Shown piece by piece: positions 1 to 64,000 of a stretch of DNA of 64,000 bases. The stretch lies in the NCBI GenBank assembly GCA_951217055.1, contig OX578280.1, positions 58,676,633 through 58,740,632 of the forward strand, read 5' to 3'. A program made the position numbers and the translations under genes. Numbering within the stretch: position 1 is the first letter of the stretch; each line of letters starts with the position of its first letter. The notes beneath the pieces were generated by a model. It searched no databases. It was not told where the DNA came from and saw only the letters and a list, made by a program, of their open reading frames with translations. This DNA is from Gerris lacustris (lineage: Eukaryota > Arthropoda > Insecta > Hemiptera > Gerridae).

Positions 1-403
1 TAGTGTGGCACATAGCTTCCTCGCATGCTATCATGTACTATAACAATTATTGTAATATTACTTTATTGTTATATTGTTTATTTTGTAAAAACTATTAATA
101 GTTTTAGCGATCTTTAACACTTCATAGCGGTGTCGCTGTTGGTTTTACTAAAAAATTGTATTTGAAAAAAATGTTAGTCTCATTAAATAGATAAAGTTAG
201 ATTTTTTCCCCGACCAAAAATTCCAATTTTAAATTTAAAGTTCACGTTTACACGAGCGTTACTCGTGAACGCTTGGACGGATAACGTTGTCCAACGAACT
301 CGTCCTGAGCATTGGTAAAATGAACATGTCTACCAAATTTCATCAAAATCGGACGACACTTACTCAAGTTATCGTCGCACGTTTCATAATTCGCGGACAC
401 ACA

Positions 404-451
404 GACCGACAGACAGACAGTCAGACAGACAGACAGACAGACAGACAGACA
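404..451. repeat. (GACA)n microsatellite inside family A
   Basis: A run of about twelve GACA units with a few interruptions. Shorter versions lie at the same relative place in other family A copies (27472-27511, 63677-63699), so the run is part of the element and not an independent microsatellite. Confidence 0.85.
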
Positions 452-551
452 CGAGACCAAAAATGTTCCCTGATGTCTGAAACGGATTTCTGTCTTGGAA
501 TTTTTGAAATCGGAGGCATAAAAGTTTTTCGTTCTCAAAAGTGAACACAAT

Positions 552-581
552 GCTTCCGTTACCTTCGGTAAGCTCGGAAGC
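552..581 (+). repeat. Terminal hairpin of family A
   Basis: A 30-nt self-complementary sequence: GCTTCCG pairs with CGGAAGC at the ends, and TTACC pairs with GGTAA inside around a TTC loop. It recurs at 26965-26994, 27613-27642, 40331-40360 and 63813-63842, and inverted near 27726-27755. It marks the 3' end of family A. Confidence 0.8.
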
Positions 582-823
582 AAAATCAATATATAATTAG
601 TTACATTGAAAGTTTGGCACTTATTTACTTCGTTGCCGAATCCAAATTACTTTAATGTGTAAATATTCCATTGTCTTAATAGTTAATTCGACTAAGGGAT
701 ATTATCACCTACATACTTAAAGTTCTTTGGACTAGATTTACCTTTGTGGGTCCCCCAAAGAGTCAATGAGAAAAAATGGAAGACAATTTAGATTTTTATT
801 TCCTTTCTTCCCTTCTCTTCTGT

Positions 824-1271
824 CATATCGGAAAAGCAAGAACTTTAAACCAATAAACCCACCGTGGAGGATAGCGCAATTTTGACTTGTGGAAAGACGT
901 ACATTTTTCCTTTGATCTTTTATTGATTATACATTATATAGATGGAAAAGGAGCATAGCTTGAGACTCTTAATAGTCGATAATACAATTTTGATTTTCTC
1001 ATCTTTTCTTCTCTTTTCACAAGATTTTGGCACTCTGCCCAGACTGGGCAAATGCCCAGCCTGCCCATTAGTAAATCTGGGCCTGAGCAATTTCAGAACC
1101 TAATCCTATCATATTGGAAGAGCAAGAACTTCAAACCATTAAACCCACCGTGGAGGTTTGCACAGCATTGCATAATTGTCTATCTTGACTTGTGGGAAGG
1201 CGAACATTTTTCCTTTAATTTTTTATTTAATATACATATAGATTGCAAAGGAGCGTAGCTAAGGACTCTAA
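824..1271 (+). repeat. Direct duplication, about 150-bp units offset by 286 bp
   Basis: The segment 824-970 is repeated at 1110-1271. Shared blocks include AACCCACCGTGGAGG, TTGACTTGTGG, ACATTTTTCCTTT and GGAGC(A/G)TAGCT. Between the units is a short GC-rich inverted sequence (CTGCCCAG and CTGGGCA, about 1035-1055). No open frame is conserved between the units, so this looks like a diverged duplicated repeat and not a pair of exons. Confidence 0.7.
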
Positions 1272-1864
1272 ATCCTAGTATTCCTGGACATTCACAATTT
1301 AAAGTAGTAAAAAAGACACTATCCAATAAACTAAATTTAAAATTTATAATATCATCTTTTGAAGACGAAAATCTCAGAAAACTTGATAGAGGTCAGTAAA
1401 AACTTTATACATTAACGACACACTATTTTCAATGTTTGAAAAAAAATAGAAAATTTAAAAATACGATACAAACCCTTATTCTTTATGACCGAGAAAAGTG
1501 TGTAGGAGGTATAAGAGAAAGCTTAGTTTCTATAAAATATTATATTGGGGAAAAATACATCGGAGATTTAAATCAGATTTATGTTGGCTCCGTCTGGAAC
1601 TCTCTACAGAACTACCCATAGAAAGAAAATATACAAAAACCCAAAATCAATAATTCTATTGAGATCGGAAGCACCTGTTTTCATACATTATAAATTAAGG
1701 TTCACTTAACTTTACATTATAAAAGTCATAAACTTTCTTTAGTGAGTAACCAGCACAAATTTATTCTTACCAGATAAAGTATGAATAATTGACGTGAATA
1801 CGATGAGTTGAAATTTGATTTTTCAAAAACAAATCCATTAAAAATAAGTAATCACTGAATATTA

Positions 1865-2095
1865 GGCACTTCTTTACATTGTTACTCCCCTTATAAAGAA
1901 AACAGAAGGGAGTAACAATCTAAAGAAGGTGTACGGAATGTTCTTCTTTAGACTGTTACCCCCCTTATAAAAACAGAAGTGTGATATTCCTTTGTCCCAA
2001 AGTACATTAGATTAAACATCACTTTGTCTTAATAGTTATTTAGTTAGTCATTTGTATTCTAAAAACATAGGGTAGTAACAATCTAAAGATGTACT
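1865..2095 (-). mobile_element. Family C hAT-type foldback MITE, copy 1
   Basis: A 231-bp element in the orientation opposite to its neighbour at 2168. It begins GGCACTTCTTTA and ends near AAAGATGTACT, with TTTAGA-TTGTTACTCCCC motifs at both ends and inside. The flanks GAATATTA (1857-1864) and GAATTTTA (2096-2103) match at 7 of 8 positions, as expected for an aged hAT target duplication. It encodes nothing. Confidence 0.8.
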
Positions 2096-2167
2096 GAATT
2101 TTATAAAGCGTAATTACATTTATTGCAAAAATTATAAGATTATGAATGTTTATTATTTAATAGTATG

Positions 2168-2401
2168 GGTACTTCTATAGATTGTTACTCCCCTATGTTG
2201 TTTTAGAATATAAATGACTTCAACTAAATAAGTATTAAGACAAAGGGATGATCAGTCCTCTGTACTTTAGGACAAAGGAATATCACACTTCTGTTTTTAT
2301 AAGGGGAGTAGCAGTCTAAAGTAGAACATTCTGTCACCTTCTTTAGATTGTTACTCCCCTCTGCTTGTTTTATAAAGGGATTAACAATCTAAAGAAGTGC
2401 C
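2168..2401 (+). mobile_element. Family C hAT-type foldback MITE, copy 2 (reference copy)
   Basis: A 234-bp element starting GGTACTTC and ending GAAGTGCC. It is bounded on both sides by the identical 8-bp sequence ATAGTATG (2160-2167 and 2402-2409), a perfect target duplication typical of the hAT superfamily. Inside, the motif TTTAGATTGTTACTCCCC occurs four times in alternating orientation (starts near 2178, 2298, 2341, 2376), so each half folds into its own hairpin. It is non-coding and would depend on a hAT transposase from elsewhere. Confidence 0.9.
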
Positions 2402-2409
2402 ATAGTATG

Positions 2410-3431
2410 TTCTTGAAATTGCAGGTAGATTGTAATTTCGAGTAGAGTGTAATCTAGTTGGATTTAAAAAAAAAGGTTTATAGGTACCAACTTAGATCTA
2501 AATGTAAAGCTCAGGCTAGTGGGTGGGTTCACCTCTTTGGAATGCATAATTAATTGGTTCGAAGTTAAGATAAAAAGGTCTCGAAGCCATTATATAAAAG
2601 CGATAGAGCAATGAAAAGCTATACAGGGAGGGCTTTTGAAACCAACACGCATGGCTAGTCTTCACTTCCTATATACAAAGGCATATAAAAACATTATGTT
2701 GAATAGAATTAAAAAATTATAATACCGTCACGTGATTTTTTTTAAAAGTGATTTAATCTCTATTTTAAAAAAGTTTGAAGTGTTTTTTAGTAATCGATAA
2801 TAGATAATAAATTTTAAAAAAATCGGATTAGAAAAAAAAAATGGGGTAATTTATTTTATCTTTAGTTTTAAATAGTAATTAAAGGAATTAGTTATTTAAT
2901 TAAATTATTTAAAATTAACTAGACTAATCAATGAATAGGTAGGTTCTTACTAATCAAATTAATTAACTAATTTGTTTTGACAAATCGCTTAGATAAAATG
3001 TATTTATTGATGGAATCAATCAATTAGAGAGAAAAGGAGGTTTTACTTAGAAAACTTGATCAGTGATTAGCATGTGAGTATAATACATAAAAAATCCTTC
3101 TAGATATGGATTCGTTTAAAAGATAACCACTTAAGGTAAATAAGGGATAACTGAAGCTGTTAACTCTCTACCTATATCTCAGAGGAGTAATGTCACTCAA
3201 AAACAGAAACCAGATAATCCCTGTAATTAAAAATATAATATATATATAGGAAAGAAATTAAAACCTAAGCGCTTAAACTCCCTTAACATTTTATAAGCAA
3301 CAGATATTATCTATACTCAATATTTCAATTTTAATTAAACATTTTTACTTTATCATACAGAAAAATGTCGATTTACGTATTTAGATCGTTCCCGCAACTT
3401 ATTAGTAAAAAAATGAATTTTTTAAATGAAA
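2410..3431. other. AT-rich stretch with no recognised feature
   Basis: I see no open frame of note, no terminal repeats and no RNA gene here. The sequence is AT-rich with short homopolymers. Confidence 0.5.
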
Positions 3432-4827
3432 CCTTGAAAAAATTCCGAATTTAATAAAGCTTTGGTATATTCCAGTAGTGCTACACCCAATTTTCCGAAC
3501 AAATAAACCTTGTGCTAACTTGAGGGGGGGGGGGGTCAAAAACCACAAAAGGTTTGCACTTTTTTCAGTTTTTTCGAAATATTTCAAAAACGGTTAATTT
3601 TAGCGGAAAACATTGTGATAGGAATTTGTAGAGGATTAAATTTCCTTCAAATTTCACTGAAGAAACTTATTTTTTTGACCCCATAGATACCGAGATACAA
3701 GGCTTTCAAAAAGTACAAAATTTCTCCAAATCGTGAAAAACAGCTAAACATACTTGTTTTTCACTTAGGCAGGTCAAATAGTACACTAGAAATCAATAAA
3801 ATCGCAAACTAACGGCTAGTTCAGATTTTTCAATATGTTGTTAGGAGCACTACCAGTAGTCTATATCCAATTTCGCAGCTTCGAAAGACCTGTTCTAGCT
3901 GCGTAGCATTCGAAAAACCACGAAATTTTCGCACTTTTTGCAGTTTTCTCACTATATCTCGTAAACTATGAGTTTCATCATGAAACATGATATACGTTTT
4001 TAAAGCAGGTTAAATGTGCTACAAGAAGAAACCAAAATTATTTCTGTAGGTCCAATAGTTACCAAGATACAGTCCTCCACACTTGGGCAATTTTTTCCAA
4101 AAAGTGAATTTTAAGATTTGGTCAACATTTGACCCCAAAATCGGGGAAATACTCATTTTTCGGGTTTAGTCATAAGGAGAGATGTTGTAGCAAATGTAAT
4201 AAGCTTTAATTTCATTACAGAACAATGCCTGTAGGTGTGATAGTTTTCTCACAATTCTTAAAAACCCTACGAAAAAAGAAGAACTGGATGTTTCGCAGAT
4301 TCGCCTTGAAGTACATGGCGAGTGGACTATATTTTATGCTCTTTCAAACCTTACATGTAAACTGTAAACTATGAACATTGGAGGACAATAGGAGGCAATA
4401 GTGGTTATCAGGGGGGGGGGGGGGTGAATCACGTCAATGGAAGTAGACACCATAACCTAATTAATATGTTGCAAAATTGAAAAAACATAGACAAAACAAG
4501 CCTTCTTAGCAGTTTTTCACGATTTTGAGAAATTTTGCACTTTTCGAAGCCCTGTATCTCGTTACCTATGGGGTCAAAAAATAAGTTTGACCAGTGAAAT
4601 TTGAAGTAAATTTAATCCTCTACAAATTACTATCACAAAGTTTTCTGCTAAAATTAACAGTATTTGAAATATTTCGAAAAAACTGAAAAAAGTGCAAACA
4701 TTTAGTGGTTTTTGACTTCCCCTCAAGTTAGCACAAGGTTTATTTGTTCGGAAAATTGGGTGTAGCACTACTGGACACCCACTAACAATATACCATAGAT
4801 TCATTAAATTCGGAATTTTTTCAAGGT
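3432..4827. repeat. Long inverted repeat, arms about 325 bp, spacer about 740 bp
   Basis: The left arm (3432-3756) starts CCTTGAAAAAATTCCGAATT and ends near ACTTG. The right arm (4497-4827) is its diverged reverse complement. The arms share ACACCCAATTTTCCGAACAA, CCTTGTGCTAACTTGAGG and TTTTGACCCCATAG. The right arm holds about 11 bp (around GTTAGTGGGTG read in reverse) that the left lacks. The spacer has a related module near 3893-3970 and runs of G (4410-4422). The left arm carries a matching G run (3523-3535). No transposase frame is visible. It is probably a foldback transposon or two opposed copies of one repeat. Confidence 0.8.
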
Positions 4828-4888
4828 CCAAAGTACATGTCGACTGGACTATATCACGCGCTGTATGAAAGTAAAAAAATATAAATAA

Positions 4889-4940
4889 GGAGTAGAGTAG
4901 GGGTGGGTCCCTGGTTCGATCCCCCGGGGGGTCACAATGT
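4889..4940 (+). repeat. tRNA-like B-box region, possible SINE head
   Basis: GGTTCGATCCCCC (about 4912-4924) matches the pol III B-box consensus GGTTCRANNCC and lies in a short GC-rich patch. No convincing cloverleaf or A box precedes it. It could be a decayed SINE head or chance. Confidence 0.3.
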
Positions 4941-4969
4941 TTTTATCAGTAATAACGTAAAGGTAAATA

Positions 4970-5625
4970 AAATTTTTTTTCCGGAAAATTTCATCGCCCA
5001 CCATAAAGGCATTAGCATGTATGTGTTATTTAATAATTTTAGGACTATCCGTTATAGGGTGTTTTTTTTTTTTTTTTTTGGAGGAGGGGGGATTTTTTGG
5101 GGGGTACATTTTGACTTATAAATGCAACAAAAAATGCAATTGTAAAAAAATGTTTATATATTTATATAGAAATTCTTTCTTTAGGTCTATGTGGGTGTTT
5201 AGTTAAAAAAATATAATTACTTCTTCATCTTTTCAAAATCACCTGCTATATTTCAACCCCACCTTGGGTCATTTTCAAGCTACAAAATAACAATTTATGT
5301 CAAACATTAATTTAAAAACTCTAAAAACAAATTTATAACAATTTAAACAAAAATATCACATTCTATAGCTATTTCAAAACCATTTTGATTTTTCATCAAC
5401 ACAACTAAGGATATTAGTATTTCTACATACATTTTTTTACACTCTAATTAAAAAAACATATAGTGGGTAATTAGAATTCAACAAAAAATGTTTATATATT
5501 TTTTGTAATCTACTAATCAGTAGCTTTTATTTGATACCCACTCAAAATTAAAAAAAAAAATTAAACAATTTCCCCGGCAATTTCATCGTCCACCATAAGG
5601 TATTGGTAGTACGGACATAGACATA
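4970..5625 (+). repeat. Pair of short direct repeats
   Basis: The block around AATTTCATCG(C/T)CCACCAT at 4985-5010 is repeated near 5578-5605. The block around CAACAAAAAATG followed by TTTATATAT near 5126-5160 is repeated near 5478-5500. The order of the blocks differs, which suggests overlapping copies of one dispersed repeat. No gene is seen. Confidence 0.45.
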
Positions 5626-7638
5626 AGGGTTTCGAAGATGATCTACAAAACCTTAAGAAGATACGAGTTAGCTACGCATTACTAATTAAAGATCAGAATT
5701 TTCGCTTGTCAAGCTTTGTCTGTAGAAATTAAACAAAATTGTCTTTGAACGTAACATATAATAAACAAAAAATATAATATATACAGTATCTCATTTAAGT
5801 ACTTATTTTTAAATAAAAAAAACATCTTACCCGACTAAACAAAACTGCTACACGAGACGGATAAATTGAACCAGACCAGATAAATCAAAGAGGTTTATTT
5901 GTCCAAGTCTAAGGGATTTCTGAAGCAGTATTTGAGTTTTAGTTTTTCTGTAAGGGATCCAGGGTTCAAAGCTATGTTTGAACAAGACCCAAGTGATTTT
6001 ATTTACATATTACAAGAGTTATGAGGAATAGGAAAGGTACAGTATTCAAGAGTAGTTCCATCTGACACTAAAGCCTTAGTATATTTATAGGATTACCTGT
6101 GTACTTTGAAAGGTACTCTTAACTTATAATAGCTATATCTATATAGACTTTTGTTTTGTAATAACTTCTTGCTACATTATTTTAGTTTAAGTGTTTACCA
6201 ATCCCAAAGAGCTACTGTAGACAGTTTTATATAGGTATGAGATATCTAAATACAACTTAAATGCACTCATTCATTTATTTCTTCATTGATAAATATTGCG
6301 GGTAACCCGAATCGTTGAGATTAATTGTATTAAGTATTCAATGCTGCTGTTTATTTTTGGATTTGTTTTAGTATTGTATTATTGTATTTTAGGTAATTGT
6401 ATTATGTATTGTATTTGTAATCGTCAAACTTATTGGGATTTAATTCATTATTATATTTGTTAATATCATTCACAATCATGATTTCATTACTTGAAAACCT
6501 TTACAGTATGGTTGAAACAAAAGTTTTCATAATAAAGTAAATGGGTTATTGGTTTGCGAAAAACTAAGTAAATACATTGTATATTATACTAGCCCATAAA
6601 ACCAAAGCTTTTATTATAAAAAACTTTATAATTATACATTTTTGGTTTTGTGAGTCATCTCCAAGTTAATTTATTAATTAATAAGCAATTTAATTGACTA
6701 ATTAATAGAATTTTCATTATTTTTAATTCATTAATAATTATTCTGATAGAATGTTTTTGGTACAGAGTCTATGTGCCAAGTATCATCGATGAGATGACCG
6801 AAAAAGGATTAATTAGCCCTCCAAAGATTTTTACGATAGACGACAGGCATAAAAAAAAAAAAAAAAATTAAAGTTAATATCGAGGACTTAGAAACAGTCA
6901 ATTCTAGAAAAAACAAAGAATAAGTAATTTTGACTAAACCTTGCTATCCTCATTGCTTATTTGAATTGCGGACAAAAATTCACGCATTTTTATATTTTAA
7001 GAAATGTCTGTAAGTAAACGTCATTATTCATTTTCCAGGAATGTCATTTTCTTCAAATGTTATAATACAAATACATAATTCTAAATTATGTATCTTTTAT
7101 ACATAATTACTTTTCCTTACTCTTTAATCTTTGACTTTTACTACAAAACCTCCAATGCCTATTATAACTAGTAGCTAGTCTTATATCTTAGCAATATTCA
7201 TTAAAAATTTCCCTCTGAAGTCTTTTATCTATCTTAAGAGAGTTAGTTCCCCAAAAATATTAACCCTTTTGTGTGTGATAAGGGTTCTATTATTGTTTGT
7301 GTTCGTTTTGAAGGGCGAACTTATTTTACTTGTTTATTTTCTTCAAATGTTACAATACTACATAATACTTTTTTTATGATGTACTTCTATTAGCTGTACC
7401 TTATCTCTCTGTAATTCTATACTTCCTTGAGGAAAAGCTCTGATTAAATACATTTTACATCTTTAAAACTTAGACTTTCTTACAAACAAAACCTCCAATA
7501 ATTAATAATTAAGTTAAATAATAGTATTAAAATAAATAATTATCATTAAAGCAATTATTAAGAATAACATTAAACAAATCATTATCATTAAACAAAACTA
7601 ATTATGTATTCTTCAATTTATCCCTTTGATTATAAATT
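5626..7638. other. AT-rich stretch with no recognised feature
   Basis: There are short simple runs, including A16 near 6848, but I find no gene, terminal inverted repeat or RNA. Confidence 0.5.
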
Positions 7639-7731
7639 CTTCTTTTTTTGTGGTCTACAGGGATATTAATAATTAAAAAACAACTATACTACTAATTTAT
7701 TAATATCCCTATAAACCAAAAAAAAGAGGGA
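7639..7731. repeat. Foldback, about 33-bp arms
   Basis: CTTCTTTTTTTGTGGT plus AGGGATATTAATAA (7639-7672) pairs with TTATTAATATCCCT plus ACCAAAAAAAAGAG (7697-7730), around a loop of about 25 bp. ATTATCATTAAA repeats lie on either side. It may be a small MITE. Confidence 0.6.
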
Positions 7732-8527
7732 AAACTAATTATCATTAAAAGTAATACGGGTTTTGTACAATTTAAAACAGTTGTTTTTACCAGCTTTCGC
7801 ACTCACGTATAAACTAGAGATGTGGCAAGGTAAGTGCAATATACCTGCATATCATTTCTGCAGCCGAGAAAAATGCACATCCCTGGTTTTTTTGCTCTTT
7901 TATTTCCCCTTATTAAGACCTGTATATATATTTTTTTTTGTATATACATTTTTTATGAAGGTGTAGAAGCGAAACAATAGTAAGACAGAATAATGTCACA
8001 ATGCAGGTTTTTTTGTTTAAGATATTCGCTAGACTTGTTTTAGCACAATATGTTTGTTTAAAGCTAAAAAATCAATGTTTTTGTTATGTAGTACGTAGGG
8101 CTAAAAGAAGTCATGTTTCCGTGTATTAAATCTTTTTCCAATAGTATCCTATGTTTACAAACCAAAATGTTATTTTTAAATTTTATTTATTTTCAAGATA
8201 ACTTCAAGTTAGTTTTAATTCATGATGTATAGAGGGACACATGAGATTATGCACTCTCTAACTCAAGTATACTAATCTAGCCCTAAGATAGCTCCATAAA
8301 ATAAAACCATAAATCGGAAAAAAGAACTTGGTGTTTTATATTATAACACGTTAAATTGGGAATAACAAAATCAATTACTCCAAAATTTAGAACGATTATT
8401 TATTTTAATTTTGAATGGAAAAGTTAATTAGGTTTACAAATATCTAGTATAAACTATGTTGCCATAACGAAAATAATTTTTTCATTGCAGAATTGAAAAA
8501 GCTATGCATTGGGTAGTTTTACACTTT

Positions 8528-8557
8528 GGTACTTTTTTAGATTGTTACTCCCCTAAG
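8528..8557 (+). mobile_element. Solo end of family C MITE
   Basis: GGTACTTTTTTAGATTGTTA followed by CTCCCCTAAG matches the family C terminus, but the rest of the element is missing. It abuts family D material directly. Confidence 0.65.
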
Positions 8558-8587
8558 TTTTTCTTACAAGCTTTTATTTAACTTGCA

Positions 8588-8634
8588 ATGTTTGTATGTA
8601 TGTATGCATGTATGTATGAATGTATGTATGTATG
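8588..8634. repeat. (TATG)n microsatellite
   Basis: Ten to eleven TATG units with GCATG and GAATG interruptions. It precedes a TCTTGCAAC-type segment, in the same order as the CAAA run and CTTGCAATCG in family D. Confidence 0.8.
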
Positions 8635-8639
8635 TTCGG

Positions 8640-9275
8640 GTCACATCTTGCAACTGAATTTTGAAGCAGTTATCCTCACCCGATTGAATTGAAATTTTGC
8701 ATGCAGGTTTAGTTTGGATGAAAATGCATGGTTTGCTAAGTGACGTCATTTTAAATCCAATATGGCGGGCAGCCCAAGATGCCGGACTAGTTTTTTTTTA
8801 GCACGCCCATAATATGGGTATCAAATGAAAGGGTTGGCTGAGAAGAATACGAATAAAAGCTTGTTTTTAAAAATATTATTACTACGTTTTTATTAGCTTG
8901 CTTTCTTGTTTGTTCGTTAATTTGTTTGTTTGTTTGTCCAGTACAAATCTTGCAATCGATTTTTAATTAACTTCCCGAGTAGCTAGACATTTGAAACTTT
9001 TAGAACAGCTCAGAACACGATGACAATGCATTATTTAAATACTTTTAGACATATTTCAGCAGAATTTAATTCGTTTTCAGCAAATTTTGATGTATAGAAA
9101 GTTAGTTCGGAAAAAATCCGCAAGTTATTTTAATTGTTTTGACATATCCATACTTACAATCTTCATTTTGACGGGTTTCAAATTTATGCTTTATGACAGA
9201 AAATTTAAAACTTAGTATATAAAAAGTTCTTTTCAGCGATCATAGAATCCTTAAACGGAAAGATTTCCAACTCCC
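8640..9275 (-). repeat. Family D repeat, copy 1 (inverted) with a related upstream segment
   Basis: The part 8880-9275 is the reverse complement of 23440-23800, 29150-29705 and 41850-42470. It shares CGTTTTTATTAGCTTGC, a TTTG/TTTGT run, TTGCAATCGATTTTTAA, CGATGACAATGCATTATTT and TCCGCAAGTTATTTTAATTG. The part 8640-8800 is a different but similarly built unit: TATG run, CATCTTGCAACTG, GAAATTTTGCATGCAGG, and a GACGTCATTTTAAATCCA block. No transposase frame is seen. Confidence 0.7.
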
Positions 9276-9418
9276 CTCTTTATCTACCTGTGTTAGACTA
9301 CTAGCGCTCCACGGGAATTTGGCGGTTAATATTGTAACTAAATCTTTTACACCATTCAAAATATTTTGAGTTTCTTAATTCAAAGAAATAAATTTATAAA
9401 TTAATTTGTCAGTTTACT

Positions 9419-9483
9419 AGATTCGAACCCGGAATCTTTCGAATTCGGAGCAATCGCGCATCTCACACAGCCACCGAGGCTGG
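9419..9483 (-). repeat. tRNA-derived SINE head
   Basis: Read on the minus strand, a GC-rich segment starts GCCTCGGTGGCTGTGTGAG (A-box-like) and ends with GGGTTCGAATC (a perfect B box), about 65 bp long. A cloverleaf is not clean, so it is a SINE head or tRNA relic and not a working tRNA gene. An AT-rich tail follows on the minus strand. Confidence 0.6.
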
Positions 9484-9728
9484 TTTTTTTTATTTCGTTT
9501 ATTTACAAAATAATACAAATATCTGACAACCAGTATTTGTTTATATTTTAGAATTCGAGGAATGTCAAAAGATCATAAGTAGTTTACAATTTTAACCGCC
9601 ATCTGCCCGACCAAGTGGTCTTACACCTCTAGAATATTGGAGTTGGATACCCCTGGTTCTTTTTATATTTATCTTTTTATCTTTTAAAAAGTTTTTTTAT
9701 TTAGTAATTATTTTATAATCAACTCATT

Positions 9729-9932
9729 TAGAATATAAATGACTTTGACTAAATAACTATTAAGGCAAAGAGATGTTTAGTCCAATGTACTTTGGGTTTG
9801 AGACAAAGGAATATCACACTTAGTTTTTACAAGGGGAGTAACAGTCTAAAGAAGAACATTCCTTAGACCTTCTTTAGATTGTTACTTCCCTCTGGTTTTC
9901 TTATAAGGGGAGTAACAATCTAAAGAAGTGCC
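9729..9932 (+). mobile_element. Family C MITE, copy 3, 5'-truncated
   Basis: It starts inside the element (TTTAGAATATAAATGACTTT) and ends at the normal terminus AAAGAAGTGCC. It keeps three of the four internal TTTAGANTGTTACTCCCC motifs. The left terminal repeat is missing and no target duplication can be read. Confidence 0.8.
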
Positions 9933-10182
9933 TTACTTTCCGGTAACCTATAATAATTCGATGACTATTATGGTTCCAACCATCAATTAATATAAACCAC
10001 GTTGAAAACACCTTTCTACGATTACTTGTTACTATAATATACCACCAATGAATAATAAATAGGATAATTTATAAACTCATTTTCATCAATTAGTTTTATT
10101 TTCAGTGCCTAAATAAATTGGTACAGTTTTGTTCTTAAATTCATAAAAAGTAGTGAAGAAAAGCTCAGAATGATACTCAAGT

Positions 10183-10226
10183 TGAGCAATGGATGGTGTC
10201 TAAAGATCAGACATATCCATTGCTCA
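10183..10226. repeat. Small inverted repeat
   Basis: TGAGCAATGGAT pairs with ATCCATTGCTCA, with GGTGTCT/AGACAT extending the stem around a short AAGATC loop. Confidence 0.6.
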
Positions 10227-10229
10227 TAT

Positions 10230-11461
10230 CTTGTTGATAAAGAACTTGGTCCATAAAGTACCATTAACACGTCCTCATTGTTCAAGGTACACTACGCCGT
10301 TACAATTTATAACCCTGGACTATTTCTACATGTATTATTTTTTTTGCAAATGTCAAAGCAACTAATGCAACATTATATACAAGAAAGCTTTAATATCAAA
10401 GACAGCTGCAACGGCTTTGTTTTTATTCCATTTTATTATAAACATAAATAAGCAAACCTTCTTGGAAAAATCATACTCAATTTATTATAATCCTATTTCT
10501 CTATAAAATGTCAAACCTATATTAAAAGCCTTTAGCTCAAAATATCAATTCTAAGTAGGTAAGTCAGAACATTATTCAAATATATGTTACGCTTCTAAAA
10601 ACCCTAAATAATGTATCACTTCCAGTCAAATCGCTTTATGCAGTCACTAAATTACAAACCTAGTCTACTTTAATTCCCCTTATTAATGCAAAGAATAAAA
10701 TTTAATATTTTTAACTTCTGACTTAACTAAAATAAGAAAAAAATTTAAAAAATAAAAATTGGGCCAACATTCCTCATTGGTCAATATCTCTTATCCAAAG
10801 AAACCAATCATACATCCAATTTCGAAGGAACAGGTTTGAAATGTATACATATACATATACGTGTGAGTGTGTAATTCACTAACAAGTTAGGGTGTGATCA
10901 ATATAACTTGTTAACACTTTTAAATTTTTAGGTGTTAAGAAATCACAAAGTTCACAGCAAACTTTTTATCCTGTCTCCTAATTACTTAATTATTTAATTA
11001 TAAAGATTAAAAATTTGATAATAACAGTTTTGCTGTGAACAAACGAGTAATGATTAAAGTTTGATTATATCCTGTTGAATTTTAGTGTTTTTTGTTTGTT
11101 TTGTTTTTACACATAATACAGCAACATTTATGATAGGGGTTATAAACAATTAATTGTAAAATGTAGAAGAACTGCTTAAAAAAAAGTTGTAAGTAAAAAA
11201 GAAGCCGGCAGAGGTTGTAATAAATATTTAATTGCTTATAGTTATGTAATTGATAATCGTATATACCTATTATAAAAATCGCAAGATTATAATAACCCAA
11301 ATTACTTTCATTTATTTATGTTTTTTAATTTAGAATTGGCATTTAATATAATTTGTTACTATCCTCGACGTAACTGATCCAAAGGCAATCTCGAGGTATT
11401 GTGATTGAATAGTTTATGTAAGTATAATAATTGTGATAATTACTCATTTGCGAAAAATAAT
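10230..11461. other. AT-rich stretch with no recognised feature
   Basis: Open frames here are short and AT-driven. I see no RNA gene or transposon ends. Confidence 0.5.
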
Positions 11462-12046
11462 CTTTATCTACGATTGATACGAAATATAAACATTATATCT
11501 CTGTTTAAATGCGTAGAAAGTGATTATTTACGTATGTACTTGGATTCATTGCGCATGCGCGTCTCATAGTTCTGAAGAATTCCTCTTCTTTACCACGCTA
11601 GCGCGGTAAAGAAGAGGAATTCTTCAGCTTTACGCACGATTAGCGAGTTTGTTTACATTTAACAAAACTAATTTGCTATTCTTTTATTAAAGTAACTGTT
11701 TATATCGAGTTTTTAGTGAAAAACAATGAATGAATGAAGTGGCTTTGACGAAAATGTAGAGAATAATACTCCTCCAGAAATAATTAATTCGGCAAAAAAT
11801 ACAACTCAAGATTAATGCCATCTTTATCAAGAGAAGAGATACGAACTTACATACAGCAAGTTTATTTTTTTCTGTATTTATTATTTAAATCTAACAATCG
11901 TAGATAAAGTACGGTACGCAACTCGTGCGAAAACGGCATTTTGCATTGCTCGTGTGGTTTTACTACCCTCGCTGTCGCTCGGGTGCAAACTCCACACTCG
12001 CATGCAAAATTCTACTTTCCGCACTCGACGCGTAATGTACTATTAA
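11462..12046 (+). mobile_element. Family G multi-hairpin element, copy 1
   Basis: The copy begins TTTATCTACGATTGATACG and ends GACGCGTAATGTACTATTA. It matches 39558-40098 closely along its length. It contains a palindrome at about 11573-11628, whose arms CTGAAGAATTCCTCTTCTTT and its complement surround ACGCTAGCGC. CAATCGTAGATAAAG (about 11897-11911) complements the start. A second imperfect hairpin spans about 11911-12041, with CGCAACTCGTGCG, CATTTTGCAT and CTCGTGTGG opposing CCACACTCG, ATGCAAAAT and CGCACTCGACGCG. There is no transposase frame. Confidence 0.75.
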
Positions 12047-12448
12047 AAATACTTAATATTATTATGGATTTAAAAAAAAATGTTCCCTGATATCTGAAAC
12101 GCATTTCAGTCGAGGAAATCTTTAATGAACGAGTTTCATTCACTTTATATATGCAAAGCTAAAGTAACTTCTTCTAAATATATCCCCTTATAACAGTTAT
12201 GCATTAATTATGACACATTATAAAGCAATGACTTGGATTTGACCTCACTTTTTACATTTCTAAGTCTCATACTATGAGATGGTAAATCAGTCAACAAGAA
12301 AATAGAAACTAGGATATCAGACTTCGCACCTTTTATCAGAGGCCTTAAGCCTGTATTAAATAGCTATTTCGATTATTAAAGTTCTGACAATTTAAAATAT
12401 GAAAATCCATCTCTTATCTGCTTTAATGTAATGCAATATAAACTAGTC

Positions 12449-12970
12449 ATCGTGTGGCTCTATCATTGAAGCGAGTATATTGAATACATATTAAGGAATT
12501 TATTAATCATGATGAATGTCATAGTCGGAGATAATAAAAAGAGGGTATATAGGGGGTAAAGAGGGTATAGTGCGGAGTGGAGTGGGGGTACTTGGTACAA
12601 AGCTCACCTTCCTAAATAAACCTATATAACTACACGCCAATAAGAATCAACCACCCACAGTAGCTTTTAAACTATTATTATAAATGTAACTTTTGCTTGT
12701 ATCAAGTTGAAATTTTACATGCCTGTTTCAATTGTGCTTTAGACAATGTATATAAAGTTTTATTAAAATCGTTACATTAGAACGTAAGATATCGATAAAA
12801 ACGTTAAGCGAGCGTTCCGCGTGAACTCAAGTAACACGAATACCAAATTTCAAACAAATCGTTGAACTTTTATTCAAGTTATCGTCGGACACGTAAACGT
12901 TACAAAAAGACAGACAGACAAGATGCATATTTTGCTGAATGTAAGCTTGCTTACGCTCGCTTCAATTAAG
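12449..12970 (+). repeat. Family B repeat, copy 2
   Basis: It starts GTGGCTCTATCATTGAAGCG and ends GCTTACGCTCGCTTCAAT. ATTGAAGCGAG occurs near both ends in opposite orientation. The body (CATGCCTGTTTCAATTG, AAAATCGTTACATTAGA, ACCAAATTTCAAACAAATCG, GTTATCGTCGGACA, AGACAGACAGAC) is shared with the inverted copy at 17755-18505. It lacks a middle part present in that copy. No coding frame. Confidence 0.7.
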
Positions 12971-12999
12971 GATTTTTTTTATGACTATTCCCGAAATTA

Positions 13000-14163
13000 A
13001 GTGGTTCAAAAATATGAAGATTTAAAGATAGTAACATTAATAACAACTTAAACATACGTCAACACCTTTACCTCCTAAACGTTTAACAAACCAAATTCAA
13101 GACATCAAGCAAAAAGGTTAAACAGGATATAAAAAAAAAAAATATGATTGTGCTTCGATTGCAATCACGTATCACGATTTCACATGATCTCAAAAAATAT
13201 GTTTTTTTAAAGGTTAGATGTTATGGATACGTGAAAATTGATAATGATCATTACAAGACACCGTAAAGCTTTGGAAAGTATAAGATAAATCCGATATAAA
13301 AGTATTTTTTATGAGAACAAGTGTCCTGGATCCTAAAATAACCATCCTATTAGTAAATTCCGATTACAACCTTTCTCCAAAACTTAAACACAAATTCATC
13401 TTTTATAATTTGATCATAAAACAACCTAATAACATTTTTCCCTTTGATGGACAATGAATATCACAATTTTACCCAAAAGAGTATGTTATTTGACCTTATT
13501 AAAGCTAAATTTCATGTAATTAATTACCAGATAAATTTATATGACTGCTTCTATACCTTATAATTACTTTGTGGAATTTCATCTTTGAAGTCAGTTTTAT
13601 CGTAATTTAACGATAACCAGTTTCAAAATGTTTTAATAATAATTGTCGTAATGTATAACTAATTTCACTCAACAGTGAAATAATGACCAATTTAAGTGAT
13701 GGGAACTGTAAGAAGCATTATCTAACAAAGTTAGAAATTAAAATGATTGTTATTTACTATTTTAGTAATATTGCATTTTAAAGCTGGAAATAAACTTATT
13801 TGAATCAGAGCTATGGAATGATTGCTAGATTGTGGGACATAGGTAAAGATCACCTATATACACTTAGTTTTTATTATCTCTAAAGCGAGATACGTAATCA
13901 TTACAAAATATGAATTAGAGAGAATGTTGTAACTGCCATGATAAGGACTTCACAAAAAAAGTTTACTATTCTCGTTCGGTCGCATGGAGGGTTAAAAAGG
14001 GACATGTGTTTTCTTCTCCCAATTAGAATTGAAAAATGGAAATGTTAGGGCAATATGATTTTCTAATATGTAAGTAATTAACTATTGTTTCTCTTTTATG
14101 AACGCAACAGATATCTCCTAATGTTCTCAAGACTCAATAGCTCCGTAAAGTAACCATTGTTGT
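13000..14163. other. AT-rich stretch with no recognised feature
   Basis: No gene, terminal repeat or RNA recognised. Confidence 0.5.
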
Positions 14164-14343
14164 GGCACTTCTTTAGATTGTTACTCCCCTTATAAAAAAC
14201 ACAAGGGAGTAATAATCTAAAGAAGGTGTACGGAATGTTCTTCTTTAGACTGTTACCCCTCTTATAAAAACAGGAGTGTGATATTCCTTTGTCCCAAAGA
14301 ACATGGACTAAACATCTCTTTGTCTTAATAGTTATTTAGATAA
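14164..14343 (-). mobile_element. Family C MITE, copy 4, truncated
   Basis: It begins GGCACTTCTTTAGATTG and follows the family in the 1865 orientation through GTCTTAATAGTTATTTAG. It then breaks off into unrelated sequence at about 14340, losing the outer terminal repeat. Confidence 0.8.
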
Positions 14344-14869
14344 AGGAATGTACAGTCAATTCTTTTGGACACTGGTCAAAGACCGTCAGGTACTTTAAAT
14401 GACATAATCTTGTGTAATAAACATTTATTGGCTTCAGATTGAAATAACAATAATAATAATAGTCTTTCTTACCCCTAAATATCTTTATATATAAATATAA
14501 CCCCCATATATTCCTATTTGGACTTTTTTATTGTGATTTGTTGTTCTTTTTGTATTATTATATTACAGAGTCACGCCATTATTGATTTCACTTTCAGACT
14601 GAAAGAACGTTTGTACTTATTATTGTTAAAGTATTTTTATCCATAGTAGTATTATTTTCTTTCTTTTAAATTACGTCCAGGGTATTACTGTATATTATCT
14701 GTATATACATAAAATAAACAATCATCTTTATGAATGAGGTTTATTGATTTTTAAAAGTAAATATATAACCTTTGGAAGAACACACACGCAGAACACATTT
14801 ATAAGTAATAAGCTTATAAATAAAGAATTTATTGGCAATTAGTGGTGATATAGGAGATTATTTGTGTGG

Positions 14870-15260
14870 TCTACAGTAAAAGTTAGGTGGATGTAAGAAG
14901 AAAGTTGAGTCCAAAGACCTTTTCCCCTACGGGTGTATAAAGTATGAAGGTCCTCATTAGAGCGGCACGTCCTTGGTTAGATCTGAGGGAGGTCCTACTG
15001 TTAGAGCCTCAGGGGTTTAGACCCTTGCCCTTGCCTTGTCCTACACACTAAACCTTCGTCACTTCTACATCTTACAGTGCTACTCAGTTGTACTCTTTAC
15101 TGTCCTATATGTACCTAACCCATTAACTCATCTGGACAAAGAGCTACCGTTATTTCTCCACAGTCGAGTCATTTCCGCTCCTTCGTAAGACTACTAAAGA
15201 GAAAACCTTGAAGACATTTTACTGTCCTTTCAACCGCAATTACCTTAAATGTCAGTTCTC
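14870..15260. other. GC-richer block of unknown origin
   Basis: Clearly less AT-rich than its surroundings, but stops interrupt all frames. It may be a decayed retroelement, LTR or UTR-like sequence. I recognise no motif. Confidence 0.35.
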
Positions 15261-15676
15261 AAATACTAATAGTTTTTGTTTTAAAGAAATCTACTTTTTC
15301 CCCTCAAATTGTTACTAGGTAGCAAAAGGAATAAAAGTCTTAACCTTTTAAAAATTTGATACGATAGGTTTCAAACGAAACAAGCAATGAGAGGTAGCAG
15401 AGTAACGGTTAACAGTATTAGCAAATTACCTATCTACAACGGGGAGTTAAACCCAAAATAAGCTCCAAGGCTGGAATTCTAAACGTGAAGATATTGACCA
15501 CGTAGGCCCGTAGGGGGATACAGTTTTTGGGGGTAAAAATTTTGAGTAAAGTAAAGTTCTAAAAAATTTGACCCCCTCAAAGAAATAAAGATGAAAAAAA
15601 ATATAAACACAGGTGTTGCTCAATGGCTTAATTCTCTTAATCATATTCTTATGATCATTAAAACTACTTCAAGTAA

Positions 15677-16002
15677 GGCTAGGCGCACACAGGAGTATTT
15701 TTGCCCGCAGACGGTTTTGTCACTACCTCAAGGGCTTATACATTATACAGTATAAGAGTGCCCACACTGGAGGCAAAGACCGGTGCAAGACAAAAGAGTC
15801 CTCCTGCCTAGGAGATGTTCCGACACATTTCTGTCCGCAGACTGTTATGCACAAATCACAGCAATTTCTACGAGATCCATTTCGCTGGGTACAAGATATG
15901 CAGCTGTCTTGCCTGTAGCAACACAAGTGTGACAAGGCAGACACAATGAAGACACTTCGGAAACAGTCAGCAGACTGTTCTTTCTCCAGTGTGCGCCTGG
16001 CC
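15677..16002. mobile_element. PIF/Harbinger-like MITE
   Basis: The 19-bp terminal inverted repeats (15677-15695, GGCTAGGCGCACACAGGAG; 15984-16002) match at 17 of 19 positions. The flanking trinucleotide is TAA on both sides (15674-15676 and 16003-16005), fitting the TWA duplication of PIF/Harbinger. The element is 326 bp and GC-richer than its surroundings. It has internal repeats around TGTCCGCAGACTGTT. The minus-strand frame at 15723-15944 shows no transposase similarity. Confidence 0.75.
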
Positions 16003-16165
16003 TAAGAGTGAAATACTCATTCAAATCAATGGAGATCTATGGTCTTTACTGGAAAACCTATATTGTTATTCTAACTCTACAAAGCTTTTAGTTTATTAAG
16101 CCTATTGTAATATCTCCACTCCATTATTTACCTAATACAAATTATTTCCCTTTATTTCTCTAGAG

Positions 16166-17131
16166 CAGGGGTTCCCAACCTTTTTCCTTCATCGACCCCC
16201 TTTAAAAAATAATTTTCCTTATCGACCCCCTTGCATTTTTCCATTAATATACAGCACACAACGTTAGCAGAATACTTATAATTGCCTTTAAAAATCTTAA
16301 AGATAACAATTTGAGCTAAGAACTTCGTCAAAAAATTATAAAAAAGGGGTTTATATGAGATTTCAGATAACTGATATAAACTTATTTCATATACACCATG
16401 CGTATATCTTCATTATAATTGTACAATAGTTCGATTTTTATTAATGTGGTCATTGCGTGATATTATTGATATTTTTTTTTTTTTTTTTTTTTTCCAATAT
16501 TTCACCTAAAATTACCATATCTTCTTTTAAGTGTTCAGTGTAAATTTTCAAAACAAATATATGTTCACCTGTAGTGTACATTTGTAACAGTTCGCTAGAA
16601 GAAAATCTTCTGTAATTTCTCTTAATCTTGAGTTATAATATTGAACATAAAACATCAAAATAGGGTTTCTACAAAAAGTGAATTCATCCAACTGCACAGA
16701 AAATTCACTGTTTTGCAATTCACAAATAAAGGATTTTCTTTTTAGTATTTTCTCACATTTCATCCATACGACGTTGTATGGAATAATTACTGTGCGGAAT
16801 ACTAATACTAAAACTGGTTCAGGGTTCATTTTCATAAGAGTTTTTACTGCCTCTTTTATTGCTGGTATTATTTTTTCACCAGTGGTATGTGGATATCCGG
16901 CTTTTGCAATCAACAAAGAAATATTGTAAGAAGCTTCTGATCCACCAGAATTATTAAGTTGACGGCTTAAGAAATTATACACAAATTTATCTATTAGTTT
17001 CTTGAAATAATCAATATTCAAACCTTTTAAATTTATCAACGACCCTCAATAGACTCCTGGAATACTATAGACCCCTTATAAATTTCCATAGACCCCCAAG
17101 GGGTCCACCTGGACCCCGTTGGGAACCCCTG
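16166..17131 (-). mobile_element. hAT transposon with internal deletion, transposase fragment retained
   Basis: The 966-bp element has terminal inverted repeats CAGGGGTTCCCAAC and GTTGGGAACCCCTG. The identical 8-bp duplication CTCTAGAG flanks it at 16158-16165 and 17132-17139. The termini and the CTCTAGAG target are classic hAT features. Runs of GACCCCC/ACCCCC lie just inside both ends. The minus strand keeps one transposase segment (16548-17039), so most of the coding region has been deleted. Confidence 0.95.
16548..17039 (-). pseudogene. hAT transposase fragment (ZBED5/SCAND3-like)
   Basis: A 163-codon minus-strand frame lies inside the hAT element. Residues about 36-60 (ASYNISLLIAKAG, then PHTTGEKIIPAIKE) match the conserved segment of hAT transposases that were domesticated as ZBED5, FAM200 and SCAND3-like proteins. 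That segment usually reads ASY-N-LLIAK-GKPHTIGE-LI-PA-KE. Residues about 108-121 (SEFSVQLDEFT) match the segment around the first catalytic aspartate (usually SLQLDEST), so that acidic position is retained. A full-length transposase is about 600 residues. The BED zinc finger at the N-terminus and everything after the first third, including the remaining catalytic residues and the dimerisation region, are absent. Between the two conserved blocks the frame seems altered. It is dead as an enzyme. The first M is an arbitrary start. Confidence 0.85.
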
Positions 17132-17754
17132 CTCTAGAGGCTTAACATAACAAAAATAAATTTCTTTGCCCCATTAAAATTCTGTTATAAGTTTAGGATC
17201 CTGAAATAAAAGAATCTAGGATCGTGGATTTTTATTTTTTAATTTTCACATCGTGGAAGACGTAAAATGAAAAAATGAAAAAAAACAAAAAAAAAAAAAC
17301 TCATCCATATGAGAGGAAGAAGTTAAGAAGTCGGCATGGGAAAGAAATCATTCGTGACCTATGAAGGAATAAGAAATTATACAAAGATGAAGGGAGAAGT
17401 CGAAGGAGAATGATGTTTTACTTGTTTGATTACGTTTGAGGCTGAGGCTAGTTCGGGTCCAGAAAAGGTTTTCTAGTAAATAGAAAAGTAATCAGGTCTA
17501 ATGATGGACGGACTGGATGTGTTCACAGGGGCATCTCTCTTCTTAATGGTTGCCGGCCTTTTACAGAGAGAGGTCAGGGTTAGGCCACACCTTATGCCTA
17601 GCTCTGACAGTCACTAAGACCATTTGGTAACTATAGGCTAAAATGAACATTGAAACTACCAAAGAAGCCGATACATATAAATAGGTAACATCCATGTCCA
17701 TTACCTTTCATCTGAGAAAGTTTCCTTTAATTTTATTCAAAAACAATATTCGTA

Positions 17755-18505
17755 TGGTTATTGAAGCTAGCGTAAGCGAGCTTCTTACTTTCAAAACATT
17801 ATGCACCCTATCCGTCTGTCTGTCCGTCATTCTGTCAGTAACGATTACATGTCCAACGATAACTTCACTACTAGTTGACTGATTTAGTTCAAATTTGGTA
17901 TAAATGTTCCTTTTACTAATGCTCTCAGGCCAAGTTGGTTGGACAGCGTAATCCGTTAAAGAGTTCGCGCGAAAACGTAAGCTTTAAGTGTAAAATTGGA
18001 ATTTCAGTACGGGAAAAGATTCTATCATCGCCTACTCGTTGAGAGGAACATTTCTTTCAAATAACATTTTTTTAGTGAAACCAATAGCGACACCGGTATG
18101 AAGTGATAAAGATAGTTCAAAACTATTAAAGCGGACCTAAACGTTTAAAATAGAGAAAACATAGTTTATACCGATATTTTACGCTCTAACGCAACGATTT
18201 TAATAAAACTTCATATACATCGTCTAACGTTCAATTGAAACAGGCATGGAAAATTTCAACTTTATACAAGCAGACGTTTTTGTGTTGTGAAGTTATACAT
18301 TTATAAATAATTGTTGAAATGGAAATGGCCGGGTTGTGTAGTGTGGCATAGTAAGAATGTAGGGTGGCTCCCTCACTTCTAGATTCACTATTACAGTCAT
18401 ACTCTTTCTTTACCTATCAAATCATCATTATTATTCATTTTCTCAATATTTAACACATATTTATTACTATACCTCCGCTTCAATGATAGAGCCACGCGAT
18501 GCCTT
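17755..18505 (-). repeat. Family B repeat, copy 3 (inverted, longest)
   Basis: It runs from TTGAAGCTAGCGTAAGCGAG to CCGCTTCAATGATAGAGCCA, the reverse of the copy at 12449. It holds a GTCT/GTCC run (17813-17835), TCCAACGATAACTTCACT, TAGCGACACCGGTATGAAGTG and AACGATTTTAATAAAACTTC. The central part is also found inside family A copy 1 (85-400). Confidence 0.7.
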
Positions 18506-18509
18506 GTTA

Positions 18510-19638
18510 TTTATTAATCACAATTCACAATATTGTAAATAGCAAACAAAATAACTTACTAAATGTAGTGAATGAAGAAACTCATACAGATTTAACAAAA
18601 TGTAAAGACAGATTTTGTATTTACCTGTAACAAAAAACAAAAAGAAACCACGAATTAATAAAATATAAAGTAGTAAGATCTAAAAACACAAGAATATAGA
18701 TTTTTTGATAATATAGATTGTATAAACTTAAAAATCATAAATTAGAAAATGTACCAAGATCAAAGTATGAGGCTAGGTTTAATCAAAGATGCAGAAATGA
18801 TTAACTCAATAACCATTTACATATATCGTAAGATAGGGTTGGTATGTGTAACAAGTGAAGAAATTAGTGCTGGTCAAAGAATATATATTTGGTCATGATC
18901 TAAAAGGCTCTTTATGAACTATAGGTAGATAAAATGAGTTAATAGGTATAATAATAGATAGTCATTTTCATATAATGATGATAAGTTGAATAGAAAATTT
19001 AAAAAAAGATGAAAAAAGTCAAATATAAATTTTAGTCGACATTAAAAACCTTATTTAAAATTATGCAAGGTAAAATTATTTAATAATATACTTAGCGTAT
19101 TTAAAAAAAAAAAAGTATAATCTGATAAAAATAATACTTTAATACAACTACTAATAACAAAAATACTAATTTGTTTCATCTTAAAAGACAGCTGAAATGA
19201 AAAATCAACTATTCTTTCTACAGTTTTGACTATAATTCAACTGGAATGTAGGCTAATCTGTGTAATTCCCAGTGTTTATGGGCAAAGTTGCATTTCATGT
19301 TGAAAATAAAGAGATATTAACGATGACTGAGAATGTCTTATTTCTCAGTTAAGTAGCTAAGTTTGGGATAGCTCTCAAACCATCTTGAACCTTTCTACAA
19401 ATCCTATTAAACAACGTAAACTATGTGTTGTTAAAACTAATGTCTTTAATAACACTATTTATTTACAAATACTTTCTAAATAGTAATAAAGATGCTATTT
19501 TTAATAGTCCAACATAGGTTAAAATATTGTCTTGTTTTTATTAAGATAAAACTATTAAAAAAAAATTATAATAGTAAACAATTCTTCAAGAGTTATAAAT
19601 ACTAGAACTTATATCATATTTTTGTTTTAAAGTGTGCA
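18510..19638. other. AT-rich stretch with no recognised feature
   Basis: No gene, terminal repeat or RNA recognised. Confidence 0.5.
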
Positions 19639-19998
19639 TTGAAGAAAGAGATGAAACTGCTGCAATATTCGAGTTCTGACATACGATCCAGGTGCAACGG
19701 AGGGAGAGGCCACATTATAATAAGCAGACTTTATGCTACTGGTTTTGCAGGACTAACTTATTGTTTTTGCATTCAGAATAGCATGTCAATCATTTTGACA
19801 CCTCCATTAAAGTTGCACCTGGATAACAGACTGGTAAGCCTCGACCGAGTATTTCCTCTTGTACTGCAGTATCAGGAATTTTTACTAATTCATGGGTCAA
19901 TCGAGCTCCTAAATGCAATAATTAGTCGGAAAACCAAAACTATTCCGTGTTTTATATCATACCGCCAACAAGATGTATTATACCAGCTTTCCATATGA
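19639..19998 (+). CDS. Unrecognised 119-codon open frame, doubtful
   Basis: A 119-residue frame with a mixed, non-repetitive composition, less AT-biased than its surroundings. A moderately hydrophobic stretch lies near residues 31-55 (LYATGFAGLTYCFC...). I do not recognise a domain, and no splice sites or neighbouring coding segments support it. It may be a decayed transposon segment or a chance frame. Confidence 0.2.
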   Translation: MKKEMKLLQYSSSDIRSRCNGGRGHIIISRLYATGFAGLTYCFCIQNSMSIILTPPLKLHLDNRLVSLDRVFPLVLQYQEFLLIHGSIELLNAIISRKTKTIPCFISYRQQDVLYQLSI

Positions 19999-20197
19999 TA
20001 TTACCTTTAACAAAAAGGCTGGATCATATTACTAAGGCATCCATAATGATTTAAAAAGTTTTTCGTTAGTCCAAGATATAGTAGGGGAAAAATGGTGAAG
20101 AGAGTACCTAAAAAATTATTATATTAAGAAAAGAAAGAAGAACCTCAAAACTCATGAAGAAAAACTAAATTAAAATTCAATTATAAAAACAAATTAT

Positions 20198-20202
<5 letters not shown>

Positions 20203-20287
<85 letters not shown>
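20203..20287. repeat. (TA)n microsatellite
   Basis: About 42 uninterrupted TA units. Confidence 0.95.
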
Positions 20288-20289
<2 letters not shown>

Positions 20290-20290
<1 letters not shown>

Positions 20291-21433
20291 CAAAGAGTAG
20301 ATTACTTAAGTAAATTGGTGAAGATACAATTCAAATCCCTTACCTTTGGTTCCTTAATCCTTCCATAGCCCCAGTCTACACCCATTTTCTTCTGTTAGTT
20401 TAAGTCATAAAAGCTTGCGAAATATTATATAGTTAGAAGAATATTTACTCTTACTATGCTAACATCCAACACTGAAACGCGTTTGTTAATCATTAATATA
20501 AAATTTTGGTGACAATTTTGTTGCGTTACTTTCCATCAACCTTTTCTTCGCCATAATTATCAAATGGAACCAAAAAATCTACAACTGAAAATAACCAATA
20601 ATTTGTTTGTTAAATATTAATTATCCTTAGCCAATTTAACTACTGCTAATATATATATCTCATTAGCTAAGATCAAGAGGATTAAATATAAGATTTAAGA
20701 TAATACGAACATTACATGATTCCATTATTAGGTTAGGAAGGTGTCTCAAGATGCGTAATGGTAACACCAAAAAAGCAATTTTAAAATAAGACAAAAAAAG
20801 GTCCAAAGAAGTAAATTTTTCACAGAATAACAAAGAGAAAATGATTCCACTTATTTGTCAAGGCAGCGTTTCATTACTCAGAAACGTTATCCTTCGTTCC
20901 AAGAGGTAAGCTTTAATATGTGTAACGTATAACGCATATAACCTTGTCTCCTGAGACCGTAACTTGTCACACCAAACCTTTTTCCATTTGTCCTATACTC
21001 GTTTTTTTTTGTTATTATTCCAGGTCTTCATCTTTATTATGTTTTCCCCCCCTTTCCAGTCCTAAGTCATTGTATCTCGCCTTCTATCTTGAAAAACCAC
21101 AAAATCCCTCACGTACTTCAAAGTTATATTTAGAAAGACGAAAAAAAACGTAGTTTTATTTTATTTTTTATAAATATAACAGCATTTCGCTGTCGTCCTA
21201 TATTTATTAACGTTCTTTAAAACGGTTATTAAAAGAATTATACTTTTTTTTAATAATGTCGTAGGAATTGTGGTAAGGCAAATGATACTTTTTACAAATA
21301 ATATCGTCAAAAAAATTATGTCTAAAAAAAAAAATCAAACTTGGTATTTGCATGGCTTATTCGAAGATATATTTTAGATCATGTTGACTACATTTTTAAA
21401 AATAAAAAATCGGTTCGATAAACAAAACTTTTT
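20290..21433. other. AT-rich stretch with no recognised feature
   Basis: A 69-codon frame at 20944-21153 resembles no family and is probably chance. Nothing else noted. Confidence 0.45.
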
Positions 21434-23292
21434 CTTATATATATTACTAGCTGAATACCCGTGCTTCGCTACGGGGTGATTTATTTTCAATTTAATGGAT
21501 TTATAAACTACCATCAAGAAACATTTAAATTATTTTACAAAGCGAGAATATCTAGATTCTATCCCTCCCCTTTGATAAGATAATTTTTAAAAAGGAAAAG
21601 CACTGGTATTTTCCTTATGTACCCCCCCCCCTCCCCGTGTCATTTTACATCCCTTGGTTGAAATTGGAATTATCTTTTATTAATATACATGCTTACATCC
21701 AAAAATAGAGCTCTTTCTCAAGTATTAACTTCCTAACTTTAGGAGATCGGTCTGGGCTCAATTCCCCTTCTTTTCTTACTCTGTCCTTATGTTCCCCTTA
21801 GGGATAAAATTTTAGAAAATCTCTATTGGCAGTTATCAATATAATTTAGAAATTATTATACTACGTATACACACGTAGATTTTATTTTAGAATTTTAAAG
21901 AAGTGGTCATGATTAAGTTAGTAAAGGTTTAGGCACGGTAAGGCGTGATTTATTAATTATAACCTTAATATCTAAAACTAAATCTAAATATTTTTTGACA
22001 GTGATTGAAAAGTAATTTCTTTAACAGTTCTTTCTACAAAAATTTCCACAAAACATAAAATATGGTCAGTAGTTTCTTCTGCAATTTGGTTAAATACATT
22101 TTTTATGAAAAATGAAATAAGAATTTTCAAATCTTTTTAGAAGCCCCGTTCTCAGCTCCATATAAAGCTACCAAATCGTTTTATATCCTTTATCACCCGC
22201 AGAATTAAGCTTAATTGTACCCAAGAACCTCCAAAATCTATTCAGCCATTTGGACGTGATTGAGATAACCTTATGTAGAGCTAAAATGTAAAATCAATAA
22301 AATAGATAAATTGATGTACTAAAATATTATTTATGCATTAATATGTTTTATTCAATAAAGGGATTTTAAAAAAAATAATAATAATAAAAAAAAAAAAAAA
22401 AAAATTAATAAATACAAAATTTTAGCCCAATCGGATAAATGTACAGACACAACAATTATTAGTTTTTTATTTTTATACATAGATATAGATATATTTTTCC
22501 ATTTTACCCCCCTAAATGTACATAACAATAATTGTACAGCACTCTTAAAGAGCTTTCCAACGGAATGCATCGTGAAGGGGTTTCATTACTTTGACATTTG
22601 TACCCCGTACCCCTGTGTACCAAAGTCAAAATTTCGATAAATGCATGAAGTCAGTGACCTTCCCCTTTTCCCCTTGCTTTGAAGGTCAAGTGTGCAAATT
22701 TTCATTGAAATTGAAATAAAACGGTTGATTTGAATAAAGAACACACACACACATACGTTGACTCTTCCTTATTACCCCTCTCCTAAATGAAAATAATGAC
22801 AAAAACGTACATTACAATTACTTTTCTCTTAAAGAGCCTTTTAACGATATGCATCATAAAGGGTACCTATCAATTACTTTGACATTTGTACCCCGTACTC
22901 CTGTGTACCAACATTTTAACTTTATAATCTCATGTAAGCAGTACACTCATAGACACTCTTCATTTATATAAGATGTAGTTATACACATTTTTCCATTTTA
23001 CCCCCTCCTAAATGAAAATATGACAAAACTGTACATAACAACAATTACTGTACTTTTAAAGAGCTTTTCAACGATATGCATCATTAAAAGTATACATTAC
23101 TTTGACATTTGTACCCCGTACCCCTGGGTACAAAAATAAAAATTTCGCAAAATCCTTTCTTAGTGGATGCCTATGATATGAACCGAGTATATCCTCAAAA
23201 TTTCAAGTCTCTCGGTTAAGCAGATTTTGCTGTGCGTTGATTCTATGTCAGTCAGTCAGTCAATCAGGACATTGCCACTTATATTATAGATA
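21434..23292 (+). mobile_element. Helentron/HINE-like non-autonomous element, about 1.86 kb
   Basis: The 5' end reads TTATATATATTACTAGCTG, followed by a GC stem-loop (ACCCGTGCTTCGCTACGGGG, about 21457-21476). The 3' end has a GTCA run (about 23247-23263) followed by CACTTATATTATAGATA. An ACTAGCTG...CCCG-loop-CGGG start, a GTCA-type run and a TATAGAT-type end are a combination I know from dispersed non-autonomous elements in many arthropod genomes. Assigning it to Helentrons is inference. There is no Rep/helicase frame. A tandemly triplicated module lies at 22480-23152. Confidence 0.6.
22480..23152 (+). repeat. Three tandem modules of about 160-180 bp inside the HINE-like element
   Basis: Units start near 22480, 22741 and 22972. 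Each has CCATTTTACCCCC(C/T)CCTAAATG or a variant, GTACAT-AACAA-AATT, TTAAAGAGC(T/C)TTTCAACG, ATGCATCAT and a strongly conserved GACATTTGTACCCCGTAC followed by CCCTGTGTACC. A single inverted copy lies at about 37165-37345. Confidence 0.75.
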
Positions 23293-23424
23293 TTCATTTA
23301 ATTAATTTATTTTTAAACATATTTGAAAAGCGTTCAAGAAAAATGTGTATATACAAGTAAAGAAGAACAGATGCAGAAAAATTAAACCGATAGGACACAA
23401 GTGTAAACAAACCTGGTTGTCACA

Positions 23425-23800
23425 CGTCAATTAATTTATTTCTTTGTTTACTTTTCCTTTTTAGCTGTCATTCAATGTCAATCTCTTAATAAAAAATCAT
23501 AAATTTGAAACCCGTCAAAATGAAGATTGTAAATATGGGGCATGTCAAAACAAATAACTTGCGGATTTTTTCCGAACTAACTTTCCTTACAGCAAAATTT
23601 GCTGAAAGCGAATAAAATTCTGCTGAAAGATGGCTAAAAGTATTAAAATATTGCATTGTCATCGTGTTCTGAGCTATTCTAAAAGTTTCAAATGTCTAGC
23701 GACTCGGGAAGTTAGTTAAAAAATCGATTGCAAGATTTTTACTAGACAAAGAAACAAACAAGAAAGCAAGCTAATAAAAACGTAGTAAAAATACTAATTT
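23425..23800 (+). repeat. Family D repeat, copy 2
   Basis: It shares with the copies at 29345 and 42130: TTGAAACCCGTCAAAATGAA, GGATTTTTTCCGAACTAACT, CATTGTCATCGTGTTCTGAG, TCGGGAAGTTAGTTA, a CAAA run and GCAAGCTAATAAAAACGTAG. The left part present in copies 3 and 4 is missing. Confidence 0.75.
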
Positions 23801-24424
23801 ATTTTAAAAACAAGTAATGTTTATCACTGAATTACGATACTTAATGTCATTATGAAAGATTTCTGAAATCTTTGATCTGACAATAATAATACCTGAATGT
23901 AGCATTCTACTTTTAGTATTTTATTTGAAGTGTCCGATGAAATCCTAAATAAGACGTAGGATTTTTTCTATTGTCCATGAGTTGCTAGAGCACAAGACAA
24001 CCCTAACTTGTGACAAGGGATGACACTTTATAGTGGAAGTAGTAGTAAAAAAGAATGGGCTTTTCTATCATGATCTTTTAGGATTTAGGTGGTAAAAAAA
24101 CATGGTAACATCGAAAAAAAATTCATTGAATTGGAACCAATTTTAGGTTGTTTTTTTCCCCCTCATAGAGAAAGGTACAAGGATTAGTTTCTTCCTGAGG
24201 TGAAGTGGATAGGATTACAGTCTTACACATCTGAGGATCTACAGAATCGAAATAATCTGACAAATTTGTTTTATTATTTCTTTCCTTTTTTTTACTTCAT
24301 TTTCTTTTTCTTAACAATTGAGAGGAAGTTTTGTGATAGTATTACATCCCTATTTTTGTTACATGTTGTTTGAAGTACGCCCCAAATTAACAGTTAGGTC
24401 TCGTTTTGAACCCAGTACCTACTT

Positions 24425-24582
24425 ATATTTGTTCGTTGTTCAAAACTTGCGTAGCGTTGGGGAGAGCGGTTGGCTCTAAATTAATCAGGTTAAGCAGCAT
24501 TGGGCGTGGTCATTAGTTGGATGGGTGTCCACTAACTACAAAGCTCTGGGTTCAATTACCAGATCCCCCCCCCCCCCCCCGC
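24425..24582 (+). repeat. 5S rRNA-derived SINE-like sequence
   Basis: The segment 24487-24531 aligns with the internal control region of eukaryotic 5S rRNA: GGTTAAGCAGCATTGGGCG (A box), GTGGTCATTAG (intermediate element) and TTGGATGGGTGTCC (C box). The animal 5S gene reads roughly AAGTTAAGCAGC...GGGCGTGGTCAGTACTTGGATGGGTGACC. The 5' and 3' thirds of 5S are not intact. Downstream is a B-box-like GGGTTCAATTACCAG, then C17. It is not a functional 5S gene. It fits a 5S-derived (SINE3-type) retroposon or a 5S pseudogene. Confidence 0.65.
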
Positions 24583-25141
24583 TCAATATTCCCCCAGCAT
24601 CATTTAAACAAAACAAAAGCTGCATAAATAAGTTAGCGCCACCAGGTTTCGGCCTGAAAAACCTTGGTCAATAATCTCGATTCGATATATTATCGACATG
24701 TGAGGCATGGTTTACCGACCAAACACTTCTTACAAATGTGAAGAGTCTTGTCTTCCAACCCGGGGTTTGTTCAATAGCCCCACCTGTGTAAAAGGTGTAA
24801 AGGTGTAGAAGCCCCCCGGAAAAGAAAAATTGTGATCGCTTCGCTCCTGGTGGCAAAATATAAAAACTAAAAAGTGAAAATCAAGCTACCTTCTATTTAT
24901 CCAGTTGCTAACGAGTCATACACACACATGTAGTATGTAGTTACTTATACTATAAGCCCTTTAAACACGGTGGAAGGCCTTTCACAGGCTGATGCACCAC
25001 GGTTTATTAGTTTTATTACTATTATTTGAATTTAATTTAAAATAATAATATTGTGGTTTGTAGACAAAAAAAACGGAACAAGTTTCCGAATTGGAAAGCA
25101 AGAACAAGTGTGTTTTACCGCTTGTGGTTTTAGTTGAAACC

Positions 25142-25561
25142 CAGGGTCGGACCTTGAATCCTGCAAGCTACGCGACCGCAGAAGGCGCAACACTGAAGGG
25201 GGGCACCAAAACAGGGAGAAATGGATAAGGGATAAATAAAAAATTTACGAGATTGGCGATGGCCGAGGGAACACTGAACGAACATCCCTTTCCCCATTAA
25301 AATAGACGACTAATCTGAATCATCAATAACAATATAAAACTTTACAAAAGTAACAATAAGCTCTGTTTAAAAAGTAAACTCAAAGAACAAAAAGTATTTC
25401 TCTTATGAACCAATTGAGGTATAGATAGGTATAGTCCGCTTTCCAATTATTGTGCTTGATAAAGCAAACACAACACTGAAAAAATGGTTCCAGCTTATGA
25501 AATCTACAGCAATAGCCAATATTGTTTGTTTACACTTAAAAAATGTCAAAAACCGGCCCTG
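25142..25561. mobile_element. hAT non-autonomous element (CAGGGYCGG type)
   Basis: The 420-bp element starts CAGGGTCGGACC and ends ACCGGCCCTG. The 8-bp flanks TTGAAACC (25134-25141) and TTGGAACC (25562-25569) match at 7 of 8 positions. Just inside the left end is a GC-rich block (AAGCTACGCGACCGCAGAAG, GGGGGGCACC) of the kind common in hAT elements with CAGGGCCGG termini. No transposase frame is retained. The 109-codon minus-strand frame that crosses its right boundary (25403-25732) is probably chance. Confidence 0.8.
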
Positions 25562-25917
25562 TTGGAACCCAAAACGGAAGGGGAGATAGGGAAGCAACTT
25601 AGTACGGAACAGTGATAAGAGAATGTAAACAAAACCAAAAGTTGGAGAAGTTATGCAAAACTTTCTGACTCTGCCCAGCAATAGAAGCCTATTTAATGTC
25701 ATCAAAGCTCTACAACAAGAACACAGGTCCAATCAGTACTTCTCAATAAATATTAAAAACACATTATTGCTACTTTAACAGCCACTTGATTTGAGCCCGC
25801 TTTACACAATAATTAGTGGTACGTGCAGGTGCGTAGTGCAAGTGTTTAGTATATAGGCAAAGGACAATGTATAAACGGACGCGTCAAGTGTTAATTGCGA
25901 GTTTTTTTTTAATATTC

Positions 25918-26100
25918 AGTGTGCAGTAGCCACCCGCATATCTCCACCAATGACAACATTGCCTCTATTTGCATTAAATTTGTCTAATGCCGTTCTCAGA
26001 GAACTGTAAAATTCAGCAGGGTCCTTTTCAGCTAATTCTTGAAAGCGTTTACTGCTAGATTCTTATTGAGATCGTCTGTTAATCTATTTTCTATGCCATC
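25918..26100 (-). pseudogene. Degraded coding remnant, family unknown
   Basis: On the minus strand, 26060 down to 25918 reads open for about 45 codons. It includes KRFQELAEKDPAEFYSSL, then RTALDKFNANRGNVV, then IGGDMRVATAH and a stop. Upstream, in a second frame, DDGIENRLTDDLNK continues the coding character, so a frameshift near 26055 is likely. Composition is protein-like (charged and mixed) and less AT-biased than its surroundings. It has no start codon and I do not recognise the family. It could be a transposon, endogenous viral or host-gene relic. Confidence 0.35.
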
Positions 26101-26949
26101 ATCTTTTTGGTCTATTTATTTCTAATAATAACTCGTTTTGTATTTCTAATGCAATGACTCAAACCACATCTTCAATTTATTTCCGTAATAGGCAGTTTTT
26201 TGTATTTCATATGGAAACCAGCGACTAAAAATGCTACTTTAGTAAGTGAACACGTTTGGAAATTCCACTAAGCATAATGTCTTACTATGCAATAACATCA
26301 CTTGGTACTAAGCTCAGGGTAAATTGGCCTTAACTATTAGCTTATCTTTAATACGACTAGACATTAGAAAATAGAATAAGTTACGCAGGTGAATTAAGAA
26401 ATTATCTAATCAACATTGCCTATAAAGTAAATGTAATAATGCTATAAACTAAGACATATTAATATATTACATTAGAAAAAAATCTTTAAAATATTAAAGA
26501 GACAAACGCTGAAACAAGTTGTATAATCTATAATACCATTCGATTATAAATAACTAAAGAATAATGACAGATAATTTCCCTTTAAAACTGTCTTTGTTAT
26601 TACAATCTCAACAACTGTTAATGCAAATAATAATTCTGAATGCACTTGACTACTGAGTAGATAGCGCCAAGGAATGTTTACTCTATGCCTCAACAGACCA
26701 AACTTCTTATCAAACTGGCTCCACAGTACTAGTCCATATAGAATTAACAATGATAATAATCATTTAAAAGTAATTCAGCATTAATAGAATCTAAAATAAT
26801 TATTAAATTAGACTTACTTTTTATTTCATCAAATACCTCATATCAATCAATCAACCTCATCTCATCAAATACGTCATAGAGAAAAAGAAAGAAGAGGGAA
26901 ATTTAATTTTAATGGCATAAACAATTCAAGTTCCCTTGAGTCCAAAATA
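26100..26949. other. AT-rich stretch with no recognised feature
   Basis: No gene, terminal repeat or RNA recognised. Confidence 0.45.
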
Positions 26950-28502
26950 GTTCTTTTTAAAATAGCTTCCGTTACCTTCGGTAAGCTCGTAAGCAAAAAT
27001 ATCTATATGGAACAAGGATCTAAAATAGACTGCCAATTGGTGTGGCACATAGCTTCCTCGCATCCTATCCATGTACTGTATTGGTTTTATACAATTTTTA
27101 CAAGCCATTATTGTCTAATTTGTTTAATTGTTTTCCCGTTTTTTAATCTGTCAAAATTGTTTTAATTTTTTACATGAATTAAAGTATAAATTTAGCAAAA
27201 GTTAAAGAGCGCAGACTGTTCAAATTAATCTTGGGATATCTGCGGGTTACTTTCGATAAACTGTAAAAGTTTCATACAAATCAGATAAGTACTTTTGAAG
27301 GTATATGTGTAAATAGATGTATGTTTGTGCGCATGTGGAAGAGAAACAAATAAGCTCAGAAGGTTGAAACTTATATGGGACCAGCAATGGGCTAATTATG
27401 ACCTACCATCTAAATTTCATTAAAATCGGACGTGTAGTTTTTAAGATATGTTGGTTCGCAAAAATCGAACGACAGACCGACAGACCGACAGACAGACCGA
27501 CAGACAGACACGGAACCAAAAATGTTCCCTGATGTCTGAAACGGATTTCTGTCTTGGAATATTTGAAATCGGAGACCTAAAATATTTTTGTTCTTCGAAA
27601 CGATCACATATAGCTTCCGTTACCTTCGGTAAGCTCGGAAGCAAAATAACTTAAAAGCTCAAGAATTTTTAAACACTTGTTAATATCTTTTCATATCTAA
27701 GGTAGGAAGATATATCATTTTGCCTCCTAGCTTACAGAAGGTAACGGAAGCTATGTAATCGTTCTAAAAAACGAAAATTTTTAATTTTTCCGATTTCAAA
27801 AATTCCAAGACAGAAATCAGTTTCTGACGCCAAGGAACCATTTTTGGTCCCGTCTACCTGTATCAACCAACATATCATAAAAAACTATTCGTTCGATTTG
27901 AATGAAATTTGGATGGTAGATCATAATTAGCCCATTGTTAGTACAATATAAGTTTCAACCTTCTGCGCCCGTTTATCTTCACTCATATAAATTTCATTAA
28001 ATTTGGGTGGTTTTTTCGAAAGTAGTCCGCAGATAGCCCCAGATTAATTTCAACCGCGCTCTTTAAATTTTACTAAATTAATATTTTAATTAATGTAAAG
28101 TATACTGCTTTTATTTAATTGTTCCCCTCTCCTTTTGTAATATGTCAAAATTGTTTTGATTTTTACATGAATTAAAGTATCAATAAGCAAAAGTCAAAGA
28201 AAACGGTTAAAATTATGGTGCTACTTGCAGTCAACAAACCATCAACAAACCATCCAAATTTCATAAAAAGCAGATGAGTAGTTTTAAAGATATAGATGTA
28301 AATAAAAATAAAGGTGTGTTGTGTGCAAAAAGAAACAAAGGCAAAGAAACATAGGCGCAGAAGGTTGAAACTTAAATGGGACCAACAATAGGCTAATTAC
28401 GAAAAACCATAAAAATTTCTTTAAAATTGGACGCGTACATTTTAAGATAATATGTTGGTTCGGAATAGGACTTGAGGAAGCTAAGTGCCACACAAATTGG
28501 CA
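26950..28502. repeat. Cluster of family A copies in both orientations
   Basis: 26950-26999 is the terminal-hairpin end of a truncated copy. 27031-27645 is a nearly full copy with head TGGTGTGGCACATAGCTTCC, core TAAATTTCATTAAAATCGGA, a GACA/GACC run and the terminal hairpin. 27722-28085 is an inverted copy starting from the hairpin end. 28090-28502 is a direct partial copy whose outer end is the head in reverse (AGTGCCACACAAATTGGCA). As a result the block 27031-28502 is bounded by inverted head sequences of about 29 bp. All frames are low-complexity products of the GACA run. Confidence 0.8.
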
Positions 28503-29129
28503 TAATATATATTTATTATTATTTTTTTCTTTTACAAAATACACATTTGTAACTCAAAAATAAATATTACATTCAACAAACAATAGTAGAATGAATAAAA
28601 AACTAAACATATACATTTTTTTTAGACACCTTACATACATGTAAGAACTCTCAGAAAGTCCAAAAAAGTTGAACAAGAAAAAAAGAGAAAGAATTAGGTT
28701 TTCTAAGAACAGGTTGATGGGAAACAGGAATTCCACGGCATACCAAAACAAAACTAAGTATGCAATTAGTTCTACTTGATGAGTTCATTCTACCTTACAA
28801 TGTACACATTCAACAAACTTTACTCCCTTCTTCGCCTATTCTTAACTCCAAAAAAACTTTTTTAAAATAACTAATCCCATATGCAAATACTCTTCTTTGA
28901 ATTGACAATATGAAAGAAACAAATTATTTTTTTCTTAACATAAAAGTTTTAAAATATACCTTTTTTCTGCATTTTACTATTCAAGACTTTCAGAGAAATT
29001 GATTTAGAGCAATAAATGACTAATTTTGTAAAAACAAAGGTAAGATTTTTGTAATTAGATGGTATTTTAGTTTAATGATTTCATTTTTGTAGTAATTATA
29101 TTATTCTTTGGAGTGGTTTAAGAACTAAT

Positions 29130-29705
29130 AATTTCAAGATAAAAAGAACTTTTTATATACTACGTTTTTAAATTTTCTGTTGTACCATATGTAATGTTGA
29201 TAATATAATTGTGATTGTTATATAATGTAAGTGAAAAAAAAATAGTTCCGAATTTATTTACTTCACATAACAACCATCTAGAGAGCTGATCTTAAACCTA
29301 TAAAAGGACAAATCTTTGTACAACGGATCTCACCTCATCTTGGATCAATTAATTTATTTCTTTGTTTACTTTTCCTTTTTCGCTGTCATTCAATATTTAC
29401 CTCTTAAAAAATCACAAATTTGAAATCCGTCAAAACGAAGATTGAATATATGGGACATGTCAAAACAAATAAAATAACTTGTGGATTTTTTCCAAACTGA
29501 CTTCCCATACATCAAAATTTGCTGGAAACGAATTAAATTCTGCTGAAAGATGACTAAAAGTATTAAAATAATGCATTGTCATCGTGTTCTGAGCTATTCT
29601 AAATCTTTCAAATATCTAGCTACTCGGGAAGTTAGTTAAAAATCGATTGCAAGATTTGTACTGGACAAACAAACAAACAAACAACAAAGCAAGCTAATAA
29701 AAAAG
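29130..29705 (+). repeat. Family D repeat, copy 3
   Basis: It begins ATTTCAAGATAAAAAGAACT, continues TACGTTTTTAAATTTTCTGT, and includes the ACGGATCTCACC segment and the CAATGCATT core. It ends with a CAAA run and AAGCAAGCTAATAAAAAAGT. It is collinear with 41838-42470. No coding capacity. Confidence 0.8.
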
Positions 29706-29887
29706 TAGTAAAAATGATAATGGTCGAAGGCAACTTGCTAACCAAATTCGCTCTAATTTTTAGCACTTCTACAAACGGAAGAGCAGCAGAGGTCATTAAG
29801 GGTAAAAAACGCAGTAGGTGAAAAAAGAGGATTTTAGAATTCGGTTTTAACTGCCTTAGAGCATAAAGACACTATATTACAAAAGAA

Positions 29888-29924
<37 letters not shown>

Positions 29925-29948
29925 AAAATAATAAAATAATAATAATAG
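29888..29948. repeat. (AAT)n microsatellite
   Basis: Twelve or more AAT units, then imperfect AAT/AAAT. Confidence 0.9.
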
Positions 29949-30459
29949 CAAAAAGTAAATTAATTTATGACAATATACTATAAGGGAAGTGAATAGTAAT
30001 GATTATAGGGGGTAAAAAGTCATTGAAAAATATATATTATTAATAATACCAGAATAGATTGAAAAGGAGAGTTAAGAGAAACAGGATCGTGTCTATTCTT
30101 TCCTTTAAGAGAGAGGCAAAAAGGTCTTTGAACTTCAATTGTAGTTCAAGTTCCCTAAGCATCAGTACTGCTTTACAGAGAACTGCTTGAAAGCAACTCG
30201 ACTAAAGGGTTAAACAAATTCCAAGGTGCAAGTGAGTCATATGAGTGTATCAATCAAAAAAGAATAAAAACATTTCTTAAGTTTATAAGCCAACGAGCTT
30301 TGAATATAGAGTGCTTTATTCCAGTTGTTCTGAAGAGAAAAAAAAATATTGAAGATATGCAGTCTGGAAGGTAAGTTGGTGTTAGTACTGCGTGAAGAAT
30401 TAAAGTATTTGCTGGAGGAGTGTTAAAGAAACAAATTCATTAGTGTGTATCTGAAGTCT

Positions 30460-30650
30460 ATGATTGTTTACTGGATAAGGTATAAAACGGTTATGGGTAT
30501 CCCCCTTGGTTCGGACCTGTCTACAGGAGTACGAGGTAGGTTTCCTTATATCAACCTGAGTTCACAGGCCAAATAAAGGAAACCTGGAAGTTCTAACTCG
30601 GTCCAGATCCGACAGACTCCGTCATAGAGAAAGGAAATAACCCAGACGAG
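30460..30650. other. GC-richer block with short foldback
   Basis: Less AT-rich than its flanks. AGGTTTCCTTA (about 30536) pairs with AAGGAAACCT (about 30577). Two related segments, GGTTCGGACCTG and CGGTCCAGATCCG, occur. No family is recognised. Confidence 0.35.
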
Positions 30651-31024
30651 TTTACATACTTATGACTTTACAAGGAAATTCTTTGACATATTTATGAATT
30701 GCTGTTACTTAGAAAGTAAATTTACTTAATTACTTTGAGTTAATGGACAAATAATTAACTTTGTCGTGGACTAAAAAGTCCATCTGTAATGATGGTCTAT
30801 TTCCCCCAACAATCCTTTTGTTTATTCTCTCTGAATTGTTCTAATTCCATTATTTATTACATCCCACGAGCTTGCTGCTTAAACATAATTTGTTTTAGGT
30901 ATGATAACACCCACATGGAATCAAATAGTAGGTGCGGACGATATGAGTTCATATCCAATGAGATTCTACAAGTTCAGATAAGGACAGTGATCTTGATCGG
31001 TTTCCAAAGAATCATATCAACAGA

Positions 31025-31092
31025 TGCGCAGGCGCGATATAGACTGGGCATGCGCAGAGAGGCGCATGCCCAGTCTATATCGCGCCTGCGCA
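31025..31092. repeat. Perfect 31-bp GC-rich palindrome, 6-bp spacer
   Basis: The arm 31025-31055 starts TGCGCAGGCGCGATATAGAC and ends GGGCATGCGC. The arm 31062-31092 is its exact reverse complement. The spacer is AGAGAG. It is strikingly GC-rich for this genome and contains nested palindromes (GCATGC, TGCGCA). The frames at 30789-31133 and 31024-31215 cross it and gain their length partly from it. Downstream residues (VFNTTVKDYILSKSVDEKAL) look protein-like but belong to no family I know. Confidence 0.95.
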
Positions 31093-31219
31093 GAAACCAA
31101 TGCTCGGCTCGATTCCTCTGTTCGAGTCTTTAATACAACAGTTAAGGATTATATTCTGTCTAAAAGTGTGGACGAGAAGGCTCTTCTGAATGCAACAGTG
31201 CAAGGAGCTTCTTGAATAA

Positions 31220-32610
31220 AGCCAGAAGGTGAAGTCACTCTTAAAAAAGCAATAAACCTATGATTTTACTTAGTTTAACGAAAGATCCGATTAAGTTAAA
31301 ACTTAAATTAAGTTTCATAAACTTATAAATAAATCAAATGATAGGTGTTCAAATTTATAATCCAGAAGTTTAAAACTAAGTTTCTACGGTGTTACTAAAC
31401 TTTTTAGACACACACTGATACAGCTGAAATTCAATTCTTATATAGAGTAAGAATTTTTACCAAACAATGAAAAAAGAAAGCGTATTGTTTCAACTAAACT
31501 CAAAATTGGATTCAAAATAGTTTAGTTGTTACTTTAACAATAATAATATGATTTCACACTACGTTTTTCAAATGTTTAGTGGCAATTCACAATATCCTAA
31601 CTTTAATGACATTTTCTTAACATAAACTTGTAATACAAAAGTGAAATTGCTCCAAAAAGAAAATTAACTGCAACTTCAAATTTTAAAAACCTTAAAAAAA
31701 GAAAGAAAGTACAAATATTTTAATTTTATTATTCATAATAATTCTCTTCTAGATATTTGCATTTTTCTTTTCGTCTAGCAAAGAAAAGCATTTGTAACAC
31801 TTGTTTAATGAATAAAAAAATTCTCTCCTTGCGCTATAATAGTTTTATCAAGAAAATGGAGAAACAAAAGTAAAACACATAAATTCTTCTTGACAATTTA
31901 ACTTTTCATTAAAAATGTTAATGATTTCAAATATATGAGATTTTCATTTACGTTTAGACAAAAAAAAAGGTGTATATATATATATTACAAAAAATAATTA
32001 AATTTAAATTCACGCGCGAAAACATTAAGAAATTGAATAAAAGAAGGTAATGAAAATTGGAAGAGCTTCAACAGATAATGAGAAATCTCTAGGAGACAGT
32101 TCATTTTGGGAGAATTTCACGAAAATTAAAATGTCAAGAATACTCTAGAATTTCTGCGAAAATGAATTGAAGTGGGAGTTGCAGCTTGGGAAGCAAGATG
32201 AGGGGCAATTTAGGACAAACTTTATTACTGTGTTAGAAACTGAGAAAACACACCGGAATTCTATTTCCTTCAGAATCCTGACTCTCTCAATATAGAAGGA
32301 CCAGGACCCTAAGGATACAGAACATAACCCGGTATACCCTCATGGAATATTGAGCAACTTGTAACCCTTACACCGTCTCTAAAGCTCTAATTTAATTTGA
32401 TATATTAGCAAGAAACTCAAATATAATAGTATTGAATTATTACAGTAAGGGAAAATATTGTTTCAAGGATTTGTCTTGATTTTCCAATAAAAATTAAGGT
32501 ATCAAAAGAAACCTATAATAAGTTCAATAATTATATATTATTTAAATAATCCTTAAATACCTATTATAATAAATAAATAACCCGTTTCAATAAATATAAG
32601 TAGAGGATGA
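31220..32610. other. AT-rich stretch with no recognised feature
   Basis: No gene, terminal repeat or RNA recognised. Confidence 0.5.
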
Positions 32611-32617
32611 AACAATT

Positions 32618-32977
32618 AGTCCAGGAGATATCATGCAAAAAAGTGTCTGACTGACATCAAGCTAGAATTTTAGGATTGTTAGTCAAATATTACTCCAAAT
32701 CAAAGAGGTCACCTATTAAAAGACAAACTACCATCAACTTGATGTTTGGTTTACTAACTAATTTCGTACTCAGGATCATGAATATAACATTGTCCACCAA
32801 AAAAGGCGGGGCAAGGCCCATCTCCACCGGTTTTTTTTCAAATGCCTATTACCAAGCTTTGTCCCTCAGACGAACTTAGCCGACCACATATTCTTAAAAG
32901 GCACCAAAAGATTTACTTATAAACAAAGTTCTAGCTTGATGTTAGTCAGACAATTTTTTGCACGCTATCTCCTGGAC
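32618..32977. mobile_element. MITE-like element with about 48-bp terminal inverted repeats
   Basis: GTCCAGGAGATATCATGC...GACATCAAGCTAGAA (32618-32665) is complementary to TTCTAGCTTGATGTTAGTC...CTCCTGGAC (32929-32977), with about four mismatches. The interior is about 260 bp with a 67-codon chance frame. I cannot read a clear target duplication, so the superfamily is open. Confidence 0.75.
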
Positions 32978-33871
32978 GTGGTAACCTAACCAATCTCTTT
33001 GATATCTAAATATAATTGATAGTTAAAGATTTCGTTAGTATATTGATTATATTAAAATAGAAAATTTCAGGAGACAACTGAATATCAGTTATTACCTAAT
33101 ATTTTACACCAATGTTGGAAGCATAAATAAACCGGGGTTTCCAATTGAATTTCATCGAGTGCCGAATTAAATACTTCGTGGAATCTCACGGGCTAATTTT
33201 CGAATCCTACCCATTCCTTGACCTGAACACCGTATGTTTGATAGCTCCCTGGTATAAAGTAATAGTTCTAAAATAATTAACTGAAGATTTTATTTTTAAA
33301 TGAACAAACGTTATCCTACTGAGAATAGTTATTTTTACAGCAACATAAGTTGTTACATCTTCAGCAACGTAAGTTGATACATTTACAGTTACGTATAGAC
33401 GTTTTTAGACTGATTGGACCGTTATACTAAAAAAACCTGATTAACTTTTAAGATATTGTTTTTAGATTGATTTAATAGATTGATGCGTAAAATTAATATA
33501 GTTTATTTTTTGTAAAGCAGGACTCCTAAATTTAAAGCTAAAATTTATATCTTCTTTCGCCTTAAGATATTTTTAGAATTATAATCAACCCATAATATTA
33601 GAAAGTGTATTAAATTGTATGAAATAGGTTCGGTAACAGCCACGCTTTTTTTACTCAATCGACACAAGCAATAATTAAAAACATTTATGAACTCGCGAGA
33701 ACTTAAAACGCGTAAAAAATGCATAAAAAAAAACTTTGCGTCATAACAATACTTTCTCATTACACATGCGGAGTGCGTAAGAAAATAAGAATAAATAAGC
33801 AATAAAAAAATTCAATTAAAATTACTGCAATTAAAAAGAACAAAAAAAGTATTTTTATATGGAGTAAAGTA

Positions 33872-33875
<4 letters not shown>

Positions 33876-33964
<89 letters not shown>
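33876..33964. repeat. (TA)n microsatellite
   Basis: About 44 TA units. The overlapping minus-strand frame reads YIYI and is an artefact of the repeat. Confidence 0.95.
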
Positions 33965-33966
<2 letters not shown>

Positions 33967-34932
33967 GAATAAATCAAAAAGAGAAATTCCAGTTCCCCCA
34001 CTTTTTTCGATAACTTTTCTTAATGAACTGAAACAAGAATTGAAAAAAGTCCGAAGCAGATAACTAAGTGCGTGGGCTTCATTCTTAAAGAACAGAAGGT
34101 CCATTATCAATGGGAAAAACAAGAAAGAGATGGGTCATAAAATATCCTGAAACAGAGGTTTTTATAGCTTACATTAAGTATGTTCCCTATCAAAAACTCA
34201 CATCTGGGAGGAAGTTGAAAATCACAAAACAAACCGATATGGCAAAATAAAACAAGAATACGACTCTATAAAATTATTTACTTAGAATATATTAAAGACC
34301 AGAAGGAATCAAAACAGATATACCTTGTTTTTTAGACATCACAAATCTCATCAAATGAAAAAAGTTCATAAATTAATACATTAAATATTTTTGAACAGGA
34401 GATCTAAATACTCTTTATAACCCAGATGATGAGTAATAAACAAAAAATCAACGGTAGGACGCGAAATACAAGGCTTATAAACATTTTAAAAATATACACA
34501 ATGCATTTTATTTTATGTTAATATTATAAATGTTTAAACTTCTTAATAGTTAACATAAGACCTACACACTTTATTTCAAGAAAAAAAAGCTTGTTTTACC
34601 AAAAAGGTTGCTCCAATCATTTATAAAAATAAAAAGTTAAACATTATATTTGTCCAAACATTAAATGTCATCCCTTCTTTATCTCTTGTTTTTTATTAAA
34701 TTATAAATATTAAGTCGAACTCATGATCAGAATTATTTGATTTTATTTCTTTAACTTCTAATGCCAAAGTGCAGGTTAAATATTAAGACTACGAACAGGG
34801 GATTCTATTATCATTTATTGGATGTTATAAATTTACATACTATTTAAGTCTCGTCTACGTTTTGCTAGTTCCCTTTTAGGAGCGTAAATCTTTAAGCACC
34901 CAAAAGTATTAAGTGTTGGTTATACTTGATGA

Positions 34933-35012
34933 TTAGCTTAGCCAAGTTGGTTTATGTGCGCTCCGCCTGAGCATAAAACACCGACATATCTTGGGTTCGA
35001 ATCCCAGAACGG
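34933..35012 (+). repeat. tRNA-derived SINE head
   Basis: TTAGCTTAGCCAAGTTGG (A-box-like; consensus TRGCNNAGYNGG) is followed after about 45 bp by GGGTTCGAATCCC, a perfect B box within a short stem. The spacing suits a tRNA of about 75-80 nt. The acceptor stem does not pair, so this is a SINE or tRNA relic. An AT-rich tail and G10 follow near 35093. Confidence 0.65.
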
Positions 35013-35109
35013 TGAGAAATGTTTACACTGATGATCACAACAATTAGACATGTAAAGACAGACTGTCCCTTCAGGCAGATTTTTATTTTTGGTGGGGGGG
35101 GGGCCTCAG

Positions 35110-36014
35110 GGTACACCAGAAAACGTGACAAGTCATCAAAATCACAAAATAATATCATCGCGCCTTCAAAATACGCGTTCTCTTACTCTTAATACATACT
35201 GCGCACAAAAGAAAGTAAACATTTCTACACCTATATTTCTGCAACCCAAAACGTTTTATGTATAACAAACATATAAATAAACACCCACACATATATATAA
35301 ATAGTATATATGGAAGTATCTTGTCCTTTTTTATCCTTATTTAAACACAATACATACTAGTTTCTATTTTTATGGCAACAAATAATTTAAGTTTCTGTCC
35401 GTGAAAATCCAAAGCTATCATTTGTGCCGCTAGAATTTTTAACAGCCATGGCTTTTCTTGTTTTTGCTTCCAGTACAACACCTGACACCCTTTCCTTTAG
35501 TTTTAACTTTTAAATTAGATTCCCAGGTTATCTATTCATCGAAGGTATTTTTTTACTATTATATTTGTCTTCGTGTAATTCCATTCTTATCACTTCGGAA
35601 AGCTTATACAATTCAATTTAACAACGACGCAAGTATATAGAAAAAATCGATTTTTAAGAAGTTTCAAACAAAAACTTACTCTACTTTCAACACGTAGGTA
35701 CTTACACGTGAGTTTGAACATAAAAAACACACAATACATACAAATATTTACCTATAAGTACACATTGTTTATGTAAATAAGGAATAAGTAAACAAAAAAT
35801 AAAATCATTAACACCACAACGTTTCAAGATGATGACCATTATAGTTTGTTTTAGATATAACTTTTAAACAGTTTATTATAACGGCGATAATGAAGTGGAA
35901 TGAAAGCCGTTATTTTGCATTATTATTGTCAAATGTTTGCACTGGAGGGAGCAAAATATGCAAAGTATAAAAAAATTCCGTTTTTTTTGTTTTTTTGACA
36001 CATAATGTGATTTT
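35110..36014. other. AT-rich stretch with no recognised feature
   Basis: No gene, terminal repeat or RNA recognised. Confidence 0.5.
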
Positions 36015-37900
36015 AATAGTTATTTATGCACCTAGGGAGTAAAGTAAGCCATTATTCCCTGAGCGAAAAAGTTGGTTCTTGAGGCGAAGCCGAAGGAACT
36101 ATGGTCCCCAAATCTTGAGGCGAAGCCGAGGGAATTAGACTTTTTAATTCCCGAGGCGCAGCCAAGGGAGATAATTATCGCGAGGGGAATAATGGCACTT
36201 TACTCCCGAGGTACCTACAATATTTTATCTCCAGTAGGGACGAAATGTAACTTTTTAGGGCTAGTTTATAGGTAATAATGTTGGTCTTTTCATCCCTGTT
36301 CTTAAAAACGGGGAAATTATGTGAAAACAGGGAAAAAATGTAAAAACAGGATTATAATCCACGTTCGCCAACCTAATTATTTTGTAAATAGTAGAGAATG
36401 AATAGCAAATTTAGTGAATTGGTTAAAATCAGGTTGGCAACACTGCTTTTAAACTCCCAGCTGTATTGCGAGTCAGTCTCCGATGTTTTGTTTACTTTTG
36501 CTTAGCTTTCGTTGAACTTTATTTTTTTTTATTACTTTAAAAGTGATTATTAATTGTTTTAAATCATTTATGTTATTCAATTTCTGTATTAAATTCGTTT
36601 AATAAAGAAATACAAATGTTTTCTGTGTTGAATAAATCTTGTAAAGCGCTTTTTCTGGAGATAAAATTTTGTATGTACTTCGAGAATAATGCATTATAAT
36701 TCCCTTGTTAAAATTATCTCTCTCGACTAGGCCTCGGGAGCTAATTGGCATTAATCCCTCGGCTTCGCCTCGGGAATTAAGATACCTAATAACCTCGGCT
36801 GCGCCTTGGGATTTGGTTGCCTTGATTCCTTCAGCTTTGCCGCAGGAATCAACTCAGTCACAAGGGAAATAATATCTTACATTATTCCCTAGGTGCATAA
36901 ATGATGTGAATTTATGAAAATGTGTATTTTCTCCCTACTGGAGATAATACACATTTTCATCCATTGCCCAGTTTGTATTTATTATTTTAATAAATAACAA
37001 TAATTATTAGCATTATTAATAGCAGATATAAGAGATTCAATATTAAAAAAAGTCCAGTCATGCACCATAACTTAATGAGCGAATTTTCAAAGAAATCTGT
37101 GTATTATTGGCTTATGAAAATATAGGAAAATTTTGGATTAGAATTTGCATGGGTGAAAAAAAAATTGGTACACAGGGGTACGGGGTACAAAAGTCAAAAT
37201 AGTATTTACCCTTCAAGATGCATGTCGTTGGAAAGCTTTTTAAAATTACAGCAATTGTTGTTATGTACCTACACTTTTATCATATTTTCATATAAAAGGG
37301 GGGTAAAATGGAAAAAACACGTTTCTATACTATTTTTGACCCTAAATTGTAAAAATTTGACCCCTAAATGAACTCCACAAATTCTGGCCAACGAGCTCAT
37401 CCTTTCTTTTGATATTATTGACATTTTAAAATTTGTTTGAAATTTTTAAGTGCATCCTAAGGGGAGATATCGTCTGGAGTAACACATACATTATATACAT
37501 ACATACAAAAAAAGTGTTACATTTTAGGAATCGATTCCGAATGGTCTAAAACGGATTTCCATGAAAAAATATTTCAAAAATTCGCATTACAAAAATTTTG
37601 AACCATTGCAATAGCGTAATTTTCCTTGAAAATTCGCTAACAAATAAGAATTGGAATTAAACTCTAATAGAAGGTTATTTAGATGCAGGTTATAAACAAT
37701 GATAAATCTGATTTCAATTACCTACTTCATTACATTAGCCATTCATTCTCTTCTATTTATAAAATAATTAAGTTGGCAATCCTTCTTTTTCTCCCGGGTT
37801 TTACTTTTTCTCCCAACTTTTATGTTAAGGGAAGAAAAGACTTACTTTAGTCCCTCTAAACTAATCCAAAATCATAACTTTTTCTCCCTACCGGAGATAA
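36015..37900. mobile_element. Family F foldback element, copy 1, with CGAAGCC hairpin arrays
   Basis: The left end (AATAGTTATTTATGCACCTA) is mirrored near 36880-36905 (TTCCCTAGGTGCATAAAT). Between them, two arrays of GC-rich units oppose each other at 36080-36215 and 36715-36870. The units resemble CCCGAGGCGAAGCCGAGGGA. TTTTATCTCCAGTAGGGA (about 36222-36240) opposes CTCCCTACTGGAGATAA (36933-36950), and another copy lies at 37883-37900. The segment 36360-36450 (TTCGCCAACCTAA... to ...AGGTTGGCAAC) is an inverted version of 37690-37785. The right third is interrupted by an insertion (37050-37641). No transposase frame. Collinear in part with 46931-47861. Confidence 0.75.
37050..37641. mobile_element. 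Insertion inside family F copy 1
   Basis: The other family F copy runs straight through this point (ATATTAAAAAC then AAATAAGAATTGGAAT, about 47250-47275), so the roughly 590 bp here are inserted. GCGAATTTTCAAAGAAA (37080-37096) opposes TTTCCTTGAAAATTCGC (37621-37637), giving terminal inverted repeats close to the boundaries. The interior holds an inverted copy of the GGGGTACAAAAGTCAAA module known from 22480-23152. The 72-codon frame at 37153-37371 is just that module read through. Confidence 0.65.
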
Positions 37901-37993
37901 TTTTTTTTTTTTTCGTTAATTCGTAAAATAAAAAAATAGAAGTGGAAGGACACGAAAAACGCAATTTTTAAGGACGCATGATGCAAAGATGAA

Positions 37994-38214
37994 GGCATTT
38001 ATTTAGATTGTTACTCCCCTTATCAAAATATCAGAGGGGAGTAACAATCTAAAGAAGGTATAGGTAATGTTCTTCTTTAGACTGTAACCCTCATTACAAA
38101 AACAGAAGTGTAATATTGCTTTGACCCAAAGTACATTGGACTAAACATCCCTTTGTCTTAATAGTTATTTAGTCAAAGTCATTTATATTTAAACCAACAT
38201 AGGAGAGAAGTACC
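37994..38214 (-). mobile_element. Family C MITE, copy 5
   Basis: Begins GGCATTTATTTAGATTG and ends GAGAGAAGTACC. It keeps the four-motif architecture, with a small deletion next to the right end. No target duplication is preserved. Confidence 0.8.
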
Positions 38215-39375
38215 CAAATTTGTACTTGGACGTTCTTTTCTTTTATTTAACACAACACCTCTCATGACGCATTCCCGTTAAAATAAATCTCAACCCCTTA
38301 AACTTCAATACCTCGCTTTTGAGGGATAATAGTTTTGGGCTTCTCTATATTTTAGCTTACCCTGTGTCTGGATTATCACACCACATAACTACAAAGTTTA
38401 GATTTTAGAGTGATAATAGGTATTCGGACAGACAAACGCAGGAATTTATAAGGGCCCTCAGTTTTGTCTTTGTACCCTAAATATATAGTCAATTGTATTT
38501 AGTCAAAATAGAGTATATATTTAGTTATAACACAGCTATCAAAAAGGAGCTAAAAGAAAATAAAATAATTATCAAAAGGGGAGAAGAAAAATATCGTGTT
38601 TTTTAACAATTTATTATATACACGTGTACCTGAGACTGAATTTATAATTTGTTTTTATTTTATACGTTGAGGTTCATACAACATTTTATTTAATCAACTT
38701 GATATCATATAATGCAATTGAAATATAACTCTTTTGTGTCTTTTTTGAAAAAAAAAAAAAAAAAAAAAAGGAATAAAAAAATGAAAATTGAATTTGGAGA
38801 GGTCAGGTCAACAAAGCCAATATTACCCTTCTTAAGAAAAAACCATATTAAATTTCAATTTAATTCATACTTCTCTCTCTATTTTAAACGAACCTTAGGT
38901 TTAGTTATAGGAGTTTTATTGAAATATACTGCATACATGATTCAAATAAAACTTCATTTATATAATTAATAAAGAAAAAGTATAGAATGTTACTCTAAAT
39001 TCATAAATCTTTAGGTTTTCCGAGACAAATCTAATAAGAGAAATAAACTTTTTATAACAGATCGATAATACGAATAGTTTTTCCTCTTTAAGACCTTTAG
39101 TTTATGCAAGTTTATTGTGGAAAGCTTTTAACTATTTTATACTTAATGAAGATGACTAGTAGCTGTTGAAAGCCGGTAATAACACAACGCTAGATATAGT
39201 GTTATATTCCCAATCAAGTAACTTTACTGCTTATCTATACAACTATAGAACAAAAATTCTATTGTTGATAGTAAATATAGTCAGCTAATTAGAGTAGCAC
39301 ATAGCTTCTTCGCGTCCTATTTCGTAAACTATAATGATTTTATGCTTTTACAACCTATTATTGTCAAATTGATTT

Positions 39376-39397
39376 ACCCCCCCCCCCCCCCCCCCCG
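39376..39397. repeat. Poly-C run
   Basis: About 22 C residues, replacing a shorter C/T tract in other family A copies. Unusual in an AT-rich region. Confidence 0.9.
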
Positions 39398-39557
39398 GTT
39401 TTTAAATCAGTCAATTTTGTCCTTCGAGCTTGCCGAAGGTAACAGAAGCTAGGTGATTGTTCCGAAAAACAAAAATTCTTTATAAGCCTCGGATTTCAAA
39501 AATTCCAAGACAGAAATTCGATAAGCACTTTTGAAGATATAGGTGTAAATAAATGTA

Positions 39558-40098
39558 TGTTTATCCTCGATTGATACGAAATATAAACATTATATCTCTG
39601 TTTAGATGCGTAGAAAGTGATTATTTACGTACTTGTATTCATTGCGCATGCGCGTCTCATAGTTCTGAAGAGGAATTCTTCAGCTTTACGCACGATTAGC
39701 GAGTTTGTTTACATTTAACAAAACTAATTTGCTATTATTTTATTAAAGTAACTGTTTATATCGAGTTTTTAGTGAAAAACAATTAATGAATCAAGTGGCT
39801 TTGACGAAAATGTAGAGAATAATACTCCTCCAGAAATAATTAATTCGGCAAAAAATACAATACAAGATTAATGCCATCTTTATCAAGAGAAGAGATACGA
39901 ACTTACATGCAGCAAGTTTATTTTTTTCTGTATTTATTATTTAAATCTAACAATCGTAGATAAAGTACGGTACGCAACTCGTGCGAAAACGGCATTTTGC
40001 ATTGCTCGTGTGGTTTTACTACCCTCGCTGTCGCTCGGGTGGAAACTCCACACTCGCATGCAAAATGCTACTTTCCACACTCGACGCGTAATGACTAT
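39558..40098 (+). mobile_element. Family G multi-hairpin element, copy 2, nested in family A
   Basis: Nearly identical to 11462-12046. It lacks about 38 bp of the first palindrome. That deletion lies between GAAGA direct repeats, leaving CTGAAGAGGAATTCTTCAG. The second hairpin (39958-40090) is retained. Overlapping frames on both strands follow the hairpin symmetry and are not genes. Confidence 0.8.
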
Positions 40099-40980
40099 TG
40101 TGAGCATGTGGAAGAGAAACAAATGAGCGTAGAAGATTTAAACTTATATGGGAACATCCAAATTTCATTAAAATCAGTCGAGTAGTTTCTAAGATAAATT
40201 GGTTCGCAAAAATTGAGCGGATGACAGACACGGAACCAAAAATGCTCCTTGATGCCTGAATCGGATTTACGTCGTGGAATTTTTGAAATTCGAACAGTAA
40301 AATATTTTCGTTCATCAAAACGATCTTATAGCTTCCGTTAACTTCGGTAATCTCGGAAGCAAAGGGCAGTGAGAGTAGTAAAAAAAAAAAAAAATAAATC
40401 AACGTTAATACTTACAATTTTAAGTGAAAAATTATAATTATAAATTAAAACTTTTTTATAGTTAAAAGTAATTAAAAACTAATAAAACAATAAATAGAAC
40501 CTATAATTAAAAAAAGTAATAATGAAAGTTTCTATTTGAAAAAAATTAAATTAAAAATATTTAATTTTCTCTATCTACCCCTTCCATCATTAAATCCGCT
40601 TAAAAATCATCAACATAAAGATTTGGAATAAAGAAACAATTCACATTTGATGTTATTTTAAATGGTTCTATGTCTATTAAAGTATTAAAAAAAAAAAACT
40701 GAAGAACCATATCTGAATTATACTTTTAGAGTTCTATAAACGTTTTAACGTAGAACCGGTCTCTAAAAAATAATCTTTACAGCTATTATAAAATAACTAA
40801 AAGAATAGGCTTTTGAGTTTTTTTTCTAGATTCTTTAAACAGCTATCAAATTTCTTTTTTTTAAATAAAATAACAGTTGAGTTTATAACATGCATTAAGA
40901 AGAATTCTTCCTGAGTAGATGAGTAGAAATGAATATTTAGTCGATTCAAGAGGTTAGTTTTTAATCTGTTCCTAACTCAT

Positions 40981-40998
40981 TATATATAAATATATATA

Positions 40999-41088
<90 letters not shown>
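40981..41088. repeat. (TA)n microsatellite with TAAATA interruptions
   Basis: A TA run, interrupted three times by AAA near its start. Confidence 0.9.
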
Positions 41089-41091
<3 letters not shown>

Positions 41092-41291
41092 CTATTTATT
41101 GTCTACGTGAGCCCACAAATTAAAAAAATGTCACAAAAATTATGGTACTTTCTCTGCTATTTCTTGATTTTGGTTAATGGTCCATTCATCATAAATAAGC
41201 TTGGCCTTTCACAAAAAAGAAATACCACGTATTTAAATTAAAAAAAAATCACAATGGAGAAGAATTAAACTTTTTGAAAGGCTCTTAATTT

Positions 41292-41420
<129 letters not shown>

Positions 41421-41837
41421 GTATAAAGAAGTGAAGTATAATTATATATACATCTATGATATTTCAGCTGACGACTGACAATAACTCTTGACAATTCAAT
41501 ATGTATGACGAAGAAGGGGTTAATGAATAGAGTAAAATATGTGCATAAATTACTTACTACCATTAGAATATTGTATTGATGGAATTTAATTTACAATGAG
41601 AGCCAGTCTAGGTCATCTCTAGTTCAATTTCAAATACATTAAAAGTGGTTCAAATTAAAAATAGAATATGAATCTTGATCTACAACGTATAATATGGTAT
41701 AGGATATGGTTCTATTGTATCTATTTAGATATAATTATTTAATCTTAATCGAAATATACAACACTATTTCTATTGTAATACCATTTTATTTTAATAATTA
41801 TGTTTAATTATTAAATTGAAAATATATTTTATCACAT

Positions 41838-42470
41838 AATAATTTCAAGATAAAAAGAACTTTTTATATACTACGTTTTTAAATTTTCTGTTGAAACATA
41901 CGATTCAATGTTGATAATATAATTGCTATTGTTATAAAATATATAATGTTAGTGAAAAAAAAAAATTCCGAATTTATTTACTTTACATAAATGACAACCA
42001 TAGAGTAATCTTAAACCTATAAGAGGATAAATCTTTGTACAACGGATCTCCCCAACACCAAATCTAAACCGTGCCATCGATATATTTGAAATAATATAAT
42101 CGATAAATAATATAATCGATATTTCCTGTTTGCTGTCATTCAATGTTTATCTATCACAAATTTGAGACCCGTCAAAATGAAGATTGCGTGAATATTGGAT
42201 AAGGCAAAACAAATAAAATAACTTACGGATTTTTTCCGAACTAACTTTCCGCACAGCAAAATTTGCTGAAAACTAATTAAATTCTGCTGAAAGATGGCTA
42301 AAAGTATTAAAATAATGCATTGTCATCGTGTTCTGAGCTATGCTAAAAGTTTCAAATGTCTAGCTATTCGGGAAGTTAGTTAGAAATCGATTGCCAGATT
42401 TGTACCGGACAAACAAACAAACAAAAAAACAAACAAACAAGAATGCAAGCTAATAAAAACGTAGTAATAA
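41838..42470 (+). repeat. Family D repeat, copy 4
   Basis: Collinear with 29130-29705, from TTTCAAGATAAAAAGAACTT to the CAAA run and TGCAAGCTAATAAAAACGTA. It carries a local change around ATAATATAATCGATA (42088-42122), with a short internal duplication of that unit. Confidence 0.8.
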
Positions 42471-42794
42471 TAATAAAACTATATTGTATGTAGATAAATT
42501 TAGATCACATAGTAAATAAATTAATAAATATGAAGTTAAAATTAATAATGTATTTATAATATTTCGTAATGAACACATTTTTAACTAATTTTTCAAAATT
42601 AAAGTATTATTGTTAAATAATTAGAAATATATATTGTAAAACAGTACATTTAGCAGTCAATAAAGAAAGCTAATAATAATAATCCTAGTCCAGATTACTA
42701 ATTATGTTTTTAGACCACTAACGACCCTCATTTTGTCCAAGTGGCATACCTGATTAAAAAAATATATGTATATTTATCGTGCACCGTTTGTTTT

Positions 42795-42990
42795 TGTTTT
42801 TTTACTTTCTCATATAAAGATAAAGTATGTATTGTGATAGTGATATTTAGAAACGCTGATGGAGAGAGGCCGGGCTCGATTCCTCGCAGAGGAGAAGTTA
42901 TTTTTATGATAAATGTTGGTGAAATGTTCAATCAAAATTAAATGTGCTTGTTTGAGTTGTCTGGGACCGATTTTTTTTTTTTTTTTTTTT
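42795..42990 (+). repeat. tRNA-related repeat (family I), copy 1, internally deleted
   Basis: Starts ACTTTCTCATATAAAGATAA. At 42858-42883 it carries GGAGAGAGGCCGGGCTCG with a B-box-like GGCTCGATTCC. It ends in a T25 run (42970-42994). The inverted copy at 58497-58985 has the same two ends but about 420 bp more between them. Confidence 0.6.
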
Positions 42991-43019
42991 TTTTTGAATG
43001 TATGGTATCGACACCACAA

Positions 43020-44530
43020 TAATAGTAAAACTTTGGTTAATGTCCTTCACTACTCTGGTGAGGGTCGACCAACTCCTTATCACCGGCATGAGGGCATACA
43101 GGTGTACCTACACTTGGACATTCGTCTTTACCTTCTTGTATTAGATGGCACATCTCGACAATCAATTAAGCTCAAAACATTTGATTTTTTTAATAAACTC
43201 TAGTTTTATCGATAGTCAGTTGAGGGATTTAATTATAAATAAAAGTACATCGCTGAAACAAACTCATCCTGAACTTTTAGTCAGTAAAATCACTATTTCT
43301 AGAAGGCATCTCGCCGTCTTTTTTACATAAATCAAGTAATCAGCTATATGATACTGACAAATAATAAATTTAATGTTTATTATTGTTACTACAAAAAGTA
43401 AATAGTTATATAAACTATAAAATTATAAATTATATTATGTAAAAATATTCTCATGACAATGATCTACATATAAAATGTTTATTGTTCACACTTTTAAAAA
43501 AAAAAACAATAAGTAACCTATAAAATTATTTTAACAATAAAAGAACAAAATCAATTAAACAAAAATCTATGTACAAGTTACCTTGACTTAATTCATTAAT
43601 ATAAAAACTCTTTTTAATTCACTGTTTAAACAAATCTGTTTTATTCATTATTTTTCACATTTTTTTTCTCTCCTTTCTCAATTCCCGACAATAGAACATT
43701 TTTATTCTAATTATTATTTAACACTTTTTTTTCTAAAAGGTTTAATGGAGTAATTATATGCTAATGAATAAACCCATTAATAAAAAAGTAGTTTAACTGT
43801 ATGAGAATTTAATTATTTTTAATTAAGTTAAAACAATTATAGACCAAGTCTCTCTTTACTATTGTAATATTAAAGTAATAGAAAGTACTAATTGCTATTC
43901 ATGCGAAAATAATTCTAGACCGGAAAAGATTTCAAAATTAATTATTCCGATAATTTTAACCAATGTAATAAGACCTCGAGCTTCCTCCTTTTAAAAAACA
44001 AACATATTTAGCAAAGGAGACAAATGAGCTATTACGAGAAAATTTATTATAAAAAAAATTTACACGTTTTCTCCTCCTCCGAAGAGAACAATAAGTCTAG
44101 GTTAGTTAACAGTGATTTATAATTAGAACACATTATAAGTTAATTACAGTTCTTAATTGAAATCCTTAATGGAAAAAAAAGTCTTATCGGATTATAAAAT
44201 TAAATATAAATATATTATCTGAGTAATAAATTAACACTAATACATTTTTTAATTTGAATTATTTTTTTAATTAACCAATATTCTATTTGTTAAATTAATT
44301 AAGCTATTAATTATTGATTTTTTTCTAAAACTGAACTGATTTTTGATAAAACTTTTTAATGAATGAATTCATTAACTTAGAGATATTTAAAGTGGGCTAA
44401 TTATATTAATAGAAAATAAGGTTTATACTTAAATGTACAACAGAGCCAACAATAAAATAAAAATTAAACAGCGAATCTAAATTATTAATTTAGATATTGT
44501 GTTCTACCCTTTTATAAATTGATCATTGTC
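43020..44530. other. AT-rich stretch with no recognised feature
   Basis: A slightly GC-richer patch at 43040-43160 holds no recognisable domain. The rest is AT-rich with short runs. Confidence 0.45.
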
Positions 44531-44538
44531 CATTTACG

Positions 44539-44660
44539 AGATGATAAATGTATAACAATAAATGATAAATTCATAACAATAAATGATAAATTTATAACAA
44601 TAAATGATAAATTTATAACAATAAATGATAAATTTGTAACAATAAAAAATAAATTTATAG
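44539..44660 (+). repeat. 21-bp minisatellite, about 5-6 copies
   Basis: The unit AATGATAAATTTATAACAAT plus A is repeated nearly perfectly, with the last unit diverging to AAAAATAAATTTATAGCAAT. Confidence 0.9.
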
Positions 44661-45014
44661 CAATTTTATAATGGTATAAATACTTCTTAGATTACTTTTA
44701 TGAGCATTATTTACATTTTATTTCCGAGCATACCGAAGCTTTTTAAGACTCCGAATTGAAAAATTCTTAGCCGACATTTTTTGTCTCGTTTAATATTTAA
44801 AAAGTGCTCAACAAATTAGGAATAAATTTGAATGTTTTTTTTGAAAGCCCACAAATCATTTGGATTTAAACCGGCTGCGAACCTTTAGTATTGTACGTTT
44901 TGTACGTGGAAACAAATATTAATTTTTCAGTTGCAACAGAAATGGGTATTAAATTAGTGAAATCCGAAACTAAAAATAAAAAGGGCAATTAAGATTATAA
45001 AATAGAATGTTTAC

Positions 45015-45244
45015 GGTACTTGTTTAGATTGTTACTCCCATATGTTGTTTTAACATATAAATGACTGACTAAATAACTATTAAGACAAAGTGATAGTATT
45101 CCAATGTACTTAAGGACAAAGGAATATCACACTTCTGTTTTTATATGGGGAGTAACAGTGTAAAGAAGAACACTCCGTACACCTTCTTTAGATTGTTACA
45201 CCCCTTTTAATTTTATAAGGGGAGTAACAATCTAGAGAAGTGCC
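45015..45244 (+). mobile_element. Family C MITE, copy 6
   Basis: A 230-bp element from GGTACTTGTTTAGATTG to GAGAAGTGCC, with all four internal motifs. The 8-bp flanks (ATGTTTAC and ACTTGTAT) do not match well, so the target duplication has decayed or one end was rearranged. Confidence 0.85.
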
Positions 45245-46013
45245 ACTTGTATAAAAAAAAATAATTAGCTAAGTGCTAAAGTGCTGAGTAGTAATATGAA
45301 TTTCTCAAGAGTAAACAAATGTTCTGATTAATTGTTCAGATAAAAAAGGCGGTACTTTTAACAATTTTGTAATGTGTAAGCAGCCAGACAAGACTCTCAT
45401 ATGGATTGACTTCTTATTTATTTTTAACTGCATCCAATATACTTCTTTTACTATATAGTCATTTGGGGATTTAAAAATACAAGATAAAAAAAATAAATTT
45501 AAGTATCTATAACAAATAACTATTATTTAAAGCATGAAAAAAATAATTTTAATTTATAACAGAACTGAAACCGGACGATAGTTAAAAACCCCAAAATAAA
45601 TAATGTTTTTCCGTGGTAGACTGTGAAATAGTAACTTTAGAGCCTAAAAGACATAGCTAAAATCCATTTTTTCATTACGTGGACTTAAAAAATCTTTTCA
45701 TTACTCCTAGCTGTAAAGAAAAAATCTTTTACGTCCTAGGAACTAAAAGATTTTTTATGTCCGGCGGGTAGTTGTCAAAACTTCCGTTAGTACCGCTGGA
45801 GTCTTTGTAGAAATGCTTCTAGTACGATTAAAATCCGCTAGATGTCAATGCGTTTTATTTATCTTTTCTTATAGTGTAACCTCTTTTTAAGGTTTCTTTT
45901 TTTAAGTCTTAAGTATGTACTAATATTTCTTATTATTATATATTGATTAGTGATTAATATTTAATGTTTTTTCATTGTCTGCTACCTCAGAAAAAATAGC
46001 ATATGCTACGCGA

Positions 46014-46111
46014 CTGTGAAGTGTTTTTTCTTTACCTTGGCAATATTTACTGTCTCGCTTCGCTCGACAGTAAATGTAATTGCCGCGGTAAAGAAAAAAC
46101 TCACTTCACAG
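46014..46111. repeat. Hairpin, arms about 44 bp
   Basis: CTGTGAAGTGTTTTTTCTTT...TTTACTGTC opposes GACAGTAAATG...AAAGAAAAAACTCACTTCACAG around TCGCTTCGCTC. The inner TTTACC/GGTAAAG step is also seen in the family G palindrome. Confidence 0.8.
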
Positions 46112-46930
46112 CCTAGTAACATAATATACTATTACCAATTTTTCAAAAGACTAACAGGGCATGAAATAAAGAAGACATGAAGAATACAGGAAACAGAATC
46201 AAGGATATAGAGAGTAATGTAGCGTCACTCATCCAGGTCCTGGTCACTTAAACTCAACCCTTCATTATAAAAAAGATAAAAAAAATAAAAAAAACTTCCT
46301 TCTTTAAAAAAATGACCAATGAGAATAAAGGACGAAGCGCCTATAATATAAAGTTTATAAAAAAAAATAATAATAATAAAAATAAGCAATTAAAAAAATA
46401 ATAGCCGACTGATGAAAGACCATAGGACGCAATTAGTTCTCAAGATTGGATCTACAATTAGTAAAGGGTTTAATATAAAATTCATTTTACTATTATTTTT
46501 TTTCCTATAGAAAGGTTCATTATTCAGTTTTAGGTGTGGAGGACAACGCCCTTACAAGGTTTCTAGCAGTACGTGAAGGGACCAGTTATAATATATTTAC
46601 CTAGATAACAGAATAAGGAGTGAAAGAGTTAAAATTAATAGGGAAGTAAGGGCTTTCAGCCTTTATTAAACGGCCTATTATATGAAAGGCTAACTAAGAG
46701 GGTACAAAGGGTCACCCTATTAGTATCAAATATAGTCAATATAAAGGCCCTTTTAAAGGTCTTAGGATGTATGAAAATCAAAGAGCTAACCCGTTTGTTT
46801 TACAGTTTAAATAAACTATAATCTTCTAAGTTTAAAGTTTAAATTTAATTTAAAAGTAACTAAAGCATATTACTTTTTGTTATTCAGTAAATTAGTTTAG
46901 CCAGAGATATTGTTGATGGCGCTCAAAGAG

Positions 46931-47861
46931 AATAGTTATTTGTGCACCTAGGGCGTAAAATAAGTCATTATTCCCTGAGAGAAAAAGTTGGTTCTTGAGG
47001 TGAAGCCGAAGGAACCATGGTCCCTAAATCCCGAAGCGAAGCCGAGGGAATTAGAGTTTTTAATTCCCGAGGCGCAGCCGAGAGAGATAATTATAATGGC
47101 GGGAATAATGGCACTTTACTCACGAGGTACAATATTTTATCTCCAGTAGGGAGATAATACACATTTTCGTCCATTGCACAGTTTTTATTTATTATTTTAA
47201 TAAATAACAATAATTATTAGCCCTTTAAATAGCAGATATAAGAGATTTAATATTAAAAACAAATAAGAATTGGAATAAAACTCAAATAGAAGGTTATTTA
47301 GATGCAGGTAAACAATGATAAACAATAAACAGCTTGGTTTTCCGGTGAAATCCGCGTCACGAAGGGGAAGAAGTCCGACGTTTCGCTTCCACTACTGGAA
47401 GCATCTTCAGGGGTGTGGTGCATCGTGATGTTTACTTGAAGCAACGTTGTCTTGTTGTTGCTTCAAATAAAACATCACGATGCACCACACCCCTGAAGAT
47501 GCTTCCAGTAGTGGAAGCGAAACGTCGGACTTCTTCCCCTTCGTGACGCGGATTTCACCGGAAAACCAAGCTGTTTATTACGAGTCTACCCGCGGAAGCC
47601 TACGCACCAAGTTAATGATAAACAAGGTCGAAAAAGCAGTGTCGCCAACCTGATTTCAACAACTTTATTACAATAGCCATTCATTTTCTACCATTTATAA
47701 AATAATTAAGTTGGCAATCCTTACTTTTTCGCCCTACATTACTTTTTCGCCTTACTTTACTTTTTCGCCCTACTTTTACATTTTCTCCCTACTTTTTAAG
47801 TTCAGGGAAGAAAAGACACTTTAGTCCCTCTATACTAACTTTTTCTCCCTACTGGAGATAA
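46931..47861 (+). mobile_element. Family F foldback element, copy 2
   Basis: Starts AATAGTTATTTGTGCACCTA and has one array of CGAAGCC hairpin units (46995-47090). It crosses directly from TTTTATCTCCAGTAGGGAGA to ACACATTTTC, where copy 1 has about 690 bp more. It ends TCTCCCTACTGGAGATAA. It is interrupted by a palindromic insertion at 47326-47613. Confidence 0.75.
47326..47613. mobile_element. Palindromic insertion with perfect 110-bp arms
   Basis: The identical 12-bp AATGATAAACAA flanks it (47314-47325 and 47614-47625), and family F copy 1 shows the uninterrupted site (AACAATGATAAATCTG, about 37690). Arms 47324-47433 and 47470-47579 are exact reverse complements over 110 bp. GAAGCAAC and GTTGCTTC extend the pairing into the 36-bp centre. 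The right arm contains CCTGAAGATGCTTCC, AGTAGT and GGAAGCGAAACGTCGG, a stem-loop motif. The variable-length duplication and inverted structure resemble 5'-truncated Penelope-like retroelements; that assignment is inference. Confidence 0.85.
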
Positions 47862-47879
47862 AATACATTTACTCAAATT

Positions 47880-49149
47880 TTAAAAGATCAATAGCAAATG
47901 TTTTATACATCCAATAATTTAATTTAAATAAAATAATGCAGTAAGTAGGAAGACTATACCTATAAATTCCATATAAGATGGAAGAATACAAAAAAAGATA
48001 ATATTTTAATATATATATTCCTAGTTTTAATTTATTTTTTCAATATACGATAAAGAAGTTTGAAAAGAGACACTTTCTATAAAATAGAAGGGTGGAAATT
48101 TCAGAGCGTTAAAACATGGAGATAGGAAAAAAGCATTACGATAGTTATCACAAATTATGATGGTGTTTAGAAAAAAAGGTCAGAGTTGGAGTCATTTCGT
48201 TATCAACCCTTATTGACGCTGATGTTATAGGACTTCTATTACAAGGATGCTAGAAAAAAACTTCGACTGAAATTATATCTGTCTAGTCGAGTAACTCTAG
48301 ACTCTAGAAAATATAGGACTGCTCCTAAGTTATAATAAAATAAATATGAATACTTATAAAGCTTTGGATAATTAACGTTATCATTATTCTTTACCCTATG
48401 AAAAGAAAATAATTAAACAATCTAAAGATTGTATTATAGTATTAAAGCTGAATTAATTCTAACAATTCCAAAAAGATTTTTCTTTTTAAATGAAATAATA
48501 ATAATGTTAAAATCTGAGCTCACATCAAGCAAGGCCAAGTTCCAGCAAGCATGCAGCTATCTTTTCTGGAACAAATTCATCAGGTTTTTCTCGCCCTCAT
48601 ATCTCTGCTTCCTCTTAATGATGGGCTTTTGAAGTTTGAAACATAGATTGAGCTTAAAGCTTAGGACGCATAAAAAATGAGCCCTTAATATTAAGCCTTT
48701 TCCGAAGGAAAAAGTTTCAATATTTGCATTTTTTTTTGTTACTGACTCGCTCTTCATCAAAACTATAAGTGAATTCCAGAGTAGAAGTCTTGCTCATGAA
48801 AGTAGAAGTTAAGTGAGGTTATGGACAGAAGTAAGAACAGACTTGGCCACAATATATCACTACTTTAATAGGCTGACTTTGTTGGGAGGGGATCTGTAAC
48901 TTAGGACTTAGGCCTTTTTTCACGGTTAGGTTTTTGTTGGGGATTATAAGTTCCATATAGATACCCTAGAAGCACGCTAAACGACGGAGTTCTGATATTG
49001 TAATGTGCGACACCTTTACTACAAATATATATTTAAGTAATTTAAAATGGTTGACAATCATTACCATATTGCGATAATGGAAGTTTCAAATTCGCATATA
49101 AAATATATATAGGTAAATATAAACCGTTTAAATTCGTCTTTAGAAAAAG
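47880..49149. other. AT-rich stretch with no recognised feature
   Basis: Opposed 67-codon frames at 48429-48632 and 48557-48760 look like chance. No transposon ends seen. Confidence 0.45.
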
Positions 49150-49430
49150 TTCATGATCAAGTTATGCTAACTATCTACTACAAAAATAGTATTGACGGAA
49201 TTATTATTTGGAACAAGAAATTACCGATGCATTGTCCAATGTTGTTTAAAAACAGTTAAAATAATGCATCATCAAAGTTGTTTCTTAGAGAAATGTAAAT
49301 TTTGTTTGTTGGACAATATTCGCCCAATGTTTGCCAGTTTACAAGATAAGGAGTCACGGAGGAATATACCTTAATTCCATACTACGGAATTAACCGGACT
49401 TAAGTGAGGCCAATGTTTAAAATGTGTCAT
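49150..49430 (+). pseudogene. Possible mariner-family transposase remnant
   Basis: In the frame at 49192-49374 the residues EKCKFCLLDNIRPMFAS resemble the mariner signature NRKGVILLHDNARPHVA around the second catalytic aspartate. The residues before it (YRCIVQCCLKTVKIMHHQ) sit where mariner has a YCQQLDRLN-type helix. The frame closes shortly after, where mariner would continue to its PPYSPDL motif. No terminal repeats were found. The match is short and the call is tentative. Confidence 0.35.
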
Positions 49431-49593
49431 AAATTTGTTTATATGTTTGTGCACTTAAAAATACTGTTTAATGCCGTTATCTTAAGTACAATAGAATACA
49501 CTACAATAAGTAAAAACAAATAATAAATAAACCGGACTTTATAACGATTAATTTGCAAAAATATATGTTTAGACGGTTAATAAGTTATAATTG

Positions 49594-49788
<195 letters not shown>

Positions 49789-49799
49789 CAAAAATGACA

Positions 49800-52239
49800 T
49801 CGTCCTTAAACTATCTAAGAATAGTTGATTGATGGATAACATCAAAACGATGCTTGAAATATGATAAATTGTCAGATCCTTTATTTTTCTTAATTGAATA
49901 TATGGAAATAAGAGAGAGTTTACTACGAAACTTAGAAGTAACAATATTGTTTTTTCTCCCTTCACACGTAACTACAGAAGATAAAATATGACAATCAGAT
50001 AAAACTGATATAAAACAATATTTATTGTAATATTTTAATAATAATGTACAAAACTAAATACATATGTATCTTATCCAACTGAATATGAATATCTAATAAT
50101 TATATACTCTATCTCACTCCATGTATATATATATATATGGAGAATATATATTATACTCCATGTATAAATATATATATTTTCAATGTCTAAGAGTTTATAA
50201 TAAACTGTTAAAGGAAGATAGACGACTATATTTTTCTTGAGTAATGCAAATATTTTTAAAACAAGGCAAAAATATTAGTTTGGAGAAAATTGACACGTGA
50301 AAATAAAGGAAACAATTAATCATTGATTGTAATTGCATGCAAATTTTTAAAGTTTAAAAAAAAAGTTTCACTCAAGTTAAAAAAGAGGATATATGTATAT
50401 TTATATTTTATTGGTTGTCTAATGATAAATGATGAGTTTAAAAACTATAAATAACAAAATAAAAACCGAATGAGAAGTACCAACAGGTTTAATTTGTGTT
50501 TCGGAAACGTTTGATTTTCAAAAGTTCAATTTTTATATATTTTCAGATTCATTTTTGTAATTAAAAATATTTTCAATTTAAAAAAATATATATATATCTA
50601 TTTGATAGTTACTCCCTCAACCAGTTTCTGGGTTCTTTAATGAATGTTTTGTACGAGCCTGGTCGTTAAGATTTTTTTTTATAGTTTAATTACCACGGTA
50701 ACGGTATTACGATGTAAACAACTTAATCCCTTTTAATAAAGATTTTAAACCGGATAAACTAATCAATTTTAATTTTTAGTTGGTTTTTGAATATTTTTAT
50801 AAAGATGTCAAAAAATTTACGCTTTTTGTAACATCATATTTTTTAAGAACACCGATTTTTCCAAACCATTAATTTAGTAGAGGGTAGAATGGAGGGGGAA
50901 AATCCATCTACTAACGAGTTACACATCTAACTCATTTGTTAGCTGTTAAGTTTTAGTCTGTTGTTAGTCGCTATCGTTTTGTTGGAAATTCTATCTTAAA
51001 GCAGACAGTAAAATACTATTTTAATTAATTAATTCTGGAGTACAGAAGAAATTTCCGTCACGCAAAAACCGACATAAAATTGTGCCAGGAAGTTAGGATT
51101 TGACAGGAGGACGATAGATTTTCAGTTATAGTACAATATATTGACGATATGCGGGTAAGTTTCAATAAACGATATTTAAATATTGTGCCAGGAAAGTAGA
51201 ATATAATAGAAGGTGCACTGGTGTTCACTTGTAGTACTATATTTCGCCGATAGAAGTTCTAAATTTTATATAAAATGATATCAGAGCTCCTAGCGGACCA
51301 AATGGTAATCAAAATGGATAAATGTTTCATAATTTCACAACTTAAGATCCATCTACTATAACAAATAGACAAATGTATACTGATTTTCTCCACTTCATGG
51401 AAAACAATTGAAATGTCGATATGTGGATTCAATGCCCAAAAACATTTTTTCAATGTTACTATTTGGACAATAAAATTGTTAATTACACTCATTACATTAT
51501 ATTTGCCTAAAAATATTTTTTTAAAAAAAAGTGTTGTAAAGAGGAACGAAGTAGGTCAGAGGAGCACAAAACTAATAAAAAGAAGACAGCTCTTATTGCA
51601 GTGACACCTGCTGGCTCAATTGTTTTATAATACACAGTGGCTTTATAAGAGTAAGAAGATGGCATTCAGGCTTGCCAAGAATAATCAAAATTTATAAAAA
51701 CAAATGAAATATAAGTGTCTTTAGAATTGGATTACTTACCTGTATACTAAACATCATAACAGTAATTTTAGGTAATTTATTTAGGTAATAGACTACAACA
51801 ATTATTCAATATTTTAAATACCAAATGTATTAATAGCTATGTTACCGGGTATTTAAATTATCATGATAGTAAATCAAAAGAAATTACCATTTTGTACTCA
51901 CATACAGGAGGAATTACGTTTGGTAAAAAAAAATACTAAAGGAAATAAAGGAACAAAAGGAAAGAAGAACTATGAGATAATATAATTTTTAGATTAAAGG
52001 AATAGAGAATATATTCAGTCAAATTGTGTCTAAATGTCGACACAATAGTATAATTGAGGATCAGCGCGAATTTGAGCTCGTTTCAAAGTTAAAAAGTCGA
52101 TATTTTCAAAATGGTGGCTGTTCAGGACAACCTGAACTCCTTTTTTTTCTATTTTATATAGGGCATTTTGAAATCCTTTTATGTGTATCAATTAATAGGA
52201 ATATTTTATATTTTATACAGTTTATGTAATAAATCCGTC
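49800..52239. other. AT-rich stretch, only small palindromes
   Basis: CTCCATGTATATA...TATATGGAG (50117-50142) is a small palindrome. The block around TTGTGCCAGGAA is repeated at 51078 and 51183. No gene recognised. Confidence 0.45.
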
Positions 52240-53035
52240 TAGATACTAGACCCGCTACGCATCATAACCTTAAACCCAGGTTCAGTTATTCTTCAGATCC
52301 ACCTCCAAGAGCTATGAAGAAATTATTCAGTCTGTTGTTGATTCTATGCTAGCAAGCATGACTGTGTGATTAAGAACCCTTGTGAGTGCTAGTTGTCCCT
52401 GGCATCCAGGTTTAATTTATTTATCCTGGATGCCAGGTAAATTTAGAGTTTTCTTTAATATGTTCTTTGGCATTGGACAGAGATTAGTTTAAGTGGAAGT
52501 TGAGTTGACAGTTGACTCAAAGCAAGCAAGTGGCTTTTGTTTATTTTTATGTTGTTGTTATTCGGCGGGTTAACCCTAGTTATCTGGGTTAGCTCATTTG
52601 TTCTGGCTTCCAGGCAAATATTTATACTTATTTCGGCGTGTTAACCCAGGTATCTGGGTTAGCTCATTTGTCCTGGCTTCCAGGCAAATATTTATACTTA
52701 TTAACTCTTCCTTGGCGTCCAGAAGAGTTATTTGGCTCAGTTTTGGCGGGATCTTCCCATCTCCTCCAAGTTACGAGAGGAACTGCAACGCAGCTACACT
52801 TCAGCTCAACTCTTCTCAGCTCTCCACAGCTAATCTCTCCATATTAATTTATAAGCTTTTACGTTTCACATTTTATTATTATAATATGCTCACTTTTATA
52901 CTTATTTTAATATTTAAAATACAGCTATTTACAGTCCACTAGCTCTGACTCTTTGTGTTATTTATTTATTATTATTTCTATCATACTAGTTCGTGGCCAG
53001 GTCAGGACTAACCCCCCCTGGTCCGAACAGTGGCT
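52240..53035 (+). repeat. LTR-like GC-richer region with tandem units
   Basis: The region contains an inverted pair CCTGGCATCCAGG/CCTGGATGCCAGG (52399-52437), a tandem duplication (52561-52701), AT-rich polyadenylation-like sequence (52850-52920), and a GC end CTGGTCCGAACA followed by GTGGCTGATATC. It could be a solo LTR ending at about 53029, but I cannot place its 5' end. The overlapping frames at 52598-52942 and 52638-52847 translate the tandem units and are probably not genes. Confidence 0.35.
52561..52701 (+). repeat. Tandem duplication of a 70-71-bp unit
   Basis: Units 52561-52631 and 52632-52701 differ at about five positions. Each has TTCGGCG(G/T)GTTAACCC, ATCTGGGTTAGCTCATTTGT and TGGCTTCCAGGCAAATATTT. 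Confidence 0.9.
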
Positions 53036-53689
53036 GATATCAAAACGAAATTTTATCAGCTTTAATTTAACAATTTTTTGCTAGTGATAGTTTCGGAGAT
53101 ATGAGCAAAACACTAACAAAAAAGTAACCTTTAAGGTCCTTCTCCCTCTAGCTCACACCCTCCTACTAGAACTTTTAATTTTCTTCAAACTAAAGTACCA
53201 AGGAACAGTTGTGTTGATTTGTCTCATTTTACTGGTCTACAGATAGAGAACATATAACAATAAATGAATACCATAAAAAAATCATCAAACTTTACGAAAA
53301 TAGACAATGAAACTCCTTTTTGATCGATTAAATACCTGGATTGTAAACTTCAAACTCAAACCGACTTTCATTTGAAGAATCCAAAAATAGAACGAAACAA
53401 AAGGCAGACATAATAATTCTACCTCCTATTCAATACTGAAAGCACAATCTTCTGCTCAATTGACTCATTAAGCCAGACTTAAATAAAAAAATACAAAATA
53501 CAAATAATTTTTGTGGAAAAACTGAAGAGTTATCATCAATCTCACGATTAAACAATAGATAGTCGTTCATTCTTAATTAAAGTACTTGAAATTTGAAGTA
53601 CGTACAATACATATTTTTTGGTAAAAATACATTACTTAATACTTAATTAGTGTGTAGGTATAGTTTATATACCTTTTCCACATTATATT

Positions 53690-54095
53690 ATAACATACTA
53701 AAATTATGTTATACTTTTAAAAAACATTAGTTATAATTAATTTAATTTTTTCCCCTCCTTTTATTTTAAATCTGTGAAAATGTTTTGATTTTTTACTCGA
53801 ATAAAAGTATTAATTTAGCAAAATTTAATAAGCAGAGAAAGTTTAAATTAATATTAATATTACCAACTATGGGCAACATTCGACATACTATCCAAATTTT
53901 ATAAAAATCAAGTACTTTTGAAGATGTAGTTGTAAATAATTGTATGTTTGTGTGCATGTTGAAGAGAAAAAATTGGTACAGAAGGTTAAAAACGTATATG
54001 GGACTAACAATGGGCTAATTATGACCTACTATCCAAAATTTATTAAAATCGGAAGAGTAGTTTTTAAGATATGTTGGTTAGCAACATATCTTAAA
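53690..54095 (+). repeat. Family A repeat, copy 7, ending in a hairpin junction
   Basis: It is collinear with 27120-27455 (TTTTTTACTCGAATAAAAGT, GGGCTAATTATGACCTAC, ATTAAAATCGGAAGAGTAGT). Instead of the GACA run it ends with TTTTTAAGATATGTTG, GTTAG, CAACATATCTTAAAAA, a perfect 16-bp hairpin. The family A tail is absent. Confidence 0.7.
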
Positions 54096-54459
54096 AATGT
54101 TGATCCCTTTCAGGAAGAATAAAACGAAGGAATTAACACCCTTCTTATTCAGATACTGTTTGATGATAATAGATGTTTAAAATTTTACTTCCTGCAACAC
54201 TTTACTACTCTGTGATTACTTTGAAAAAAGAAATCATGGATTTTAACCACTAGTGGTTGAAAATTACTATAATATAGTTATCCTTCCTCGATGTTTCAGT
54301 TTATTCGGGCCCATGTTCTGCAGCCCTACCAATGTAGGAAAGCTGGTGGCAAAAAATTGTCCTATTGCTCCAGCTTACTTACTACCACAGCCGATTTTTC
54401 CATGGGAGACCCCTAGCTCCAATAACAGTTCTTGTGTATCTAATTCTTAAGTTCAAATA

Positions 54460-55440
54460 TTCTTATGGTGTTTACCAAATTTGATGGACAGTAATATCTT
54501 TGTCAAAATAATAATTCAGAGATATTAAAAGTAATATAACCACATGCAGATTTTAACCAGAAAAGCTTGATACACGAAAGGACAACTAATGTTGCAATAT
54601 AGTATATTATACAGTATATAATTAAATAAACTGCACTTGTTATTCAGAGAAATATATACATTTAGAATAAAAATACACATTAATGTAATCAGAGCAAATA
54701 AATCCTAAATAAAATGTCAGATATATTTAAATCAAAACTAATTTCAAAATACACAAATTTAAATTTATAGTGATATTTAATCTAAATGAATCTCTTTTAG
54801 CATTTAATCAAAAATAAATAAATTACAATAAAACATGGAAATTTAATAAATTAAAATTTAAAAAAGAAAAAAAAAATATATAAAAAAAACTGATTTGTCA
54901 GTATAAATTAAATAAATGATATAATAAACTTTAAATCGACCAAAAATTAAAAATATTGTCCTTAATTATAAAATATACATTTTTAAAAAAAAAGATAATT
55001 AGAAAAAAAAAAAAAATGAATGAAATGTCGATAAAAACCATTCATCAACCTTAATTTACATAAGTCAATGTATTTATTATAATAAGCCATATTTTCGCAA
55101 AAGAATCTCTTTCTCTTTTGAACTTGAATGGATATAACTATTTGGCGAATGGTTGGGATAGCTATAATTCATAACTTTCAGTGTTGCTTATTGCTTATTC
55201 CGAACTACTTATTAGTGAAATATACCGCTGAAAGAAACACCACGATATTATCAGTTTGTATCAATGATTTTTTTTTATTGTTTAATGCTTCCCTTGAGCT
55301 GATAAAACCGGTTCTGTGTTGTTTCAAAAAGTAGTTTTTTGTTAAGCAAATTCTTCCATAGATGAGTCAGATACAAGAGTAGTTCAGAAGGACCTTAAAA
55401 ACTTTTTTTTCTCTTTTATTTATAACTTAACCACTTTGCA
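54460..55440. other. AT-rich stretch with no recognised feature
   Basis: No gene, terminal repeat or RNA recognised. A slightly GC-richer patch just upstream (54290-54430) has a 65-codon frame with no known domain. Confidence 0.45.
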
Positions 55441-55457
55441 TACACACACATGTGTAC

Positions 55458-55579
<122 letters not shown>

Positions 55580-56739
55580 AATAAAATAGAGTAAAAATAT
55601 AATAAGAAAAAGAAGTAATTTGTGGGTTTAGAGGTAAAGTCACGTTTTTTTGTTGTTTTTTTAATTTTGTATGACCTCGAAAAATGTCTCAAATATGTAT
55701 TAAAAAATAGTTGTGTATTTTTTTATTATTTTTTTTTTTTAAAGAGGGAATACATGCATGTAAATATTTACAAACACAGTTTATATAATTTATACTAAAA
55801 TATTTATTTCTGTACCCACTAATATTTAGTTTCATCGTACCACTATAGTTTTTTTTTTCTAATTCCAAAACTTAATAGGATGGCTAGGAAGAGTTTCAAT
55901 AATTTTTTGTGATTTATTGAGTTTTTATGTTTTATAGCTATGGATAAGTTAAAAAAATAAATGATTTATAATATCTAGGCGAAAAAAAATATGTTAATAA
56001 AAGTTGTTAGCCTTATTATATAGACGATTAAAAAGTGAATAACGTTTAAAATTCGATTTATTGAATTTTATTCGATTTATTTATTTACTTTACAAGAATG
56101 CTCACGCAAAAAAAATGCGTTGCAAATTATTTTATTCCTTTACCAGAAAAACCAAGCGAGTTTATAAAAGGAATATAGATTTAATTTATCAGCTACAATT
56201 AGAGTATCAAGATTAATTATTTAAATGCAAACAAATCTCTGCAGGCACTTGAAATACAGTAAAATCAGAAAAATGAGTCAAGTTACTGATGACACGGATT
56301 AAAATACCTTCAATGTATGAACGTTTTTTATTTATTAGACCGTAATAACTGATTCCACTTTGATTCTTAGGATGGTCTTGAATCTTTGGTTGTCTAACTT
56401 CAACTTTACACAATACGGATGCTTTTGGCTAAATTTGGTCGGATCAAATCAATAATAATAAATAAGACAAACCTAGGGAAATCTGTCATTGAAACTTATA
56501 ACTTAGGTAATTAATTATTAACGACTTGTCATTACAATAATTATTATGGTAAAGAGCGGTTTTCTCAACCCTAACCTACAGATATAGGATTGCACTACAG
56601 ATTATAATAAATCCAGGAAAACATTAAACGAAAGGATTTAATGAAACTGCGTTAAGCGGATTCAGTTAATTAATCAAATGATCACTTCAAACAACAAATA
56701 GGTTTAGTTTATTTTAAAGCTGTGGGTCCAATTTAGGTT
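55580..56739. other. AT-rich stretch with no recognised feature
   Basis: No gene, terminal repeat or RNA recognised. Confidence 0.5.
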
Positions 56740-56769
56740 CGTAAGAAATCGACTAAAACTCAATAATTA

Positions 56770-56815
56770 CGATAAGCGTTTCGGCCTAGCCAGCCATTTT
56801 CAAGCCTAAAAATAA
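56770..56815 (-). repeat. CGAAACG stem-loop motif
   Basis: On the minus strand: GGCTTGAAAATGGC, TGGCTA, GGCCGAAACGCTTATCG. It has the same layout (TGAARATG, stem, CGAAACG) as the motif in the 47.5-kb palindrome, with different stem bases. Confidence 0.45.
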
Positions 56816-57475
56816 TAATATATAGGTTCTTAACTACAATATGGCGTCGAAACAGAAGAAAACAAAATTTATGGACTAGGACTAGATATCATTAATATGT
56901 ACCTGCCAGTTTACCCTAAATTAGATCCACAGCTATAAAGATAATTAAGGGTACTCTCCTGCCAACTTACATGAAAATAGGTTTAGTTTTGTCGGATAAT
57001 ATGAAAAATTGCTCCGATTATTATTTAATTAACAATAAAAATAAATAAAATATGTTTTTCAAATAATACTTCTACGTAGAATAATCAACAGCGTGAATGC
57101 GTTGTATGGAATTTTCAGAGGGATCAGCTGAATTAAATCATCTGATTTCTGGCTATGAATTAACAAATAATAATTTATTTTGTATTATAAACAAAATCTT
57201 TTATTTAAGAATACTTCATTCATGAGTGGTTAGGTATAAAAATAATTGACAGGAACTCATTTTTTTTTTAATATTACCTTATTCTTTAAACTAAATCATT
57301 GCTGTAAGTTAATAAATGTACATATAATACAAAAAAAATATGAATATTGGAAAAAACTTCGCTTAAGAATACACTTATTTAAATATACAACCTACGATTT
57401 CCAGTTATTTATTATTATCAATGTTTGCAGCGGAAATGCAAGCACAATATAATTAAAAGGAAAGATAACAAAAAA

Positions 57476-57960
57476 AAGCGAGCGGAAGAAAAAAGATGTT
57501 GGATAGAAACGGAACGAAACTGGGCGTCACGGTGTCTCGAAGAGAACAGGGCTTAAGAGGCCTGTCATGAACAGAAAACTCCCGAGTATAACCGCAGACA
57601 AAACACCCCTACAGTACAGGAAACAACAGGAAGAATAAATCAAAAGAGCAAGCTAGTGTGAAAGGTAAAGAAGCATAGATATGAACATGAGGTACAGACA
57701 CGAAGCTAGAGCAAAACGGATAGATAATACAACTCTTAACAAGACTTGCTCTGCCCACCTTATAATACACAACACATGAAACAAGAAAACCAATAATAAA
57801 CCATACAACTAAACACCGACATCAAGTAATCAAAAGGTGCGGAAGTGTGGCCGGTGTACTGAGTCATAACCAAACCACATGAAACAAGATAAGCATGCAT
57901 TTAAACAGACAGGCGACAAAATATATACGACATCCTCTTCTTAGACTAATCTAGGAGAGG
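57476..57960. other. GC-richer, purine-rich block of unknown origin
   Basis: Base composition differs from both flanks: purine-rich on the + strand with little T. No open frame over 60 codons and no terminal repeats. It may be a decayed retroelement. Confidence 0.35.
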
Positions 57961-58145
57961 AAACCATTCTAAACTTACATTTAACTTGGAACCGATATTA
58001 ATTAACTAGTACATTTTATCTTACCATAAATCTCATACCCTCTATATTGATACAATACTATATTAGTTATTGTAAATTTACATTATGTAATAGCGTAAGT
58101 AAAGGGACTTAAAAAACACACATTTTTAACTTGTAAGTAAAATAT

Positions 58146-58238
58146 ACCCCCGCACCGGGACTCGAACCACAACGACAGGTAAGAGCACCTGTAACGGATT
58201 AATAGGAGGACCCGTGGTTCGAGTCCCGGTGCGGGGGT
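58146..58238. repeat. tRNA-like inverted repeat, perfect 25-bp arms
   Basis: Arms 58146-58170 and 58214-58238 are exact reverse complements (ACCCCCGCACCGGGACTCGA, then ACCAC). The right arm includes GTGGTTCGAGTCC, a B-box-like T-arm, so a B box reads on both strands. The 43-bp spacer has ACAGGTAAGAGCACCTGT, like the second half of a tRNA D-arm plus anticodon stem, and AGGAGGACCC. The T stem has two mismatches. It is a tRNA-derived foldback and not a clean tRNA gene. Confidence 0.75.
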
Positions 58239-58496
58239 CTATTTTTCTCTGTATGTCTCCCGTAGTTATTGATAATTATAATTTGATTTAAAGTAAAATT
58301 TAATCTTTCCGTAGTATGAATACTACCAAAAACTTAAAAATTTTAACTTGTGAGTAAAGTTAATAACAGTGGTAAGAAAATAATCGGTCCGAGACAACTC
58401 AAAAAAACTTCCTCATATACGAGTTCATAAGTACTTAGACCACTTTTTCCATTTTTGTATTAGTTTTCGTAGGTACATTTAATAATTATTATTGAA

Positions 58497-58985
58497 GTTT
58501 TCATCAAAATTTACCATATTAAACATACTTCTTCTCGGTGGGGAATCGAACCCGGCCTCTCTCCGTCCACGTTTAGAGCTATTTTATCTAGGGAATTTTT
58601 CCCGGAAAACGCTTCTGTCTTTAGATAGATTTGTATTTTAATGGACTACATTTTAGAATTTGTTAATCAAAATCGTCGAAACAGTTTTCGAGACATTTTT
58701 TTCACGTTTTATATCTTTGTGGAATTGCGGCCCCAATTTTGGAGCTAAAATTAATATCTCGATTTCACCTCAGAGATTTTTTTTAACATGTATGCCAAAT
58801 TTCGTCAAAATCGGCCCAGTTGTTAAGGCTCCAACAGTCTGCACAGACGACAGACGTCAAACAGACTTTTTTAAATACCACTTTTTTGGACTAGGGGGAC
58901 CTCAAAACGTGTAAATCCATCAAAGTCTCCAAGTCAAATTTTTCCGCAATCATAATACTTTACTCTTTATATGAGAAAGTTTAAA
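58497..58985 (-). repeat. tRNA-related repeat (family I), copy 2, longer
   Basis: On the minus strand it starts ACTTTCTCATATAAAGAGTA (about 58973) and passes through ACGTTTTGAGGTCCCCCTAG. It continues through a GACGTCTGTCGTCTGTGCAG segment and a core TTTTGACGAAATTTGGCATA. It ends with GGAGAGAGGCCGGGTTCG and ATTCCCC (B box at 58543-58556). The 84-codon plus-strand frame is the core read through (KFVKIGPV) and is not a gene. Confidence 0.65.
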
Positions 58986-58999
58986 AAAGTGTCTCTCCA

Positions 59000-59680
59000 A
59001 AAATTAAAATTCAATTAAAAATCAATTTCAGGTCCTTGGTTAATATCAGTCAAGGGAAAAGAAAATTACAGGGAAAACCATATTGATTTAATCAAACAGT
59101 AAGTACATAATCAGTTTAGAACTTAAGTAATTCACACTTATTAAAAGCAAATCTGATATCACCACCTAACATACTATCAACCAACGAGCTACTACTGAGG
59201 AAAATTATGCATCAAACGTTCAAATCTTCACCCTGTTCAACAAAATCTTGATAAGAACCCTCCAATTTCCTGCAGAGATGATTGTCATCAAAGGAAATTT
59301 ATTTCATTCTATTACCAGAGAGAAAGATATGCTAAGCGTTTTTCCAAATGAAGTAAATAAATTGAAAATTTGACGCTCCGCTTCATTCCGTTATATCACC
59401 ACCCACAAACCACATCTTATAAAAATATGAAAACACCTAAATATTATTAATCTAAGCTTCAAGAACTTTCACACAATATGAATGAAAAAGTAAATGAATT
59501 TGTTCAGAAAATTATTAGTAAAATAAAATTAGTTCAGAATTAATTATTTTAAACAAAAACACTTGAAATTGTAAGCAGTAAACACATGAAGATATCAACT
59601 GTGCTATAAAAATGATAAAAAATTGTATTTTAAAAACCATTTTTATAGTTTCTTTTTGTTTGTCCCTTTTCTTATATATA
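59000..59680. other. AT-rich stretch with no recognised feature
   Basis: No gene, terminal repeat or RNA recognised. Confidence 0.5.
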
Positions 59681-59688
59681 ATAAAGCG

Positions 59689-59906
59689 TTTTTTGGTGGG
59701 TAGTTAAGGGTAAAATAAAGCTTAGATGGAAACTTTTTTCCATCTACGATGAACTATTGGCTATATTTCGCCTCCACCAAGGCAATTATAATTTTGATGT
59801 TTTCAGGCACGTATATGCCTAGGTGGAGGCGAAATATAGCCAATAGTTCATCGTAGATGGAAAAAAGTTGTTGACTTTATTTTACCCTTAACGACCCACC
59901 AAAAAA
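59689..59906. mobile_element. Foldback element with perfect 48-bp inner arms
   Basis: The outer arms TTTTTTGGTGGG...GTTAAGGGTAAAATAAAG (59689-59720) and TTTATTTTACCCTTAAC...CCCACCAAAAAA (to 59906) are near-perfect. The inner arms 59731-59778 and 59822-59869 are exact reverse complements. A 10-bp segment near 59721 on the left (CTTAGATGGA) and GTTGAC on the right break the symmetry. The loop is 43 bp. It is non-coding and was probably recently active or recently converted. Confidence 0.85.
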
Positions 59907-60101
59907 ATTAAAACCATTTTTGTTTTGATATAAATCATTAATAACCAATATTGTTAAAAAATGTGTAAATAACTTAGGTTCTACACAATATTTGTTTATG
60001 AAACCGATCCTACAAGAAGCGCTATATGTTAGCTAAAAGCAAAGGGCACACAACTACAGAAAAATTATTGGATTCAGCCATTTTTGTGCCTATAAAGTCG
60101 G

Positions 60102-60245
<144 letters not shown>

Positions 60246-60249
60246 CACA

Positions 60250-60975
60250 TGTACTATACATATCAATTATATTTTTCTTCTTGTCATTTGATTGAGTTTT
60301 TGTGATCTAGTAGTAGTTAATTAGTTAGTTATTTTATTTATGTAACAAATATTTCTAATAAAGAACCTATACAATAGAAAACATTAAAGGAATAACAGAA
60401 TAGAATATAAACATATTGCTTACAGATTATTTTCCTGTGTGCTTAGAATGTATAATAAGTAATATGTGTAATACATCATACTTTTACTCTACAGATTGAA
60501 TTATTATTATTTATGTTTATTTCAAAATAAAATTGTATATTTTATAAGAGTATGTGCATATATTAAAAAATATTATAGAATAGATTTTATTTAAAAAAAA
60601 ATATAATAATAATAAAAAATAAAAAGAGTTGAACTATAAATCAAAAAGATGTTGTAAAAGAAAACTAGAACATATAAATCAGAAAGACCACCGTATGAAG
60701 TTGAACTACCCTGAAGAGAAATAATCCGTAAAACTATATAAATAATTTTCACATCTCTCTGAACATAATGGTATCTTCACCAAGCATCTCAATTTTTTAA
60801 TTAATAGCACAACAAAACTGTATATAAAGAGAATTAATTAATTATTAGAACTATACTTTCACATTTAAACATATTATGAACAAAATAAAAAAAAAAAAAA
60901 AACTCAAAAAGATATAAATTATTCAGGATTTGTTGTGACAAATATTCTCAACACTAAATGCAAATATGTATTTAA

Positions 60976-61024
<49 letters not shown>

Positions 61025-61240
61025 TCTACATACACAGATAGATTTAAAAGCAATCTATTAAAAGAGAGTCAAAACAATCATTGGTCATTTATTAGAATAA
61101 TTTAAAATTAAATTACTTTATTTATTAAAGCTAAACTTGTCATAAAATATAAGATGGCAAAATATTAAAAATGGCATGGGATTGTTATTGTGTGTATTAA
61201 AAAAGAAGAATAAACTTGTGTACAGACTAAAATAGTGCCC
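60250..61240. other. AT-rich stretch with a (TA)n run
   Basis: Holds a 41-bp TA run at 60979-61019 and an A16 run near 60888. No gene recognised. Confidence 0.55.
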
Positions 61241-61246
61241 TAATAA

Positions 61247-61350
61247 GTGTGGCACATGCTTTCTCAAATCCTATTCTTTAGGAAAAATGACAATAAAATT
61301 GATCCAACTGGAAATTAAAGGTGTGGTTTGTAAAGGTAGATTTTGTCAAG
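61247..61350 (+). repeat. Family A head fragment, copy 8
   Basis: AGTGTGGCACATGCTTTCTC matches the family A head. Similarity fades after about 100 bp. Confidence 0.55.
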
Positions 61351-61443
61351 AATGTCACATCTATTATTATATAATAAAGAGTGCGCGTATGATGGAATTA
61401 ATGAGAGGCCCATCGGTAGGCTTCAAATAACCTTTCAAATTTC

Positions 61444-61605
61444 GGTACTTCTTTAGACTGTTACTCCCCTGTTCTCTTTTAGAATATAAATGCCTTTGAC
61501 TAAACAACTATTAAGGCAAAGGGATGTTTAGTTCAATGTACTTTGGGACAAAGGAATATCACACTTCTGCTTTTATAAGGGGAGTAACAATCTAAATAAT
61601 TTACC
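61444..61605 (+). mobile_element. Family C MITE, copy 7, internally deleted
   Basis: A 162-bp copy that has lost one of the two inner hairpins. AAATTTC directly abuts both ends (61437-61443 and 61606-61612), a 7-bp perfect target duplication. Confidence 0.85.
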
Positions 61606-62195
61606 AAATTTCTATCAGATGAGGCCTTTTAAAAGTATAGGTGTTAATAAAAAAACAAATTTATAAGCAGAAGAGAAAGCAATAGGAGCAATAGGAGCAA
61701 TAATGTTGAAACCTGATACATGAAACCATAAGCGTTCACTGATACCTGAAACGTAATTTTGTCTAGGATATTTTTAATTCAGCTACAATATAGTAAGTTC
61801 GTTAGAATGGCCGCAATGTTTCAGTTATATGAGGTAACCTCGGTCCCACAAAAAAAAGCAAGAGAAAATTGTGAGAAAAACTCAGGATGTATATGAGTTC
61901 TTGATTCCCTGTCTGAGATATGGCAAAATAACAGATCGTAACGAATAAAGTTCATTTTTTTCTCAGACCTTCTTATGAAGATGGGTTAGAAAGATGAAAT
62001 AGTAAAAGAGAAACAGTTTCTATTCTTTTTTTTAAAAAAAAAAATATATCTTGTCAAAAAATAAATAAAAATTAAAAAAAGGTATATGATATTATTTTTT
62101 AACAGAATCTTCTGAGAAGATTAAATATAATTACATTGAAATAAATTATAAGTATTAAAAAAGTAATTTAGCTCAGATAGAATTAATTTTATATA

Positions 62196-62198
<3 letters not shown>

Positions 62199-62275
<77 letters not shown>

Positions 62276-62334
62276 TATATATATATTATATATATATATG
62301 TATATATAAACGCACACATATATATATATGAACT
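62199..62334. repeat. (TA)n microsatellite, interrupted
   Basis: TA runs separated by AATATAT, ATTATAT and GTATATA interruptions. Confidence 0.9.
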
Positions 62335-62447
62335 TATTAGGTTTTATAAAAATAAATACAGTTATAAAATATTAAACAATCTTGGCTTTGAGAAAGTTAA
62401 AGATAATAAATTGTGCAACTTTTTTATTTTTTTCTCTCTTCCCTGAG

Positions 62448-62731
62448 CTTGGAAGGCATGTGAAAAGGTTAATAGATGAAATAGTTGGATGCCCCGAGAA
62501 AAAGACCAATGTCCTTATTTTTAATGGAGGCGCCAAGTTAATTGAACTTAAAGGAAGAAGTTCAGGTTCTCTGAAGGGAGAATCTTGCAAGTTCAAGAGA
62601 GGATTTCGCACGAGGAGAACGGTTCATATTACATACAAGCTTGGAAGCCTAGAACCTTTAAGTAAAAGATATAAAAAGAAACAAGTTTTTATTCCTTCAA
62701 ACGAAATAAAAAAAAGTTTAACTAAAATAAG
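62448..62731 (+). CDS. Possible internal exon, product unknown
   Basis: An open frame extends across 284 bp of moderate GC content. It is preceded by a pyrimidine tract ending TCTCTCTTCCCTGAG (62433-62447), a fair 3' splice site. It is followed by AAG|GTAGGTAAG at 62729-62740, a good 5' splice site. The frame in this interval has no stop, starts LGRHVKRLIDEIVGCPEKK and ends QVFIPSNEIKKSLTKIR. It is lysine/arginine-rich (basic) with no membrane segment. I do not recognise a domain. The upstream in-frame methionine at 62382 lies in the T-rich tract and is unlikely to be the start. No neighbouring exon is seen in this window. Alternatives are an old transposon fragment or a chance frame. Confidence 0.4.
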
Positions 62732-62739
62732 GTAGGTAA

Positions 62740-63410
62740 GAGATTTTTTACGTCTTGCCACATATCTAAAAATAGATTAATTTTTTTCTTTAAAAAAAAT
62801 ATATTAAACAAAAAGTATTTGCTATTTTTAAGAAAAGCACATAAAGTTGTATAGTATTCGCAAATAGTCTACTTTACTACAAATTTATTTTTCACAACTA
62901 ATATTTAGATTTAGTACTATAAATAATAATAATTTGAGTTATTTTATTTATAGAATTATTATTTAATTTCAAAACAATATCCGAGTAAAAATAACTAGCA
63001 TAGTATTTTTAAATTGAAATATATATTTGTTTATCACATAGTGCTGAATATATTTGTATAATAATTTGGCCAAGCATACATAAAGCCACCTTAGACAATT
63101 TAATAAAGAGGACGTTAACCAGCATGATCGACACAACTATATCAAGATGGCGGTCATAAAATGTTATTTAAGGTATAGCATATGTGAATCATTTATAATA
63201 GTGATGCAAAAACAATGCAAAACAAATATATGCATTTTTATTGACCAAAAGCAATGAAACAATCGCACACATCTAGCCCAATCCGTTCCTATGATATTAC
63301 ATTTTTAAGATTTTTGGGGGGAACTATTTTTTTTCTCACCAAAAATGCAAGTTATGGAAAACATATTTTTGTTTTTAGACAAAGAATAACTATGATCTTT
63401 TTTAAAATAG
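62740..63410. other. AT-rich stretch with no recognised feature
   Basis: No gene, terminal repeat or RNA recognised. Confidence 0.5.
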
Positions 63411-63413
63411 TCT

Positions 63414-63844
63414 GCCAATTGGTGTGGCACATAGTTTTCTCACGTCCTATTTCGTATACTTTAATGATTTTATACTTTTAAAACCAATTTGTCAAAAGTG
63501 TTTTAATTTTTTACATGAATTAAAGTATCAGTTTATAAAAATATAAAGAACGCAGACGGTTGAAATTAATTAATCTTGGGCTATCTACGGGCTACTAATT
63601 ATGACCTACCATCTAAATTGCATTAACATCAACGAATAGTTTTTAAGATAATATGTTGGTTCGCAAAAATTGAGCGGCAGACCGACCGACAGACAAACAC
63701 GGAACCAAAAATGTTCCCTGATATCTGAAACGGATTTCTGTCTTGGAATTTGTAAAATCGGAAATCGGAGACGTAAATATAAAATATTTTCGTACTTCAG
63801 AATGATCACATAGCTTCCATAACCTTCGGTAAGCTCGGCAGCAA
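63414..63844 (+). repeat. Family A repeat, copy 9
   Basis: Runs from CTGCCAATTGGTGTGGCACA to the terminal hairpin (63813-63842), with a short GACC/GACA run and ATGTTCCCTGATATCTGAAA. It is shorter than copy 3 because of a gap of about 190 bp in the middle. Confidence 0.75.
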
Positions 63845-64000
63845 ATAAATTTATTAATACCTTAAAATGCAATTTTCAAGTACACATAGCGTATACATGA
63901 ATTAGGACAAACCCGAAACCAAATTTAAATTTGTACTCAGTGCGCCCTTTTATTCCATTTAACACTCTACATGAAGCATGTGGCAGAAATAAAATTCTAA

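Follow-up and report, generated by a model that had tools for sequence, protein, structure and literature searches.

A 288-bp insert with inverted arms and a one-sided tail in Gerris lacustris, probably a body-less insertion of a Penelope-like element

The window that we analysed, a stretch of 64,000 nucleotides from Gerris lacustris, contains at positions 47326-47613 an insert of 288 bp that is framed by exact 12-bp duplications and sits inside a repeat with other copies at 36-38 kb (Table 1). The duplicated sequence is AATGATAAACAA, and when 63,680 window positions were tested for a 12-mer with an exact recurrence 300 nt downstream, this was the sole case. A spacer of 36 nt separates the arms of the insert (47324-47433 and 47470-47579), whose complementarity covers 110 of 110 positions; 47324-47325, where the left arm begins, belong both to this arm and to the left duplication. 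The first-pass annotation of this DNA had described a 288-bp insertion with identical 110-bp arms and a perfect 12-bp flanking duplication, and both descriptions are confirmed. It had also called the insert palindromic, but the palindrome is not a symmetric one: the right arm extends for a further 34 nt before it reaches its duplication, and the left arm is without these nucleotides and directly abuts its own. The GC content is 50% in the insert versus 30% in the window.

Complementarity continues inwards past the perfect arms, with one substitution and one indel of 1 nt in about 13 positions, around a loop of 11 nt, and the inner 40 nt folds with -13.6 kcal/mol. The differences are unevenly spread, none in the 110 positions of the arms versus two in the 13 of the centre (Fisher p 0.010, for a division that was picked post hoc), and the centre may therefore be an older imperfect palindrome rather than the mere end of the duplicated segment. 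As for orientation, if one follows inwards the strand that ends in either duplication, it is in both cases complementary to a single sense strand. If the open frame and the motif described below define that sense strand, the arms stand head to head, with their outer ends at the target junctions. A second copy of the arm or of the tail was not found in the 64,000-nt window, where the next best matches span 28 nt (82%, to the central part; E 0.055) and 16 nt (E 0.31).

Table 1. The insert, its parts and the related host-repeat copy, with positions counted in the window
Feature	Position	Strand	Basis
Left target-site duplication, AATGATAAACAA	47314..47325	+	exact 12-bp repeat
Left arm, pLTR-like, inverted, no tail; outer end adjoins the duplication	47326..47433	-	complementary to right arm
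Hammerhead-like motif, left arm	47377..47410	-	pattern match
Centre, imperfect hairpin, putative meeting point of two copies	47434..47469	.	complementarity, fold
Right arm, direct pLTR-like copy	47470..47579	+	complementarity
Hammerhead-like motif, right arm; 7-bp stem II, no stem III	47493..47526	+	pattern match
Presumed ORF start of the element, ATG at 47480	47480..47613	+	translation
34-nt 'tail', right arm only	47580..47613	+	read from sequence
Right target-site duplication, AATGATAAACAA	47614..47625	+	exact 12-bp repeat
Host-repeat copy without insert, imperfect empty site	37639..37900	+	alignment

We then considered the host repeat, which has a GCCGAGGGAATTA-like core and recurs, in several copies and as inverted fragments, at 46931-47900 and at about 35.9-38.0 kb. 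One copy (last line of Table 1) crosses the site without the insert; 9 of the 12 duplicated bases are still present in it, and 26 nt beside the site are also missing from it. Most of this 26-nt segment is retained in a repeat copy on the opposite strand (36450-36221), which shows that the segment is part of the host repeat and was deleted from the insert-free copy. The comparison was made by pairwise alignment of the joined flanks of the filled site with the empty one; MAFFT put the gap elsewhere. The empty site that the first-pass annotation had noticed is thus present in an imperfect form, and it is good evidence of an insertion, although alone no proof of an exact duplication. The same annotation had read the perfect arms as a sign of either very recent formation or ongoing conversion. 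Identical arms are compatible with a recent insertion without proving it, because conversion between the arms may also have kept them identical. Recency is only weakly bounded by the 0 differences in 110 pairs, which set a 95% upper limit of about 1.4% per base on the divergence.

Each arm carries the motif CTGAAGATGCTTCCAGTAGTGGAAGCGAAACGTC, on opposite strands of the window. We take CTGAAGA, GAAA and GTC in it to be a hammerhead core, following the usual hammerhead scheme. The motif has a stem II of 7 bp and an extra T between core and stem II, and stem III is missing; under the same scheme, the presumed cleavage position would lie after 47526. In 100 shuffled versions of the window the motif pattern searched for did not occur. 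With a related but longer core pattern we obtained 11 viral and 41 prokaryotic matches, which, because of their short stem II, served as a chance control only. When one unpaired base was permitted before the stem, as the motif of the insert needs, and G-T pairs were allowed, stem II reached 4 bp in 2 of these 52 matches and at least 5 bp in none. Ten of the 11 pattern-matching viral contigs (L001 and L003-L011) contain one conserved stretch without stem II, which may be a gene that they have in common rather than a ribozyme.

Covariance and folding results for the motif were as follows. Rfam gave no match at gathering thresholds over the whole window, and at E values up to 10 the region 47200-47750 gave 14 matches, to microRNA and snoRNA models, with no hammerhead among them; a motif devoid of stem III may, however, score too low to be reported by the Rfam hammerhead models. 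The top match, mir-3817 (E 8e-12), scored 60.4 bits on one strand and 60.3 on the other, below the cut-off of 90. We read these microRNA and snoRNA matches as the effect of a long perfect hairpin on hairpin models, because both strands score alike, so that the pairs and not the letters carry the match. In the minimum-energy fold (-22.5 kcal/mol) the CTGA of the presumed core pairs with TCGG, and when the core was held open the energy was -19.4 kcal/mol. The right arm together with its tail did not fold better than shuffled sequences (z -0.07; 89 of 200 shuffles at least as good). Folding without constraint does not favour the motif, and these results, like the extra T, count against a hammerhead.

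From the presumed ATG, which precedes the motif core by 13 nt, a frame of 44 codons is open through the end of the insert, by itself weak evidence. Where stem II begins there is another ATG, in a different frame, with a stop after 15 codons. The 44-residue peptide had no homologue in the protein collection searched, which may hold few eukaryotes, and matched no Pfam family; a pattern derived from it matched 48 stretches in viral contigs, of which none was confirmed. Its top PDB sequence matches, among the best 60 of 368, were antibody light chains (best E 0.012), which we dismissed as chance. The insert contains no reverse transcriptase or GIY-YIG endonuclease domain. No parent element was found in the mostly prokaryotic and viral collections, a result that says little about eukaryotic relatives.

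What kind of element could leave such an insert? We consider it probable that it is a body-less insertion of an endonuclease-containing Penelope-like element (PLE), composed of two head-to-head pLTRs of which one is tailed. The arms, the duplications, the one-sided tail, the orientation, the motif and the open frame are all observed directly in the DNA, and from them we infer the PLE identity, because the published anatomy of PLEs would account for arms, tail, duplication, motif and frame together. The assignment is a structural one. Three of the six PLE features that we listed are present, namely an inverted pLTR pair, a one-sided tail and a short duplication in AT-rich DNA. For two more, a hammerhead at the ORF start and an ORF start within the pLTR, the observations given above point both ways, and the sixth, an ORF with reverse transcriptase and GIY-YIG endonuclease, is absent from the insert.

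The insert resembles Pen2a_Av and a Pen2_Av derivative of Adineta vaga, as described in PMC3846280, in having an inverted pLTR pair with a flanking duplication. In the A. vaga Penelope copies presented there, inverted pLTRs are adjacent and a tail of 31 bp is optional on one of them, to be compared with the 34 nt found here on one arm only; the ORF starts within the pLTR, and palindromes occur at the pLTR 5' end (PMC3846280), as would be the case in our insert if it is a PLE. Differences are also apparent. In the described A. vaga copies a direct pair of pLTRs occurs together with the ORF, complete or in part, whereas no body is present here; their pLTRs measure 181-218 bp versus 110 bp for our arms; and their duplications are of 8, 9 or 10 bp in the described cases, with none in some copies, versus 12 bp here (PMC3846280).

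A second likeness, in anatomy, is to PAc, the Poseidon PLE of Anolis carolinensis (PMC11167929). Its protein acts on both target strands, which it cuts and extends, and favours AT-rich DNA, and reverse transcription begins at two internal sites, most commonly 111-118 into the ORF, whose interval equals the tail; PLE tails are given as 30-40 bp (PMC11167929). The two starts that our insert suggests, about one tail length apart in an AT-rich target, would correspond to this scheme. A hammerhead near the ORF start is also described for PAc, with stems I and II; there the start codon coincides with the beginning of stem II, and the hammerhead was active with the protein added (PMC11167929). In our insert the presumed start codon precedes the core by the 13 nt given above, and the hammerhead is a putative one.

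On this basis we infer two priming events, an RNA template and a joining step for the PLE insertion. The protein of the element would make a staggered cut in the AT-rich repeat DNA, leaving 3' overhangs of 12 nt, and each 3' end would then prime reverse transcription on the element RNA. The single sense strand to which both sides are complementary, going inwards from the duplications, is what copying from such 3' ends would leave. Counted from the presumed ATG, the copy from the left end would begin at about nt 98-100, the no-tail site, and that from the right end at nt 134, the tail site. Both copies would run to near the pLTR 5' end and be joined at the imperfect palindrome, and fill-in of the overhangs would give the 12-bp duplication. 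One could further imagine that the palindrome at the pLTR 5' end is a working part of the process, a suggestion that we put forward tentatively. In that case, when a copy is primed on both target strands, the cDNA 3' ends would be complementary, because the 5' sequence of the pLTR is palindromic, and they could anneal, be filled in and close the break head to head. If so, the body-less insert would be the smallest product of the reaction, and the difference between its ends would reflect two separate starts.

Alternatively, the same PLE source may have produced the insert by self-priming, the template or cDNA folding back at the 5' pLTR palindrome and copying itself, and the double-stranded palindrome integrating afterwards. 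Self-priming on an antisense template was indeed proposed from the structure of A. vaga copies (PMC3846280). An imperfect hairpin centre next to perfect arms is what one expects if a hairpin primed and the arm was copied, and self-priming explains these two features at least as well as two starts do. However, it predicts equal arms, whereas the observed arms differ by exactly one tail length, and an extra step is therefore needed; we regard this origin as the less likely of the two, but as a serious competitor.

The remaining explanations lie outside the PLEs. A metazoan retrozyme, that is a small non-autonomous retroelement bearing a hammerhead, might have inserted as an inverted dimer, and one unit of the insert is indeed near the published size of 170-400 nt (PMC7229834) and has the presumed hammerhead core. 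Yet metazoan retrozymes are described as forming direct tandems with canonical type I hammerheads (PMC7229834), whereas here the pair is inverted, a direct tandem is absent and stem III is missing. Together with the lack of an Rfam hammerhead match, this makes a retrozyme very improbable. An artefact of assembly or of fold-back reads had also to be weighed. Perfect inverted repeats are a known class of artefact, but a fold-back would mirror the tail and the flank, and the left end stops 34 nt earlier; on this ground it was rejected. The exact 12-bp duplication that frames the insert, the host repeat that continues on both sides and the two differences between the inner arms also argue against an artefact, which we hold to be highly improbable.

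A short DNA transposon (MITE) with long terminal inverted repeats would explain inverted repeats inside a duplication-flanked insert, but 34 nt separate the right repeat from its duplication, so that the ends of the insert are not inverted repeats of each other, and a 12-bp duplication is unusual for TIR or MITE elements. A TIR DNA transposon was rejected for the first of these reasons, and a MITE origin seems scarcely credible. L1-type twin priming of a LINE, which also gives an inversion within a duplication-bounded insertion, copies different parts of the RNA in opposite directions and inverts the upstream part, whereas here the identical 110 nt is present twice and no poly-A 3' end is seen; it was rejected on account of the double copy, and we give it hardly any credence. 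The first-pass annotation had pointed to a mechanism that makes inverted dimers, as Penelope-like elements and twin priming do: the Penelope-like half of that proposal is retained in view of the tail, the motif, the frame and the orientation, and the twin-priming half is abandoned.

The mode of PLE insertion is itself unsettled. A study of 2013 suggested self-priming on structural grounds (PMC3846280), and in 2024 it was demonstrated in vitro that both target strands are cut and extended (PMC11167929). An insert with one tailed end and one end without tail is the expected remnant of two independent starts, and counting such inserts across the genome could help to choose between the models of PLE insertion. 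If they are transcribed, inverted repeats of this kind might moreover be a source of siRNAs, an effect suggested for the Penelope transcripts of D. virilis strain 160 (PMC3136932).

Several other features of the window deserve mention. A dispersed repeat family is represented at 8874-9150, which is complementary at 92-93% to 23552-23722, 29453-29681 and 42196-42472, among the 25 longest of 100 pairs. An open frame of 165 aa lies at 16548-17045 on the minus strand; it presumably resembles a piece of a hAT-type transposase, and a Pfam search of its translation returned no family. Finally, at 52561-52702, a GC-richer unit of 70 bp is present in two tandem copies that are 94% alike, in AT-rich surroundings.
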